From assembly GCF_000019165.1 (NCBI RefSeq), contig NC_010337.2, positions 599,501-663,500 on the forward strand: DNA of 64,000 nucleotides. The letters are read 5' to 3'. Below the pieces are notes generated by a model. It did no database searches. It was not told where the DNA came from and saw only the letters and a list, made by a program, of their open reading frames with translations. The DNA is from Heliomicrobium modesticaldum Ice1 (GTDB lineage Bacteria > Bacillota > Desulfitobacteriia > Heliobacteriales > Heliobacteriaceae). Below are positions 1 through 64,000 of the stretch, in pieces. How positions within the stretch are numbered: the stretch's first letter is position 1; every line of letters starts with the position of its first letter. The position numbers and the translations under genes were made by a program.

Positions 1-806
1 CTGTCAAAGATATGATAGTTTCGGCTGTAGACAGCGAAGCCCGTTTCGGTTGTAAGGGCAAGACGAAATGGCGCGGGTATAAGATGGCCATCGTCGAAGT
101 CGGAAATTCCGGATTTATCGCCGCCGCCGAGGCCATGAAAGCCAACGACTATGACGGCTCCAGTCTGGTGCCGTTAGCGGATCAGCTTCCCACCGATTGT
201 GTAGAAAACCCGACGATCATTGGAGATACCCACTATGGTGCGGGCGATGACCGTGTCACCCTCAAGGAAAAAGGCATTGACGTAGTGGCGCCACTTTCAC
301 CAAAGACAAAATGTGATATCCTCGCGGGCGAGGGATTTCAAGTTTCCGAAGACCAAACACAACTGATCTGCCCGAGAGGAAAAGTCATCACCACCTATTC
401 GGAAGTGGCAGATGGGAAGAACTTCGTGCTTCGCGCCAAGGACCATGATTGCAAGCACTGCCCTCGTTACACGACCTGTTTTAAAGAAAAGAAACATCGG
501 CGCACGATTTTTATTCACAACGCCTATGGTGTCATGCTCGAGGCGGCAAAGCACTCCCAAACGAAAATCTATAAGGAACAGATGCGTCTTCGCAGCCGCA
601 TCGAAGCCAAGCAAAATGAACTGGTCAACCGTTACGGACTGCGCCGGGTTCGCCGTATCGGAAAACGAAATCTGGCTTATGCCGCCCGGCTCAGCGCGTT
701 AGCGGCGAACTTTCAAAAACTCAACCGTCTACGAAATGATAAGAATGCAACCATGGTGTTGGAGGTGAGTGCCTTACGCGGTGTTGCTTTCAAAAAAGCC
801 GCATAA
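1..806 (+). CDS. IS1182-family transposase, C-terminal part (cut by window edge)
   Basis: The reading frame is open from the first base and matches the last half of the 540-residue transposase at 59347-60969. It keeps the middle and end of the DDE-type catalytic region, starting near VDSEARFGCKGKTKWRGYK. A cysteine cluster, CKHCPRYTTC, is typical of the zinc-ribbon-like insertion in this transposase class. The C-terminus is rich in Arg and Lys, as expected for DNA binding. The protein would cut and rejoin the IS ends. I see no frameshift in the visible part. The internal ATG at position 12 is not a real start; the gene begins upstream of the window. Confidence 0.9.
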   Translation, partial: VKDMIVSAVDSEARFGCKGKTKWRGYKMAIVEVGNSGFIAAAEAMKANDYDGSSLVPLADQLPTDCVENPTIIGDTHYGAGDDRVTLKEKGIDVVAPLSPKTKCDILAGEGFQVSEDQTQLICPRGKVITTYSEVADGKNFVLRAKDHDCKHCPRYTTCFKEKKHRRTIFIHNAYGVMLEAAKHSQTKIYKEQMRLRSRIEAKQNELVNRYGLRRVRRIGKRNLAYAARLSALAANFQKLNRLRNDKNATMVLEVSALRGVAFKKAA

Positions 807-958
807 GGTGCAAGGGGGAGATCTGCCCTTTTTGAGGAAAATCCTCAAAAAGGGCCGGTGAGACCGATAAAAAGACTCTAGTTTTTTGCTGTTTGTATTA
901 AAAAATCATGCTTTTGCAAGGGCTGGCTAGGGAATTTGCTTATTTTCTAGACGGCCTC
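1..958 (+). mobile_element. IS1182-type insertion sequence, right-hand part (copy 1)
   Basis: This is the right half of the element found whole at 29464-31377, 33905-35817 and 59207-61120; its left half lies outside the window. After the transposase stop there is a perfect hairpin (825-855, arms of 14 bases) that probably acts as terminator. The element ends in CTAGACGGCCTC at 958, the same end as the complete copies. The next five bases are TACGT, so a matching TACGT would be expected just beyond the left end, out of view. Confidence 0.9.
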
Positions 959-1141
959 TACGTGTCAATAGACATCGAACCGTGCATCCGACGGCAGCCA
1001 TATGGACCAACAGGGGTTGAAAAGGATCTGACTTAGCCCAAATTTTATGTAACATCAGAACCTCCCCAAGTGTTTTCTCGTTTTATTGATTTATTGAATT
1101 CGTGTAGCGCTGCTACTATAGCATTTTGTACTTTATTGCTA
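959..1141. other. Short non-coding remnant between two insertion sequences
   Basis: AT-rich sequence between the IS1182 end and the target duplication of the IS4-like element. I see no gene, RNA or repeat here. Together with 2925-3008 it is what remains of the original sequence beside the CRISPR array. Confidence 0.5.
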
Positions 1142-1150
1142 TACCCCACC

Positions 1151-2915
1151 CAGAACCTACGCAATCGAAATAGCACCAAGCAAATGAGCGACCTCTTACG
1201 GTTAACCGATTTAATGGCGATACCAATTCTCTCTTTAAATGTTTAAATTATCCAGTCGACAGTTGCATTTATCCTACGCAAGTTTATGGAAAAAAACACC
1301 TTGTTTATACCAGTGCTTCGATAGGCAATCCCACCCTTTCACCCTTGGTCAGCTAGGCAGTAGATAAGCCCCACTCCCAGACCCAACGATATAGATGTAA
1401 AGATACCCACCTCGTCGCTTCGCGCATCTCATCAATGAGATATCGAAGCGGCACATCTCGATGACGAGAGGCAGGGAGGTGGTGAAAGAAAAACAATCGC
1501 TTAAGATTAAAAGCCAGCACTTGAAATCCGATCATCGCTTTGATCGCCACCGAATCGTGCACGAAGCAGTGGTCCAAGGCGTTGAACGTCTTAAGGTTGC
1601 GAAATCCAATATTCTCAATATCCCAACGAGCGGCGGCAATTTGTGCGATCGTCTGGGTATCCGCTTTTTCGGATGAGCATGTGGTTGCTATCCAGCGCTC
1701 CACCACATCAGTGACAAAGACTTCTTTGTTTGCTTCGATGACTGTCTTGTTGGTATGACGAATGATTTTTACGATTCGCATGGGCACGCGAACTTGCGGC
1801 CATTGTGCCAATCCCTCTTCGTCCCAAGCTTGAACGTAAACGGTATTCCCTTTTCCATCTCTTTCTTCCCAAGTGGAGTCCGGAAGCCGGTTCGCAAAGC
1901 AGGCATTTGCCTCTTTCATTATCCGTCGACGTTCTTCTTTCATGCGAACAACTACATGAGCGCCTGCATCCAGAGCGGCATGAATGACGGGTGCTTTGGC
2001 AAACAGCGCGTCTAACGTGTATACATCCGTTATTTTTCCATAGGTCTCGGCCATACGTCGGATCAATCGTTGGGCGACGGTGGTTTCTCCTTCATCCTTG
2101 TCCACCCCATCCTGAGGCTTTCGCATTTCCCAGTCATAAATCAGGTTCGCGTTGCCGCCAACCTGTTGAGCGACTACGACCGCATGATAATAGTCGGTGG
2201 TTTTGTCGCGGTGTTCGCGCGTAAGGCATTCGGGACAACGATAGGCCTTGGTGTGGAATAACTCCACGCCATCGATGGCAGTCACTCGCCAACCATTGAT
2301 GCTTTCCTTCTGCGGGCCGCGTTGCTCCTTATATCGCTGGATCACACAGTTATGCTGCTTTCGTTGCTCTTTTAGATCCCATTTCATCAAGGCTTGTCGC
2401 ACCGTATCATGTGATGGCAATCGAATGTTTTTGGGAACCAATTGACGGAATACCCCGGTTTTTTGCCAACGGTCCATCTGCTCCATACTTTCCATACAGA
2501 AAAAGGCGCCAAAAAAAGCGACGGTAAAAATGGCTGGGGCTTTGATACGGGGTTGTTTGCGACCATCCTTTGCTTGACGGACCATCTGCGAAAAGCCATA
2601 TACCTTTGAGGCGTACTGCGTAAAATGTTGAATTAGTCGGCCCGCTTTTTTTCCACCAGGTGTTCTACAAAAAATTTTCTGGACTTCTTCGAGTGGCTGT
2701 GCTACGCTTTGCACTGAGGATTCCCCCTTTGTTCAGTGTTTTGCTTTGCAACCACTCACTTCGACAAAGGTAACGGGAATCCTTTAAAATTTTCTGGAAA
2801 TTAATCTAATTACATCCATTTTCCCGTGGGAATTGTCGCGTTTTCATGACAATTCTCCAACAGCGCCTCAGACAGGGGATTAGCAGACTTTTTTATTAAA
2901 GATGCGTGGGTTCTG
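1151..2915 (-). mobile_element. IS4-like insertion sequence with 9-bp target duplication
   Basis: The ends are inverted repeats: CAGAACCTACGCAATC at 1151 and, on the other strand from 2915, CAGAACCCACGCATC. The nine bases TACCCCACC occur immediately outside both ends (1142-1150 and 2916-2924), so this is a clean target duplication. Nine bases fits the IS4 group. One transposase gene is inside. Pieces of the same element occur at 28717-28789 (left end) and 36011-36326 (right end). The IS sits on the leader-distal side of the CRISPR array. Confidence 0.85.
1353..2714 (-). CDS. DDE transposase of the IS4-like element
   Basis: This 453-residue protein is a DDE transposase. Features seen: a first acidic motif in VTAIDGVELF (about residue 150), a Cys pair in CPEC just after it, a second Asp in VYTLDALFAK (about residue 235), and a C-terminal part with RWDIENIGFRNLK, which resembles the YREK-like region carrying the catalytic Glu in IS4 relatives. 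It is the only gene in the element and faces away from the CRISPR array. It looks intact. A degraded copy of its 5' end and upstream region lies at 36011-36326, with a one-base deletion among other changes. The family is assigned from motifs and the 9-bp target duplication; ISNCY remains possible. Confidence 0.8.
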   Translation of the reverse strand: MQSVAQPLEEVQKIFCRTPGGKKAGRLIQHFTQYASKVYGFSQMVRQAKDGRKQPRIKAPAIFTVAFFGAFFCMESMEQMDRWQKTGVFRQLVPKNIRLPSHDTVRQALMKWDLKEQRKQHNCVIQRYKEQRGPQKESINGWRVTAIDGVELFHTKAYRCPECLTREHRDKTTDYYHAVVVAQQVGGNANLIYDWEMRKPQDGVDKDEGETTVAQRLIRRMAETYGKITDVYTLDALFAKAPVIHAALDAGAHVVVRMKEERRRIMKEANACFANRLPDSTWEERDGKGNTVYVQAWDEEGLAQWPQVRVPMRIVKIIRHTNKTVIEANKEVFVTDVVERWIATTCSSEKADTQTIAQIAAARWDIENIGFRNLKTFNALDHCFVHDSVAIKAMIGFQVLAFNLKRLFFFHHLPASRHRDVPLRYLIDEMREATRWVSLHLYRWVWEWGLSTA

Positions 2916-3008
2916 TACCCCACCTTTCTTTCTAATGAGACTGGCTCAGATTGATTGCGGGAATGAAAAAGATTATATCCAGACACGGTTGGCCATGGCC
3001 ATCAGATT

Positions 3009-4096
3009 CGGTACACCCCCGCACACGCGGGGAACATCCAATAAGGGAAGACGGGGGTTTCTCGCTGCCTTACGGTACACCCCCGCGCACGCGGGGAACA
3101 TGGGAATGGGGTGACCTGTCTGCCGCCCAGTATGTCCGGTACACCCCCGCGCACGCGGGGAACATCTCAAAGTGCCCACCGTATCGTTCCGCTTCAGGCG
3201 GTACACCCCCGCGCACGCGGGGAACATGTTTGAGGAGGTTGTCGAGGTCAAGTGCAAATCGGTACACCCCCGCGCACGCGGGGAACATTACTGCTCCACC
3301 TCGGGCGTCAATCCTTGCGCTTCCGGTACACCCCCGCGCACGCGGGGAACATATAAATGGGCCTCATGAAGGATCGTTTAACCTCGGTACACCCCCGCGC
3401 ACGCGGGGAACATGGCAGTCCACTAACCACAGAGCATTCTGTCTTTACGGTACACCCCCGCGCACGCGGGGAACATTCCCGTCCAAACTTTCGGTCGAAT
3501 CCTACTTGCGGTACACCCCCGCGCACGCGGGGAACATGTTGCCGTTGAGAACAAGGTTGGCGAGGGCTTCCGGTACACCCCCGCGCACGCGGGGAACATG
3601 GACCCTTCCCTTCCGTCTCCTTGCCCTCCAGCGGTACACCCCCGCGCACGCGGGGAACATGCCGGGCCGGTGAATCGGCCGTTGCTGGATGTCGGTACAC
3701 CCCCGCGCACGCGGGGAACATGCGAACAACCGGGCTGAGGCGGGGTTTGAAGTCTACGGTACACCCCAGCGCACGCGGGGAACATCCGAAAGTCCCAAAA
3801 TCTACAACATCGACCTTCGGTACACCCCCGCGCACGCGGGGAACATTTCAAAGGGTAAATGGGCCGGCAAGCCACTACTCCGGTACACCCCCGCGCACGC
3901 GGGGAACATGATTATCCCGACAACCGTTCCGCCGGTTCCCGAGCGGTACACCCCCGCGCACGCGGGGAACATGCTGCTTTCCTTCCCCGGCCGCTAGCTT
4001 TGCGACGGTACACCCCCGCGCACGCGGGGAACATGGTACGAGACTTGTTCTCGACCTTCGACGAGGACGGTACACCCCCGCGCACGCGGGGAACAT
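3009..4096 (-). CRISPR. Type I-E CRISPR array, 18 repeats and 17 spacers
   Basis: Eighteen 29-base repeats start at 3009, 3073, 3137, 3199, 3260, 3324, 3385, 3448, 3509, 3571, 3632, 3693, 3757, 3818, 3881, 3944, 4006 and 4068. Read on the minus strand each repeat begins ATGTTCCCCGCG and ends GGGGGTGTACCG, the typical I-E form with a GC-rich palindrome. Spacers are 32 to 35 bases and all look different. Degenerate repeats are at 3009 (CACACG in the stem) and 3757. The variant end repeat at 3009 and the AT-rich flank beyond 4096 both say the leader is on the right and transcription runs leftwards. No cas gene is in the window. Confidence 0.97.
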
Positions 4097-4308
4097 ACTA
4101 GAAAAACCTAATAATGACGCGACTTCCTCTCGAAAATCCCCTTTCAGGTATCGGACTACCGCCTCACTATGTTGTTATAAAGTTCTTGATTTTCTCCCAA
4201 ATCTATTCGTTAAAGGCTGATAATTTCCTCCAATTTTTACACAAAACAAAACCATCGACTCTCACGTCGATGGCAAATCCTCAAGAGCTTCTAACCCTTT
4301 TCCCCCGA
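4097..4308 (-). promoter_or_regulatory. Probable CRISPR leader
   Basis: This AT-rich stretch lies between the newest repeat (4068-4096) and the stop codon of spoVR. Its composition contrasts with the G+C-rich genes around it, and it flanks the array end with conserved repeats, as leaders do. I could not pick a definite promoter. No gene fits. Confidence 0.6.
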
Positions 4309-5883
4309 TTACAAATACTTCCTCTGCACCTTCTCCCCACTGTAACTGAACTGAATCCGCTTCCCATCCACCACCGTTTCCAGATAGACCGTCCTGCCCC
4401 AGAGCGTAAACAGGTAGGGCAGCGTCTTCTCCAGGTAGGGGATGTCCAGTTCCACCCCTTCATAGGCGTGGCGGATCAAGAGTTCGCCGGCACGGTTGTA
4501 GTCGCCGTCTTCCACAAACAGCATCGGCAAGCCGCCGTTGGTCATGCGGTTGACCAACTCGTTGCGGATGACTTCCCAGTTCTTTTCAATGATCTGCCAC
4601 TGGTTGCCCACTTTTTTGTACAGGTACAGATCGGCCGAGTCGACCAGTTCCTTCGTCAGGTAGTTGCGGATGAAGGACTGGTCCGTGTCAACCTCCCGCA
4701 CCTCGAAGATCCTGTCGCGGCCGTAGCGCTTCTCGATGTCCTCGAAGATCTTCAAGCCCAGGTGGTAGGGGTTGATGGCACTGCGCGACGGCTGGATGAC
4801 CTGGGCGTGCATCTTGGCAAACTCCCAGGCGTCCTCCTCTTCCATCTCCATCTCCCGCATGATCCGCAGGTGCCAGTAGCTCGCCCAGCCTTCGTTCATG
4901 ATCTTGGTGCGCATCTGGGGCCAGAAGTAGAGCATCTCCTCGCGCAGGATAGTCAAAATATCCCGCTGCCAATCATCGAGGAAGCGGCCGTGCTCCATGA
5001 TGAACAGCAGAAGATCCTTTTCAGGTCGTTCGGGGATCTTCCGCTCCTCCCCGATGGTGCGCCCGTTGTCGGCCGGTTTTTTCGCCCCCGCCGTCTGCGC
5101 TGTCGCGCCCTTGCTCGACGAAACGGTTCGGCCGGAGCTGTTGCCGCTCCCGCCGCTGTTGGCACCCATGCCGCCCGAGCCGCCGCTTCCACCGAAACCG
5201 CTGCCCGAACCGCTCCCGGAGCTTCCTGAAGCCCTGCCGGAACCGCTCCCGGAGCCGCTCGCAACGCCACCGCCCCCGTCCAGGAGGTTATCAAGTGCAA
5301 AGAGATCCTCAAAAGGGCTGTCCGGCTGGACCTTGGGCTCTTTGGGCATGGCCTCTTTGATCGTATGGACATGGGGGTCGATGTGCTCCTGGATGGCCAT
5401 GGCGGCGTCGAGGAAGGCCTCGACCTTTTCCCGCCCATAGCGGATCTCATATTCCCGGATCCGTTCCGCCGAGGAGGCCATCGACTCGACCATATGGCGG
5501 GACGTTCCCCTGAAGGCGGCGTTGTTTTTGAAAAAATCGCAGTGGGCCAGCACGTGGGCGGCAACAAGCTCGTTCTGGATGGGCGTGTTGCCCTCCAGCA
5601 GGAAGGCGTAGCAGGGCGACGCGTTGATCACCAGTTCATAAATGCGGGACAGGTTGTAGTCATAGGACATTTTCAGCCGATGAAAGCTCTTGCCGAATGA
5701 CCAGTGGCTGAAGCGCGTCGGCATTCCGTAGGCGCCGAAAGTGTAGAGCACGTCAGCCGGCACGACCTCAAAGCGCATATCGTAAAAGTCGAGACCGAAG
5801 TTTTTGGCGATCTCGATCAACCTGGGAATGGACCGGCTGAGGCGGTCCAATTCCGATCTGATCTGTCCCTGTTCCACCGGCAA
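4309..5883 (-). CDS. spoVR: SpoVR family sporulation protein with Gly/Ser-rich insert
   Basis: SpoVR is needed for proper spore cortex formation in Bacillus and often accompanies yhbH and prkA, which here lie 9 kb to the right at 14.5-17.6 kb. Family features seen: the N-terminal region with YDMRFEVVP and [16 protein letters not shown], then [30 protein letters not shown], and in the second half [13 protein letters not shown] and [13 protein letters not shown]. The protein has 524 residues, longer than the usual 450-480. The excess is explained by a low-complexity segment at about residues 203-255, nearly all Gly and Ser, between the two halves. The start at 5883 gives the normal N-terminus. 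It is probably transcribed alone. Confidence 0.93.
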
Positions 5884-5960
5884 TCCTCCCCTCCCCTAAC
5901 CTCTCCTCACAGTCTATGGGGCGGGGATGCTTTTTTTTCCGGCAAAAAAACAAACCGCCA

Positions 5961-6068
5961 CAAACCAGTATCGGAAAGGGTTACATCGGGACGGAACGTC
6001 CTCGCTATGGTCAAGGCGTCAAAGCCGTTGCGGGCGATGCCCACCTGGTATCCCGGGCGGGAAAGCAA
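5961..6068 (-). pseudogene. Relic of a response-regulator receiver domain
   Basis: Inside the 460-base gap between spoVR and the Mrp-like ATPase, one minus-strand frame reads GYQVGIARNGFDALTIAR followed by RPDVTLSDTGL. This is the typical receiver sequence around the phosphorylated Asp (family pattern: GYxV, A.NG.DAL, RPD.v..D). Only this short stretch is recognisable; there is no N-terminal acidic pocket and no output domain, and no usable start. It is best read as a decayed gene fragment. The rest of 5884-6345 shows nothing else. Confidence 0.45.
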
Positions 6069-6345
6069 GTCCGGCAGGAAAACCGGACCTGAACAGAGGA
6101 AAGGGCCCTTGAACGTCGACACAGAAGGGCAAACCCCGCTGGGGAAAAAGCCTGCGAAAACATGACGAAGGGGTCTGCACACATGGGCAAACCCCTTCTT
6201 GCCGGCCAGGCAGGCCGACCTTATGATGAGGACCAGCCAACCGACCTGCCGTCCTCCCTAGCCCCTCCCACCTTCATCGGAGAGAGACTCTGCAGCGCCT
6301 TGGCTGCTCCTCTTGGTTATATCATACACCCGGGAAAAGCCGCCG

Positions 6346-7134
6346 TCAACCCTCTTTGTGCGAACTTTCCCAAATATTTAAGGCCATCTGAAAGACGAGC
6401 GGGTGATCGTATTCTTCCAGCCTTCCCTTCCGGGCAAATTCGATCAACTTGGCGGACCAGGGAAAGCAAGCGATGACGCCGCCTTCTTCCGCCCAGGCCT
6501 CGTCGCCGTCAGAGAGGGGGAGCAGATTTTCGCAGTGCGGGCATTCGATCTCTCCCCCGTTTTCCACCACCCCGACGATAGGGACCCCTTTTTCCTTCAG
6601 CCAGGCGGCCGTCCGCCGCACGACGCGCCGGTCTAGTTCCCGGAGCGATGTGACCAGCAGCGCGCCGGTGACGGGCTTTCGTGGCCCGGCCCCATCGGGC
6701 TCCCCATCCGACTGAATGGAAAGGCCGGCAAAGGCGTCAACGACGGCCGCATGGACCTCGCCCAGTCCGGAGGGCATGTCGATGAGAACCACATCCCATT
6801 CCCCTTGGGCTGCTGAACCGATCCACTCGCCGAGGGTGTCGCGCCGGCGCGCCCCAGAATCGGCGAGCAGGGACTGTCCTTCATCGGGAAGCAGTCCCGC
6901 CGACCAGACCGCGATGCCCCGCCGAGTCACGGCGGGCATCCGGCGGTCCCCCTGACGGCGCAAGGGCGCTTTCAGGCCGAAGAGCGTCGGGATTGCCGAA
7001 CCCGCCACATCTCCGTCGACGACAGCAACGGCCAAACCGGCCTTCGCCAAGCCGGCGGCCAGGAAGGCTGTCACCGTCGATTTGCCTGTCCCGCCTTTCC
7101 CGCTCATCACAGCGATGATGACCTCACATGTCAT
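6346..7134 (-). CDS. Mrp/MinD-type P-loop ATPase
   Basis: This is a 262-residue SIMIBI-class ATPase. The deviant Walker A motif SGKGGTGKST is at residues 11-19 with the signature first Lys. VVDGDVAGS and a VVLIDMPSGLGE motif follow, the switch II equivalent. Near residue 199 there is a CPHC pair within ENGGEIECPHCENL. That position in Mrp/NBP35 relatives carries the cysteines that hold a bridging Fe-S cluster, so an iron-sulfur carrier role is likely. It stands alone, with a probable terminator of the neighbouring operon downstream of that operon at 7228-7268. ParA- or MinD-type positioning is the alternative, but the CxxC favours Mrp. Confidence 0.75.
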   Translation of the reverse strand: MTCEVIIAVMSGKGGTGKSTVTAFLAAGLAKAGLAVAVVDGDVAGSAIPTLFGLKAPLRRQGDRRMPAVTRRGIAVWSAGLLPDEGQSLLADSGARRRDTLGEWIGSAAQGEWDVVLIDMPSGLGEVHAAVVDAFAGLSIQSDGEPDGAGPRKPVTGALLVTSLRELDRRVVRRTAAWLKEKGVPIVGVVENGGEIECPHCENLLPLSDGDEAWAEEGGVIACFPWSAKLIEFARKGRLEEYDHPLVFQMALNIWESSHKEG

Positions 7135-7227
7135 TGCCTTCTATCCTTTCTATTTTCTCTATTTTCACAGGAGATGATCCGATTTTATTCAGATAGGAAA
7201 AAGGTCAGGGCAGAGGCAGCGCAGGGA

Positions 7228-7268
7228 AACAGAAAGGCCCCCTGTCCATCTTCCGGACAAGAGAGCCT
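7228..7268 (-). terminator. Terminator of the amino-acid transporter operon
   Basis: On the minus strand, AGGCTCTCTTGTCC is followed by a short loop and GGACAGGGGGCCT and then TTTC. The stem includes G-U pairs. It lies 30 bases after the stop of the last permease gene. Confidence 0.65.
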
Positions 7269-7297
7269 GCTACGCTCTATTCATCGGTCGCCGCCTT

Positions 7298-7960
7298 TCA
7301 GCCTATCGCCATCCGTTTTTCCATATACATACCGAGGCGGGAGAGAGTGAAGTTGACGACGAAATAGATGCAGGCGACGAAGAAAAAGACCTGAACAGGG
7401 TTGTTGTGCTCGATGAAGATCAGCTTGCCATGTTCCGTCAGCTCCGTCAGCCCGATGATCGAGGCGTAGGAGGTGTCCTTCGTCAGGGTGATGAACTGAC
7501 TGATCAGGGGCGGGATCATCTTGCGGAGCGCCTGGGGCAGGATGATATACACCATCGTCTCCAGGTAGGTAAACCCCTGAGCGCGAGCTGCTTCCCACTG
7601 CCCCTTCGGCACCGACTGGATGCCGCCGCGGATGATCTCGGCGACCAGGGCCGACGTAAAGATGGTGAAAGCCACGACAGCCGCCCAGAATTTCGGCAGG
7701 CCCAGGCCGATTTTGGGCAAAGCAAAATAAGTGAAAAAGATCAGCAGGATCAGCGGCAGGTTGCGCAAAGACTCTACATACAAGAAGGCCGGGTAGCGCA
7801 AAAAGGGATACCGGGAGATGCGCAGAGCGCAGATGACGATGCCGAAAAAGAAGCTGAGGGCGATGCTGATCAAGGCCAGCTCGATGGTCCATTGCAGGCC
7901 GGTCATGAGGAATTTCACATTTTTCGGTTCAAACAACACGGTCCATTTCGACCAATCCAA
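7298..7960 (-). CDS. glnP: Polar amino-acid ABC transporter permease (GlnP-type)
   Basis: This 220-residue membrane protein of the HisMQ family forms half of the transport channel. It has about five hydrophobic segments and the EAA loop that docks on the ATPase, seen as AARAQGFTYLETMVYIILPQA. The gene is last in the operon, 15 bases after glnM. The order ATPase, binding protein, permease, permease is that of glnQHMP in Bacillus. The substrate is probably glutamine, glutamate or another polar amino acid; the sequence alone does not decide which. Confidence 0.85.
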   Translation of the reverse strand: MDWSKWTVLFEPKNVKFLMTGLQWTIELALISIALSFFFGIVICALRISRYPFLRYPAFLYVESLRNLPLILLIFFTYFALPKIGLGLPKFWAAVVAFTIFTSALVAEIIRGGIQSVPKGQWEAARAQGFTYLETMVYIILPQALRKMIPPLISQFITLTKDTSYASIIGLTELTEHGKLIFIEHNNPVQVFFFVACIYFVVNFTLSRLGMYMEKRMAIG

Positions 7961-7975
7961 GGCTCCCTCTCCTTC

Positions 7976-8629
7976 CTAGGAACTGCGGCGCAACCGCTGT
8001 TCGAGCAGATTGGCGACGGTGCTGAGCGGCACCGTGATGACCAGATAGAGCAGCGCGGCGAAGATAAAGACCTCGAAGATGATGAAGGTCTCGCTGGCGA
8101 TGCGATAGGTCTCGTACATCAGGTCGGCCACGACGATGGTGCTCAAGATGGCCGAGTTTTTGACCATGTTGACCACCTGGTTCGTCAAGGGCGGGAGGAT
8201 GATCTTCACCGCCTGGGGCAGGACGACATAGCCCATCGCCTGCAAATAGTTCATCCCGGACGAGCGGGCCGCTTCCATCTGCCCTTTCGGCACCGCCTGG
8301 ATGCCGGCCCGGAAGACTTCGCCGATATAGGCGCCTGTATACATGGCCAATCCGATGGTGCCGCAGGCGAAGCCGGACAGCTTGATCCCCATCGCCGGCG
8401 TTCCGAAGTAGATAAAAAACACCTGGATGAGCAACGGGGTGTTTTGAAAAAACTCCACATAGGCGACGCCGAAGGCGTTGAGGACTTTGAAGCCGGAAAC
8501 GCGCAGGATGGCGATGGCGACGCCGATGACCATGGACAGCAGCAAGGAATAGAGGGTCACTTCGATGGTCACCTTCAGACCGGAGAAAAACTGTGGCCCA
8601 TAAGCTAGCAGGTCATTCCACTGTTCCAT
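7976..8629 (-). CDS. glnM: Polar amino-acid ABC transporter permease (GlnM-type)
   Basis: This is the second HisMQ-type permease, 217 residues. The EAA loop reads AARSSGMNYLQAMGYVVLPQA. I place the start at the ATG at 8629 (MEQWND), because AGGAGG lies ten bases before it; the ATG at 8650 overlaps this ribosome binding site. The gene follows directly after the 3' end of a group II intron at about 8653. Its ribosome binding site straddles or touches the intron boundary, but its coding sequence is whole. The intron separates it from glnH. Confidence 0.85.
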   Translation of the reverse strand: MEQWNDLLAYGPQFFSGLKVTIEVTLYSLLLSMVIGVAIAILRVSGFKVLNAFGVAYVEFFQNTPLLIQVFFIYFGTPAMGIKLSGFACGTIGLAMYTGAYIGEVFRAGIQAVPKGQMEAARSSGMNYLQAMGYVVLPQAVKIILPPLTNQVVNMVKNSAILSTIVVADLMYETYRIASETFIIFEVFIFAALLYLVITVPLSTVANLLEQRLRRSS

Positions 8630-8652
8630 GCAGGCGTACCCTCCTTTCACAA

Positions 8653-10536
8653 ATCGAGTAGGAGGGGGTGATTAACCCCCGTCCTCTCACACCACCGTAC
8701 GTACCGTTCGGTATACGGCGGTTCATGCTGGTTGACGATGAGATTGGTATGTTTCGACTAAACTGACTAAGCCCTGTTCCCGCCAGTAGGCGAGGCCAAG
8801 GGCTTTATTCATTTGCGGGGTCAAGGACAGACGCCAATATCCTTTTCGTGAGCCGCTGATGTTGCATGCCCATTCCTCCGGGATCCCCAACGCCACTAAG
8901 TTTCGTCTTCGTGTCTTCGGGCGCTTCCATTGCTTGAGCAGGCACATCCGCAGTCGTCGGCGAAGCCACTCATCCAACTCTTTAAGTACGCTTGGCGTGT
9001 CAATGAGTCGAAAGTAGCCCATCCAGCCTTTCAGGTATTGGTTGAGGGTGACCAGTCGGTCCTCCATCGCAATGCTTCGGTTCCGCCCAGTGAACTGGCG
9101 GATCTTCTCTTTCACCCGTTTCACCGTTTGGGGGGCGAGCCGAATCTTTGCTGCCTTATGCCACGTAAATGAAAACCCCAGAAACTTTCGGTTCCAGGGT
9201 CGGTCGACTGCGCTTTTCTCCCAGTTGACCTGCAGTTTTAACCGCCCCTCCAGAAACTTTGCCATACCCTCCATCACTCGTTGCCCTGCCCGTCGACTGC
9301 GGACGTAGACGTTACAGTCGTCGGCGTACCGGCAGAAGCGATGTCCCCGGCTTTCCAGTGCCTTATCCAAATCATCCAGGATGATGTTCGCCAGCAAAGG
9401 GCTGAGTGGACCTCCCTGGGGTGTTCCTTCCTCGCTCTTCACACGAATCCCGTTGAGCATGACCCCGGCCTTGAGGTATTCTCGGATCAACTTCAAGATT
9501 CGTTTGTCCTTCACCTTGCGCGCTACGCGCGCCATGAGAATGTCGTGATTGACGCGATCAAAGAACTGGGCCAGGTCCATGTCAACCACCCATCGGTAGC
9601 CGTCGGCGATGTATTCCTTCGCTTTCTTCACCGCTTGGTGCGCACTCTTTCCCGGACGAAATCCGTAGCTGTTCGTGGAAAAGTCAGGGTCGAAGATCGG
9701 CATCAGGATCTGGTTCAGGGCCTGTTGGATCAGTCGATCGACGACAGTGGGAATGCCCAGCTTCCGTGTTCCGCCTTGGGGTTTGGGAATTTCAACCCGC
9801 CGGACCGGTTGCGGTCGATAGGTCCCCTCCAACAATTCCTGTTTAATGCGCGACCATTCCTCTTTTAGGTACGGGCGCAGGGATTCTAGCCCCATACCGT
9901 CGATTCCGGCCGCGCCTTTGTTGGCCATGACTCGCTTATACGCTTCCGTCATGTTCCCTCGTTCGACGACTTTCTCCATCAGATCATACGTCTCTTCGCG
10001 GGGTTGCTTCGCTTCTTGTGCCGGTAACGCGCTCGGCACTCCACCGGTCCCCTGCGGATTCACCGCTTCCTCCCGTTGGCAGTTCCCTTTCGGGATATTC
10101 GGCTGTCTCTGCGCGTCACGCGAACGCATCGTCGCTTCCCCTTCCATCATGTTCGGTCCTTCATCTGGCCGGACGTCGGGCCAGCCTACTATGACCTCTG
10201 CTGACTCCTGCCGGTTCAGCCACGCCTTTCGGCGTGGTTTCCCAAGTTACTTGGTCCCCCGGCAGGCCTCCCCGGGTAAGAACGTTGCCTTTCCCTCCAT
10301 CTACCCGCCCCATTTACTCTCGGCAGCCTTCGGTGACAAGGACTTCGCTTTGTTCGGCAAGCTCATCCAACTGCCGCTAGCCTCACCTGGGGTTCGTGGT
10401 CCTCGGGCCGGAGGTTTGCCGCTGGCTTCCTTCAGATTCCGCCTCGCGGCGGACACCCTTGCCTTAAGCTAACGCCTACTGCCACCTTCGGCGTTCGGGA
10501 CTTCCACCCTAGAGACAACGCCCATGCCGGGCGCAC
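8653..10536 (-). mobile_element. Group IIC intron inserted between glnH and glnM
   Basis: On the minus strand the 5' end is GTGCGCCCGGCATGGGCG at 10536, the standard start of bacterial group II introns. The 3' end near 8653 follows a domain V-like hairpin (GTATACCGAACGGTACG region, about 8694-8720) and a domain VI hairpin (GGGGGTTAATCACCCCC), then CTACTCGAT. It encodes one reverse transcriptase without an endonuclease domain. The insertion point lies four bases after a terminator hairpin (10541-10568), which is the known target preference of class C introns. The exact 3' base is uncertain by one or two. Confidence 0.85.
8723..10150 (-). CDS. ltrA: Group II intron reverse transcriptase/maturase
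   Basis: This 475-residue intron-encoded protein is the reverse transcriptase that splices and spreads the intron. Features in order: the RT0/RT1 region with YKRVMANKGAAGIDGM (about residue 70), GIPTVVDRLIQQAL, SYGFRPGKSAHQA, the first catalytic Asp in VVDMDLAQFFDRVNHD, TPQGGPLSPLLANI, the active-site YADD in CRYADDCNVYV, and FLGFSFTW. The group II maturase domain follows (YLKGWMGYFR, about residue 390). There is no HNH endonuclease domain at the end, as in class C. The reading frame is intact, so the intron may still be active. Confidence 0.95.
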   Translation of the reverse strand: MMEGEATMRSRDAQRQPNIPKGNCQREEAVNPQGTGGVPSALPAQEAKQPREETYDLMEKVVERGNMTEAYKRVMANKGAAGIDGMGLESLRPYLKEEWSRIKQELLEGTYRPQPVRRVEIPKPQGGTRKLGIPTVVDRLIQQALNQILMPIFDPDFSTNSYGFRPGKSAHQAVKKAKEYIADGYRWVVDMDLAQFFDRVNHDILMARVARKVKDKRILKLIREYLKAGVMLNGIRVKSEEGTPQGGPLSPLLANIILDDLDKALESRGHRFCRYADDCNVYVRSRRAGQRVMEGMAKFLEGRLKLQVNWEKSAVDRPWNRKFLGFSFTWHKAAKIRLAPQTVKRVKEKIRQFTGRNRSIAMEDRLVTLNQYLKGWMGYFRLIDTPSVLKELDEWLRRRLRMCLLKQWKRPKTRRRNLVALGIPEEWACNISGSRKGYWRLSLTPQMNKALGLAYWREQGLVSLVETYQSHRQPA

Positions 10537-10540
10537 CAAA

Positions 10541-10568
10541 GAGGGGAGTGAAGCACGCTCCACTCCCC
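10541..10568 (-). terminator. Terminator or attenuator after glnH
   Basis: On the minus strand, GGGGAGTG and CACTCCCC form an eight-base stem followed by TCTTT. It lies 15 bases after the glnH stop and just before the intron. In the intron-free operon it would lower expression of the two permeases relative to the binding protein. Confidence 0.75.
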
Positions 10569-10583
10569 GCAAGCTCAGACTCC

Positions 10584-11432
10584 TTACTTGGGCGGATCCT
10601 CTTTGAACCACTTCTTATAGAGCTCGTCGTACTTGCCGTTGGCTTTCAACTCTTTGAGGAAGTCGTTGACATAGTTGACCCACTCGGGATGGCCCTTCTG
10701 GAAGCCGAAGCCATAAGGCTCCTCAGTGAAGAGGCCGCCGACCAGTTCAAAGTTGGGATCTTCGTTCGCAAAGCCCATCAGGATGGAGTTGTCCGTCGTC
10801 ATGGCGTCGGAACGTCCCAGTTTCAAGGCCTGGAAGGCTTCCGTGTAGGTGGCGTACTCGTCCACTTTGGCGTCAGGCGCTTTTTCCCGTATGTTCTTGG
10901 CGCTCGTGGAGCCGCGGACAGTCGAGACGGTCTTGCCTTTCAGGTCGGTCACGCTCTTGATGGGGCTGCCCTTTTTCACCAGCAGCGACTGCCCCGCCTT
11001 GAAGTAGACATCGGAGAAGTCGATCTGCTTTTTCCGTTCTTCGGTGATTGTCGTCGTGCCGGCGACAATGTCGATCTGGCCGTTTTGCAGCATGGGAATC
11101 CGTGTCTGCGATTCTACCTTCTCCAGTTTCACCTTGCTCTCGTCACCGAAGAGCTTCTTGGCCAGTTCTTTCATGATGTCGACTTCAAAGCCCTCAGGCT
11201 TGTCCGCGCCGGATTTCAACTGTCCGAAGAGGGGCACGTCGTTTTTGACGCCGGCGATCAGGTAACCGCGGTTCTTGATGGTCTGGATGTAGTCTCCGGA
11301 GGTTTGGGTCTGGTTCTCGGCAGCTTTCTTCTCCCCGCCGGTCGGAGCGCTGCCGCCGCAGCCAACTGCCAACGTGCCCAGGAGTGCCGCCGTGCAGCAA
11401 AGGGCGATTCCTTTGGTCCACTTCTTGAACAT
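10584..11432 (-). CDS. glnH: Amino-acid ABC transporter substrate-binding lipoprotein (GlnH-type)
   Basis: This is the extracellular binding protein of the transporter, about 282 residues. The N-terminus is a lipoprotein signal: positive charges (KKWTKG), a hydrophobic stretch and the lipobox LAVGC, with the modified Cys near residue 21. The mature part is a type 3 solute-binding fold, with AGVKNDVPLFG, GFEVDIMKELAKKLFG and AGTTTITEERKKQIDFSDVY. I start at 11432 because AGGAGG lies six bases before that ATG; the ATG at 11447 overlaps the ribosome binding site. The gene is followed by a terminator hairpin and the intron. Confidence 0.88.
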   Translation of the reverse strand: MFKKWTKGIALCCTAALLGTLAVGCGGSAPTGGEKKAAENQTQTSGDYIQTIKNRGYLIAGVKNDVPLFGQLKSGADKPEGFEVDIMKELAKKLFGDESKVKLEKVESQTRIPMLQNGQIDIVAGTTTITEERKKQIDFSDVYFKAGQSLLVKKGSPIKSVTDLKGKTVSTVRGSTSAKNIREKAPDAKVDEYATYTEAFQALKLGRSDAMTTDNSILMGFANEDPNFELVGGLFTEEPYGFGFQKGHPEWVNYVNDFLKELKANGKYDELYKKWFKEDPPK

Positions 11433-11543
11433 GGACATCCTCCTCATATAAAGTTTTTTTATGCTTCCGGCTGCCCCTTGGGGCAGGCCGAAATCAGCGA
11501 GATCGGTGTAGGTGCAGGTAAAGCGGCAAGAGAGGACAAGAGC

Positions 11544-12278
11544 TTAGCGCGCCGATGTGAGGATCTTGCTCAGGAACAGCTTGGTCCGGTCCTCGCGGGG
11601 GTTGATGAAGAAGTGTTCCGGCGTCCCCTCTTCGACGATGGCGCCGTTGTCCATGAAGATGACCCGGTCAGCCACCTCGCGGGCAAAGCCCATCTCGTGG
11701 GTGACGACGACCATGGTCATGCCTTCCTTGGCCAGGGTCTTCATGACATCCAAGACCTCGTTGATCATCTCCGGGTCGAGGGCGGAGGTGGGCTCGTCAA
11801 AGAGCATGATCTTCGGTTTCATAGCCAGGCCCCGGGCGATGGCCACCCGCTGTTGCTGACCGCCGGAGAGTTGCGAGGGGTAGGCCTGGGCTTTTTCCGG
11901 TATGCCCACCTTATTCAAATAGAACATGGCCGTCTTCTCGGCTTCCTCTTTGGCGACCTTGCGCACCTTGATCGGCGCCAGGGTGATGTTCTCCAGGACC
12001 GTCTTGTGCGGGTAGAGGTTGAAGTGCTGAAAGACCATACCGATCTCCTGGCGCAGGAGATTGATGTTGGTCTTGGGATCGTCGATGCGAAAGCCGTCCA
12101 CCGTCAGGCGCCCTTCGGTTACTGTCTCCAGCTTGTTGATGCAGCGGAGCAGTGTGCTTTTACCGGAGCCGCTGGGACCGATGACGACGACAACTTCCCC
12201 TTCGCGGATGTGCAAATCGATATCGCGAAGCACGTGCAGCTTCCCGAACCACTTGTTCACCTTTTCAAAGCGTATCAG
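11544..12278 (-). CDS. glnQ: Amino-acid ABC transporter ATPase (GlnQ-type), probable CTG start
   Basis: This cytoplasmic ATPase powers the transporter. Walker A is GPSGSGKST, the signature is LSGGQQQR, and Walker B is [14 protein letters not shown] followed by the H-loop in [10 protein letters not shown]. The first conventional start is a GTG at 12260 (NKWFGKLHV), but that has no ribosome binding site and lacks the usual first strand. Six codons upstream a CTG at 12276-12278 gives [13 protein letters not shown], the normal start of this family, and GGGAGG lies eight bases before it. I therefore call CTG. It is the first gene of the operon. Confidence 0.9.
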
Positions 12279-12336
12279 TCCAATCGCCTCCCGTTTGCGA
12301 AAAAATCCACATATGCTCTAATTATAACATTATCTT

Positions 12337-13446
12337 TTAGATCTTGCCGTACAAAACTTGCTGAATAAATATGTCAGTTTTTTCCTTGAGGTGAACCAGG
12401 TAGGGGCTGACCAGCTTGCGCCCATCAGCCGTCTCCGTCACCAGCACCGTCGGCTGGAGGGGCGATTCTTCGTAGAACTGGACCACATAGCCCTCCTCGC
12501 CGGTGGAGAGGCGCACCCGCGTGTTCAGCATCAAGTCGCGCAACCGATCGATAAAGACAAAGACGATGTGCTTGTCGAGATGATCCCGGGCGTGAGAACT
12601 GATGATGCTGACGGCGTTGATGTGATCGAGCCGCACCCGGTAGGACCGGTTTGTCGTCAAGGCCGAGTACACGTCGGCGACGGCGACGATGCGGGCGAAG
12701 AGGTGGATATGGGCATAGCGCAGGCCGTTGGGGTAGCCTTTGCCGTTGCACCACTCCTGATGCTGGAGGATGCAGGCCATCTGCTCTTCCGGCAGGCGGA
12801 TGCCGCTCTCCTGAAAGACCTTCATCCCCGCTTCGGGATGGGTCCGGATCAAGGCGAACTCTTCGTCGGTCAACTTGCCTCGCTTGTTCAGGATCGCGTC
12901 GGGGATATAGATCTTGCCGATGTCATGGAGGATGGCACCGATGGCCAGACTCTCCAACTCGGTTTTTGAGAGGCCCAGGCTCATGCCGATCATCGTGCTC
13001 AGCAAACACACGTCGACGGAGTGATGGAACGTGTAGTCGTCCGAATCCCACAGCCGCGACAGACGCAACCCGATTTTCTCATCGCGGGCGATGGTGGAAA
13101 CGATGTCCGAGGTGGTGCTGCGGATGGCGCCTTCGTTGAACCCGTGCCCCTCGCGCATGTCGAGAAAGACATCGCGCACCGTCTCGATGGACTGTTGAAA
13201 GAGGATCTGCTCCTGTCCCACTTTCTTCAGCGATTCGTACTGCATCTCCACAGTGCTGACGGTTTTAGGCTTCTGGCCGGTCAGAATGCCGATCTCTTCC
13301 CACTTGAGGATCTGTCGGTAGATGCCATCAGTGAGCACGGTCCCCTTGGGGATCAACAGCCTGCCGTCTACCGTGAAAACGTCGGCGGCCAGTACATCCC
13401 CGATGGCATATTGTTCTGAGACTTTTCCCGTTCGAGCCGAATACAC
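12337..13446 (-). CDS. HD-GYP domain protein, probable cyclic-di-GMP phosphodiesterase
   Basis: The 369-residue protein has an N-terminal region of about 130 residues without a clear domain, then an HD-GYP domain. It shows the HD pair in ILHDIGKIYIPDAILNK and the GYP motif in HQEWCNGKGYPNGL, followed by ARIVAVADVYSALTT. This set matches enzymes that hydrolyse cyclic di-GMP. No membrane segment or receiver domain is seen, so the input signal is unknown. It starts with GTG at 13446. It ends 58 bases before the transporter operon begins but faces the same way, so read-through into glnQ is possible. Confidence 0.85.
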   Translation of the reverse strand: MYSARTGKVSEQYAIGDVLAADVFTVDGRLLIPKGTVLTDGIYRQILKWEEIGILTGQKPKTVSTVEMQYESLKKVGQEQILFQQSIETVRDVFLDMREGHGFNEGAIRSTTSDIVSTIARDEKIGLRLSRLWDSDDYTFHHSVDVCLLSTMIGMSLGLSKTELESLAIGAILHDIGKIYIPDAILNKRGKLTDEEFALIRTHPEAGMKVFQESGIRLPEEQMACILQHQEWCNGKGYPNGLRYAHIHLFARIVAVADVYSALTTNRSYRVRLDHINAVSIISSHARDHLDKHIVFVFIDRLRDLMLNTRVRLSTGEEGYVVQFYEESPLQPTVLVTETADGRKLVSPYLVHLKEKTDIFIQQVLYGKI

Positions 13447-13876
13447 TCACGCCCGCCCCCATTTCTCCGATATTCCGGCCAGAGGTTCGCCAACCGCGCA
13501 GGCGGCGTCAACGCCTCCCGGACGAGAATGTTAGATGACACACCAAAGATGTTAGATGACACACCAAAATCGTATTTTGATGTCCAGTTTCTTCCGTAAT
13601 CAAGCTGACCTTTACGTTCGACGGCGCCGCCTCCTTTTCCTCCGAACAAAAAACAAATCATTCACATAAAAACACTAGAAATCACAAGGGAAGCCCGTGA
13701 TAAAGAATACTTTCGCCGGAATCAAAGGTTTTACAAAAAGGGCGCAACAGTGTATGATTTCTTCATCAGAAAGGTACCCATGCTAGACTAGGAAATAGTC
13801 TTAATTTTCACAACTCCATGGCCCAAACCCGTCCGCTACCCACGTAAGCGTCGCTGGAGAAAGGAAGAAGCCGGAC
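13447..13876. other. Divergent intergenic region with a 21-bp tandem duplication
   Basis: This 430-base gap separates the HD-GYP gene (leftwards) and the CBS gene (rightwards), so it must hold both promoters. No gene is seen. A 21-base unit starting ATGTTAGATGACACACC is present twice in tandem at 13528-13548 and 13549-13569, differing only in the last base. It could be a regulator site pair or a simple duplication. Confidence 0.5.
13528..13569. repeat. 21-bp tandem direct repeat, two copies
   Basis: Units 13528-13548 and 13549-13569 agree at 20 of 21 positions (core TTAGATGACACACCAAA). They lie about 80 bases upstream of the HD-GYP start. Two turns of DNA between copies would put both on the same face. 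Confidence 0.7.
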
Positions 13877-14317
13877 GTGAACATCGCATTTTTTCTTATT
13901 CCCAAGAAGGATGTGATCCATCTTCCCATCAACGCCACCATGCGGCAGGCGGCAGAAAAGATGGAATACCATCGCTACACCGCCGTCCCTCTCATCGACA
14001 GCCAGGGGAGGTATGTGGGCACCCTCACCGAGGGCGATCTCCTCTGGAAATGGAAGAATACGCCGGGCCTAAGCTTCGACAACATGCACAAGGTCTCTCT
14101 CAACGATGTGCCGCGGCGGATGAACATCAAGCCGGTGCACATCTACGCTGAGATGGAGGAACTGATCACGCTGGCCAGTGAACAGAACTTTGTCCCCGTC
14201 CTTGATGACCGCGGCGTCTTCATCGGCATCGTCCGTCGCCGAGAGATCATCGAATACTGCGCCGGCCTGCTGCAAGCGGGACGACCGGCTGTCCGGGTCG
14301 CCGCCAACCAGGGCTGA
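13877..14317 (+). CDS. Small protein of two CBS domains
   Basis: The 146-residue protein is made of two CBS motifs. The first covers about residues 8-60 (INATMRQAAEKM, YTAVPLIDSQGRYVGTLTEGDL). The second covers about residues 80-135 (PVHIYAEMEELITLA, FVPVLDDRGVFIGIVRRREI). Such pairs bind adenosine nucleotides and sense energy state. No enzyme domain is attached. I use the GTG at 13877, preceded by AAGGAAG. It is the only plus-strand gene in this stretch and is followed by a terminator, so it forms its own unit. The partner protein is unknown. Confidence 0.85.
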   Translation: MNIAFFLIPKKDVIHLPINATMRQAAEKMEYHRYTAVPLIDSQGRYVGTLTEGDLLWKWKNTPGLSFDNMHKVSLNDVPRRMNIKPVHIYAEMEELITLASEQNFVPVLDDRGVFIGIVRRREIIEYCAGLLQAGRPAVRVAANQG

Positions 14318-14364
14318 CCTGGCTTCGAAAATGAAGCTCTTCCATACCAAGAATAGAAAAAAAC

Positions 14365-14406
14365 ACACCCGCGCCGTGCGAGAGAGGCTGCGGGTGTTGC
14401 TTTTTC
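14365..14406 (+). terminator. Terminator of the CBS gene
   Basis: ACACCCGC and GCGGGTGT form an eight-base stem with a 17-base loop, followed by TGCTTTTT. It lies 48 bases after the CBS stop. Confidence 0.8.
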
Positions 14407-14517
14407 AGAGGGCGCGCCATGAAATAGGGGTAATAAGGAAAATACCCCCTTGATGCTAGCAAAGGTCAGTTCGCCAACCTCTGAGGGTGCTTCCCATTAA
14501 GAATATGAGCTTCCCGC

Positions 14518-15657
14518 CTACATCTCTACCGGCTTAAAAAAGGTCTTCAAGGCCCCGTACACCTCGCTCTTGTCGCGGATCGTCACTGTCGAAAACTTCA
14601 AGCTCTGGATCTTCCGGAAGGCGTTCATCAAGGTACTGGAAAAGTGAGACCGGACGATTTCGCCGTAACCGAACTGGTTGCACTTGCCCAACAAGTCGTT
14701 GACCAGGCGGACGCACTGTTCGTTGTCGGTGGACAGGTTGTCGCCGTCAGAGAAGTGGAAGGCGTAGATGTTGTAGTCCTGGGGCGGGAAGCGCTTGTCG
14801 ATGATCTCGTTGGCCAGTTGGTAGGCCGAGGAGCAGCGCGTGCCGCCCGATTCGCCTTTGGTGAAGAACTCCTCCTCAGTGACCTCCTTCGCCTCTGTGT
14901 GGTGGGCGACGAAGACGATCTGCACGGCGTGGTACTTGCTGCGCAAAAAGCGGGTCATCCAGAAGAAGAAGGTGCGGGCGATGTACTTTTCAAAGTTGCC
15001 CATCGAGCCCGATGTGTCCATCATGGCCAGCACGACGGCGTTGGAGTGGCGCTCGTGGTGGATCTCCCAGGTCTTGTAGCGAAGGTCTTCCGGCAGGACA
15101 GGGAAAAAGCCGGGGGTCCCCTTCAGGGCGTTGCGCTTGAAGGCCTCGATCAGGGTGCGCTTGCGGTCGATGTTGCCCTGGAGCCCTTTTTTGCGGATAT
15201 CGTTGAAGCGATAAGACTCGGTCTCCAATTCGGGGGCGGCCTTCTCCTCCATGTTGGGGAGGTGTAAGTCGGCAAAGAGGATGTCTTCCAGTTCGTCGAT
15301 ATCGACTTCGGCCTCAAAGTAGTCCAGGCCCGGCTCGGAACCGGCGCCGCCGTTGCCCTGCCCGGGCGCCGGCTGCAGCTCCCGACCGAGGACGTCGCCC
15401 ACCTTGCTGTCGCCGTTGCCCTGGCCGATGTGCTTCTGCTTGTTGTAGTCGTAGCGGATGCGGTACTCCTCCAAAGAGCGGATGGGCACCTTCACCGTCT
15501 TTTGGCCGTTATTGAGGATCAGCGCTTCCTCGCTGATGATCTGGGGGAGGTTTTTCTTGATCGCCTCGCGCACCTTTTCCTGGTGCCGGGTCTGGTCGAT
15601 GAAGCCCTTGCGGTGGAGCGACCAGTCCTCGCGGCTGATCGAGAAATCGCCGGCCAT
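14518..15657 (-). CDS. yhbH: Sporulation protein YhbH (DUF444)
   Basis: YhbH is a member of the DUF444 group with a C-terminal von Willebrand A-like fold. Seen here: the N-terminus SREDWSLHRKGFIDQTRHQEK, a linker rich in Gly and Glu, and the metal-site-like motif MMDTSGSMGNFEKYIARTFF at about residue 215. The start is the ATG at 15657, because AGGAGGT precedes it by seven bases; the ATG at 15666 lies inside that site. It begins 12 bases after prkA, and the two form the well-known prkA-yhbH pair linked to sporulation and stationary phase. spoVR, the usual third member, is displaced to 4.3-5.9 kb. Confidence 0.93.
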   Translation of the reverse strand: MAGDFSISREDWSLHRKGFIDQTRHQEKVREAIKKNLPQIISEEALILNNGQKTVKVPIRSLEEYRIRYDYNKQKHIGQGNGDSKVGDVLGRELQPAPGQGNGGAGSEPGLDYFEAEVDIDELEDILFADLHLPNMEEKAAPELETESYRFNDIRKKGLQGNIDRKRTLIEAFKRNALKGTPGFFPVLPEDLRYKTWEIHHERHSNAVVLAMMDTSGSMGNFEKYIARTFFFWMTRFLRSKYHAVQIVFVAHHTEAKEVTEEEFFTKGESGGTRCSSAYQLANEIIDKRFPPQDYNIYAFHFSDGDNLSTDNEQCVRLVNDLLGKCNQFGYGEIVRSHFSSTLMNAFRKIQSLKFSTVTIRDKSEVYGALKTFFKPVEM

Positions 15658-15669
15658 TCCAACCACCTC

Positions 15670-17565
15670 CTAGCGGTTGAGGAGGGAGCCGGTGTAGCGC
15701 AGCAGCTCGTTGGCGCAGACGTGGCAGTAACCGTGATCCTCGATCAGGCGGGCCGTCACCTCGTTCATGCGCTTCAATTGCTCGGCATTGGGCGTGCGGC
15801 TGGAGGTGGTGATCTTGACGACATCCTTCAGGTCGGCGAAGAGTTTCTTCTCGATGGCCTCTTTGAGCCGCTCATGGGAGGTGTAGTCGAAGCTCTTGCC
15901 CTTGCGGGCGTAAGTGGAGAGGCGGATGAGGATCTCTTCACGGAAGGCCTTTTTGGCGTTTTCGCTGATGCCGATCTGCTCCTCAATGGAGCGCATCAGC
16001 TTCTCATCGGGATCCATCTCCTCGTCGGTGATGGGATCCTGGAGCTTCGTGCCGTTGCAGTAAGATTCCACGTTATCGAGGTAGTTGTTGAGCATAGTCC
16101 GGGCCGACTCTTCGTAGGCGTAGACGAAGGCCTTCTGGACCTCTTTTTTGGCGATATCGTCAAATTCTTTGCGCGCGATGGCGATGTAGTTGAGCAGGCG
16201 GTCCCGCTCCTCCTTGGAGATGGAGGGGTGCTGGTCAAGGCCGTCTTTGATGGCGCGCAACACGTCGAGGGCGTTGATGCAGACCGTGTCTTTGCGGATG
16301 AGGGCCGACGAGAGGCGGTTGATGACGTAGCGCGGGTCGGCGCCGCTCATGCCCTCGTCAAGGGCTTCGTTTTGCAGCTCGACAAGGTCTTTTTGTTTAA
16401 AGCCCTCCACGTCCTCGCCGTCATAAAGGCGCATCTTCTTCACAAGGTCCATGCCCTGTTTTTTCGATTCCTTCAGCCGAGACAGGACCGAGAACATGGC
16501 CGCGGCCCGCAGGGCATGGGGCGCGATATGGATGTGGCGCAGGTCGGACTGGGAGATCAGTTTTTCATAGATGCGGACCTCGTCGCTGACCTTCAGGTTG
16601 TAGGGCACCCGGACGACGATCATCCGCGAGATGAGGGCCTCGTTTTTCTTGTTCGAGACAAAGGCCTTGTATTCGCTCTCGTTCGTATGGGCGCAGATCA
16701 GCTCGTCGGCGGAGATGAGAGCGAAGCGGCCGGCTTTAAAGTTGCCCTCCTGGGAGAGAGAAAGCAGGTTCCAGAGGAATTTTTCGTCCGCTTTTAACAT
16801 CTCCTGGAACTCCATCATGCCGCGGTTGGCCTTGTTCAGCTCCCCGTCAAAGCGGTAGGCCCGGGGATCCGATTCGGAGCCGTACTCGGAGATGGTGGAG
16901 AAGTCGATAGAACCGGTCAGGTCGGCAATGTCTTGGCTCTTCGGGTCAGAGGGGCTGAAGGTGCCGACGCCGACGCGATTTTCTTCGGAGAAGAAGATCC
17001 GTTCAACAGGCACATCCTCGATGCGGCCCTTCCACTCCGTTTCGAGGCGCATGCGGCAGTGCGGGCAGAGGCTGCCTTCGATGTAGACATTGTACTCCCG
17101 CTGAAAATCCTCGCGCAGTTCTTTGGGGATCAGGTGGAGGGGCTCTTCATGCATGGGACATCCCTTGATCGCGTAGAGAGCGCCCAGCTCGGTGCGGCTG
17201 AACCGCTCCAGGCCACGCTTGAGCATCATGACGATGGTCGATTTGCCGCCTGAGACGGGACCCATGAGCAGGAGGATCCGCTTGCGGACCTCGGTGCGGC
17301 GGGCGGCGGAATGAAAGTACTCCTCGACAAGCGTCTCCAGCGTTTTGTCCATTCCGAACAGCTCGTGAGAGAAAAACTTGTAGCGCCTGATGCCGTTGAT
17401 CTCCTCCACTCCCTCGGAGACGATCATATTGTAGATCCGGGAGTGGGCCAGTTGGGTGATGAAGGGACGCTCCTTCACCAAATGGAGATAATCCCGGAAA
17501 GTACCTTCCCAGGCTAACTCTCTCTCGCGCTGCCGGTAGTTTTCCAATTTATCGAGAAATTCCAA
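15670..17565 (-). CDS. prkA: PrkA serine protein kinase / AAA+ protein
   Basis: PrkA has an N-terminal AAA+ domain and a C-terminal kinase-like domain; it is tied to sporulation in Bacillus. The 631 residues match the family length. Seen here: Walker A-like MGPVSGGKST (about residue 103), the zinc-type pair CPMHEEPLHLIPK with CPHCRMRLE (about residues 139 and 171), and GIMEFQEMLK-like NRGMMEFQEMLKADEKFLW (about residue 258). The start is TTG at 17565 with GGGGGAG four bases before it. It is upstream of yhbH in one operon. Confidence 0.95.
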   Translation of the reverse strand: MEFLDKLENYRQRERELAWEGTFRDYLHLVKERPFITQLAHSRIYNMIVSEGVEEINGIRRYKFFSHELFGMDKTLETLVEEYFHSAARRTEVRKRILLLMGPVSGGKSTIVMMLKRGLERFSRTELGALYAIKGCPMHEEPLHLIPKELREDFQREYNVYIEGSLCPHCRMRLETEWKGRIEDVPVERIFFSEENRVGVGTFSPSDPKSQDIADLTGSIDFSTISEYGSESDPRAYRFDGELNKANRGMMEFQEMLKADEKFLWNLLSLSQEGNFKAGRFALISADELICAHTNESEYKAFVSNKKNEALISRMIVVRVPYNLKVSDEVRIYEKLISQSDLRHIHIAPHALRAAAMFSVLSRLKESKKQGMDLVKKMRLYDGEDVEGFKQKDLVELQNEALDEGMSGADPRYVINRLSSALIRKDTVCINALDVLRAIKDGLDQHPSISKEERDRLLNYIAIARKEFDDIAKKEVQKAFVYAYEESARTMLNNYLDNVESYCNGTKLQDPITDEEMDPDEKLMRSIEEQIGISENAKKAFREEILIRLSTYARKGKSFDYTSHERLKEAIEKKLFADLKDVVKITTSSRTPNAEQLKRMNEVTARLIEDHGYCHVCANELLRYTGSLLNR

Positions 17566-17748
17566 ATCGCTCCCCCCTGTTCTTATCCGAAGGCATGGCC
17601 AATTTCTTCCTGTATGCCGCGCCCTTTGCCTCTCGACCCGTTCGGTACGTCATTGCCGGATGGTTACTTCTACCTTATGCGGGGGAGAGGGGAACAAACA
17701 CAGGGGTTGTCTCAAAACAGAGTACATGTCAGCCCTGACAAGGGCGCT

Positions 17749-19806
17749 TTATCGGTCGAGGCGAAACTGTTTCGCTTTTTCTCGCAGCGCTTGAGAGGAC
17801 TGGCTGAGATGGCCGCTGCGTTCGGCCATTTCCTCGGCCACAGCCGCCTGCTCCTGCGTAGAGGCGGCCAGCTGTTGCGAAAGGGCGGAAAATTCGCCGG
17901 CCACCCCTTCGATCACCTCGGCCGATGCATTCATCGCTTTCACAGAGGCGGCGATCATCTTGACAGCCTCCTGCATCTGACGAACGCTGCCCTCTGTACG
18001 CATGGCCGAACCGATGACCTGCTCCAACGCGGCGGCCCCTTGTCGGATCAGGCCTACCTGCTCACCGATCGATGTCACTTGGGCGTTCATCATATCGACC
18101 ATGCCCGAGGTCTCCTGCTGCATCTTGCTGACAAGGCTCGTGATTTGAGCCGCTGCCCGGGCTGATTCCTCGGCCAGCTTGCGCACCTCATCGGCGACGA
18201 TGTGAAAGCCGCGCCCATGCTCGCCGGCTCGCGCCGCTTCAATGGCAGCGTTCAAGGCGAGCAGGTTCGTCTGCTCGGCGATACCGGTGATGGAGGTGGT
18301 GATCGCCCCGATCTCCTCGGAAAGCCCGTTGAGCCGGCGAATCGCCGCCGTGCTGGCGTCGACAGACTGACTGACGCCCTGGAGGTGCTGAGATGCTTTT
18401 TCAATGGTGTCGTGGCACCGGGTTGCCGCCGCCGTCGATTGACGGGCGTCCTGGGCCAGGGCGTGCGACGCCGCCTCGCCCTCATGGACGTGCAATTCGC
18501 TCACTTGCACATGGTCGCGAAAACGAGCGACCTCTGCCACCTGCTTGCCGGCGCCTTCTGCCAACCCTCCGACGGCTTCGGCGATCTGTGTCGCCGCCTC
18601 ACCCACCTGGTTGGCTGATTCGGCCAGGTGAGCGGACGATTCATCTAATTGTTTCGACTCTGCCAGCACCTGGCTGACGATGCCGCGCAGGTTGACGGTC
18701 ATCGTGGCAAAAGACTGGGCCAACTGGCCAAACTCGTCTTGAGATACAACCTCCTTTTCCGTCACTGACAAGTCACCCTGGGCGACGCGCTCCGCCTGTT
18801 CTTTCAGATGCCGCAGCGGACGGGCCACGCGGCGCTCGATCAGCAGAACCATCAGTAGGGCAAAGAGGGCGACAGCCAGCAGAAAAATGGATAGGTTCGT
18901 CCAGAGCAGCCTTTTCGCCGGCGCAGCTACCTCCGCTTCCGGAATGGCGGCCACAAGCTTCATCCCCGTGTTGCCGATCGGCACAAAAAGGGCATGCTGG
19001 GCCACCCCGTTCATCGTCAGATGAGCCAGCCCGACTTCTTTGGCTTCCACGATCTGTCTGCCAAACTGCTGCATCTGGGGATCCTGCTCATCGAGGATCT
19101 TCGTTCTCAGGTTCTTGCTCTCATCGGGGTGGGCCAGGTAAAAACCTTGTCGGGTTACGATAAAGGCTCGGCCTTCCTGGCCGACGCGGATCTGCCGCAC
19201 CCTGTCGGTCAGTTCCTTCAAGCCAATGTCGACTGTCGACACCCCGATCCGCTTCCCTGCCAGAGAGATGGGATGGCTGGCGGTGAGCATGGGAACACCT
19301 GTGACCGTATCCACATAGGGCTCGCTCCAGACGACGCCGCCGGGACTGGTCAAGCCGTTTTTATACCAGTCGTATTGAAAATAGTCGTACTCGGCGTTGC
19401 TGTATTCCCAGGTCAGTTTGATCTCATCGCCCGCCTTATAAAGGTAAGGACCGCAGTAGTTGCCTTTCTCCGGATAGACGCCCGGTTCCAGCCAAAATCC
19501 GGCGCCAACACTCATGGGCAGGCTCTTTAGGTGTTCCCGCGTCATGCGCAACAGGTCCTCACTATGTTGCGGCCCTAATGCGCCCACATCGTTGGCGATG
19601 GTTTGGCTCATGGTGCCGGTGATGGCGATCTGCGACTCCAACCGGGCCGCCTCCATCTCCGCCTGCAAACGCATGCGTGACAGGGCCGACGCATCGACGT
19701 TATCCTTGGTGTACAAGAAACTGACAACAGTTTGAACGGCAAAAATCGCCACGGTAAGCAGGAGGGTAAACCCCACTAGCAATGCCTTGATGCTTTTCAT
19801 CGCCAC
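17749..19806 (-). CDS. Methyl-accepting chemotaxis protein
   Basis: This transmembrane chemoreceptor has 685 residues. There is an N-terminal membrane segment (about residues 9-32) and an extracellular double-Cache sensor ([32 protein letters not shown] and [16 protein letters not shown] are typical). The second membrane segment is at about residues 300-320. A HAMP domain follows ([24 protein letters not shown]), then a long signalling domain with the conserved hairpin tip [20 protein letters not shown] and [22 protein letters not shown]. The ligand may be an amino acid or organic acid, as is common for dCache; the sequence does not settle it. No other chemotaxis gene is nearby. Confidence 0.95.
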
Positions 19807-20031
19807 TCGCCCTTTCCTTTCGTTAACGCTGTTGTGAGCGCTTTTGTGAATGCTATTGCAATTACGACATCGGGCATGAAATTTCCTTTTTTCAATCGAA
19901 GGACGCAGAAAAGCTTAAAAATTCGATAGCGCATTTAATATGTATTTTAATTTATTCAACTTGTTATTTGGAAAAATAAAGCTTTCACGAGATCGGTTCA
20001 CAGGCGATGAGCAAAAGGGCTTTTCATAAAC
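19807..20031. other. Promoter region of the chemoreceptor gene
   Basis: AT-rich sequence upstream of the chemoreceptor start, ending at the terminator of the double-cubane operon. I see no gene and cannot name a definite promoter. Confidence 0.4.
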
Positions 20032-20079
20032 AAAACCGCAATCCCTCCCAACAGCGGTTGGAAAGGAAATTGCGGTTTT
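20032..20079 (-). terminator. Terminator of the double-cubane operon
   Basis: On the minus strand AAAACCGCAAT and ATTGCGGTTTT form a perfect 11-base stem around a 26-base loop, followed by GTTT. It lies about 20 bases after the gene stop. Confidence 0.8.
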
Positions 20080-20097
20080 GCTATCCTCTCGGCGCCG

Positions 20098-21267
20098 TTA
20101 CACCCCGCCGAGCATCTCCAGATAGGCCTGTACCCGCGTGCGGATCTGCTGGCTGTCGCCTTCCGAGTAATCCGTCTCGATGTGCAGGACAGGGATCTCC
20201 CGATGCTCCCGCAGGTAGTCACGGACGATTCGGGCCTCCACGTTGTAAGTGTGGCAACCCTGCCAGGTGATGTCCACGACGCCATCGGCCTTGTACTCGT
20301 CGACGAGGCGAAGGAGCAATTCGAGGCGGTCTGTATTGGGGCTCATGCAGGAACAGGGGGTGGCCAGGTACTTGTCACCGATCGCTTCCATCGGCGGCTT
20401 CATCTCATCGACGGTGACGAGAAACTGTTTCATGCCGGCGCAGTTTTCCAGGAAGACGACAGCAGCCCCTGATTCTTCGATGATGCGGATGACCTTCTCG
20501 GTGCCCACGCCGGTAGGGACGCCGGTGACGATGATGCGCTTGGCCCCTTTGGCGGCGGCGCCGACGCCTCGGGCGATCCGCTCATCCAGTTCGGCCATCA
20601 GTTCCTCCACCTGCTCGGCAAAGGCGGCCCGATCGAAGCAGAAGTTTCTCGACCAGAGCACCTTCAGCATGTCTTGGCCGGAGAGCGGAACCGGGTCGTG
20701 CTTGAGGTAACCGGCGAGACGCTGCATGAGCCGGCGCTCGGCGTTCAGTTCTTTGATGGCATCCGCCAGGGCCTCATCGGTGATGGTCGTCTGGAAGAAT
20801 TCCTCCAGGGCGCCTTTGGCCCGCTCCATCTCAGCCATCCAGTAGCTGCGGTCGGCCTCGCTCTGGCTCCCTGCCGGGAGGCTCATCACATGCATGGGCT
20901 TGAATTTGCCCATCAGTTCGAACATCTTCTTCTTGCCGTCACAGGTCGTCTCGCCCATGACCAGATCCGAGTGGAGGAAAAAGGGGCACTTGTCGGTGAT
21001 GGCGAAACCGTAGGAAGACTTGATCAGGGGGCAGAAGTTTCGCGGCAACACCTTTTCACCTTCAGCGATGGGTTCCTCCTTGGTAGCGCAGAGGGCCACC
21101 GGCACGGCACCGGCCGCGATGGCCAACTCCTGAGGCGCAAAAACACAGTAGTGTCCCATCACTTTTTTCCCTTTTTCTTTTTCCGCCATGATAGAACCGG
21201 CCGCCTTCGGGATGGCGACGTCGAAAAAGGCCATGGCATAGGGACGTTCTTCGGCGATAATGGACAT
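20098..21267 (-). CDS. Double-cubane-cluster protein (HgdB-like 2-hydroxyacyl-CoA dehydratase family)
   Basis: The 389-residue protein belongs to the dehydratase D/BadF-associated family. Seen here: MGHYCVFAPQELAIAAGAVP, CPLIKSSYGF, the GETTCDGKKKMFELM motif and TPCSCMSPNTDR. The spaced cysteines would bind the cluster. There is only one such subunit, not the two of a true dehydratase, and its partner is an ATPase activator. This pairing matches the double-cubane [8Fe-9S] proteins, which reduce small substrates at low potential. The physiological substrate is unknown. The start is the ATG at 21267, eight bases after AAGGAG; upstream ATGs are too close to or inside this site. Confidence 0.85.
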   Translation of the reverse strand: MSIIAEERPYAMAFFDVAIPKAAGSIMAEKEKGKKVMGHYCVFAPQELAIAAGAVPVALCATKEEPIAEGEKVLPRNFCPLIKSSYGFAITDKCPFFLHSDLVMGETTCDGKKKMFELMGKFKPMHVMSLPAGSQSEADRSYWMAEMERAKGALEEFFQTTITDEALADAIKELNAERRLMQRLAGYLKHDPVPLSGQDMLKVLWSRNFCFDRAAFAEQVEELMAELDERIARGVGAAAKGAKRIIVTGVPTGVGTEKVIRIIEESGAAVVFLENCAGMKQFLVTVDEMKPPMEAIGDKYLATPCSCMSPNTDRLELLLRLVDEYKADGVVDITWQGCHTYNVEARIVRDYLREHREIPVLHIETDYSEGDSQQIRTRVQAYLEMLGGV

Positions 21268-21327
21268 TTCCATCTCTCCTTCTTTTGCGGCGTTCATGCG
21301 TATATAAAAAAAAACTTTCCGCTGACT

Positions 21328-22194
21328 TCAGCTGCTTTCCGATGGTGTTCGGCCTGCCGCCTTTTCCCGGGCGATCAAGGCAGCGCCGATGGCGCCAGCG
21401 AAGGGCGACTGTTCCGCCACTCCCACGGGGCAACCCAACTCCTTTTCCAGGGCTGCGCGGACAGCGGCATTGCGGGCCACGCCGCCCGTAAAGAGGACCG
21501 GTCCCGTTGCGCCGAGGCGGGCCACCATGGCAGATACCCTGCGGGCCACCGACTGGTGCAGCCCGGCGATGATCGCGCGCCGGTCTATGCCCTGGTTGAG
21601 CAGCCCGATCACCTCCGATTCGGCGAAGACGGTGCACATAGCGTTGATCGGCTGGGGCTGGACAGTCACGCTCTCCGGTTGGCAAGCGCCCATTTCGGCT
21701 ACCTCCATCCCCAGGGCATGGGCCATGACGGCCAAAAAGCGCCCCGTTCCGGCGGCGCATTTGTCATTCATGACAAAATCAATGACACGGCCGGTAGAGC
21801 TGACGAGAATCCCTTTGGCATCCTGACCGCCGATGTCGATGACCAGCTGCACGTCGGGGCGGAGGTGCACCGCTCCCCGGGCATGACAGGCGATCTCTGT
21901 CACCGCCGAATCGAGAAAAGGCAGATTGACCCGCCCGTAGCCGGTGCCGCAGATATAGGCCAATTCCTCTTTTGTTCTTTCCCACTCGGCCAATGCCTCT
22001 CGGAGCAGTTCCCGGGCCGTCTCGCCGGGGCTCCAACCGGAGGGACGCTGCCAAAAGCCAAAGCGATTTTCGTCGTAGAGAACCAATTTGACTGCCGTCG
22101 ATCCGGCGTCAATGCCGGCCACGAAGGGCGCGGCGGATCTCTGCAAGGTCGCCGGCGTGGCGCTTATGCCTTTGCTGTCCAAAGTAAAAACCAC
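21328..22194 (-). CDS. ATP-dependent reductase/activator of the double-cubane protein (HgdC/BadF type)
   Basis: This is the electron-donating ATPase for the protein encoded downstream. The ASKHA fold is visible: the phosphate-1 motif AGIDAGSTAVKLVLYD (about residue 28), GTGYGRVNLPF, the cluster-ligand motif NDKCAAGTGRFLAVMA, and the adenosine motif LFTGGVARNAAVRAALEKELG. The cysteine in CAAGTGRF and one near FAESEV/ICGTGYG-type positions fit the Fe-S cluster at the dimer interface. The 288-residue length is normal. A GTG start at 22194 is used; its ribosome binding site is weak. It is the first gene of a two-gene operon. Confidence 0.88.
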   Translation of the reverse strand: MVFTLDSKGISATPATLQRSAAPFVAGIDAGSTAVKLVLYDENRFGFWQRPSGWSPGETARELLREALAEWERTKEELAYICGTGYGRVNLPFLDSAVTEIACHARGAVHLRPDVQLVIDIGGQDAKGILVSSTGRVIDFVMNDKCAAGTGRFLAVMAHALGMEVAEMGACQPESVTVQPQPINAMCTVFAESEVIGLLNQGIDRRAIIAGLHQSVARRVSAMVARLGATGPVLFTGGVARNAAVRAALEKELGCPVGVAEQSPFAGAIGAALIAREKAAGRTPSESS

Positions 22195-22387
22195 CTATAT
22201 TCAGGATTTTTCACAGAAAAAACGTTCAACAGCTCGCAGCGATGTAACTTCTCAGTAAAGACAGTCATTCGACTTTCAGCAACGTCTTTCCTGTAGAGAC
22301 AAGTGAAAAAATGTGTAAAGTCGCCGCGTCTAAAGCGAAGCATCTGTGCATAGAGATTACCGTAGGGTTTTCTCCCTAATATTTTCC

Positions 22388-22419
22388 AAAAGGTCTTGCC
22401 TCTTCGCAAGGCCTTTTTT
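22388..22419 (+). terminator. Terminator-like hairpin just before the VanW gene
   Basis: AAGGTCTTGC and GCAAGGCCTT form a stem with a six-base loop CTCTTC, followed by a run of T. It lies directly before the GGAGGT of the next gene and downstream of nothing on this strand, so it may be an attenuator for the VanW gene or stop minus-strand transcripts. Confidence 0.6.
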
Positions 22420-22437
22420 GACGGAGGTCGATGTGCC

Positions 22438-23304
22438 TTGAACCTGATCGCGCGCCGGGCAGCCCTCTGTGCAGCCATGGTAGCCGGCGCCCTCACCCTG
22501 CAGGGACTTCAGTCTGCCACCTTGACCGGAACAGAGGCCTGCGCACCGGCAGATTCGACAGCGCAGGCGCAACCGCAGTGGCAGCCGCAGCCAGCGGTGA
22601 AGACGCCGAAGGCCGGCACGATCACCTTCCTCATCGGGAAAGAGCGCTTCACCTTCGTACCCGGTCAAGGCGCCGATTACCTGGAGCCAGGCAAATGGTC
22701 CTACCTCCCCACCCTGGATCTAGAAACGGCAAGGCAAACGGCTGTCCTTTTCGCTGATGCCTTGCCGAAAGACCTTCGACTCCGCGACGGCGGACTGGAC
22801 AGGATCACCTCGGCGATCCTGGAGGGAGAAGACGCCACCGTCGCTGTCCCCTCCTGGGTCATCGCCGCCGAGATCGTTATCCCGCTCACTTACGTGAGCT
22901 ACAACGGGGGACGCAACGCTTCGACGGCCTTGGATTATCTGGACGGCTATGTGCTGAAAGCCAATGAAACCTTCTCCTTCAATGAGGTCGTCGGACCCCG
23001 ATCAGCCGAGCGCGGCTTTATCACAGGCATGTCGCTGATCGATAACCGCTTCGTCCAAGAACAAGGCGGCGGCATCTGTTTCGCCTCCACCATCGTTCAC
23101 CAGGCGGTCTCGAGAACGGATGTGGAGATCGTGGAGCAAAACCACCACTCCCGCCCCGTCGCCTATGTGCCGCGCGGCGGAGACGCCACTGTCTACTACG
23201 GGGAACTGGACTACCGCTTCCGCAACGGTGACGCGCTGTTGGCCTTTGAAAAGTTGCAGCGGCCCAACGGGCTGGGGCTCCGTTTGTGGAAATCGATGCA
23301 TTGA
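22438..23304 (+). CDS. VanW-like exported protein
   Basis: The VanW domain is in the last two thirds: LKANETFSFNEVVGPRSAERGF (about residue 180) and QGGGICFASTIVHQAV are its hallmarks. The N-terminus from TTG 22438 reads MNLIARRAALCAAMVAG and is a good signal peptide, so the protein is exported. I chose this TTG because GGAGGT precedes it by about ten bases; the longer frame from 22396 would have to start inside the terminator hairpin. VanW proteins are linked to the cell envelope and spores, but their activity is unknown. The neighbours give no further hint. Confidence 0.8.
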   Translation: MNLIARRAALCAAMVAGALTLQGLQSATLTGTEACAPADSTAQAQPQWQPQPAVKTPKAGTITFLIGKERFTFVPGQGADYLEPGKWSYLPTLDLETARQTAVLFADALPKDLRLRDGGLDRITSAILEGEDATVAVPSWVIAAEIVIPLTYVSYNGGRNASTALDYLDGYVLKANETFSFNEVVGPRSAERGFITGMSLIDNRFVQEQGGGICFASTIVHQAVSRTDVEIVEQNHHSRPVAYVPRGGDATVYYGELDYRFRNGDALLAFEKLQRPNGLGLRLWKSMH

Positions 23305-23766
23305 CGCGACCGATTGTCCTATCCCGATTTCCGGGGGAATGCGGCGAGCCTTATTCTCAGCTTGTCTGTGACCTCCTGTCACTGCGATTTCCAGCATGGG
23401 GACGGTGAGCCGTTAAAGTCGGTGCCCTGTGCTGCCCATAACGATGAAGGAGACGAATCCATTCCAAGGTAATCTAAAGCACACTGTTTCAAATCTTCTG
23501 AATTACTGGCTTCAGGATATGTCTGAAAAGATTTTGTAACATGCCATCTTGAGCGCCCCGTGGCGGGGCATGTTTGTCTCTAATTGTTTACGCTGGCCTA
23601 AAATGCCCAAAAGCTGCTGGGATTGCCTGACCGAGAGTTGCTGGATATAATGACCGTAACCAATCAAATAGAAAGGAAAAGACGCCCCTGTTTGGGTACT
23701 ACCGGCAAGTAGCACCAAGGGCGTCCACCACAAAAAGCATGATAATTGTAGCAGATTTTACGTTAG
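23305..23766. other. Intergenic region holding the left end of a transposon
   Basis: No convincing gene. It holds a G+C hairpin (GCCCC/GGGGC near 23553-23567) and a second imperfect hairpin (GACGCCC near 23680 with GGGCGTC near 23722). TGTCTGAAA at 23520 resembles, in inverted form, TGTCCGAAA ending at 26735, and may be the left transposon end. Confidence 0.4.
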
Positions 23767-24288
23767 TTGAACACCCCGAAACGGGTGTTTTTTGTAAGGA
23801 GCGCGGAGCAGATTCCCTGTCCCTGTTGTAATGGAGCACTGAACGGGATCGGAAGCCGTCGAAGGAAGTGCTATCAAGACACGGGAGAACGCATCACCTT
23901 GATTATCCGGCGGTGTCGATGCGCTGTATGCAAGCGGATTCATCATGAGCTTCCAGACATCCTGGTTCCGTACAAACGATACAGTAGCAAGAGCATCGAA
24001 ACGGTGATTACCGGAGGTGCGGCGTTGACCGTACCGGCAGACGAATCCACCCTTGTCCGGTGGCGAGGATGGTTTCTGGAGATGGTCAATCACTTTTTGG
24101 GATGCCTGCTGTCCATTGCGAAGCGGTTTGGACATGCTTCTGCGGAAGAACGATCCGGCCTTCCCGAGTCCGCGCTCCAACGGATCTGGCGGTATGTGGG
24201 CGACGCCTGCGGTTGGCTGGCCAGGGTTGTCCGGCCGGTGGCGAATTCAAATCTTTGGAGACATACCTGTTTTGCATTCCTGTCCTGA
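23767..24288 (+). CDS. DUF6431-like zinc-ribbon protein
   Basis: The 173-residue protein begins with a zinc-binding region: CPCC near residue 18, then CYQDTGERITLIIRRCRCAVC. A conserved block follows, KRIHHELPDILVPYKRYS, then a region that may be a helix-turn-helix. I believe it matches DUF6431, a small family often found beside transposases with ExeA-type partners; this is from memory. It probably helps transposon end recognition or target choice. The start is uncertain: the TTG at 23767 lacks a good ribosome binding site. It ends 51 bases before the transposase gene. Confidence 0.6.
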   Translation: MNTPKRVFFVRSAEQIPCPCCNGALNGIGSRRRKCYQDTGERITLIIRRCRCAVCKRIHHELPDILVPYKRYSSKSIETVITGGAALTVPADESTLVRWRGWFLEMVNHFLGCLLSIAKRFGHASAEERSGLPESALQRIWRYVGDACGWLARVVRPVANSNLWRHTCFAFLS

Positions 24289-24339
24289 CAGACCAGCGGT
24301 ACACTCATGTTGAATCGACAAGACCAGGGGAGGTTCAAC

Positions 24340-25695
24340 ATGAAAGACGCGAGGAAAGCCGAGGATATCGCTTCGCAGCGGGTGCAGTTGCTCTCTCCGC
24401 TGCTGGCGGAGGGATTGGATGCGGCCCGAGCCCGCCTCATGAAACAGCAAATCTGTGAACAGGCAGGGATCTCGGAGCGCACCCTGCGCCGATACCTGTC
24501 CCAGTACAGAGAAAAGGGCTTCTCGGGACTCAAACCGAAGGGAAAGGGGCGGTCGCGCTCCGAAGAAGCGATCCCCCATGCCCTATTGGAAGAAGCCATT
24601 TTGTTGCGGCGAGAGGTTCCCCGGCGCAGCATCGCGCAGATCATCCAGATCCTTGAATGGGAAGGCAAGGCAGAGCCGGGCAAGCTCAAGCGAAGCACCC
24701 TGCAGGAGAAACTGGCCGAGCGCGGCTACAGCACCCGGCACATGCAGATGTACGCCAACACCGGTGTGGCGGCGCGGCGGTTCCAGCAAAAGCACCGCAA
24801 CCAGCTTTGGCATTCGGACATCAAATACGGCCCCTACCTGCCGATCGGCCCCGACGGGGCGAAGAAACAAGTCTACTTGGTCACCTTCTTCGATGACGCC
24901 ACCCGTTTCGTTCTGCATGGGCAGTTCTATCCGACCTTGGACCAGGTGATCGTGGAGGATTGTTTCCGCCAAGCCATCCTCAAGTATGGGGCGCCGGAAG
25001 CGGTGTTCTTTGACAATGGGAAACAGTACCGCACCAAATGGATGCATCGCGCCTGCGCCAAAATGGGCATCCGCTTGCTGTTTGCCAAGCCCTATTCGCC
25101 GGAGTCCACCGGCAAGGTGGAGCGCTTCAACCGAACGGTGGACGCCTTTTTGCAGGAAGCCGCCTTGGAGAAGCCCCACACATTGGACAGGCTCAATCAG
25201 CTCTTTTGGGTTTGGCTGGACGAATGTTACCAGAACAAGCCCCATTCGGCATTGGCGGGGAACGTCAGCCCGGACACGGCCTATCGCAGCGATAAAAAGG
25301 CGGTCAAATTCTTGGACCCCGATGTGGTCGCCAACGCCTTTCTTCACTGTGAATCACGCAAGGTGGACAAGTCCGGCTGCATTAGTTTCGAGGGAAGAAA
25401 GTATGAGGTGGGACTTTCCTTCATCGGTTGCACGGTCGATGTCATCTACGATCCGGCCGATATCGCCGAATTGACCATCGAATACGCCGACCATGCGCCG
25501 TGGAAAGCGCGGCAACTCGTCATCGGCGAGCGCACTGGCCCAAGACCGAAACTGCCGGAGCGCCTCAGTCCGCAGAGCGCCGATTCATCGCGGTTGCTCG
25601 CCGCGGCAACCCAACAAAAGGAACAACGAAAAGCGCGACAGGCCCCGGTTGTTTCCTACCGAACGGTGAGAAAGGAAGGGAACAACGGTGTTTGA
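24340..25695 (+). CDS. DDE transposase with integrase core (TniA/IS481-like)
   Basis: The 451-residue protein has an N-terminal winged or homeodomain-like HTH (EQAGISERTLRRYLSQYREKG, about residue 50) and a retroviral-type integrase core. The catalytic residues are the Asp in LWHSDIKYG, the Asp in VFFDNGKQYR, and the Glu in TGKVERFNRTVD. A Mu-type C-terminal domain is likely after residue 330 (SCISFEGRKYEVG). Start at the ATG at 24340, with GGGGAGG six bases before; the ATG at 24307 has none. It overlaps the next gene by eight bases, so the two are made together and probably act together, like TniA with TniB or IstA with IstB. Confidence 0.85.
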   Translation: MKDARKAEDIASQRVQLLSPLLAEGLDAARARLMKQQICEQAGISERTLRRYLSQYREKGFSGLKPKGKGRSRSEEAIPHALLEEAILLRREVPRRSIAQIIQILEWEGKAEPGKLKRSTLQEKLAERGYSTRHMQMYANTGVAARRFQQKHRNQLWHSDIKYGPYLPIGPDGAKKQVYLVTFFDDATRFVLHGQFYPTLDQVIVEDCFRQAILKYGAPEAVFFDNGKQYRTKWMHRACAKMGIRLLFAKPYSPESTGKVERFNRTVDAFLQEAALEKPHTLDRLNQLFWVWLDECYQNKPHSALAGNVSPDTAYRSDKKAVKFLDPDVVANAFLHCESRKVDKSGCISFEGRKYEVGLSFIGCTVDVIYDPADIAELTIEYADHAPWKARQLVIGERTGPRPKLPERLSPQSADSSRLLAAATQQKEQRKARQAPVVSYRTVRKEGNNGV

Positions 25696-26488
25696 ATCCT
25701 TTTATGGCTTCACCCAAACGCCCTTTGCGCGGGACATTCCGACGGAGCAACTGTACTCTTCGATCATGCTGGAAGAGACCTTGGGACGACTCGAGTATGC
25801 AGCCAGCCGCCAACTGTTCGCCGTCGTGACAGGCGACTGCGGCACCGGCAAGACCACCACCATTCGCCGATTCAAGGACATGCTCGATTCGGCGCGCTTT
25901 CACGTCATGTACCTGGCCGATTCCAAACTGACGCCCCGCCATTTCTACAAGGGCTTGCTCGAACAGTTGGGGGCGGAATCGAAGTTCTATCGCGGTGACG
26001 CCAAACGGCAACTTCACCGGGAAGTGGAACTGATGCGGGGGATCCACCGCTTGCAGATCGTGGTGATTGTCGACGAAGCCCACCTGCTGGACCGGGAGAT
26101 GCTCGAAGAAGTCCGCTTTCTCCTGAACTTCAAGATGGACGCCCAGAGCCCCATGGCGTTGATTCTCGTCGGGCAGAGCGAGTTGGAAGAAAAGCTGCAG
26201 CTCCAGGCCTATGCGGCAATCCGGCAACGGATCGATCTCCAGTGCCGGTTGATGCACTACGATCGGGCGCAAGTCGGGGAGTATGTAAAACGGCACCTTG
26301 CTTATGCCGGCGCCGTCCACGATATCTTTTCCGATGGGGCGATCTATGAGATTTATCGCTTCTCCAGCGGCGCCGCCCGCCTGATCAACAAGGTCTGCAC
26401 CCATTGCCTGCTCTATGGCGCACAAAACGGCCGCCGCATCATTGATGATCATATGGTAAAGCTGGTGGTCCAGGGAGAATTGAACTGA
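25688..26488 (+). CDS. ExeA/TniB-type AAA+ ATPase of the transposon
   Basis: The 266-residue protein is a AAA+ ATPase. The N-terminus FYGFTQTPFARDIP is typical of the ExeA group. Walker A is TGDCGTGKTTT (about residue 50), Walker B is IVVIVDEAHLL, and sensor 1 is LILVGQSELEEKL. A C-terminal lid follows with SSGAARLINKVC. Such proteins select target DNA and regulate the transposase. It starts at GTG 25688, overlapping the transposase stop. Despite the name it has nothing to do with secretion here. Confidence 0.9.
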   Translation: MFESFYGFTQTPFARDIPTEQLYSSIMLEETLGRLEYAASRQLFAVVTGDCGTGKTTTIRRFKDMLDSARFHVMYLADSKLTPRHFYKGLLEQLGAESKFYRGDAKRQLHREVELMRGIHRLQIVVIVDEAHLLDREMLEEVRFLLNFKMDAQSPMALILVGQSELEEKLQLQAYAAIRQRIDLQCRLMHYDRAQVGEYVKRHLAYAGAVHDIFSDGAIYEIYRFSSGAARLINKVCTHCLLYGAQNGRRIIDDHMVKLVVQGELN

Positions 26489-26573
26489 TTCTCCCTTTTT
26501 TCCTGCCCTGGTGTTCTCGCGAACGTGGCCCGAATCGCACACCCCGACGTCAACCGCCTAATGGATCGTCCTC

Positions 26574-26649
26574 CATACAGACTGGCGTCTGTCAAGGGAC
26601 GCCGAAGGCGGGGCGCAGCCCTTGCCCTTGACAGGCGACGGTCTGTATG
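26574..26649. ncRNA. Conserved long stem-loop at the transposon right end
   Basis: Arms of 25 bases (CATACAGACTGGCGTCTGTC and its partner ending at 26649) pair with only three mismatches. The loop has a small GCC-GAA-GGC hairpin of its own. The copy at 32266-32344 has the same architecture with base changes that largely keep pairing. It may be an RNA, a terminator or a transposon-end structure; I cannot tell which. Confidence 0.45.
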
Positions 26650-26801
26650 AGACCCTCCGAAAGGCGGTGACGGCGGGATCGCAGCATCGATCCGGTATGT
26701 GTTGCCTTGACAGTGAAGCCGTCAAGTTTCGGACAATTAACATCGTCTATTTCTGGACGTTATACCTTAGCTGTAACACGTCAATGAGGGTGAGCCGCTA
26801 C

Positions 26802-27033
26802 ACTTATCCAATCGCAATTTCAATGAAGTCTTTCTTAACAAGGCGCCCACGAGCGCCAATCCTGTTACCGGTGTAAGCCCTCATTCGATTGCTCGATAAT
26901 GAACTTCTTCATGGTCATGCATTCACCCCGTCGGTGAGTTTAAATCACTCCGATTAAACTCGTTTATCTCTATTATACGGGGAAATGCGCTGAATTTCGA
27001 CTATTTACTTCTTAGCGCTGTCACGGATTCAGG
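26802..27033 (-). mobile_element. IS1380 relic (terminal piece with transposase start)
   Basis: This 230-base piece matches the right end of the IS1380 copies (for example 39526-39759): the transposase start codon region, the upstream sequence and the terminal CACGGATTCAGG at 27033. The coding part is cut after about 40 codons at 26802. Several substitutions show that it is older than the tandem pair. The nearby 26650-26801 and 27034-27199 hold no gene. Confidence 0.85.
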
Positions 27034-27199
27034 TTTATTTTTGTCAAAAATTTCAACCTATCACAGGTAACAACAGATTCGCAACTGCGAAAGTTGAGTT
27101 ATATTAAAAAAATAGTTGTGCGCTCAGATTTAAATATTGATTAAATATACAAGAGGAGAAAAGAAGTAGGGTGGTCACTAACCACCCATACAAAAAAAG

Positions 27200-27730
27200 T
27201 TATTTCAATCCGTCGGATTTGATAATATAGTTTGCTAACTTCAGGTAATCACTTTCAGAAATCTGCTCTGTCTCAATTTTTTGAGCTAACTTTATGGCTT
27301 TCTCTATGTCTGACAAGGACAAATTAACAAACAAATTTACTATTTCTTTAACCATTGATTCTCGTGATGTCCTACTTAAAACTTTAATTCCTAATGTCTG
27401 GCAGTATTTTTTTAATAATTGTATCTCGGGAAGTAATCTTTTTTCAAACAAGTCTTTTTCTATGCCTAGTAAAAGAACATGTTTCTCAGGTTCGGAGACT
27501 CGTAAAGATTCAACTACTGATGAAGGATTATATAGCTTCTTTTTCTGAGCTTTCTTATTTTGACTCTGTAATGAAAGAGCAGTATTCGATTCTTGTAATG
27601 AATGCATTAAATCCAATAAAGGGCTTGGCTTATTAAAGCCCTTTATTACTTGGATTACATCTTGTATTTCGTCATCAGTGTACTTTTCCCTTATTAGCAT
27701 GACCTCTAACAAAAGCTGAAAAGAACTCAT
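27200..27730 (-). CDS. Unrecognised protein encoded after ParA
   Basis: The 176-residue protein is not one I recognise. It is AT-rich in coding, charged, and predicted mostly helical: MSSFQLLLEVMLIREKYTDDEIQDVIQVIK at the N-terminus, a Lys/Gln/Asn-rich linker (about residues 58-70), and a helical C-terminal half with LFVNLSLSDIEKAIKLAQKIE. No HTH or ParB motif is plain. The start overlaps the parA stop by four bases (ATGA type), so it is translated with it. In plasmid-like partition modules the second gene codes for the DNA-binding partner, so a centromere-binding role is possible but not shown. Confidence 0.6.
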   Translation of the reverse strand: MSSFQLLLEVMLIREKYTDDEIQDVIQVIKGFNKPSPLLDLMHSLQESNTALSLQSQNKKAQKKKLYNPSSVVESLRVSEPEKHVLLLGIEKDLFEKRLLPEIQLLKKYCQTLGIKVLSRTSRESMVKEIVNLFVNLSLSDIEKAIKLAQKIETEQISESDYLKLANYIIKSDGLK

Positions 27731-28560
27731 ATTCCTATTCTCTCCAAAAATTCATTTCCAAAGTTAATAAATTCGTCTATTACATATTCCCTGCTATGTT
27801 TAGTGTGAAATATTGGAGTAGTTTCTCTGCAACTTTTCGGGTATGAATCAGAATGTCTTACTTCGTTCTCAAAAACATGCCAACCGTGTTCTTCAGCAAG
27901 AGTAGTCACTTGTTTTCTTGAAAGATTATGTTCTGGTTTAGATTGCGATGCATCAGCATCATTAAAAACAATTCCTGCTATTTCAAAGTGTTGTTGTCCA
28001 TAAGAGGTATTATAATATAATAACGATTTTACTAAAAGGGGCAATCCAATAGCTGCTAAGAATTCAGGTTTAACAGGAATTAGTATGAAATCTGTTGCAT
28101 GGTAAGCAGAAGTAGTTAATATGGATTCTGTTGGTGCGCAATCAATAATAATCAAGTCGTAATCATTTTTCAATGCATCCAAGTACTTTTTTAAGAGATG
28201 ATCTTTACCTGTTGGGTTTTTTAATGTCCAATACAGTTCTAGCCTAGATGGGATTAAGTGTATTAAGCTTCCATCATTCCAAGCATGTAATTTGTAAATA
28301 GCTTCATGTTTTTTCAATACTTTAGCGTTAGGCGTAGAATACTGCTCGAAGATATCATAAACTGTAATACCACCATTTTCAATAAACTCCATATAGGTTT
28401 TTGCTCCCATTAAACAGTGGCTAGAATTTGACTGCGGGTCAAGGTCCACTACCAGAACTTTGAAGTTTCTTTTGTAAGCGGAAAACCAAGCTAATTGAAA
28501 CGCTAAATTAGTTTTTCCTACTCCGCCCTTCATGTTGATCATAGAGACAACAGTTCCCAA
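27727..28560 (-). CDS. ParA-family ATPase
   Basis: The 277-residue protein is a ParA/Soj-type ATPase. The deviant Walker A is INMKGGVGKTNLAFQLAW (about residue 8). The switch motif is VVDLDPQSNSS, and Walker B is LIIIDCAPTES. It lacks an N-terminal HTH, so it is of the small type. Codon use is AT-rich and unlike the G+C-rich core genes, which suggests transfer. With its downstream partner it could be a plasmid or integrated-element partition system. IS remnants flank both sides, so the rest of the element may have been lost. Confidence 0.85.
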   Translation of the reverse strand: MGTVVSMINMKGGVGKTNLAFQLAWFSAYKRNFKVLVVDLDPQSNSSHCLMGAKTYMEFIENGGITVYDIFEQYSTPNAKVLKKHEAIYKLHAWNDGSLIHLIPSRLELYWTLKNPTGKDHLLKKYLDALKNDYDLIIIDCAPTESILTTSAYHATDFILIPVKPEFLAAIGLPLLVKSLLYYNTSYGQQHFEIAGIVFNDADASQSKPEHNLSRKQVTTLAEEHGWHVFENEVRHSDSYPKSCRETTPIFHTKHSREYVIDEFINFGNEFLERIGI

Positions 28561-28716
28561 CAGAGTATCCCCCTTTTTTCTGGTTTTAATAAGCTTTTCG
28601 ACAAATTCTTACGTACTCCTGCACTATATTTCATTTCTTAGATTATTTAACCAGTAGGACATTAATAATCGGTCCATGTATCGTCATTACTTGAATCTAC
28701 CTTACTAAATAAATAC

Positions 28717-28789
28717 CAGAACCTACGCAATCGAAATAGCACCAAGCAAATGGGCGACCTCTTACGGTTAACCGATTTAAGGGCGATAC
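28717..28789 (+). mobile_element. Left-end relic of the IS4-like element
   Basis: The sequence from CAGAACCTACGCAATCG to GGCGATAC matches the left end of the element at 1151 over about 73 bases with few differences. It stops at the 61-base inverted repeat. The nine bases outside (AATAAATAC) do not match the bases outside the right-end relic at 36326 (TTGGACAAC), so the two relics need not come from one insertion. Confidence 0.8.
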
Positions 28790-28846
28790 ATGAGTGATCG
28801 GTTAACCACTAATTTCCACAAGCGCGGTTTGACCAATAACAACTAT
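28786..28846 (+). repeat. 61-bp perfect inverted repeat, left arm
   Basis: Identical, in reverse complement, to 35953-36013. It begins ATACATGAGTGATCGG and ends CAATAACAACTAT. Both arms face the IS4-like relics on the outside. The inner side here runs straight into the IS3 end; on the right arm it runs into the end of a transposase relic. It is probably the terminal part of that lost IS. Confidence 0.9.
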
Positions 28847-28923
28847 CTATCAAGCCCCCTAATTGAATTTGAGCAAAGACCCCCTAGTGGGCTACAATGA
28901 GAACACATGGAGGGGTCAAGAAT

Positions 28924-29250
28924 ATGAGACGAAATCGATACCCAAAAGAACTGAAGGAACAGCTGATCCAAGAAGCCATGGAAGTGGGAAATGCAACACA
29001 AGTGGCCCGCCGACATGGGATCGATCCGAAACGGCTGTATTACTGGATTCGAGAATCACAGCACAAGGGCTTCCAAGAAGCACCGGCGGACGCAAAACAA
29101 ATTGCTCCGTATGTGCCGTCCGCACAAGAATTTAAGCGATTGGAATCCGAAAACATAGCACTGAAAAAGCTACTCGGCGAAAAGACATTAGAAATCCAAA
29201 TATTGCAAGATTTAATAAAAAAGAAGAACCCGAGCTATCGGAAAAATTAG
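28924..29250 (+). CDS. IS3 orfA (HTH protein), copy A
   Basis: The 108-residue first protein of IS3-type elements has an N-terminal HTH (RYPKELKEQLIQEAM, ATQVARRHGIDPKRLYYWIRE) and a C-terminal leucine-zipper-like part. I start at the ATG at 28924 because GGAGGGG lies before it. Near the end there is a slippery heptamer A-AAA-AAG at 29217-29223 in the right frame for -1 frameshifting into orfB, which is how IS3 elements make the fused transposase. It differs from copy B by few residues (one is Val for Ala in MEVGNAT). Confidence 0.88.
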   Translation: MRRNRYPKELKEQLIQEAMEVGNATQVARRHGIDPKRLYYWIRESQHKGFQEAPADAKQIAPYVPSAQEFKRLESENIALKKLLGEKTLEIQILQDLIKKKNPSYRKN

Positions 29251-29463
29251 AAGTTGCCGATGAATGGGTAGCTCGGGAGGAAGCCAGCACTGCCTTTATC
29301 TTGCGTGTCATCGGCATTCACGAAGCCACCTACTACGCTCGGCGCCAACGTCTACAGAGAGAACCGAAAGAGCGCGCATACAATGGCGGACGGCCGCAAC
29401 CAGGGTATTCATGGACACAAGACGGAAAGCGAATCAGCGATGAACAAATTAAGGAATACCTAA
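29223..29463 (+). pseudogene. IS3 orfB, 5' end only (copy A)
   Basis: In the -1 frame after the slippery site the sequence reads EEPELSEKLEVADEWVAREE and continues to ISDEQIKEYL, as in the complete orfB at 32414. The catalytic core is absent because IS1182 begins at 29464. It cannot make a working transposase. Confidence 0.85.
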
Positions 29464-31377
29464 GAGGCCGTCTAGAAAATAAGCAAATTCCTAGCCAGCC
29501 CTTGCAAAAGCATGATTTTTTAATACAAACAGCAAAAAACCAGAGTCTTTTTATCGGTCTCACCAGCCCTTTTTGAGGATTTTCCTCAAAAAGGGCAGAT
29601 CTCCCCCTTGCACCTTATGCGGCTTTTTTGAAAGCAACACCGCGTAAGGCGCTCACCTCCAACACCATGGTTGCATTCTTATCATTTCGTAGACGGTTGA
29701 GTTTTTGAAAGTTCGCCGCTAACGCGCTGAGCCGGGCGGCATAAGCCAGATTTCGTTTTCCGATACGGCGAACCCGGCGCAGTCCGTAACGGTTGACCAG
29801 TTCATTTTGCTTGGCTTCGATGCGGCTGCGAAGACGCATCTGTTCCTTATAGATTTTCGTTTGGGAGTGCTTTGCCGCCTCGAGCATGACACCATAGGCG
29901 TTGTGAATAAAAATCGTGCGCCGATGTTTCTTTTCTTTAAAACAGGTCGTGTAACGAGGGCAGTGCTTGCAATCATGGTCCTTGGCGCGAAGCACGAAGT
30001 TCTTCCCATCTGCCACTTCCGAATAGGTGGTGATGACTTTTCCTCTCGGGCAGATCAGTTGTGTTTGGTCTTCGGAAACTTGAAATCCCTCGCCCGCGAG
30101 GATATCACATTTTGTCTTTGGTGAAAGTGGCGCCACTACGTCAATGCCTTTTTCCTTGAGGGTGACACGGTCATCGCCCGCACCATAGTGGGTATCTCCA
30201 ATGATCGTCGGGTTTTCTACACAATCGGTGGGAAGCTGATCCGCTAACGGCACCAGACTGGAGCCGTCATAGTCGTTGGCTTTCATGGCCTCGGCGGCGG
30301 CGATAAATCCGGAATTTCCGACTTCGACGATGGCCATCTTATACCCGCGCCATTTCGTCTTGCCCTTACAACCGAAACGGGCTTCGCTGTCTACAGCCGA
30401 AACTATCATATCTTTGACAGAACCGCCGGGGGCTATCTCAAGAGTTCCATCATCTTTCCGAATGATTCGTTCACGGAGGATACGGCAAAGCAAAAGGGCG
30501 TAATGAATGACATCGGGCTTCTTCTTCCACGAAGCCTCCGATGACTCCACGTAGGCCAGCAGTTCGTCAGCCTCGCTGACCACTTCAACAAGCCGTTCCA
30601 TTTTGGCCTTATCGTCCAGGTTATGCTCTTTCACTTCCGTCACTGTTTCCAGGTAACGTACCGCCCGAGGGGCATGGGGGATTGCATGCCATGGAACACT
30701 GTATTGCTTCGCCAAAAGACGCACCAACAGGCGCATGGCTTGGCGGATCAGTTCGATGGTCGTGGGGGCACTGATGGGAGCTATGACATGGGTCGTGTCC
30801 GTTATCCAAGGTTCTTTCCCTGTCAAAACGCCCAGGTAGTACATCAACCGGATAAAGCGATCGAGATAGACCTTATCAAGTTCCTTTTGGATGATCCGTT
30901 GCCGGTGGACGCCAAAATTGGCGTGATCAATGCCCGGTTCATCGAGGGCCATTCCTAACGCAAACTTGACCTCGATGTTCACACGTGTCTGTGCTTCCAT
31001 CCCCCGGTCTGTTTCGCCCAGCATTTCCTGTAACATGCAGGCCATCGTCATCTGCCGGGCCGCATGACTGGGACGTCCGTTGTCAAGGCAATAGAGACCT
31101 GTAAAATCCTCCGGTTGTATTAATAGGGGCGCCAATTCACGAAACAGGCGAAAGACGGAATCGGCAGGCACAAGTTGGTCCCAGAGGGCTGCAAAGTCGT
31201 AAAAGCTAACTTGGGGGTCCACATCGAATCGAAACAAGGTACATCGCCTCGCTATAAACAGTCTTTGTACCTATATCCTTCGACGCGAAGAGTCAAATTC
31301 CCTTTAAATTCCACCAATTTCCATATAAAAACGTCTTGCTTTTTGCCCTCTCTTGAGGGGGGTTTTTAGACAGACTC
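29464..31377 (-). mobile_element. IS1182-type insertion sequence (copy A)
   Basis: Complete 1914-base element from GAGGCCGTCTAG (29464) to TAGACAGACTC (31377). The flanking five bases are CCTAA on the left and CTTGA on the right, so there is no target duplication, unlike the copies at 33905 and 59207. The left flank is IS3 and the right flank is a different transposase relic. It is therefore probably a recombination product of two insertions. Confidence 0.92.
29615..31237 (-). CDS. IS1182-family transposase (copy A)
   Basis: The 540-residue transposase has an N-terminal DUF772-type domain (FRLFRELAPLLIQPEDFTGL, HAARQMTMACMLQEMLGETD) and a DDE core with ITDTTHVIAPIS, VSAVDSEARFG and a zinc-like CKHCPRYTTC. 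It starts at TTG with GAGGCG before it. It is intact and nearly identical to copies at 34056 and 59347; one difference is RIIQKE here for RLIQKE there. High identity between copies means recent spread. Confidence 0.95.
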   Translation of the reverse strand: MFRFDVDPQVSFYDFAALWDQLVPADSVFRLFRELAPLLIQPEDFTGLYCLDNGRPSHAARQMTMACMLQEMLGETDRGMEAQTRVNIEVKFALGMALDEPGIDHANFGVHRQRIIQKELDKVYLDRFIRLMYYLGVLTGKEPWITDTTHVIAPISAPTTIELIRQAMRLLVRLLAKQYSVPWHAIPHAPRAVRYLETVTEVKEHNLDDKAKMERLVEVVSEADELLAYVESSEASWKKKPDVIHYALLLCRILRERIIRKDDGTLEIAPGGSVKDMIVSAVDSEARFGCKGKTKWRGYKMAIVEVGNSGFIAAAEAMKANDYDGSSLVPLADQLPTDCVENPTIIGDTHYGAGDDRVTLKEKGIDVVAPLSPKTKCDILAGEGFQVSEDQTQLICPRGKVITTYSEVADGKNFVLRAKDHDCKHCPRYTTCFKEKKHRRTIFIHNAYGVMLEAAKHSQTKIYKEQMRLRSRIEAKQNELVNRYGLRRVRRIGKRNLAYAARLSALAANFQKLNRLRNDKNATMVLEVSALRGVAFKKAA

Positions 31378-32166
31378 CTTGAGTTCATTAAACATATGAA
31401 AGACTACACCGACGAAGAGATCCTGGAACAGTTCCACTTCAACTTTCAGGTTATGTATGCCCTCGGCATCCGCAACCTAGGCGAAGTGTACCTTGCTGAG
31501 CGCACCCTCTACGAATTCCGGCGCCGCCTGTATGAGTACACCATTGGACATCCTGAGCAGGAAGATCTCATCTTTCATCAGTTTCGAAAGCTGACGGAAC
31601 ATTTCATGGCTATTGCGGGAATAGGAAGCCGAGAACAGCGTATGGATTCGACGCAGGTTCAGACCAACATCAAGCTCGCGGGTCGTCTTTCCCTTGCCTT
31701 CGATATCGTTGAGAAAGCCGTGCGCGAATGTACATCGGCACATTTGCCAGCAGCACTGAAACCTTTTGCCGAACCTGGCTTCCGGAATCAATTCCTCTAT
31801 CGCTGCAAGACCAAAGAGACGCTTGGACGCATCCAAGAACTGCTGAACCAGTGCGTCCTGCTATTGGACATTGCCAAGGCGCACCCGGAAAGCCTACAGA
31901 AGGAAACGGTTGCTTTGCTCCAACGCTTTCTTCAAGAGCAGGCCACATACCCTGCCGAAAAGAAGCAGTGGATCGCCAAAGCCAACAAGGACATCGCGGC
32001 AGACTCTATCCAGTCGGCCCACGACCCCGATGTGACCTATCGGAAAAAAGGCCGTCAAGGCCATGTTGGTCTCGTGGCGAACGTAACAGAAACATGCGCG
32101 AACGAAAACCCGGTTCAGATGATCACACACTATCAGGTGGAAAAAAATAGCGGTTCAACCCCCTAA
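31378..32166 (+). pseudogene. Fragment of a second IS1182/IS5-type transposase
   Basis: The frame is open from the IS1182 boundary and includes MKDYTDEEILEQFHFNFQVM, the DUF772-type N-terminal part, and a first catalytic Asp in QRMDSTQVQTNIK. The reading ends at QVEKNSGSTP soon after HVGLVANVTETC, well before a full DDE core. Both ends are missing: the left is cut by IS1182 copy A and the right passes into unrelated sequence. It is a dead remnant of another transposon, not related in detail to the 540-residue transposase. Confidence 0.8.
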
Positions 32167-32205
32167 TTCTAGAGCGTAAACCCCTTATTCGCTGTTTTTC
32201 GTAGA

Positions 32206-32385
32206 GTCTCACAAAATTGACGATTGCGCTGATTCGGGGGGTGCCGTCACCGCCTCTTACAGGGTCCTATACAGACCAACGTCTATCAAGGGCAAGGGCT
32301 TCGCCACGCCTTCGGCGTCCCTTGACAGACGTCGGCCTGTAGGGAACGTCAATTAGGCGGTCGACGTCGGGCTTTGCGCTTTAGC
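32206..32385 (-). mobile_element. Relic of the right end of a DUF6431/ExeA-type transposon
   Basis: Read on the minus strand this matches the sequence after the ExeA-type gene at 26540-26730: CCGACGTC, ACCGCCTAAT, the long stem-loop (32266-32344) and AGGCGGTGACGGC. It is clearly diverged. No transposase gene of this type remains beside it; IS3 copy B begins at 32394. Confidence 0.7.
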
Positions 32386-32413
32386 CTGCCTGGTCTATAG
32401 TGCGGCACCTATG

Positions 32414-33298
32414 CTACAGTGTGACAATAAAAGCGGGTACGTTCCCATCCGCCAGCTGTCGACAAAACTCCGCAGGGGGCATATTGTAGAGGCTGCCGTG
32501 GATTCGCCTCTGGTTATAAAAGTCAATGTATTCTCCAACCACTTGGTAGGCGTCTTGGTAGGATTCAAAGGTATGCTTGATGTAGCACTCGCGTTCCAGA
32601 TTTGCATGAAACGATTCGATATGGGCGTTTTTGTTCGGCGTCTTTGGGGGAATTCGTTCGTGTTCAACCTGGTATTGTTCGCACGTTTCCTCAAACACAC
32701 GGCTGATAAACTGCGATCCATTGTCGGTTCGCACAATTGGCTTCTTTTCTTTTTCAAAGCAGTTTCGTTTCCACAACGCCCGTTTCAGCGTATTGGCTGC
32801 GTCAGCACCTTCACAATTTAACCCGATGTGGTAATCTACAATAGAGCGATCATAGACATCGATGAGCGACATGAGATAGAAGAAGCGATCTTCACCGGCG
32901 ATGTAGCCGTATTTGATGTCCATCTCCCAGAGTTCGTTGGAGGCGGTAATGGTTCGGTTGCGCGCCATCCGGCGCGGATGTTTGGCCTTGATCTGGCGTT
33001 GTGGCGATAGGATGTCTAACTCTTTGCATAGTCGATAGGTTTTTTTATGGTTGATGATCAACTGATGCTGTTTATGAAGGCAGATTCCCAGCTTTCGATA
33101 TCCGTAGATGCTTTCTTCGCCAGCGATGAGTTCTATCAGGTATTCCTTAATTTGTTCATCGCTGATTCGCTTTCCGTCTTGTGTCCATGAATACCCTGGT
33201 TGCGGCCGTCCGCCATTGTTTGTGCGCTCTTTCGGTTCTCTCTGTAGACGTTGGCGCCGAGCGTAGTAGGTGGCTTCGTGAATGCCGATGACACGCAA
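32414..33298 (-). CDS. IS3 orfB integrase core, copy B
   Basis: The catalytic half of the IS3 transposase. The DDE residues are in ELWEMDIKYGYIAGE, PIVRTDNGSQF and KNAHIESFHANLERECY, followed by the usual NQRRIHGSLYNMPPAEF. The frame is open upstream of the first ATG (33298) back to the slippery A-AAA-AAG at the end of orfA, so the real product is the OrfAB fusion made by -1 frameshifting. All parts are intact, so this copy may be active and could move the truncated copy A end in trans. Confidence 0.92.
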   Translation of the reverse strand: MRVIGIHEATYYARRQRLQREPKERTNNGGRPQPGYSWTQDGKRISDEQIKEYLIELIAGEESIYGYRKLGICLHKQHQLIINHKKTYRLCKELDILSPQRQIKAKHPRRMARNRTITASNELWEMDIKYGYIAGEDRFFYLMSLIDVYDRSIVDYHIGLNCEGADAANTLKRALWKRNCFEKEKKPIVRTDNGSQFISRVFEETCEQYQVEHERIPPKTPNKNAHIESFHANLERECYIKHTFESYQDAYQVVGEYIDFYNQRRIHGSLYNMPPAEFCRQLADGNVPAFIVTL

Positions 33299-33348
33299 GA
33301 TAAAGGCAGTGCTGGCTTCCTCCCGAGCTACCCATTCATCGGCAACTT

Positions 33349-33675
33349 CTAATTTTTCCGATAGCTCGGGTTCTTCTTTTTTATTAAATCTTGCAATATT
33401 TGGATTTCTAATGTCTTTTCGCCGAGTAGCTTTTTCAGTGCTATGTTTTCGGATTCCAATCGCTTAAATTCTTGTGCGGACGGCACATACGGAGCAATTT
33501 GTTTTGCGTCCGCCGGTGCTTCTTGGAAGCCCTTGTGCTGCGATTCTCGAATCCAGTAATACAGCCGTTTCGGATCGATCCCATGTCGGCGGGCCACTTG
33601 TGTTGCATTTCCCGCTTCCATGGCTTCTTGGATCAACTGTTCCTTCAGTTCTTTTGGGTATCGATTTCGTCTCAT
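33349..33675 (-). CDS. IS3 orfA (HTH protein), copy B
   Basis: 108 residues, nearly identical to copy A at 28924-29250, with the HTH at ATQVARRHGIDPKRLYYW. The start is the ATG at 33675 after GGAGGGG. It is the first part of the OrfAB transposase and alone acts as a DNA-binding regulator in IS3 relatives. Confidence 0.9.
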   Translation of the reverse strand: MRRNRYPKELKEQLIQEAMEAGNATQVARRHGIDPKRLYYWIRESQHKGFQEAPADAKQIAPYVPSAQEFKRLESENIALKKLLGEKTLEIQILQDLIKKKNPSYRKN

Positions 33676-33904
33676 ATTCTTGACCCCTCCATGTGTTCTC
33701 ATTGTAGCCCACTAGGGGGTCTTTGCTCAAATTCAATTAGGGGGCTTGATAGACAGCATTGCTGACCCTGATTGTAAGCCGACGGATCCTCGGACTGCTT
33801 CGCGAACAGTTCCCAGAACATGCTCACCGGATGAAACCGCTACGCTGGGCACGGGTGTTTACCGTTATCGCTGATGATATTCTACGCAATGTTCTGATCT
33901 ACCA

Positions 33905-35817
33905 GAGGCCGTCTAGAAAATAAGCAAATTCCTAGCCAGCCCTTGCAAAAGCATGATTTTTTAATACAAACAGCAAAAAACTAGAGTCTTTTTATCGGTC
34001 TCACCAGCCCTTTTTGAGGATTTTCCTCAAAAAGGGCAGATCTCCCCCTTGCACCTTATGCGGCTTTTTTGAAAGCAACACCGCGTAAGGCGCTCACCTC
34101 CAACACCATGGTTGCATTCTTATCATTTCGTAGACGGTTGAGTTTTTGAAAGTTCGCCGCTAACGCGCTGAGCCGGGCGGCATAAGCCAGATTTCGTTTT
34201 CCGATACGGCGAACCCGGCGCAGTCCGTAACGGTTGACCAGTTCATTTTGCTTGGCTTCGATGCGGCTGCGAAGACGCATCTGTTCCTTATAGATTTTCG
34301 TTTGGGAGTGCTTTGCCGCCTCGAGCATGACACCATAGGCGTTGTGAATAAAAATCGTGCGCCGATGTTTCTTTTCTTTAAAACAGGTCGTGTAACGAGG
34401 GCAGTGCTTGCAATCATGGTCCTTGGCGCGAAGCACGAAGTTCTTCCCATCTGCCACTTCCGAATAGGTGGTGATGACTTTTCCTCTCGGGCAGATCAGT
34501 TGTGTTTGGTCTTCGGAAACTTGAAATCCCTCGCCCGCGAGGATATCACATTTTGTCTTTGGTGAAAGTGGCGCCACTACGTCAATGCCTTTTTCCTTGA
34601 GGGTGACACGGTCATCGCCCGCACCATAGTGGGTATCTCCAATGATCGTCGGGTTTTCTACACAATCGGTGGGAAGCTGATCCGCTAACGGCACCAGACT
34701 GGAGCCGTCATAGTCGTTGGCTTTCATGGCCTCGGCGGCGGCGATAAATCCGGAATTTCCGACTTCGACGATGGCCATCTTATACCCGCGCCATTTCGTC
34801 TTGCCCTTACAACCGAAACGGGCTTCGCTGTCTACAGCCGAAACTATCATATCTTTGACAGAACCGCCGGGGGCTATCTCAAGAGTTCCATCATCTTTCC
34901 GAATGATTCGTTCACGGAGGATACGGCAAAGCAAAAGGGCGTAATGAATGACATCGGGCTTCTTCTTCCACGAAGCCTCCGATGACTCCACGTAGGCCAG
35001 CAGTTCGTCAGCCTCGCTGACCACTTCAACAAGCCGTTCCATTTTGGCCTTATCGTCCAGGTTATGCTCTTTCACTTCCGTCACTGTTTCCAGGTAACGT
35101 ACCGCCCGAGGGGCATGGGGGATTGCATGCCATGGAACACTGTATTGCTTCGCCAAAAGACGCACCAACAGGCGCATGGCTTGGCGGATCAGTTCGATGG
35201 TCGTGGGGGCACTGATGGGAGCTATGACATGGGTCGTGTCCGTTATCCAAGGTTCTTTCCCTGTCAAAACGCCCAGGTAGTACATCAACCGGATAAAGCG
35301 ATCGAGATAGACCTTATCAAGTTCCTTTTGGATGAGCCGTTGCCGGTGGACGCCAAAATTGGCGTGATCAATGCCCGGTTCATCGAGGGCCATTCCTAAC
35401 GCAAACTTGACCTCGATGTTCACACGTGTCTGTGCTTCCATCCCCCGGTCTGTTTCGCCCAGCATTTCCTGTAACATGCAGGCCATCGTCATCTGCCGGG
35501 CCGCATGACTGGGACGTCCGTTGTCAAGGCAATAGAGACCTGTAAAATCCTCCGGTTGTATTAATAGGGGCGCCAATTCACGAAACAGGCGAAAGACGGA
35601 ATCGGCAGGCACAAGTTGGTCCCAGAGGGCTGCAAAGTCGTAAAAGCTAACTTGGGGGTCCACATCGAATCGAAACAAGGTACATCGCCTCGCTATAAAC
35701 AGTCTTTGTACCTATATCCTTCGACGCGAAGAGTCAAATTCCCTTTAAATTCCACCAATTTCCATATAAAAACGTCTTGCTTTTTGCCCTCTCTTGAGGG
35801 GGTTTTTAGACAGACTC
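33905..35817 (-). mobile_element. IS1182-type insertion sequence (copy B), 5-bp target duplication
   Basis: Complete 1913-base element from GAGGCCGTCTAG to TAGACAGACTC. TACCA is repeated on both sides (33900-33904 and 35818-35822). Removing the element and one TACCA restores the reading frame of the transposase relic. Confidence 0.95.
34056..35678 (-). CDS. IS1182-family transposase (copy B)
   Basis: 540 residues, intact, same product as the copy at 59347 (RLIQKE form). The key parts are the DUF772-type N-terminus, ITDTTHVIAP, VDSEARFG and CKHCPRYTTC. TTG start. Flanked by a true target duplication, so this copy arrived by transposition. Confidence 0.95.
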   Translation of the reverse strand: MFRFDVDPQVSFYDFAALWDQLVPADSVFRLFRELAPLLIQPEDFTGLYCLDNGRPSHAARQMTMACMLQEMLGETDRGMEAQTRVNIEVKFALGMALDEPGIDHANFGVHRQRLIQKELDKVYLDRFIRLMYYLGVLTGKEPWITDTTHVIAPISAPTTIELIRQAMRLLVRLLAKQYSVPWHAIPHAPRAVRYLETVTEVKEHNLDDKAKMERLVEVVSEADELLAYVESSEASWKKKPDVIHYALLLCRILRERIIRKDDGTLEIAPGGSVKDMIVSAVDSEARFGCKGKTKWRGYKMAIVEVGNSGFIAAAEAMKANDYDGSSLVPLADQLPTDCVENPTIIGDTHYGAGDDRVTLKEKGIDVVAPLSPKTKCDILAGEGFQVSEDQTQLICPRGKVITTYSEVADGKNFVLRAKDHDCKHCPRYTTCFKEKKHRRTIFIHNAYGVMLEAAKHSQTKIYKEQMRLRSRIEAKQNELVNRYGLRRVRRIGKRNLAYAARLSALAANFQKLNRLRNDKNATMVLEVSALRGVAFKKAA

Positions 35818-35952
35818 TACCAAGGCATTCATCCTAAGGGATACAATCTTCTATTGGGTATCTTTGTTGCGGAAGCGATTGACCCGAATGTTTTGCGAAA
35901 AGAGAACTTTCGAGCGTTGATTACATCATTTGCAAAAGGATATTAGCATTGC

Positions 35953-36013
35953 ATAGTTGTTATTGGTCAAACCGCGCTTGTGGAAATTAGTGGTTAACCG
36001 ATCACTCATGTAT
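35953..36013 (-). repeat. 61-bp perfect inverted repeat, right arm
   Basis: Exact reverse complement of 28786-28846. The pair encloses 7.1 kb made almost wholly of insertion sequences and relics. Confidence 0.9.
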
Positions 36014-36326
36014 ACCTTTGAGGCGTACTGCGTAAAATGTTGAATTAGTCGGCCCGCTTTTTTTCACCAAGTGTTCTACAAAAAATTTCCTGGACTTCTT
36101 CGAGTGGCTGTGCTACGCTTTGCACTGAGGATTCCCCCTTTGTTCAGTGTTTTGCTTTGTAACAACTCACTTCGACAAAGGTAACGGGAATCCTTTAAAA
36201 TTTTATGGAAATTAATCTAATTATATCCATTTTCCCGTGGGAATTGTCGCGTTTTCATGACAATTCTCCAACAGCGCCTCAGACAGGGGATTAGCAGACT
36301 TTTTTATTAAAGATGCGTGGGTTCTG
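36011..36326 (-). mobile_element. Right-end relic of the IS4-like element
   Basis: It matches 2600-2915: the first 38 or so codons of the transposase and the upstream region to the terminal GTGGGTTCTG. Changes include one lost C in the run before ACCAAGTGTTC, which breaks the frame. Its outer end at 36326 directly abuts coding sequence of the truncated gene upstream of the HerA operon. Confidence 0.85.
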
Positions 36327-36353
36327 TTGGACAACCAAAACTTCGGTCAGATT

Positions 36354-38053
36354 CCTGAATCCGTGAGTCGACTTAGCAGTACCCCAATGATTTTCCACAA
36401 AAAGTAATTCGTATTACAAGAATTTAATCCAATTTCCTTAGATAGCCATTTGAACACGTCGCCTTATCAAAGAAGGTGGTGCCGTCAAGAAACGAGATCC
36501 ATAAAAGCGTATAGCAAAGCTAACCTTTGACACATTTTACATCCAAAGGTCTATCCCATCGAATGAATTTGATTTTTTAGGAAATTCTTGCCGTTTACGA
36601 AAAAGCAAGATAGAGATCCTTAAACGTTGCGTACCAGGGACTATGCGCCCCGAGCCGGAGCTTCACTTGTCTGGCATGTCTCACCAATCGAGACGCAATG
36701 GTGATCACATTTTGAAGTACCGTGCGTATCCGGCGGCGCTGCGTATGGGCCTTTCTCTTTAGGGGAGAATCCGGATGGTGTAAGCTCATTTGACCAACGA
36801 TGCGAAGCAGGTTATAGGCAAGCGCACCGAAATGAAAGACCAGATCATTGACCTTAAATTTTCCACTAGGCAGTCGTTCCAAATCAAGGTCCGTTTTTAA
36901 CTCGCTATGGAATTGCTCGCTGGTTCCGTGATCTCTTTGCAAATGGATCAATTCTTCCGGCGAGACGGGTAACGACGTCCAGTACGTGGCCACTTCTAAC
37001 TCTGGAAGCAGCAATTGCTGCCCATTGGACAAGATGGTTCGTTCCACGACATGGAAAACCACCCGTTCACGTTGTTCCATATTGCCGACCTTCCACATTA
37101 CACTGCCCATATACTCCACTTTTCCTTCCCGAACAATTCGGGCCTGCCCATTTTTAAGGGCGATGTCCCTCCACATTTCGGGAGTTTCTTGGCGAAGGTT
37201 GCGTTTGATTATGTAGTCAACATTCTCTGCGCGGAGGACACGTATGTTATCGACGCTGTCAAAGCCGGAATCCATGCGTACCAGAAGCTTCTCAGCTCCG
37301 CACTGGCGTGCGTAATTGATGCTCTTTGTTAAGAACTGGGGCGTTCCTTTCTGGCTATGATCTTTGCCCGGACGCAGCTCAACGTTTATGCAGTAGCCTT
37401 CCTGACCGAGGTAGGCTAGTATGGGCGCAAAGCCATCATGACCTTTGTAGGTGCGCGTCACCCCCTCTTTTTTGGAACCGGAATTATCCAATGGCGTCAC
37501 ATCTACGTCTACCGTCAGATAGTCCGTAGCGCCGACCCGAACAGGTGTCAGGGGAGCTTTTGCTTTTTTGATGAGACGAGCAGATTCTTCCATAATGATG
37601 TCGTTCCATTTCAAATCCGTCTCAACAACCTTTTCAAATCGTTGTCGTAACGTGGGACTGGAGGGTACGATGTCGACGCCCATGGCGTATCGAAAAAAGT
37701 CATCTCCACGAGCCAGCTCAATCGCATCGAAGTCATTCTTTCCCTGACAGAGAAGGCCCAGGTAGCTCAGAGCAACAGTTCCGTGGCTTATATCTGGTGT
37801 CAAACAAGTGGGCACAGTGGACTTATCCAATCGCAATTTCAACGAAGTCTTTCTTAACAAGGCGCCCACGAGCGCCAATCCAGTTACCGGTGTAAGCTCC
37901 TCATTCGATTGCTCGATAATGAACTTCTTCATGGTCATGCATTCACCCCGTCGGTGAGTTTAAATCACTCCGATTAAACTCGTTTATCTCTATTATACGG
38001 GTAAATGCGCTGAATTTCGACTATTTACTACTTAGCGCTGTCACGGATTCAGG
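36354..38053 (-). mobile_element. IS1380-family element, left copy of a tandem pair
   Basis: 1700 bases bounded by CCTGAATCCGTGA and TCACGGATTCAGG. The left flank is AGATT (36349-36353). The right end is followed by only six bases, AAGGAT, before the second copy. The same AGATT recurs after the second copy, so the pair sits in one target. Confidence 0.95.
36595..37938 (-). CDS. IS1380-family transposase (left copy)
   Basis: 447-residue DDE transposase. Typical IS1380 parts are SYLGLLCQGKNDFDAIELAR, the first Asp region TVDVDVTPLDNSGSKKEGV, RTYKGHDGFAPILAYLGQEG, the second Asp in LLVRMDSGFDSVDN, and the catalytic Glu region with LQRDHGTSEQFHSELKTDL. It is identical in length and apparently in sequence to the right copy at 38301. 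Intact. Confidence 0.95.
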   Translation of the reverse strand: MTMKKFIIEQSNEELTPVTGLALVGALLRKTSLKLRLDKSTVPTCLTPDISHGTVALSYLGLLCQGKNDFDAIELARGDDFFRYAMGVDIVPSSPTLRQRFEKVVETDLKWNDIIMEESARLIKKAKAPLTPVRVGATDYLTVDVDVTPLDNSGSKKEGVTRTYKGHDGFAPILAYLGQEGYCINVELRPGKDHSQKGTPQFLTKSINYARQCGAEKLLVRMDSGFDSVDNIRVLRAENVDYIIKRNLRQETPEMWRDIALKNGQARIVREGKVEYMGSVMWKVGNMEQRERVVFHVVERTILSNGQQLLLPELEVATYWTSLPVSPEELIHLQRDHGTSEQFHSELKTDLDLERLPSGKFKVNDLVFHFGALAYNLLRIVGQMSLHHPDSPLKRKAHTQRRRIRTVLQNVITIASRLVRHARQVKLRLGAHSPWYATFKDLYLAFS

Positions 38054-38059
38054 AAGGAT

Positions 38060-39759
38060 CCTGAATCCGTGAGTCGACTTAGCAGTACCCCAATGATTTT
38101 CCACAAAAAGTAATTCGTATTACAAGAATTTAATCCAATTTCCTTAGATAGCCATTTGAACACGTCGCCTTATCAAAGAAGGTGGTGCCGTCAAGAAACG
38201 AGATCCATAAAAGCGTATAGCAAAGCTAACCTTTGACACATTTTACATCCAAAGGTCTATCCCATCGAATGAATTTGATTTTTTAGGAAATTCTTGCCGT
38301 TTACGAAAAAGCAAGATAGAGATCCTTAAACGTTGCGTACCAGGGACTATGCGCCCCGAGCCGGAGCTTCACTTGTCTGGCATGTCTCACCAATCGAGAC
38401 GCAATGGTGATCACATTTTGAAGTACCGTGCGTATCCGGCGGCGCTGCGTATGGGCCTTTCTCTTTAGGGGAGAATCCGGATGGTGTAAGCTCATTTGAC
38501 CAACGATGCGAAGCAGGTTATAGGCAAGCGCACCGAAATGAAAGACCAGATCATTGACCTTAAATTTTCCACTAGGCAGTCGTTCCAAATCAAGGTCCGT
38601 TTTTAACTCGCTATGGAATTGCTCGCTGGTTCCGTGATCTCTTTGCAAATGGATCAATTCTTCCGGCGAGACGGGTAACGACGTCCAGTACGTGGCCACT
38701 TCTAACTCTGGAAGCAGCAATTGCTGCCCATTGGACAAGATGGTTCGTTCCACGACATGGAAAACCACCCGTTCACGTTGTTCCATATTGCCGACCTTCC
38801 ACATTACACTGCCCATATACTCCACTTTTCCTTCCCGAACAATTCGGGCCTGCCCATTTTTAAGGGCGATGTCCCTCCACATTTCGGGAGTTTCTTGGCG
38901 AAGGTTGCGTTTGATTATGTAGTCAACATTCTCTGCGCGGAGGACACGTATGTTATCGACGCTGTCAAAGCCGGAATCCATGCGTACCAGAAGCTTCTCA
39001 GCTCCGCACTGGCGTGCGTAATTGATGCTCTTTGTTAAGAACTGGGGCGTTCCTTTCTGGCTATGATCTTTGCCCGGACGCAGCTCAACGTTTATGCAGT
39101 AGCCTTCCTGACCGAGGTAGGCTAGTATGGGCGCAAAGCCATCATGACCTTTGTAGGTGCGCGTCACCCCCTCTTTTTTGGAACCGGAATTATCCAATGG
39201 CGTCACATCTACGTCTACCGTCAGATAGTCCGTAGCGCCGACCCGAACAGGTGTCAGGGGAGCTTTTGCTTTTTTGATGAGACGAGCAGATTCTTCCATA
39301 ATGATGTCGTTCCATTTCAAATCCGTCTCAACAACCTTTTCAAATCGTTGTCGTAACGTGGGACTGGAGGGTACGATGTCGACGCCCATGGCGTATCGAA
39401 AAAAGTCATCTCCACGAGCCAGCTCAATCGCATCGAAGTCATTCTTTCCCTGACAGAGAAGGCCCAGGTAGCTCAGAGCAACAGTTCCGTGGCTTATATC
39501 TGGTGTCAAACAAGTGGGCACAGTGGACTTATCCAATCGCAATTTCAACGAAGTCTTTCTTAACAAGGCGCCCACGAGCGCCAATCCAGTTACCGGTGTA
39601 AGCTCCTCATTCGATTGCTCGATAATGAACTTCTTCATGGTCATGCATTCACCCCGTCGGTGAGTTTAAATCACTCCGATTAAACTCGTTTATCTCTATT
39701 ATACGGGTAAATGCGCTGAATTTCGACTATTTACTACTTAGCGCTGTCACGGATTCAGG
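38060..39759 (-). mobile_element. IS1380-family element, right copy of a tandem pair
   Basis: Same 1700-base element in the same direction, bounded by the same 13-base inverted ends. It is followed by AGATT (39760-39764), the target duplication of the pair as a whole. Confidence 0.95.
38301..39644 (-). CDS. IS1380-family transposase (right copy)
   Basis: 447 residues, the same protein as at 36595-37938, with LLVRMDSGFDSVDN and RDHGTSEQFHSELKTDL. Both tandem copies appear identical, so the duplication is recent. Two adjacent active copies can move anything between outer ends, here just each other. Confidence 0.95.
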   Translation of the reverse strand: MTMKKFIIEQSNEELTPVTGLALVGALLRKTSLKLRLDKSTVPTCLTPDISHGTVALSYLGLLCQGKNDFDAIELARGDDFFRYAMGVDIVPSSPTLRQRFEKVVETDLKWNDIIMEESARLIKKAKAPLTPVRVGATDYLTVDVDVTPLDNSGSKKEGVTRTYKGHDGFAPILAYLGQEGYCINVELRPGKDHSQKGTPQFLTKSINYARQCGAEKLLVRMDSGFDSVDNIRVLRAENVDYIIKRNLRQETPEMWRDIALKNGQARIVREGKVEYMGSVMWKVGNMEQRERVVFHVVERTILSNGQQLLLPELEVATYWTSLPVSPEELIHLQRDHGTSEQFHSELKTDLDLERLPSGKFKVNDLVFHFGALAYNLLRIVGQMSLHHPDSPLKRKAHTQRRRIRTVLQNVITIASRLVRHARQVKLRLGAHSPWYATFKDLYLAFS

Positions 39760-39898
39760 AGATTATTATCATTGAGAATGATATCCCTGAATTGGATTAC
39801 AGTAAAGCGAATGTAATTCCCTTTACCAAGGATACAACCTACGGACGTTACGGATTCTTGAATGGTGTACGCTAATACGATTACGGAGGCGCTTTTTA

Positions 39899-40123
39899 AT
39901 GGACAAAGACCAGAGTATTGAAAAATGGTCATCAATGGATACCATAACCGACTACCTCGGTGTAAGCCGCGAAACAGTGCTGCAGTGGATTAATAACCGC
40001 AATATGCCCGCGCATAAGGTCGGGCGACTTTGGAAGTTCAAGATTTCCGAAGTTGACAAATGGATTCGTTCCGGCGGTGCAGCGGAGAATTTGTCAACAG
40101 AGGAGGCAAAGGACCGTGAGTAG
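39899..40123 (+). CDS. Small HTH DNA-binding protein (excisionase/MerR-like)
   Basis: The 74-residue protein has a winged-HTH of the excisionase type: MDTITDYLGVSRETVLQWIN, then NMPAHKVGRLWKFKISEVDKWI. This is the DNA-binding fold used by excisionases and by small regulators of restriction and defence operons. The ribosome binding site GGAGG lies at normal distance before the ATG. The stop overlaps the next gene's GTG region, so they are translationally coupled. It is likely the operon's regulator; an excisionase for the island is the alternative, though no integrase is in view. Confidence 0.75.
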   Translation: MDKDQSIEKWSSMDTITDYLGVSRETVLQWINNRNMPAHKVGRLWKFKISEVDKWIRSGGAAENLSTEEAKDRE

Positions 40124-41312
40124 GACAGCCGAAAGCTTTTCCAAGCCGAAACATAATAAGATCATGAATATCCTAGCTGAGGCTACTGGCGGCAAAAGCT
40201 ATAAAGCCCATAAGTATCCGATTGACTACGCTGACCGTCCATCGATCGATTACGGCGATAGTGAGATCATTTGGAAAAGAAGAGCCGAAACTACTCAACA
40301 CAGGACCTATATCAATCTATTAGGACTCAGCAAGAAGCTCGCCTCGCGCGACGACCAGATTCTAAGCTATTTCTTAGACGGTTCTCGTAGGGTTTTCAAG
40401 GTGGATGACATCGCGTATGTGCAATCCGGTGGCCGTAGCATCATTTACCCTGTGATCGCAGGACAGATCGGTGTCGGATGCTGCCACCGTGTTAATAAGA
40501 AAGTCGTTCCGGTCCAGTTAAAGCGCGAGTTTGTTTTGTCCATGCCGGATGTAGCTGATGCAGATGGGAAACCCGGCTTCTGGCCTGCCACGGCAAAGAA
40601 ATTAAGTGAGTGCGATGAATTGAAGAGATTGGGTATAGAGTTTGCCGCAATTTTGCCATATAAGACATCCAAGAACGATGATAAAAAGTTTGAGGATCGT
40701 GCAACGGCTTGTGTCCAGGACAGAATGATTGAAAGTGAGAAGAAACTAGTTGCTGACCTTGTGCGAGAAGGTAAGCTCAATCAGAACAATTATCTGGTTA
40801 AAGATGGCTCACTGGAGTACAGACCAACCAAGGAAGATAAAGCCGATAAGAGAAGGTACCAGACATTCAAAAATAACTACAATTGGGTGATCGGTGTGTC
40901 AAAGAATTTCAATCCGGAAGTCTGCGAGGATATCAATGGCAAGCCCAATCCAGGATTCATCGCTGATTTGCCTCTTTACCACCGTACCCCTGTGGTAGAG
41001 TACGAGAACCCGATGCTGGGCGACATCAAGTTTGCTGTTTGGTACATCCGTCTGCGGGATAAGGAAAAGACCCGAACCCCATTTGACGGAGTCCTAAAGG
41101 TCGAGAAAATCCTCGTGACGGAAGAAGAAACCGAAGTCGGCATTGACAGCGAACAAGTAGATACGCTAAGCGCTTACCTCATAAACGAGCGCAATCCTGT
41201 TTGTTATGGCTCAGATCTCCGATGGGCTAACCACATCTACCCAATATACCTGACTGAGTCTTTTGTAAAATCGCGTTACCTAAGCGCTGAAAGCTTTTTG
41301 CATCTATTTTAA
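40116..41312 (+). CDS. NurA-like nuclease
   Basis: The 398-residue protein looks like a NurA-domain nuclease, the partner of HerA. The motifs are in family order: a first metal Asp in FLDGSRR (D88), a second in LVKDGSLEY (D230), then WVIGVSKNF with Lys 263, and a C-terminal HIYPIYLTESFVKS. NurA is a 5'-3' exonuclease/endonuclease that works inside the HerA ring during end resection, and similar pairs occur in defence islands. The start is GTG at 40116: AGGAGG lies nine bases before it, and the longer frame from 40053 runs inside the HTH gene. The next gene is a HerA-like ATPase, 14 bases away. Confidence 0.7.
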   Translation: MSRTAESFSKPKHNKIMNILAEATGGKSYKAHKYPIDYADRPSIDYGDSEIIWKRRAETTQHRTYINLLGLSKKLASRDDQILSYFLDGSRRVFKVDDIAYVQSGGRSIIYPVIAGQIGVGCCHRVNKKVVPVQLKREFVLSMPDVADADGKPGFWPATAKKLSECDELKRLGIEFAAILPYKTSKNDDKKFEDRATACVQDRMIESEKKLVADLVREGKLNQNNYLVKDGSLEYRPTKEDKADKRRYQTFKNNYNWVIGVSKNFNPEVCEDINGKPNPGFIADLPLYHRTPVVEYENPMLGDIKFAVWYIRLRDKEKTRTPFDGVLKVEKILVTEEETEVGIDSEQVDTLSAYLINERNPVCYGSDLRWANHIYPIYLTESFVKSRYLSAESFLHLF

Positions 41313-41326
41313 GGAGGATCAAACAT

Positions 41327-43039
41327 ATGAGCAAATTAATTGGTCGCGTCCTGGCTACTGAGAAAAACCCTACTACCATGGATGAGTTTAACTTCTGGAC
41401 GAATTCGGACTTGAAACTCCACGCGTTCGATATCGTAAAGGTTGTGCATATAGAGGGCTCTTATACGTTCGGTGTAATCGAGAACATATCGCACATCACG
41501 GATGCCCAGAGTTTCTTGACGAATTTCATCTCCAGTGACTTTGGCGATGTTGATATAGATGAGCCAACTTTGCGTGTTGGTATGAATTATGCCAAGGCTA
41601 AGGTTTCCTTCAACAGCAAAAACCTGTACACCCCTGTACATAACAACGCCAAGGTATATCTCGCTACAGCTGATGAGATTACGACAGCTCTCGGGCTGAA
41701 AGTGATTCAAAACCCTCTGGTATGCGGTTCGCTAAAGATGTATGAAGGCACTTCTGAGGAGGTCACCCTCCCTGTGTTTCTGAATTCAAAGTTCCTCCTG
41801 GGGCCGGAAGGAGCACATCTCAATATTTCTGGTATATCCGGGCTTGCGTCGAAGACTTCTTACGCAATGTTCTTGATGAAAGCCATACAAGATCAGTACC
41901 TGAAAGCCGATACGGACGATAGTGTGGCTTTTGTCATTTTCAATGTTAAAGGAAAAGACCTAATGGCAATAGACCGTCCAAATGACTTCTCAACCGACAA
42001 CCCTGGCGAGAAGGAGCGGGTTCTTGCAGAATACAAAGCGCTGGGTTTGTCTACAGAACCGTTCAAGAATGTAAAGTACTACATTCCATACACGAGTAAT
42101 ACATCGGCCAAACAGAGTACATATCTATCCATAGACGACGTAAAGTCATATACGGAGTATGGTCAATTAAAGAAGTTTAAGTACTCATATGAGGATGATA
42201 AAGAGAGCCTTGAAATGTTATTTGCCGATATTGACGACCCGCAGCAGACCATGGAAGCGATCATTAGCAAAATCATTGACGATAACGACCAAGATTTCGG
42301 CGGTGGGCGTGTCAATACGTGGACTGAATTCAGAGAGAAAGTCGATGAACTCTCCCAGCGGTCGCAGCCAGCGGGGCGCAGTAGCCAACAACGGGTTTCC
42401 AATGAAATCTCGGTGCTCAGCTGGCGGAAGTTCAAGCGCATTATCAATAAAGCCACCAAGAACGATGACATGTTTGCCAATCGTCCTGATCCCAGCAAGC
42501 ATGAATGCCGCCTAGCTGACGAACTAAAAAAGATACGTGAGAATGAAGTGTACGTAATTGATATCGCCAAACTACCTGAAGACAAGCAGGCATTTGTCTT
42601 TGGTGACGCCGTCCGGACCATTTACAACTTGAAGTTGGGAGAGTATGACGCCGAGTCCGGAGTTGAGCCACCGTCACGAATTATTATTTTCATCGATGAG
42701 CTTAACAAGTACGCGTCTAAGGAGATACCAAAGTCGTCGCCTATCCTACGGGAAATCCTTGACATTACGGAGCGCGGTCGTTCTCTGGGGGTTGTCCTCT
42801 TCGCGGCAGAGCAATTCCGTTCTGCTATCCATCCGCGCGTGACCGGCAACTGCGCTACACACGCGTACGGCAGAACCAACTCTATAGAGACATCGACGGC
42901 TGATTATAGAAGCCTTCCGAGCACATACCAGAATATGCTGACGCGCCTCGAGCAAGGTGATTATCTGGTTCAGAACCCCATCTTCCGCTCCCTTTTGAAG
43001 ATCCGGTTCCCCAAGCCCATTTACAAGCAGTTCAAGTAA
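41327..43039 (+). CDS. HerA-like AAA+ ATPase
   Basis: The 570-residue protein has an N-terminal HAS-barrel-like part (MSKLIGRVLATEKNPTTMDE, LHAFDIVKVVHIEG) and a HerA/FtsK-type ATPase core. The P-loop is unusual: GISGLASKTS at residues 169-178, with Ser in place of the Gly normally before Lys. Walker B is RIIIFIDELNKYA (D457, E458). The motor end has RSLGVVLFAAEQFRSAIHPRV and NCATHAYGRTN, as in HerA, where ring subunits share an Arg finger. HerA hexamers pump DNA into NurA. The upstream NurA-like protein supports this role. Confidence 0.8.
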   Translation: MSKLIGRVLATEKNPTTMDEFNFWTNSDLKLHAFDIVKVVHIEGSYTFGVIENISHITDAQSFLTNFISSDFGDVDIDEPTLRVGMNYAKAKVSFNSKNLYTPVHNNAKVYLATADEITTALGLKVIQNPLVCGSLKMYEGTSEEVTLPVFLNSKFLLGPEGAHLNISGISGLASKTSYAMFLMKAIQDQYLKADTDDSVAFVIFNVKGKDLMAIDRPNDFSTDNPGEKERVLAEYKALGLSTEPFKNVKYYIPYTSNTSAKQSTYLSIDDVKSYTEYGQLKKFKYSYEDDKESLEMLFADIDDPQQTMEAIISKIIDDNDQDFGGGRVNTWTEFREKVDELSQRSQPAGRSSQQRVSNEISVLSWRKFKRIINKATKNDDMFANRPDPSKHECRLADELKKIRENEVYVIDIAKLPEDKQAFVFGDAVRTIYNLKLGEYDAESGVEPPSRIIIFIDELNKYASKEIPKSSPILREILDITERGRSLGVVLFAAEQFRSAIHPRVTGNCATHAYGRTNSIETSTADYRSLPSTYQNMLTRLEQGDYLVQNPIFRSLLKIRFPKPIYKQFK

Positions 43040-43058
43040 ACCGAGGGGATTGAGAGAT

Positions 43059-44630
43059 ATGAAAGACTACGTATTTGGCGCGAACATCCTTGAAAACCTT
43101 ACAACAGGAATGTACCAGGACTCCAAGGTAATCTACCGCGAGTACATTCAGAACGCCTGTGATCAGATCGATAAAGCCGTAAAAGATGAGATTTTGAAAC
43201 AGGATGAAGGCACCATTAAGATATGGCTAGATCGTGATCAGCGCACCATTGTCATTGAAGACAATGCCACGGGTATTCCTGCCGCCTCTTTCCAACAAAC
43301 GCTAGGAAATATTGCTGACTCCGACAAGAAAATCGGCGAAGACAAAGGATTCAGGGGTATCGGTAGGCTGTGCGGCCTTGCGTATTGTAAAGAACTTATT
43401 TTCATATCGTCAGCCAAAGGTGAGGACACTGTATCTTTAATGGTATGCGATGCCAAGAAGATGCGGGGGCTTATAGACGAGAACACGCGTGGCAAGAAGC
43501 ACACTGCAAACGAAGTGCTGAATGCCATCAATCGTTTTGAACAAAAAAAGACAAACGATATTGATTCGCACTTCTTTCGGGTGGAGTTGATCGATATCAA
43601 CCCAGAGAACACTGACCTACTCGATTTTCAACAGGTCAAGGACTATTTGTCGTTCGTCGCTCCGGTTCCTTACCAGAGTAGCTTTTATTACCGAACCGAC
43701 GTTTACAAGCATGCTCAGGAACTCGGTGTTAAAATTGACGAATATAATATAACACTTAATGGGGAGCCGATATTCAAGAAATATACAACTATACTGAAGG
43801 ACTCATCAACGGGTACAAAGTATGACGATATTTTCGGTGTCCACTTCCAGGACTTCTATAAAAACGGAGAATTGTTCGCGTGGATGTGGGTCGGTGTATC
43901 GAGGTTCCAGAAAGCTATCCCGAAGATCAATCAGATGCGCGGTCTACGATTGCGTAAAGAAAACATCCAGATTGGTGGTGAGGACGCACTACAGAAGCTA
44001 TTCAAAGAGGACCGTGGCAACAGCTATTTTATCGGCGAGGTTTTCGCTGTGAACAAGGATTTGATCCCCAATTCACAGCGCGATTATTTCAATGAGAATC
44101 CTGCCAGAGCTTATTTCGAGCTTGAGCTGCGAAGATACTTCAATGAAGAGCTCCGTAAAATCTACTACACCGGCTCCACTATTAACAGCTCATACAAGAA
44201 AATTGATGCATACGAAAAAAAGAATACCGAGTTCAAAGAAAAAGATAAAGCAGGCGTCTTTGTCGATAAGGAGCATCGCGAACGCGAGCTAAAGGTCGTT
44301 CTTGAGTCAAAGAAGGAAGCGGAGAACGCACTGGAAAAAATCGATAAAATAAAAGACAAGGCCGATGGACTGATGCAAAAAGTCATCCAACGGATTGAAG
44401 TTGAGCGCCCTAAACCGGTAATTGCGGTAGTGGTGCCCCCTATAAAACCGCCGAAAGATGACGAAGAGGAGTCTGAAAAAAGCGGAATGTTTCGTCGTAC
44501 AGACAGGCTTTCACAATATAACAAGGCAGAGCGCAAGCTTATTTCAAAGATATTTAGCATCATTACTTCGGTAACTGACAGCAAAACTGCTGAGATGATT
44601 ATTAGCAAAATCGAGGAAGGTCTTCAATGA
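43059..44630 (+). CDS. GHKL (Hsp90/MutL-type) ATPase
   Basis: The 523-residue protein starts with a Bergerat-fold ATPase. The N-box is YREYIQNACDQID (E28, N32, D35), motif 2 is IEDNATGIP (D68, G72), and the lid is KGFRGIGRLCGL (G97-G102). A middle region follows, with an Hsp90/MutL-like GVSRFQKAIPKINQMRGLRLRKENI, then a charged coiled coil at about residues 385-445 and a short C-terminal helical part. Start at the ATG 43059, ten bases after GAGGGG. It lies between the HerA-like and radical SAM genes and overlaps the latter by four bases. MORC and MutL relatives clamp DNA, so it may be a clamp or switch; this is inferred. Confidence 0.75.
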   Translation: MKDYVFGANILENLTTGMYQDSKVIYREYIQNACDQIDKAVKDEILKQDEGTIKIWLDRDQRTIVIEDNATGIPAASFQQTLGNIADSDKKIGEDKGFRGIGRLCGLAYCKELIFISSAKGEDTVSLMVCDAKKMRGLIDENTRGKKHTANEVLNAINRFEQKKTNDIDSHFFRVELIDINPENTDLLDFQQVKDYLSFVAPVPYQSSFYYRTDVYKHAQELGVKIDEYNITLNGEPIFKKYTTILKDSSTGTKYDDIFGVHFQDFYKNGELFAWMWVGVSRFQKAIPKINQMRGLRLRKENIQIGGEDALQKLFKEDRGNSYFIGEVFAVNKDLIPNSQRDYFNENPARAYFELELRRYFNEELRKIYYTGSTINSSYKKIDAYEKKNTEFKEKDKAGVFVDKEHRERELKVVLESKKEAENALEKIDKIKDKADGLMQKVIQRIEVERPKPVIAVVVPPIKPPKDDEEESEKSGMFRRTDRLSQYNKAERKLISKIFSIITSVTDSKTAEMIISKIEEGLQ

Positions 44631-46432
44631 ACCAAAAGATACTATTGATTGAACCAAATTACAAAAACAAATATCCGCCCATGGGCCTCATGAAGTTGGC
44701 TACCTATTACCGCAACCGAGGCGATGATGTCCGTTTTTTTAAAGGCGATCTCAAAGTGTTTGCAGCCAAGCTGTTGTGCGAAGAGTTTCTGGCGGAGGTG
44801 AAAGACCCTAAGCTGGGAAAGTACGTACCCAAGTTCATCGAGCATATTAAGACCGGCAAATTCGCTCCGCTCGACACGATTCCTAATTTCAGGAATAGTG
44901 AACAGGATGTGATCCTAAAGGAATACCGCCTTCGTTATAGAAACGGCATGTTCCCGCAGTTTGATGTTATCGGGATTACAACCCTGTTCACTTTTTACTG
45001 GCGGGAAACGATCGACACGATCAACTATGCTAAAAAGTTCTGCTCGGAAGATGGAAGGATCATCGTGGGGGGAATCGCCGCGAGCATTTTACATGATAAG
45101 ATCTTGCAAGAAACCGGGATTGACCCTTTATGTGGCCTCCTGAACAAACCAGGCATGCTGGATGCCGATAATGAATACATCATCGACGAACTGCCGTTGG
45201 ATTACTCTATCCTGGAGGAGATTGACTATCAGTATCCGGTTAATAACGCTTATCTAGCGTACATGACGCGAGGTTGCCATCGCAAGTGTGCTTTTTGTGC
45301 TGTCCCTAGCCTGGAGCCAGAGTACAAGGATTATATAGGGTTGAAGGAACAAATCAGGCTGGCCACTGAACGCTTTGGTCCACAAAAGAACCTACTGCTC
45401 ATGGACAACAACGTTTTTGCCTCGAAGCATTTTGAAAAAATCATCGATGAAATCAAAGAGTGTGGGTTCGAACGAGGTGCTACATACATCCCAGAGAGTG
45501 AATACGACATCGCCATGAAGAACATCCGCGAAGGATATAACGTGCGGGCCTATACTAGGAAGCTCATCAAGCTTTATGACCGTATTTCCGATAGACTTTC
45601 GGAGGCAGAGCAGGCAGATTTCTATCTGGAACGCGAAAAACGTAACCTACTCTATGCGGAAGTGGCAAGCCCGGATGCGATCATCGAGTTTGATGAAAAA
45701 GCGCGCCCACTCTATGAGAAATACTTTAAACCTATCAAGCGTATGCGTATTATCGACTTTAACCAAGGCGTAGACGCTCGTCTTGTAACCGAGAAGAAAA
45801 TGAAGAAACTAGCCGAGATCAACATCCGCCCGCTTCGGATCGCCTTCGACCACTACTCCATGAAAGACACTTATGAGGCAGCAATACGTACAGCAGTAAA
45901 GCACGGTATCACGGATCTGTCTAATTATCTGCTTTATAACTTTGAGGACCAACCTGACGATCTGTATTACCGCATGAAGATCAATATCGACTTGTGCGAT
46001 GAGCTCGGCGTGACAATTTACTCCTTTCCAATGAAGTTCCACCCCATTGACGATCCTAAGTACTTCCAAAACCGCGACTACATAGGCAAACATTGGAACC
46101 GTAAGTTCATTCGAGCGGTACAGGCTGTTCTCAATTCAACGAAGGGTAAGATAGGCCGCGGGAAGTCCTTCTTTGAGGAGGCCTTCGGAAAAGATATTGA
46201 CGAGTTCCATAAAATTCTATGGATGCCTGAAGCATTCATCATCCACCGCTTCAAGTACAAAGATAATCTAACTGCTGAGTGGTGGGAGAAATTCAATAGC
46301 CTTGATGAGATGCAGTTGAACAGACTCAAAGCAATCGTAGCAGCAAATGTGTTTGATGAAAATATAGCAACTGGTGATCCATCTGTAGACGAGGTGTTGA
46401 GGTACTATCAAGTAAGGCGTGACCCTAAATGA
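44627..46432 (+). CDS. Radical SAM protein with B12-binding-like N-terminus
   Basis: The 601-residue protein has the radical SAM cluster motif CHRKCAFC with Cys 217, 221 and 224. The N-terminal 190 residues read ILLIEPNYKNKYPPMGLMKL and VIGITTLFTFYWRETIDTIN, the fold seen in cobalamin-binding radical SAM enzymes, though the cobalamin His motif DxHxxG is not evident. After the core, residues 300-370 are a charged insertion. Such enzymes make methylated, thiolated or ring-modified products. The gene overlaps the GHKL gene (ATGA) and is the last large gene of the operon. Its substrate is unknown: DNA, RNA, a nucleotide or a partner protein are all possible. Confidence 0.8.
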   Translation: MNQKILLIEPNYKNKYPPMGLMKLATYYRNRGDDVRFFKGDLKVFAAKLLCEEFLAEVKDPKLGKYVPKFIEHIKTGKFAPLDTIPNFRNSEQDVILKEYRLRYRNGMFPQFDVIGITTLFTFYWRETIDTINYAKKFCSEDGRIIVGGIAASILHDKILQETGIDPLCGLLNKPGMLDADNEYIIDELPLDYSILEEIDYQYPVNNAYLAYMTRGCHRKCAFCAVPSLEPEYKDYIGLKEQIRLATERFGPQKNLLLMDNNVFASKHFEKIIDEIKECGFERGATYIPESEYDIAMKNIREGYNVRAYTRKLIKLYDRISDRLSEAEQADFYLEREKRNLLYAEVASPDAIIEFDEKARPLYEKYFKPIKRMRIIDFNQGVDARLVTEKKMKKLAEINIRPLRIAFDHYSMKDTYEAAIRTAVKHGITDLSNYLLYNFEDQPDDLYYRMKINIDLCDELGVTIYSFPMKFHPIDDPKYFQNRDYIGKHWNRKFIRAVQAVLNSTKGKIGRGKSFFEEAFGKDIDEFHKILWMPEAFIIHRFKYKDNLTAEWWEKFNSLDEMQLNRLKAIVAANVFDENIATGDPSVDEVLRYYQVRRDPK

Positions 46433-46433
46433 C

Positions 46434-46718
46434 ATGGATCTTACAGGCAGGGGGCTAAAGAGCATTGCTTTACATAAATTACTCCGCCTACAAAAAAATG
46501 GCTTATTGTCTGAGGATGAAACAACAACATTCCACAAGCATCGTTATAAGAATAGGTCCAACTTTTATCGAACGACTCATTTGGAACGTTTCCCCAATCT
46601 TTCAACGATTACCCGTTGGCGATGCACACCCCTGCTAACTTTCAACGATTACCCCATACCAATCCCACAGAAAAATACCAGGGAGTTTATTTCACTACGC
46701 CTTAATAACCTGCCATAG
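46434..46718 (+). CDS. Possible small protein after the radical SAM gene
   Basis: A 94-residue frame begins one base after the radical SAM stop (MDLTGRGLKSIALHKLLRLQ, then KNGLLSEDETTTFHKHRY). The first 45 residues look protein-like and charged. The second half, THLERFPNLSTITRWRCTPL, looks less so, and CTTTCAACGATTACCC occurs twice in its DNA with little change. There is no clear ribosome binding site. It may be the eroded 5' end of another operon gene. Confidence 0.3.
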   Translation: MDLTGRGLKSIALHKLLRLQKNGLLSEDETTTFHKHRYKNRSNFYRTTHLERFPNLSTITRWRCTPLLTFNDYPIPIPQKNTREFISLRLNNLP

Positions 46719-46724
46719 ACATTA

Positions 46725-46757
46725 AAAGCCGCTCCGCTAAAACGCAGGAGCGGCTTT
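46725..46757. terminator. Bidirectional terminator between the HerA operon and ssrA
   Basis: AAAGCCGCTCC and GGAGCGGCTTT form a perfect 11-base stem with an 11-base loop. It can stop the operon from the left and ssrA from the right. Confidence 0.8.
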
Positions 46758-46830
46758 AATACCGGCTTTTTAGACAATATAAAAACCACCCACCGATAAA
46801 ATTCTTTTTATCAATAGATGGTAGATAATC

Positions 46831-47183
46831 TGGTGGAGGCGGCGGGAGTCGAACCCAGCGTCCGAAGAAGAGCCAACAAAGGCATTTACGAGCGTATTCT
46901 GTCGTTTTAGATTTCGCCATCCTTCCGCACAACAGACAAAGCGTTGGTCAGGCTATCTCGATGAGTCTCGCCCGGACCTCCGAGAATTGGTCCGAGCCAG
47001 CTCCCTTAAATGACCCCTTACATCCTCACCGAGAGCACAGAGGAGAAGAGGTTAGACTGCAATTAAGCAGCTAAAGCGTAGTTTTCTTCGGCAATTAAAG
47101 CCTTCCGCCCTTTTTACGGTCCTGGCGGCAACCCGGCTCGCGTCCCAGGCCAACCCGTTCCCCGTCGAAACCATTACGCCCCC
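46831..47183 (-). ncRNA. ssrA: tmRNA
   Basis: On the minus strand the 5' end is GGGGGCGTAATGGTTTCGAC and the 3' end is GTTCGACTCCCGCCGCCTCC followed by ACCA. The ends pair as the tRNA-like acceptor (GGGGGCG with CGCCTCC), and the T loop GTTCGA is present. The tag codons read GCC GAA GAA AAC TAC GCT TTA GCT GCT TAA, giving AEENYALAA. tmRNA rescues stalled ribosomes together with SmpB, encoded 3.7 kb to the right. The accessory island lies directly beyond its 3' end. Confidence 0.97.
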
Positions 47184-47508
47184 CTATTCAATATCCACCC
47201 GGCAGGAACGCTGTGGCGCCCACCCGGGTTTGTCGGTCAAACAGCCCAGCTATCCGCAGGCTGCATGACTATAGTGTATTTTAACACAAGGAAAGACCAA
47301 AAGCAATGCCATCCATCATTTTATTGAATTGGAGCGATTTGCAATCAGGCAAGACACGTAAAGAAAGACAAGCTCACGGGCAGGCATGGACTGGATGATG
47401 ATGTATACAATATAATTCTAGCCAAATTGGGCGAAGGCTTTTTCATCGGGGGCCTTCATGCGTTACAATGGAGGATGTGATTTACTATCAGAGTTGGAGG
47501 GACCGTAA
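47184..47508. other. Divergent promoter region of ssrA and the aminotransferase gene
   Basis: No gene. It carries the probable ssrA promoter (47278-47306) and, towards the right, a TATAAT near 47411-47416 with TGGACT about 18 bases before it that may drive the aminotransferase gene. Confidence 0.4.
47278..47306 (-). promoter_or_regulatory. Probable ssrA promoter
   Basis: On the minus strand TTGCTT and TAAAAT are 17 bases apart, close to the vegetative consensus. They lie about 95 bases before the mature tmRNA 5' end, leaving a leader that processing would remove. Confidence 0.4.
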
Positions 47509-48702
47509 ATGAATTTGTCAAAAAAAGGATTATCGATTCATCCTTCACCCACTTTATCGATAGACGCAAAAGCAAAGAAGATGCGTTCTGAAGGCGTCGA
47601 TGTGATCGGCTTTGGTGCAGGCGAACCGGATTTCGATACACCTGATCATGTGAAACAGGCGGCCATCGCAGCGATTGAAGCGGGCTTTACCAAGTATACC
47701 CCGGCTTCGGGCACGTTGGAGTTAAAACAGGCCATCTGCGATAAACTGAAAGCAGAAAACGGTGTCGACTATGCGCCGGCGAACATCATCGTCAGCAACG
47801 GCGCCAAACACTCCTTGGTGAACGCCTTCGAGGCTATCTGCAACCCCGGCGATGAAGTCATCATCCCTGCGCCCTACTGGGTCAGCTATCCGGAGATGGT
47901 GAAACTGGTTGACGCCGTTCCCGTCTTCGTGTACACCACGGAAGAGAGCCGTTTCAAATTCACCGTCGAACAGATCAAGCAGGCTTTGACCTCGAAGACA
48001 AAAGCCCTCGTCCTGAACAGCCCGAGCAACCCCACCGGCATGGTCTATTCGAAAGAGGAACTGGCTGAGATCGCCGATCTGGCCGTCGAGTATGGCATTT
48101 TTGTCATTTCCGATGAAATCTATGAGAAGCTGATTTACGATGACTTTGAGCATGTGAGCATCGCTTCCATTAACGATAAGATCAAGGAACAGACGATCAT
48201 CGTCAACGGCGTATCCAAGGCTTATTCGATGACAGGCTGGCGGATCGGTTACACGGCGTCCAATGCTCCCATCGCCAAAATCATGGCCAACATCCAGAGC
48301 CATGCCACGTCAAACCCGAACTCGATCGCCCAAAAGGCCGCCCTTGCTGCGATCACCGGTCCCCAAGACATCGTCGGCACGATGGTCGGCGAATTTGTCC
48401 GCAGAAGAGACTATATGGTCGAGCGGATCAACGCCATCCCGGGATTGTCCTGTCTCAAACCCAATGGCGCCTTTTACGTGATGATGAACATATCGAAGAT
48501 CATCGGCAGTACCTTTGCAGGCAGGAGGATCAACGGTTCCGACGACTTCGCCGACCTGCTCCTGGAGCAGGCGCAGGTCGCTCTGGTTCCCGGATCGGGC
48601 TTCGGTATCGACACCCATGTCCGTCTGTCCTACGCCACCTCCATGGAGAACATCACGGAAGGTTTGAACCGAATCGAGAACTTTTTGCTCAGCCTCACCT
48701 AA
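47509..48702 (+). CDS. Pyridoxal-phosphate aminotransferase (aspartate aminotransferase type)
   Basis: The 397-residue enzyme is a fold-type I aminotransferase of the AspC/PatA kind. It transfers an amino group between an amino acid, probably aspartate, and 2-oxoglutarate. Seen here: GFGAGEPDFDTPDHV (about residue 34), SNGAKHSLVNAFEA, PAPYWVSYPEM, NSPSNPTGMVYS (about residue 168), SDEIYEKLIY, and the Schiff-base Lys in NGVSKAYSMTGWRIGY (about residue 237). GGAGGG precedes the ATG. It appears to be a single gene. Aromatic or methionine-related substrates remain possible. Confidence 0.9.
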   Translation: MNLSKKGLSIHPSPTLSIDAKAKKMRSEGVDVIGFGAGEPDFDTPDHVKQAAIAAIEAGFTKYTPASGTLELKQAICDKLKAENGVDYAPANIIVSNGAKHSLVNAFEAICNPGDEVIIPAPYWVSYPEMVKLVDAVPVFVYTTEESRFKFTVEQIKQALTSKTKALVLNSPSNPTGMVYSKEELAEIADLAVEYGIFVISDEIYEKLIYDDFEHVSIASINDKIKEQTIIVNGVSKAYSMTGWRIGYTASNAPIAKIMANIQSHATSNPNSIAQKAALAAITGPQDIVGTMVGEFVRRRDYMVERINAIPGLSCLKPNGAFYVMMNISKIIGSTFAGRRINGSDDFADLLLEQAQVALVPGSGFGIDTHVRLSYATSMENITEGLNRIENFLLSLT

Positions 48703-48987
48703 TCCTGCGCTCGAAAATGGCAGCCGGTGATTCAGCAGTCTACATCTTCCTTTTGCTGTCACCGCCTCACCTCATCTTATTCGCTCGATAACGGCGGCAA
48801 GGTCATTTTATGCCTGAGCATTTTTCCTTACAGCCTATCATGCCGCCCATTTCTGCAAACCATCTCTCCGCTTCAACGGATCCGCTGGAATTCATTCCAT
48901 AATCGCGTACAGGTCTCGCCTCCCGGCGGGACCTTTTTTACTGTATTGGCATATGATGGAGCGAACATGAGGAGGTGCTCAATCGTC

Positions 48988-49758
48988 ATGGATCGGAAAC
49001 CACCGACCGGCTATCCGAAAGTGCCCTACACGCCGATAGCACCCGAGCGGATTATACCACCGCCGCCGCCACCACCGCCGCCACCGCCGCCACCGCCACC
49101 GCCGCCACCGCCGCCACCACCGCCACCGCCACCGCCGCCACCACCGCCACCGCCGCCGCCGCCACCGCCACCGCCGCCACGCCCCTGTCCGCCGCCACCG
49201 CCGCCACCACCGCCACCGCCACCGCCGCCACCACCGCCACCGCCACCGCCGCCACCACCGCCACCGCCGCCGCCGCCACCGCCACCGCCGCCACGCCCCT
49301 GTCCGCCGCCACCGCCGGCAAGACCCTGTCCGCCGCCTTGTCCGCCGAAGCACGAATGTGGGCTTCCTGAGCCCTGCCCGCAGGTCGAGCCGATTGCAGG
49401 CGAACCGATGCCCATCCCCCCTTGCGCGCCCATGCCGATGCCCATGCCGATGGAACCGATAGGGCGCCAACCGCTGCCGATACCGATGCCCATGCCCCCC
49501 TGCGCACCCATGCCTGTCGAGCCCGTCGCTCGTGAACCTATGGAACACCGGCCGGCACCCTGTGACCCATGCGAGTCATACGACCCTGCCATCACGGTAC
49601 CGCCGGAGATGATGAAACCCGGTTGGAAACTGGCCCAGGCCTTTGTGCCTTACCAGCAGTATTGCCCGCCCTTCTACCCGCCTGCAGAAGCGCTCTGCAA
49701 GGGAACGATTTTCCCCGGTCTCTACCGCCCCTACTGCCACGACCGGCACCGTCGATGA
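48988..49758 (+). CDS. cotJA: CotJA-like spore coat protein with long polyproline runs
   Basis: The C-terminal 50 residues match CotJA (MKPGWKLAQAFVPYQQYCPP, EALCKGTIFPGLYRPY). In front lies a very unusual region: runs of about 41 and 35 consecutive prolines (49057-49179 and 49189-49293), separated and followed by RPCPPP-type units, then Met/Pro repeats (MPMPMPMEP). Normal CotJA has about 80 residues; this has 256. The start is ATG 48988, ten bases after AGGAGGTG. CotJA, B and C are made together in the mother cell and go into the spore coat. The three genes here are tightly spaced. Confidence 0.85.
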   Translation: MDRKPPTGYPKVPYTPIAPERIIPPPPPPPPPPPPPPPPPPPPPPPPPPPPPPPPPPPPPPPPPRPCPPPPPPPPPPPPPPPPPPPPPPPPPPPPPPPPPPPRPCPPPPPARPCPPPCPPKHECGLPEPCPQVEPIAGEPMPIPPCAPMPMPMPMEPIGRQPLPIPMPMPPCAPMPVEPVAREPMEHRPAPCDPCESYDPAITVPPEMMKPGWKLAQAFVPYQQYCPPFYPPAEALCKGTIFPGLYRPYCHDRHRR

Positions 49759-49778
49759 GAGGGGAGGGAGGCTGACAT

Positions 49779-50039
49779 ATGGACCGGCACCAGTTAGAAC
49801 TGCTCCGGCGCATCCAGGAATTGGAGTTTGTCGCCGTTGACTTGAACCTTTTTTTGGACACCCACCCGAACGACAAAGCCGCCCTGCGGGACTTTACCCG
49901 CGTCACCGATGAACTAAAAAAGCTGAAACACGCCTATGAACAACGGTACGCCCTATTGACAGTAGAAGGGTACTGCCCCGGACGGTACCCCTGGAACTGG
50001 ATCGAGACGCCTTGGCCTTGGGAAATCGATTACTGCTGA
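49779..50039 (+). CDS. cotJB: Spore coat protein CotJB
   Basis: The 86-residue protein matches CotJB: LLRRIQELEFVAVDLNLFLD, the Asp/Lys-rich middle, and a C-terminus ending WPWEIDYC. It starts 20 bases after cotJA with GAGGGAGG before the ATG. It belongs to the cotJABC operon and is probably needed for the stability or assembly of CotJC in the coat. Confidence 0.93.
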   Translation: MDRHQLELLRRIQELEFVAVDLNLFLDTHPNDKAALRDFTRVTDELKKLKHAYEQRYALLTVEGYCPGRYPWNWIETPWPWEIDYC

Positions 50040-50066
50040 CGCGGTCGGGAGGGTAGATAACAAGCA

Positions 50067-50639
50067 ATGTGGATTTATGAGAAAAAGCTCCAGTACCCCG
50101 TCCGAGTGGAGAAGTGCGACATCGGCATGGCGAAGTTCCTTTTCGCCCAGTACGGCGGACCTGATTCAGAGCTGGCCGCCGCGTTGCGGTACCTGACGCA
50201 GCGGTATACGATGCCTACGAAGAAGGCTAAGGGGCTGCTCACCGATATCGGCACAGAAGAACTGGCCCACCTGGAAGTGATCGCCACCCTCATCTACAAA
50301 CTGATCGATGGTGTTCCGGCAGAAAAGCTGCGTGAAACCGGATTAGGCGGTTTTTATGCCCAGCACGACAATGCCCTCTACTATGCCGACGCCAATGGCG
50401 TTCCCTGGACAGCCGCCTATATTCAGGCAACCGGCGATCCTATCACAGATCTCCATGAAAACCTGGCAGCAGAACAGAAGGCCCGCGTCACCTATGAGCA
50501 CCTCATCAACCTGACAGACGATCCCGGTGTCAAAGACGTCCTCCGCTTCCTCCGAGAGCGGGAAGTGGTCCACTTCCAGCGCTTTGGCGAGGCCCTGGAC
50601 GATGTGCAGTTTTTTATGGATCGGAAGAGCTGTTACTGA
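50067..50639 (+). CDS. cotJC: Spore coat protein CotJC (manganese-catalase-like)
   Basis: The 190-residue protein has the ferritin-like four-helix fold of manganese catalases. The metal-ligand positions are visible: Glu in GPDSELAAALRYLTQRY, the Glu and His in DIGTEELAHLEVIATLIY, and EREVVHFQRFGEAL near the end. In the spore coat it may protect against peroxide. It is the last gene of cotJABC, 27 bases after cotJB. The next hairpin at 50813-50846 could end this operon as well as smpB. Confidence 0.95.
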   Translation: MWIYEKKLQYPVRVEKCDIGMAKFLFAQYGGPDSELAAALRYLTQRYTMPTKKAKGLLTDIGTEELAHLEVIATLIYKLIDGVPAEKLRETGLGGFYAQHDNALYYADANGVPWTAAYIQATGDPITDLHENLAAEQKARVTYEHLINLTDDPGVKDVLRFLREREVVHFQRFGEALDDVQFFMDRKSCY

Positions 50640-50812
50640 TGGTCTTCATTGCGTCATAGACATCGACGATACTCAAGATGAGCGCTTCGATAGGGATGAC
50701 CTCTCCAGATAACCGCTAGGGATGGCTTTCACTATCCAGATGCTCATACCGCCTAACAAGGTACGCTGGCCCATCTTCGGCGTACGATCTCCGGTGTGGG
50801 GCTGTCACGATT

Positions 50813-50846
50813 AAAAAAGTGCGACCTGATGAAGGCCGCACTTTTT
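50813..50846. terminator. Bidirectional terminator between cotJC and smpB
   Basis: AAAAAGTGCGACC and GGCCGCACTTTTT pair around a seven-base loop with runs of A and T on both sides, so it works in both directions. It is 17 bases after the smpB stop. Confidence 0.85.
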
Positions 50847-50862
50847 CCACTTTCTCTGTTGG

Positions 50863-51330
50863 TTACTCTCCCTTTTCCCGCTGCCGCATGGCTCGAGCCA
50901 TCTCCCGTTCAGCATCGCGACGAGCGATGGCGTCACGCTTGTCGTAGAGCTTTTTCCCGCGAGCGATGGCCAGTTCCAGCTTGGCATAGCCCCGCTTTAA
51001 GTAGACGCGCAAGGGCACGAGGGTCAGTCCTTTTTGGTAGGTGGCAGCACTCAGCTTGCGGATCTCGTTCCGATGCAAGAGCAGCTTGCGGGTGCGCGTC
51101 GGCTCGTGGTTGAAGCTGTGGCCCTGTTCGAAGGGGCTGATGTGCATGTTGTAGAGCAGGACTTCCCCGTTTTCGACGCGGGCGAAGGCGTCTTTCAGAT
51201 TGCCCTTGCCTTGACGGAGCGACTTGATCTCTGTCCCCTTCAGCGCCATGCCGGCCTCGTAGGTCTCATCGATATGGTAATCGTGGCGGGCGCGCCGGTT
51301 CTCGCAGAGGACTTTATGGCCGTCACCCAT
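50863..51330 (-). CDS. smpB: SsrA-binding protein SmpB
   Basis: SmpB brings tmRNA to stalled ribosomes. The 155 residues match the family: [60 protein letters not shown], the C-terminal [21 protein letters not shown], and a basic tail that enters the decoding centre. It lies close to ssrA, a common arrangement. The gene appears to be independent, with its own terminator. Confidence 0.97.
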
Positions 51331-51433
51331 CCGGGCCCCTCCTTCCGTATTGTACCGTCATCACCGTTAGCCTCAGCATTCTTTTTATCTGATGGTTATG
51401 GAGCAACGAATCGCGGCGGTCAGCGGTTGCCTG

Positions 51434-52021
51434 TTATTTGCCTGCGATCCCGAGTTCTGGAGCAATCGCTTGCATGGCCTCGAGGCCGATGCTGATAAAT
51501 ACTTCGAGGCTCAGGTCGATCTCGCTGCAAGCCTCGATCTGATCGCGTCGGGCACCCCGGGCGAAGCTCTTTTCTTTGAACCGTTTCAGCAAAAAGTCGG
51601 TGTCTATGAGGCGCACGTCTTTTTCTTTTTTAATCAACGCACCGGCGACGATCAGGCCGGTCAAGGGATCGACGGCGTACAGGGCTTTGTCCATCCGGCT
51701 CAGGCGGGGCAGGCCGTGGACGTCGTTGTGGACGCGGACGGCGTAGACAACATCGTCCGGGTATCCCGCTTCAGCCAGGATGTCTGCGCCCACCTGGCTG
51801 TGCCGCAGGGGATCATCTTTTGTCTGGTCATAATCGATGTCATGCAGCAAGCCGGCCAGGCGCCACTTGGCCTCATCGGCACCAAACCGTTGGGCGAGGG
51901 CGCCCATGACAGCTTCACAAGCGAGCATGTGGTTAAAGAGGTTGCGGTTGCTGTTGTACCGGGCTAGGAGTTTCAATGCCGCTTCCCGCGACGGCAGATT
52001 AGATGGGGAGTCCATGGACAC
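51434..52021 (-). CDS. HD-domain protein
   Basis: The 195-residue protein carries an HD phosphohydrolase domain: NHMLACEAVMGALAQRFGAD, then the metal pair in GLLHDIDYDQTKDDPLRHSQ, and a later GALIKKEKDVRLIDTDFLLKRF. Metal-dependent phosphohydrolases of this type act on nucleotides or similar small molecules; the substrate is unknown. Either GTG 52021 or ATG 52015 could be the start, as AAAGGAA precedes both. It stands between a thioesterase gene and smpB on the same strand. Confidence 0.75.
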   Translation of the reverse strand: MSMDSPSNLPSREAALKLLARYNSNRNLFNHMLACEAVMGALAQRFGADEAKWRLAGLLHDIDYDQTKDDPLRHSQVGADILAEAGYPDDVVYAVRVHNDVHGLPRLSRMDKALYAVDPLTGLIVAGALIKKEKDVRLIDTDFLLKRFKEKSFARGARRDQIEACSEIDLSLEVFISIGLEAMQAIAPELGIAGK

Positions 52022-52086
52022 ATCGGTTCCTTTCTCATCATCTTGTCAGGTATAATGCCTGGTCCAAAAGAGGCAAAGGCGCTGAT

Positions 52087-52515
52087 CTACATTGCCGTCT
52101 CTTCAGAAGAGGCTGGTGCTGCGTGCACCAAAAAGCGCCCTGTCGCCTCCGCAGCGATGCGGCCGTCAGCGAGGACAGCCGTCGCTGACGCGTCGATCAC
52201 CTTTCCTCGTTCCCGGACGATGCGAGCAGCAAAGCGAACCCGTTCGCCCGTCGGAACAGCATGGCGAAAACGAACCTCCATGCGGGCGGTGACGGCAGGG
52301 ATGCCTCTCGACGACATGATCCGCCCCATCACCTCGTCGAGCACCGTTGAGACGATGCCGCCATGGGTGATGCCGGCGTAGCTCTGGTGCACCGCCCCGG
52401 GGGTGAAGTAGGTTACATAGTCGTCTCCTTCCCAGGCGAAGGCGAGCTTCAAGCCGATGGGGTTGTTTTGGCCGCAACAAAAACACATGCCGTCATCGGT
52501 CAGGCTGATCGTCAT
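52087..52515 (-). CDS. PaaI-type hotdog thioesterase
   Basis: The 142-residue protein is a hotdog-fold acyl-CoA thioesterase. The long helix motif is AGITHGGIVSTVLDEVMGRI, followed by the MEVRFRHAVPTGERV strand. The N-terminal CFCCGQNNPIGLKL motif is typical of one PaaI subgroup. The substrate is probably an aromatic or medium acyl-CoA. The start overlaps the end of the tatA gene by four bases (ATGA), so both are translated together, although their jobs seem unrelated. Confidence 0.85.
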   Translation of the reverse strand: MTISLTDDGMCFCCGQNNPIGLKLAFAWEGDDYVTYFTPGAVHQSYAGITHGGIVSTVLDEVMGRIMSSRGIPAVTARMEVRFRHAVPTGERVRFAARIVRERGKVIDASATAVLADGRIAAEATGRFLVHAAPASSEETAM

Positions 52516-53129
52516 CGACGCTCACCATCCTTTTGTTCAATCTTCGCCGCCGGTTGCGCCGGTTTGTCTGTCTCTATGGACTTTTCTGCAGTCTTCCCAG
52601 CAGGGTCAAAGGTTGGCGAAATCGATTGGTCTTTCGATCGATCTTTCGATTGTTCTTTCGATTGTTCTTTCGGTTGGTCTGTCGGTTGGCCTGTCGATTG
52701 GTCTGTCGCTCGGTCTGTCGATTGGTCTGTCGATTGGTCTGTCGATTGGTCTGTCGATTGGTCTGTCGGTTGGTCTGTCGGTTGGTCTGTCGCTCGGTCT
52801 GTCGATTGGACGGCTGTTTGTTCGGTCCTTATTTCGGTCGCCCTTCCCAGCAGCCTTTCTTTTGCCTTATCTGCCACGTACCCTTTCGGGTCGGTCACTG
52901 CGGAACGGACTTCCCGGACAGGCGCGGCCACATCATCAACGGCAGACTTTATCTCTTTGACGGGAGCCATCGCTTCTTTCAATTGCGATGTAAGACCGTC
53001 GGCGGCTCGCCGGAATTCGCCGAGGGCCTTGCCGACGCTCCGTCCCACTTCCGGCAGTTTGCCGGGACCGAGGACGATGAGGGCAACGATGAAGATCAAC
53101 AGGAGTTCGGGAAAGCCGATGTTGAACAC
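52512..53129 (-). CDS. tatA: TatA/TatB-type translocase protein with tetrapeptide-repeat tail
   Basis: TatA/TatB proteins form the twin-arginine export pore. The N-terminus from GTG 53129 reads VFNIGFPELLLIFIVALIVL then GPGKLPEVGRSVGKALGEF, which is the single membrane helix, the hinge and the amphipathic helix. AAGGAG lies before this GTG. The rest is unusual: about 13 tandem tetrapeptides of the form S/P-T-D-Q (52660-52812) and then K-E/D-Q-S repeats, a hydrophilic, probably unfolded tail. At 205 residues it is much longer than TatA (60-90) and more like TatB. No tatC is in the window. Confidence 0.85.
   Translation of the reverse strand: MFNIGFPELLLIFIVALIVLGPGKLPEVGRSVGKALGEFRRAADGLTSQLKEAMAPVKEIKSAVDDVAAPVREVRSAVTDPKGYVADKAKERLLGRATEIRTEQTAVQSTDRATDQPTDQPTDQSTDQSTDQSTDQSTDRATDQSTGQPTDQPKEQSKEQSKDRSKDQSISPTFDPAGKTAEKSIETDKPAQPAAKIEQKDGERR
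52632..52812. repeat. 12-bp tandem repeats in the tatA tail
   Basis: A 12-base unit (GATTGGTCTGTC and close variants) is repeated about 13 to 15 times in the tatA gene on the plus strand reading. Each unit codes for one tetrapeptide. Confidence 0.85.
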
Positions 53130-53188
53130 GGCAAGGGCTCCTTTCCAGGGTAGGATAGACCTATTATAGCACATTTTGCCCGGTCCAT

Positions 53189-53224
53189 AAAAAAACACCG
53201 AGACCATCGAAGGCCCCGGTGTCA
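53189..53224 (-). terminator. Terminator of hppA
   Basis: On the minus strand, ACACCGGGGCCT and GGTCTCGGTGT pair (with one or two mismatches) and are followed by seven T. It lies about 100 bases after the hppA stop. Confidence 0.85.
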
Positions 53225-53324
53225 CTATCGGTCATTCCGAATTGGCTAAGCGGCGTCAAGGGAAGGATCGCACCCCGCCCCGTCTGGCGGCGGAGACAGG
53301 CGCGCCTGGTCGAAGGATCTTGCA

Positions 53325-55382
<2,058 letters not shown>

Positions 55383-55454
55383 GGAGTGTTCACGCTCCTC
55401 ATGTTCATTCCCGCAGTTCGAAAATCCCCTAATTCATTTTTCCCGCTTCAGTCA

Positions 55455-55679
55455 TCAACCCACCATGGAAAGCCCCAGGGCACTGAGCAAGTAGATTGCA
55501 GCAAAGACCACCGTCAGCTTGCTGAGCAAGTCGTCGAGCCCTTTTTTCTTGCCAAAAAAGCTTTCAGCCCCGCCGGCGATCGCTCCAGACAGGCCGGCGC
55601 TTTTTCCCGATTGCATAACGACAGAGGCCATCAAGCCGATGCTGGCGATGATGTGAACAATGATGATAAATGTGGTCAA
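55455..55679 (-). CDS. secG: Preprotein translocase subunit SecG
   Basis: SecG is the small third subunit of the SecYEG export channel. It has 74 residues with two membrane helices: FIIIVHIIASIGLMASVVMQ and LTVVFAAIYLLSALGLSMVG, joined by the family's Gly/Ser loop (SGKSAGLSGAIAGGAESFFG). The start is TTG 55679 because GGGGAGG precedes it by seven bases; upstream ATGs lack such a site. In many Firmicutes secG follows eno, as here. Confidence 0.92.
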   Translation of the reverse strand: MTTFIIIVHIIASIGLMASVVMQSGKSAGLSGAIAGGAESFFGKKKGLDDLLSKLTVVFAAIYLLSALGLSMVG

Positions 55680-56160
55680 CGTTACACCTCCCCTTATCGT
55701 AATCCTGACATTTGACATATGAATTTTAGCATGCCCACCAAATAAAGACAAGTCAGCGGCGCTGATCGTGAGCATTCCCGGTGAAAGGAGTGCAGCCTCT
55801 TCTATTTTTTTTATGAAAAGACGTTTACATCATCGCTTGCGACCCGCCAGGTCATGAAGGTTTTTGGCAAAAGACAAGAGGATCCGGGTCGGACACCCGG
55901 ATCCCGCAGACATATTTTATCCTGAATCCATGCAATGCATACCATTTGTGGAAGCATCCCGGTTATCCGGCAAGGCCCCAGCCCCGAGTTGCCCTGTCGG
56001 ATCGTTCCGAGATATTACCGACAAACCTCTGTTGCTGGGGAGCCTGATGCGGTTGCCAGAGTGCGATTTGCCGGGGCGCGATTTGCCGAAGTGCCGAGTT
56101 GCCGGGGCGCCGGATGCTAAGATGCCGAAGTGCCCGGGTGCCGAGGCCGTAGTGCCTCGC
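55680..56160. other. Region between eno and secG with terminator and short repeats
   Basis: No gene. It holds the eno terminator (55880-55904) and, closer to eno (about 56040-56160), a run of similar short units such as GATTTGCCG, GAGTTGCCG and GATGCTAAG that look like a degenerate tandem repeat. Confidence 0.5.
55880..55904 (-). terminator. Terminator downstream of eno
   Basis: GGATCCGGGT and ACCCGGATCC form a perfect ten-base stem with a five-base loop, followed on the minus strand by TCTTGTCTTTT. Confidence 0.8.
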
Positions 56161-57480
<1,320 letters not shown>

Positions 57481-57593
57481 TTAGGACTATCGTAAGCTAT
57501 CTTTTGCCACAAGAGGGATTTCATCCAGCAGAAGACAAATTGGCTGTGAGCGATCTGAGCGGAGCAGTGAACAGGCCCATGCGTCCCCGACAC

Positions 57594-59147
57594 CTACAGG
57601 ATGAGGGACTTTCCCGTCATCTCCGGCGGCGCCTCCAGGCCGAGCAGTGCCAGCAACGTCGGCGCGATGTCCTCTAGGGCGCCGGCAGGGCGCAGTTGCC
57701 GGTCTTTGTGACGGTCGCTGACGAGGATGACGGGCACCAGATCGGTCGTATGGGCCGTATGGGGACCGCCATCATGGGGGTCGATCATCATTTCCACGTT
57801 GCCGTGGTCTGCCGTGATCAACAGGGCGCCGCCTTTTGCCAGCACCGCCGCTGCGACACGGCCCAGGCACTTGTCCACAGCCTCGACGGCCTGAATGGCT
57901 GCCGGCAGCATGCCTGTGTGACCGACCATATCGGGGTTGGCGTAATTCAGGATGATGACATCGTATTTTTCCGCCTCAATCTCAGCCAATACCCTGTCAG
58001 TCACCTCTCTGGCGCTCATCTCCGGCTGCAGGTTGTAGGTCGCCACTTTCGGCGACGGAACGAGAATGCGTTCCTCGCCGACGTTCGGTTCTTCCACGCC
58101 GCCGTTAAAGAAGAAGGTCACATGGGCATATTTCTCCGTCTCGGCGATGCGCAGCTGGCGCAAACCGGCCTTGGCGATCACCTCGCCGAAGGTGTTCTCC
58201 AGGTTCTGGGGCATGAAGGCCACCGGCGCATCGATGGTGGCGTCATACTGGGTCAGGCAGCAAAAATGCACCTGCGGCGCCAGGGGTCCGCGGTCAAAGC
58301 CGGAAAAGTCGGCGTCCACAAAGGCCCGCGTCAGCTGACGCGCCCGGTCGGCTCGGAAGTTGAAAAAGATCACCGAGTCGCCGTCCTTGATGGTTCCCTT
58401 CGGCTCGCCTTTGCCGTCGACGATCACCGTCGGCGGCACAAACTCATCGGTGACGCGGGCATGGTAGGCGGCTTCAACGGCGGAACGGCCGAGCGTCGCC
58501 TTTTCACCGCGCCCGTAGACCATGGCGTCCCAGGCTTTTTCAACGCGTTCCCAGCGCTGATCGCGGTCCATGGCGTAGTAGCGGCCGCTGACGGTGGCCA
58601 ATTGTCCCCGGCCAAGCTGCCCCAGCTTCTTTTCCAGGGAATCGATGTACTCCTGGGCGTTAGCAGGCGGCACGTCGCGGCCGTCCAAAAAGGCGTGAAC
58701 GAAGATCTGCTCGACGCCGCGCGCCGCGGCCATATCGAGGAGGGCAAAGAGATGGTCTATATGGCTGTGCACGCCGCCGTCGGAAAGCAGTCCCATCAGG
58801 TGGAGCCCCTTGTCGGTTCCTTTTAATCGGTCCATGGCCGCCGCGAGGACCTGATTTTTTTCCAGTTCTCCTGTCTCCACTGCCTTAGAGATGCGGGTCA
58901 ATTCCTGGTAGACGACGCGACCGGCGCCGATATTCAGATGACCCACTTCAGAGTTGCCGATCTGCCCTTTCGGTAGGCCCACATACTCGCCGGAAGCCTG
59001 GATGGACGTATGTGGGTAGGTCTCCAGCAGGCGCTGATAGTTGGGGAGGCTGGCGATCTTCAGCGTATTTCCTTCCACATCTTCCCGCAGGCCCCAACCG
59101 TCAAGGACGATAAGCATGACCGGCTTCTGTTGCGTCGATGATAACAA
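57594..59147 (-). CDS. gpmI: 2,3-bisphosphoglycerate-independent phosphoglycerate mutase
   Basis: GpmI moves the phosphate of phosphoglycerate between carbons 3 and 2, using two Mn2+ ions. The 517 residues match the family: VMLIVLDGWGLRED (metal Asp), GNSEVGHLNIGAGR with the catalytic Ser, HIDHLFALLDMAAARGV, FFNFRADRARQLT, and NYANPDMVGHTG with LITADHGNVEMM near the end. It starts with TTG 59147, ten bases after AGGAAG. Upstream, an IS1182 insertion now separates it from tpiA and must have changed its transcription. Confidence 0.97.
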   Translation of the reverse strand: MLSSTQQKPVMLIVLDGWGLREDVEGNTLKIASLPNYQRLLETYPHTSIQASGEYVGLPKGQIGNSEVGHLNIGAGRVVYQELTRISKAVETGELEKNQVLAAAMDRLKGTDKGLHLMGLLSDGGVHSHIDHLFALLDMAAARGVEQIFVHAFLDGRDVPPANAQEYIDSLEKKLGQLGRGQLATVSGRYYAMDRDQRWERVEKAWDAMVYGRGEKATLGRSAVEAAYHARVTDEFVPPTVIVDGKGEPKGTIKDGDSVIFFNFRADRARQLTRAFVDADFSGFDRGPLAPQVHFCCLTQYDATIDAPVAFMPQNLENTFGEVIAKAGLRQLRIAETEKYAHVTFFFNGGVEEPNVGEERILVPSPKVATYNLQPEMSAREVTDRVLAEIEAEKYDVIILNYANPDMVGHTGMLPAAIQAVEAVDKCLGRVAAAVLAKGGALLITADHGNVEMMIDPHDGGPHTAHTTDLVPVILVSDRHKDRQLRPAGALEDIAPTLLALLGLEAPPEMTGKSLIL

Positions 59148-59206
59148 GCGTTGTCACTTCCTTGCGCTGTCCCTTAGAGCGTTATCTCTTAAAGCGTTAT
59201 CTCTTA

Positions 59207-61120
59207 GAGTCTGTCTAAAAACCCCCCTCAAGAGAGGGCAAAAAGCAAGACGTTTTTATATGGAAATCGGTGGAATTTAAAGGGAATTTGACTCTTCGCG
59301 TCGAAGGATATAGGTACAAAGACTGTTTATAGCGAGGCGATGTACCTTGTTTCGATTCGATGTGGATCCCCAAGTTAGCTTTTACGACTTTGCAGCCCTC
59401 TGGGACCAACTTGTGCCTGCCGATTCCGTCTTTCGCCTGTTTCGTGAATTGGCGCCCCTATTAATACAACCGGAGGATTTTACAGGTCTCTATTGCCTTG
59501 ACAACGGACGTCCCAGTCATGCGGCCCGGCAGATGACGATGGCCTGCATGTTACAGGAAATGCTGGGCGAAACAGACCGGGGGATGGAAGCACAGACACG
59601 TGTGAACATCGAGGTCAAGTTTGCGTTAGGAATGGCCCTCGATGAACCGGGCATTGATCACGCCAATTTTGGCGTCCACCGGCAACGGCTCATCCAAAAG
59701 GAACTTGATAAGGTCTATCTCGATCGCTTTATCCGGTTGATGTACTACCTGGGCGTTTTGACAGGGAAAGAACCTTGGATAACGGACACGACCCATGTCA
59801 TAGCTCCCATCAGTGCCCCCACGACCATCGAACTGATCCGCCAAGCCATGCGCCTGTTGGTGCGTCTTTTGGCGAAGCAATACAGTGTTCCATGGCATGC
59901 AATCCCCCATGCCCCTCGGGCGGTACGTTACCTGGAAACAGTGACGGAAGTGAAAGAGCATAACCTGGACGATAAGGCCAAAATGGAACGGCTTGTTGAA
60001 GTGGTCAGCGAGGCTGACGAACTGCTGGCCTACGTGGAGTCATCGGAGGCTTCGTGGAAGAAGAAGCCCGATGTCATTCATTACGCCCTTTTGCTTTGCC
60101 GTATCCTCCGTGAACGAATCATTCGGAAAGATGATGGAACTCTTGAGATAGCCCCCGGCGGTTCTGTCAAAGATATGATAGTTTCGGCTGTAGACAGCGA
60201 AGCCCGTTTCGGTTGTAAGGGCAAGACGAAATGGCGCGGGTATAAGATGGCCATCGTCGAAGTCGGAAATTCCGGATTTATCGCCGCCGCCGAGGCCATG
60301 AAAGCCAACGACTATGACGGCTCCAGTCTGGTGCCGTTAGCGGATCAGCTTCCCACCGATTGTGTAGAAAACCCGACGATCATTGGAGATACCCACTATG
60401 GTGCGGGCGATGACCGTGTCACCCTCAAGGAAAAAGGCATTGACGTAGTGGCGCCACTTTCACCAAAGACAAAATGTGATATCCTCGCGGGCGAGGGATT
60501 TCAAGTTTCCGAAGACCAAACACAACTGATCTGCCCGAGAGGAAAAGTCATCACCACCTATTCGGAAGTGGCAGATGGGAAGAACTTCGTGCTTCGCGCC
60601 AAGGACCATGATTGCAAGCACTGCCCTCGTTACACGACCTGTTTTAAAGAAAAGAAACATCGGCGCACGATTTTTATTCACAACGCCTATGGTGTCATGC
60701 TCGAGGCGGCAAAGCACTCCCAAACGAAAATCTATAAGGAACAGATGCGTCTTCGCAGCCGCATCGAAGCCAAGCAAAATGAACTGGTCAACCGTTACGG
60801 ACTGCGCCGGGTTCGCCGTATCGGAAAACGAAATCTGGCTTATGCCGCCCGGCTCAGCGCGTTAGCGGCGAACTTTCAAAAACTCAACCGTCTACGAAAT
60901 GATAAGAATGCAACCATGGTGTTGGAGGTGAGCGCCTTACGCGGTGTTGCTTTCAAAAAAGCCGCATAAGGTGCAAGGGGGAGATCTGCCCTTTTTGAGG
61001 AAAATCCTCAAAAAGGGCTGCTGAGACCGATAAAAAGACTCTGGTTTTTTGCTGTTTGTATTAAAAAATCATGCTTTTGCAAGGGCTGGCTAGGAATTTG
61101 CTTATTTTCTAGACGGCCTC
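59207..61120 (+). mobile_element. IS1182-type insertion sequence (copy C), 5-bp target duplication
   Basis: 1914 bases from GAGTCTGTCTAA to CTAGACGGCCTC. TCTTA occurs on both sides (59202-59206 and 61121-61125). The element faces against the glycolytic genes. Confidence 0.95.
59347..60969 (+). CDS. IS1182-family transposase (copy C)
   Basis: 540 residues, intact, the reference copy for this window. Parts in order: the DUF772-type N-terminus (about residues 1-120), ITDTTHVIAPISAPTTIELI (about residue 140), the core with VDSEARFGCKGKTKWRGYK and GDTHYGAGDDR, CKHCPRYTTC near residue 430, and a basic C-terminus. TTG start with GAGGCG before it. A hairpin follows the stop (about 60988-61018). Confidence 0.95.
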   Translation: MFRFDVDPQVSFYDFAALWDQLVPADSVFRLFRELAPLLIQPEDFTGLYCLDNGRPSHAARQMTMACMLQEMLGETDRGMEAQTRVNIEVKFALGMALDEPGIDHANFGVHRQRLIQKELDKVYLDRFIRLMYYLGVLTGKEPWITDTTHVIAPISAPTTIELIRQAMRLLVRLLAKQYSVPWHAIPHAPRAVRYLETVTEVKEHNLDDKAKMERLVEVVSEADELLAYVESSEASWKKKPDVIHYALLLCRILRERIIRKDDGTLEIAPGGSVKDMIVSAVDSEARFGCKGKTKWRGYKMAIVEVGNSGFIAAAEAMKANDYDGSSLVPLADQLPTDCVENPTIIGDTHYGAGDDRVTLKEKGIDVVAPLSPKTKCDILAGEGFQVSEDQTQLICPRGKVITTYSEVADGKNFVLRAKDHDCKHCPRYTTCFKEKKHRRTIFIHNAYGVMLEAAKHSQTKIYKEQMRLRSRIEAKQNELVNRYGLRRVRRIGKRNLAYAARLSALAANFQKLNRLRNDKNATMVLEVSALRGVAFKKAA

Positions 61121-61225
61121 TCTTAAAGCGTTATCTCTTAGAGCGTTATCCCTTAGAGCGTTGCCCCTTAAAGCGTTATCCCTTAGAGCGTTGCCGTTAC
61201 CTGCTTGCCCTATCCTGCCCTTTGC

Positions 61226-61981
61226 TTATTGTTCCTCAAAGCGTACGATTCGGGCAAAGGATTCTGCCTTGAGGCTGGCGCCGCCGACGAGGGCGCCGTC
61301 GATGTCGGGCTGGTTCATCAGTTCCTTGATGTTGTCCGGTTTGACGCTGCCGCCGTAGAGGATGCGCGTTTTTTGCGCCCCCTCACCGGCCAGCCTGGCC
61401 ATGACAGAGCGGATAAAGGCACAGACCTGCTGGGCATCGTCCGGCGAAGCGGTGCGCCCCGTCCCGATGGCCCAGATCGGCTCGTAAGCGATGATGAGGC
61501 CTGAGAGCTCCTCCGGTGACAGCCCGTCCAGACCTTGGCGAACCTGGATCTCGACAACAGGATTGGTGACGCCCTTTTCCCGCTGTTCCAGCGTCTCGCC
61601 GACGCAGACGATGGGGATCAGCTCCTCCGCCAGAGCGGCCCGCACTTTTTCCGCCACCGTGGCGTCTGTCTCGCCGAAGTACTGGCGCCGTTCGGAGTGG
61701 CCGATGATGACATAGCGGCAACCCAGGGCTTTCAACATGGGCGGCGCGATCTCGCCGGTAAAGGCGCCTTCCCGCGCCGGGTGCACGTTCTGCCCGCCGA
61801 TGGAGATATTCGACCCTTCGATCGCATCAGCCGCTGCCGCCAAGGCAGTGAAGGGCGGGCAGAGGACAATCTCTCTGTCCGCGACTCCTTCGACCAGGGG
61901 ACGCAACGCCTCGATCATCTGCCGGCCCTCGGCCGGTGTCAGGTACATCTTCCAGTTCCCTGCCAATACAGGTGTCCGCAT
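61226..61981 (-). CDS. tpiA: Triosephosphate isomerase
   Basis: TpiA interconverts dihydroxyacetone phosphate and glyceraldehyde 3-phosphate. The 251 residues match the family: GNWKMYLTPAEG (catalytic Lys), IGGQNVHPAREGAFTGE, the His in VIIGHSERRQYFGE, the catalytic Glu in IIAYEPIWAIGTGR, the flexible loop, and ILYGGSVKPDNIKEL with ALVGGASLKAESF. It lies between pgk and the IS-split repeat array. Confidence 0.98.
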   Translation of the reverse strand: MRTPVLAGNWKMYLTPAEGRQMIEALRPLVEGVADREIVLCPPFTALAAAADAIEGSNISIGGQNVHPAREGAFTGEIAPPMLKALGCRYVIIGHSERRQYFGETDATVAEKVRAALAEELIPIVCVGETLEQREKGVTNPVVEIQVRQGLDGLSPEELSGLIIAYEPIWAIGTGRTASPDDAQQVCAFIRSVMARLAGEGAQKTRILYGGSVKPDNIKELMNQPDIDGALVGGASLKAESFARIVRFEEQ

Positions 61982-62121
61982 ACACTCACATCCTTACCAG
62001 GATTCACTCTTGCGGCATACCCCTTCGATTGTCCCAGCAGATTGTATCTATCAAGGGATGCCAACTCAATCACCGGTTGAGGGCTCGATCAAGCCGGCTC
62101 GATCCATCGCTGCCTCACTCG

Positions 62122-63309
62122 TCAAGACTTATCGCTTAAGGCCGCGACGCCGGGCAGTTCGCGCCCTTCCAGGAACTCCAGCGATGCGCCGCCCCCCGTG
62201 GACACATGGGTCATCTGATCGGCCAAACCGGCTTTTTCCACGGCAGCCACAGAATCGCCGCCGCCGATGATCGACAGGCCCTGCACCTTGGCCATCGCCT
62301 TGGCTACGCCCAGGGTGCCCCGGTCAAAGGGCGCTATCTCAAAGGCGCCCATCGGTCCGTTCCAGAGAACTGTCCGGGCTTTTGCCAAGGCCTGTTCAAA
62401 GAGGGCGATGCTCTCAGGGCCGATGTCGAGGGCCGCCTTGTCAGCCGGAATGGCGTCGGCAGGGACGACGGCCGTGGGCACGCCGGCAGCCAGCGTCTCC
62501 GCGACGACCACATCGACGGGCAGCAGGAAACGAACGCCGGAGGCCTTTGCCTTGTTCAACAGTTGTCGGGCTGTGTCGGCCTTGTCTTTTTCACAGAGCG
62601 ATCTGCCCACTTCCCGCCCGAGGGCGTAGAAGAAGGTGTTGGCCATCCCGCCGCCGATGATCAGCGTGTCCACCTTGGTGAGGAGGTTGTCGATGACAGC
62701 GATCTTATCGGCCACCTTGGCGCCGCCCATGATGGCCACAAAAGGACGCTCAGGCGATGCCAAGGCCTTGCCCATGATGGAGATCTCCTTGTCCATCAGG
62801 AATCCGGCAACGGCAGGCAGGTAGGCGGCGACGCCGGCCGTAGAGGCGTGGGCGCGGTGGGCCGTGCCGAAGGCGTCATTCACGTAGACATCCGCCAGCG
62901 CGGCCAGCTTGCGGGCAAAGGCAGGGTCGTTTTGCTCCTCTTCGAGGTAAAAACGGACATTCTCCAGCAAGACCACATCGCCGGCTTCCATCGCCCGGAC
63001 AGCAGCCTCCGTCTCAGGGCCGATGCAATCATCGAGCTTCTTCACGGGACGTCCGAGCAGTTCAGCCAGACGAATCCCGACGGCCGTCAGGCGGTACTTG
63101 TCGTTCACCTTCCCCTTGGGACGGCCAAAATGGGAGGCCAAGATCACCTTGGCCCCTTCTTGAATCAGATATTGAATGGTCGGGAGGGCGGCCCGGATGC
63201 GGGTGTCATCGGTGATCACACCAGCCTCGTTGACGGGAACATTGAAATCGACGCGCACGAGGACGCCTTTTCCCCGCACATCGATATCGCGCACAGTCTG
63301 TTTGTTCAA
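62122..63309 (-). CDS. pgk: Phosphoglycerate kinase
   Basis: Pgk transfers phosphate from 1,3-bisphosphoglycerate to ADP. The 395 residues match the family: [68 protein letters not shown], and the C-terminal [13 protein letters not shown] with [14 protein letters not shown] start at TTG 63309 ([10 protein letters not shown]), eight bases after GGAGG; the frame's ATG at 63330 is upstream of that site. It lies 149 bases after gap in the operon. Confidence 0.97.
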
Positions 63310-63458
63310 CGCCCAAACCTCCACCGTCAATTTCCCGGCGGGGGCGCCCCGCCGGTTCGATCGATTTACGTTGCTTCGCTATCGGAACGGCGCCTCAAGA
63401 TCGCCTTCTTTGCTCGCAGCCGCCCGACGCCGGGCGGAACGAGGCCGCTTCGGGGCGA

Positions 63459-64000
<542 letters not shown>

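Follow-up and report, generated by a model that had tools for sequence, protein, structure and literature searches.

The window, i.e., the whole stretch of 64,000 nucleotides of Heliomicrobium modesticaldum Ice1 DNA that was analysed, contains five translationally coupled genes on the plus strand in the order HTH – NurA – HerA – GHKL – radical SAM (rSAM). The features of the locus, with the basis of each assignment, are as follows:

39899..40123, plus strand: small HTH regulator (excisionase/MerR-like, MAD1-related), accessory; matches to PF12728 and NF047737
40100..40106, plus strand: Shine-Dalgarno sequence GAGGAGG of the NurA gene; sequence
40116..41312, plus strand: NurA-family nuclease, 398 aa, GTG start; fold (Foldseek) and invariant residues
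41327..43039, plus strand: HerA translocase of the Deinococcus type, 570 aa; profile match to D. radiodurans HerA
43059..44630, plus strand: GHKL ATPase of Hsp90/paraMORC-like architecture, 523 aa, ATG start; matches to HATPase_c_3 and HtpG, motifs
44627..46432, plus strand: radical SAM enzyme with a class-B/cobalamin-type two-domain fold, 601 aa; AF2 model, VIA-align, invariant cysteines
46831..47183, minus strand: ssrA (tmRNA), with the cassette on its 3' side

The start of the NurA gene overlaps the stop of the HTH gene by 8 nt, gaps of 14 nt and 19 nt separate NurA from HerA and HerA from GHKL, respectively, and GHKL and rSAM overlap in ATGA. The first-pass annotation had reported five coupled plus-strand genes with these overlaps and gaps, which was confirmed with refined starts, and its description of a mobile-element-rich setting beside ssrA also proved correct, as IS copies lie directly upstream of the cassette. 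A search for flanking direct repeats between 26.5 and 47.2 kb returned nothing but IS copies and a single chance repeat, and therefore integration of the cassette at ssrA has not been shown.

The HTH protein matched PF12728 (5.9e-12) and reached 63 bits against the MAD1 model NF047737, which is under the cut-off of 80. This MAD1/excisionase-like type was restricted to the window and a small number of other loci; the remaining relatives have a small HTH of a different family before NurA or none at all. The regulator was thus rejected as a fixed fifth member, and what remains of the five-gene set that was originally proposed is a constant unit of the four large genes.

Fold assignments and active sites of the four large proteins

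For NurA, sequence profiles were weak on their own (PF09376, E 0.022, below the gathering score). The AF2 model (pLDDT 87.6) had as its top Foldseek matches Deinococcus NurA (DrNurA, 7f6d_G, E 3.1e-12) and SsoNurA (2ygk, E 1.4e-8), and residues D88, D230 and K263 (D72, D214 and K247 of A3) are invariant in the family. In the case of HerA, profile A5 matched D. radiodurans HerA (7f6d_B) with an E value of 1.8e-50 in two stretches reaching both ends; the match to the PADLOC mad8 model was 1.2e-9. The protein has a variant Walker A (GISGLASKTS) and a Walker B FIDELNK, and the motif SGISGxAxKTS is common to it and D. radiodurans HerA. Homology to a HerA-type hexameric ATPase on the one hand, and a NurA fold with active-site acidic residues on the other, are both met, and the two assignments stand, NurA by fold and HerA by profile. 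The pair resembles the HerA-NurA of D. radiodurans and archaea in its full-length HerA homology, NurA fold and adjacent genes, but it differs in that it shares an operon with GHKL and rSAM, is horizontally mobile and is found in defence islands.

The GHKL protein matched HATPase_c_3 (1.9e-8) and, as profile A6, HtpG (6.6e-10). In its N-box, E28 and N32 are invariant in the family and D35 is nearly so; the other motifs are G1 (D68-N69-G72), G2 (GFRGIG) and R341 on the S5 side. The hallmarks of the GHKL superfamily (Hsp90/MutL/MORC), namely the N-box, the G1 DNxxG and the G2 glycine box, are therefore met. GHKL+S5 ATPases were found with nucleases in mobile, modification-based neighbourhoods in the MORC/paraMORC restriction systems described by Iyer et al. 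2008 (PMC2292703). The cassette in the window likewise joins a GHKL ATPase to a nuclease and is mobile. However, HerA, NurA and radical SAM proteins are not mentioned there, and an SF2 helicase is missing from the type A operon; SNF2 or DEAD helicases occur in some alphaproteobacterial and viral-contig variants.

The matches of rSAM to PF04055 (4.5e-6) and the B12-binding domain (2.4e-5) were both below their gathering scores. Its AF2 model (pLDDT 90) aligned best with AprD4 (VIA-align Z 15.0), MgmA (14.9), TsrM (13.9) and MiaB (13.7), and OxsB was also among the two-domain fold matches. Across 45 rSAM sequences, the only invariant cysteines are C217, C221 and C224 and a lone C457; like the residues named for NurA and GHKL in the earlier annotation, the triad is among the most conserved columns of its family. 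Judged by the model, the enzyme meets the definition of a class B radical SAM protein, i.e., CxxxCxxC with an N-terminal B12-type Rossmann domain. Cobalamin binding is not settled by the fold because AprD4, the top match, is not known to be cobalamin dependent. A radical SAM methylthiotransferase (MiaB/RimO) was rejected as the second N-terminal cysteine triad is missing; such an identity, which implies sulfur insertion, would have tied rSAM to phosphorothioation. The substrates of the nearest folds are small molecules, peptides or proteins (AprD4, TsrM, MgmA) and tRNA (MiaB), and none of them is DNA.

Distribution, neighbourhood and relation to named systems

The four large genes move together as a single unit that is exchanged between phyla. 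All four were present in the same order in 63 of the 82 relatives, with contig ends cutting most of the others, and the objection that they might rarely occur together elsewhere fails. The cassette is spread over ten or more bacterial phyla and also occurs in a methanogen; for the 53 loci in which each gene is intact and single-copy, the median gaps were 12, 13 and -1 nt, and the four proteins have correlated distance matrices (r 0.85-0.92). The rSAM of the window groups with sequences from Bacillota, Bacteroidota and Methanomicrobiales, and no cassette was found in the other eight members of the family that were searched, which makes its presence patchy. One scan of species-level genomes yielded at least 558 rSAM relatives, and a search by HerA found the cassette in 30 of 189 genomes of one bacterial order. 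Apart from the methanogen, the carriers are bacteria from the gut, the rumen and the environment, with Desulfosporosinus among the cultured ones. It should be mentioned that rSAM served to collect the first locus set, so that this set is biased in favour of intact rSAM genes, and that many loci are MAG contigs. Carriage of the type A cassette by phages was not proven by the 'phage' record MT836743 or by most viral contigs.

The neighbours of the cassette are enriched in defence families, which supports the defence-island setting that had been suggested: 206 PADLOC families were matched by 150 neighbour proteins compared to 47 by 134 control proteins. Among these neighbours were type I and IV restriction, pAgo, AbiE and PARIS AriA.

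The operon was not assigned to any named system by Pfam, NCBIfam, PADLOC 2.0 or PHROGs, and no paper describing the four-gene set was found, in line with the initial view that no named system matches; subscription journals and preprints were thinly covered, and this absence is not proof. The HerA-NurA pairing is already known. It is its union with GHKL and rSAM that is undescribed in the catalogues and literature checked, even though the cassette is common. Membership in several related systems was considered. In comparison with MADS, the window HTH is similar to MAD1 (63 bits) and HerA to mad8 (E 1e-9), but these matches are weak or sub-cut-off and the operon encodes neither the MAD2 methyltransferase nor the MAD5 specificity subunit, nor any further MADS protein. 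Nor does it belong to Dnd/Pbe, as none of the five proteins matched DndC, DndD, DndE, PbeA or PbeC, or to Dpd, as no match to DpdA (TGT) or DpdB was found in it. BREX-related capture (BRC) and HerA/FtsK capture (PMC12839542, PMC10853773) also combine a HerA/FtsK translocase with nucleases, and BRC includes a DNA-modifying TGT. They differ in that their HerA partners are PglZ and Orc/Cdc6, while no rSAM, GHKL or NurA of this kind appeared in the texts searched.

The radical SAM gene beside DNA-marking modules

In a phylum sample of 398 genomes, each of the 11 related NurA genes has HerA next to it. Three of these loci carry GHKL-rSAM, and the other eight carry a Type IIG-like DNA methyltransferase of ~1,090 aa, which is broken in one locus (L179); most such loci have a second one. 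In three sampled genomes (G098, G364 and G234; loci L186-L188), rSAM comes after PbeA, PbeC (E 4e-218 and 2e-188, respectively, in G098) and a dnd_assoc_4-like (DndE-like) protein, and DndC is absent genome-wide. GHKL does not adjoin rSAM in L186 and hence is not obligatory everywhere. On plasmids of Alphaproteobacteria, the rSAM gene comes before GHKL and overlaps a DndB/DpdB-like DGQHR gene, and a DpdE/ZorD-like SNF2 helicase is frequent among the alphaproteobacterial relatives. Thus, in three settings, rSAM repeatedly occupies the position of DNA-marking enzymes.

These settings recall known systems without coinciding with them. The three Pbe-type genomes, with the same rSAM family after PbeA, PbeC and a DndE-like protein, recall DndCDEA-PbeABCD (CxC-DndE), but they lack DndC, and Pbe and Dnd proteins are both missing from the window type. 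The alternative marks reported in CxC-DndE systems are cytosine methylases, not rSAM (PMC10853773). Similarly, the pairing with a DndB/DpdB-like gene resembles Dpd, which places 7-deazaguanine in DNA; however, no TGT/DpdA was seen in the alphaproteobacterial relatives, in which rSAM has the neighbouring position, and the window type lacks DpdB.

Gene retention was also considered. In three cases (L044, L058, L069), an orphan rSAM persists in a genome without HerA, which fits a harmless writer. Moreover, in the HerA-collected set there are 18 loci in which NurA, HerA and GHKL are retained, and rSAM is present in every one of them. L253 retains NurA-HerA after the loss of both GHKL and rSAM, and in L244, L250 and L255 NurA-HerA is found with an N-truncated rSAM and a broken GHKL. 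The direction fits an addiction signature, but the loci are few, related and non-independent, and one deletion can remove both GHKL and rSAM because the genes are adjacent. Solitary PbeAC genes without modification genes are also known (PMC6459918). Association of this kind cannot tell a writer from a sensor or from a modifier of RNA or protein.

Proposed mechanism and competing readings

We propose, as an even call, that the cassette is a mobile restriction-modification-like system. A HerA hexamer with NurA would form a DNA-translocating nuclease that cuts foreign DNA, the Hsp90-like GHKL protein would act as an ATP-driven clamp or switch licensing this cutter, and rSAM would write a covalent mark of unknown chemistry on host DNA, by whose presence or absence DNA would be judged. 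A similar scheme was offered in the first-pass annotation; it remains an inference and has gained comparative support from the placement of rSAM. The antiviral role, the function of GHKL, the chemistry of the mark and mark-dependent cutting are all inferred, as is DNA as the substrate of rSAM, for which there is no direct evidence. More tentatively, and with somewhat more doubt than confidence, we suggest that rSAM writes an undescribed DNA self-mark and is an exchangeable module common to at least three immune architectures (NurA-HerA-GHKL, Pbe/CxC-DndE and DndB/DpdB-like). If so, radical chemistry would join methylation, phosphorothioation and 7-deazaguanine as a means of marking self-DNA, and the Pbe-type loci without phosphorothioation genes would be explained.

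It is likewise a matter of inference whether unmarked DNA is the target of the cutter, as in restriction-modification, or the cutter needs the mark. PbeABCD is a precedent for the latter, since phosphorothioation is needed for its activity and there is no toxicity without it (PMC6459918). The partnership of rSAM with PbeA/PbeC in L186-L188 and the NurA-HerA loci without a complete rSAM (L253, L244) point the same way. On the other hand, every locus of the HerA-collected set with intact NurA, HerA and GHKL has rSAM too, which is what a host-protecting writer would predict. In loci that combine a Type IIG enzyme with NurA-HerA, methylation would also be expected to protect. A mark that activates the cutter, or is required for effector engagement, seems rather improbable to us but is not excluded.

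A defence system in which rSAM modifies RNA or protein instead, such as tRNA or one of its own partners, with GHKL coupling that state to HerA-NurA, is unlikely but far from negligible: the nearest folds include MiaB (tRNA), MTAB and MgmA (a protein glutamine methylase), and the GHKL/rSAM gene overlap suggests a physical pair. This would leave unexplained why rSAM accompanies three kinds of DNA-mark module (PbeA/PbeC, DndB/DpdB, and NurA-HerA that otherwise has DNA methyltransferases) and why orphan rSAM genes persist without partners. Some rSAM enzymes known from immunity modify nucleotides, and viperin-like structures match the rSAM barrel with Z 9-10, so that a viperin-like or CBASS-like antiviral nucleotide or signal triggering GHKL and HerA-NurA can be imagined. 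We nevertheless give it little credence, as viperin is a much poorer match (Z <10) than the two-domain class-B fold with its B12-type N-domain (Z 15) and the partners are DNA-handling or DNA-mark proteins rather than signal receptors; an orphan rSAM without an effector would serve no purpose as a source of signals, although it could still make a nucleotide with direct antiviral action. An accessory operon for DNA repair or end resection, with a MutL-like GHKL and damage reversal by rSAM, is very hard to credit. HerA-NurA is known from end resection in archaea and Deinococcus, spore photoproduct lyase is a DNA-repairing rSAM enzyme, and the window HerA is a full-length relative of that of D. 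radiodurans, but the cassette is patchy, moves between phyla, lies among defence-island neighbours, changes its partners and often decays, a pattern ill-suited to housekeeping repair.

The operon and its products

The five plus-strand genes that the first-pass annotation had described as coupled are genuine, and their coupling is confirmed by the gene starts, overlaps and gaps:

NurA gene, plus strand: starts at GTG 40116, 9 nt past a GAGGAGG Shine-Dalgarno sequence, and overlaps the stop of the small regulator gene (HTH) by 8 nt
HerA gene, plus strand: 14-nt gap after the NurA gene
GHKL gene, plus strand: starts at ATG 43059, 19-nt gap after the HerA gene
Radical SAM (rSAM) gene, plus strand: overlaps the GHKL gene by ATGA

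The proposed location beside ssrA in a mobile-element-rich setting also held, with ssrA lying 0.4 kb 3' of the operon on the opposite strand and IS copies immediately 5' of it. The HTH resembles MAD1 of the methylation-associated defence system MADS, with a score under the cut-off of the NCBIfam models.

The protein assignments were upheld as well. HerA had no match in Pfam; a HerA profile matched Deinococcus radiodurans HerA with an E-value of 1.8e-50 and a shared variant Walker A. By sequence NurA was weak (PF09376, E 0.022, under the gathering score), and its fold was clear, as the AlphaFold2 model (pLDDT 87.6) matched DrNurA (3.1e-12) and SsoNurA (1.4e-8). The GHKL protein has the N-box, G1 and G2 motifs and is closest to Hsp90/HtpG. 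As modelled (pLDDT 90.2), rSAM is a two-domain class-B protein that matches AprD4 (Z 15.0), MgmA (14.9), TsrM (13.9), MTAB and MiaB (both 13.7) and OxsB (13.3); it has only a single CxxxCxxC cluster.

Three further features were observed in the window:

2990-4097: CRISPR array of 18 or more repeats, each about 29 nt long (CGGTACACCCCCGCGCACGCGGGGAACAT), spacing 61-64 nt
8723-10453, minus strand: group II intron with reverse transcriptase (Rfam D1D4-1, D1D4-3)
48727-49758: open frame in which a very long polyproline run occurs, glycine-rich on the other strand

Distribution and neighbourhood of the cassette

Scanning genome contigs with an rSAM alignment gave at least 558 confirmed relatives, the best 80 of which were kept and, together with two viral contigs, formed a set of 82 loci. 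All four large genes were found in the same order in 63 of these, which answers the question of their co-occurrence elsewhere, and most of the remainder were interrupted by contig ends. The median gaps between the genes were 12, 13 and -1 nt (53 loci with single intact copies), and the pairwise distances of the four proteins correlated at 0.85-0.92 (permutation p 0.001), to which shared host descent contributes. The rSAM tree required 13 phylum changes, the least possible being 10, and placed the window protein with sequences from Bacillota, Bacteroidota and one Methanomicrobiales archaeon; part of this group comes from MAG contigs, and two pairs that are identical point to mis-binning. A profile search found rSAM in none of the other eight members of the family examined and, at the level of the class, in 9 of 83 genomes. 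The HerA of the cassette was present in 30 of 189 genomes of the order of a Selenomonadaceae MAG.

The expected defence-gene neighbours were found. At E 1e-10, 206 PADLOC families had matches among 150 proteins adjoining the cassettes; restriction enzymes of types I and IV, Argonaute, AbiEi, AriA, Old, PsyrT and DolB were among these families. For 134 proteins from arbitrary regions of the same phylum the number was 47, and the families listed were mostly models of a single protein. This enrichment is one of kind and gives no precise ratio, because families rather than proteins were counted and the control was not matched gene for gene. In agreement with the claim that the system was undescribed, no PADLOC 2.0 or NCBIfam system unites NurA, HerA, GHKL and rSAM, and our literature search found no paper that does so. 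In kind, the cassette is close to modification-based immunity and to the HerA capture systems.

Genomic settings of the radical SAM protein

The NurA profile was positive in 11 of 398 genomes sampled evenly across the phylum, and HerA adjoined NurA in all 11. GHKL-rSAM accompanied the pair in three, and a Type IIG restriction enzyme-methyltransferase-like protein of about 1,090 aa did so in the remaining eight (1,211 bits in PADLOC for locus L178; broken in L179), most of which also had a second DNA methyltransferase. The rSAM profile found six of the 398 genomes, the same three with GHKL-rSAM and three with Pbe-type genes, in which PbeA, a PbeC/DndD-like protein and a dnd_assoc_4-like protein precede rSAM (in L187, E 3.8e-218 for PbeA and 2e-188 for PbeC/DndD-like). 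DndC, sought genome-wide, was absent from all three Pbe-type genomes. In a phosphorothioate-based antiviral system, PbeABCD serves as the effector module (PMC6459918); the related CxC-DndE systems are known to recruit cytosine methylases (PMC10853773). On alphaproteobacterial plasmids, rSAM is overlapped by a DGQHR gene, which scores above the cut-off for DndB in Pfam and has a match to DpdB in PADLOC; GHKL lies next to these genes, often with a PIN-GHKL pair or an SNF2 helicase and ParB-like proteins. In the three settings, therefore, the recurring neighbour or replacement of rSAM is a DNA-mark enzyme or its partner, and this recurrent place is the new result of our analysis. Two more rSAM genes (loci L111 and L112) adjoin PD-Lambda-5_A-like genes.

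The methyltransferase loci (L178-L185, 8 of 398 genomes; e.g., L178:3740-11137) each form one operon of NurA-HerA, the Type IIG-like protein and usually the second methyltransferase, a second NurA-HerA system that seems not to have been described. Two of them (L181:1-1538, minus strand; L183:13937-16001) also contain DUF3800 or similar and a different B12-type radical SAM protein. Among other contigs, prophage-like ones (L123:8342-11362, L124:8312-11386 and L027) have an rSAM relative two genes from a protein that, judged by eye, looks Cas7/type IV CRISPR-like, and Marinitoga camini virus 1 (L008) has a short rSAM relative in convergent orientation to the HerA and NurA genes of the virus itself.

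Proposed mechanism and gene retention

Most likely, although no step has been measured, rSAM would write a mark on host DNA, GHKL would couple recognition to action and HerA would pump DNA into NurA. GHKL relatives are ATP-gated clamps or chaperones. The evidence does not separate cutting triggered by a missing mark from an effector that needs the mark, as in Pbe. Should rSAM prove to mark DNA, it would represent a writer of a new class.

A HerA-based set of 30 loci, 25 of them without contig-end cuts, bears on the rule that a cutter needs a writer. Full-length rSAM was present in all 18 uncut loci that keep NurA, HerA (one split) and GHKL. GHKL was broken or lost in the other seven, where rSAM was intact in two, lacked its first ~60 residues in three, with an HNH endonuclease gene spanning the junction, was absent from L253 and in one more was broken along with everything else. 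In the genomes of three further loci (L044, L058 and L069) no HerA was found and rSAM was kept. The pattern matches the prediction of the rule; it is weak evidence because of the adjacency of the genes and the kinship of the loci. The HNH endonuclease (~265 aa) either replaces most of GHKL along with the ~60 N-terminal residues of rSAM, or lies near NurA-HerA where GHKL and rSAM are lost:

L244, 4166-4963: HNH endonuclease
L250, 2251-3048: HNH endonuclease
L255, 6293-7249: HNH endonuclease
L064, 9162-10001: HNH endonuclease
L253, 9347-10144, minus strand: HNH endonuclease
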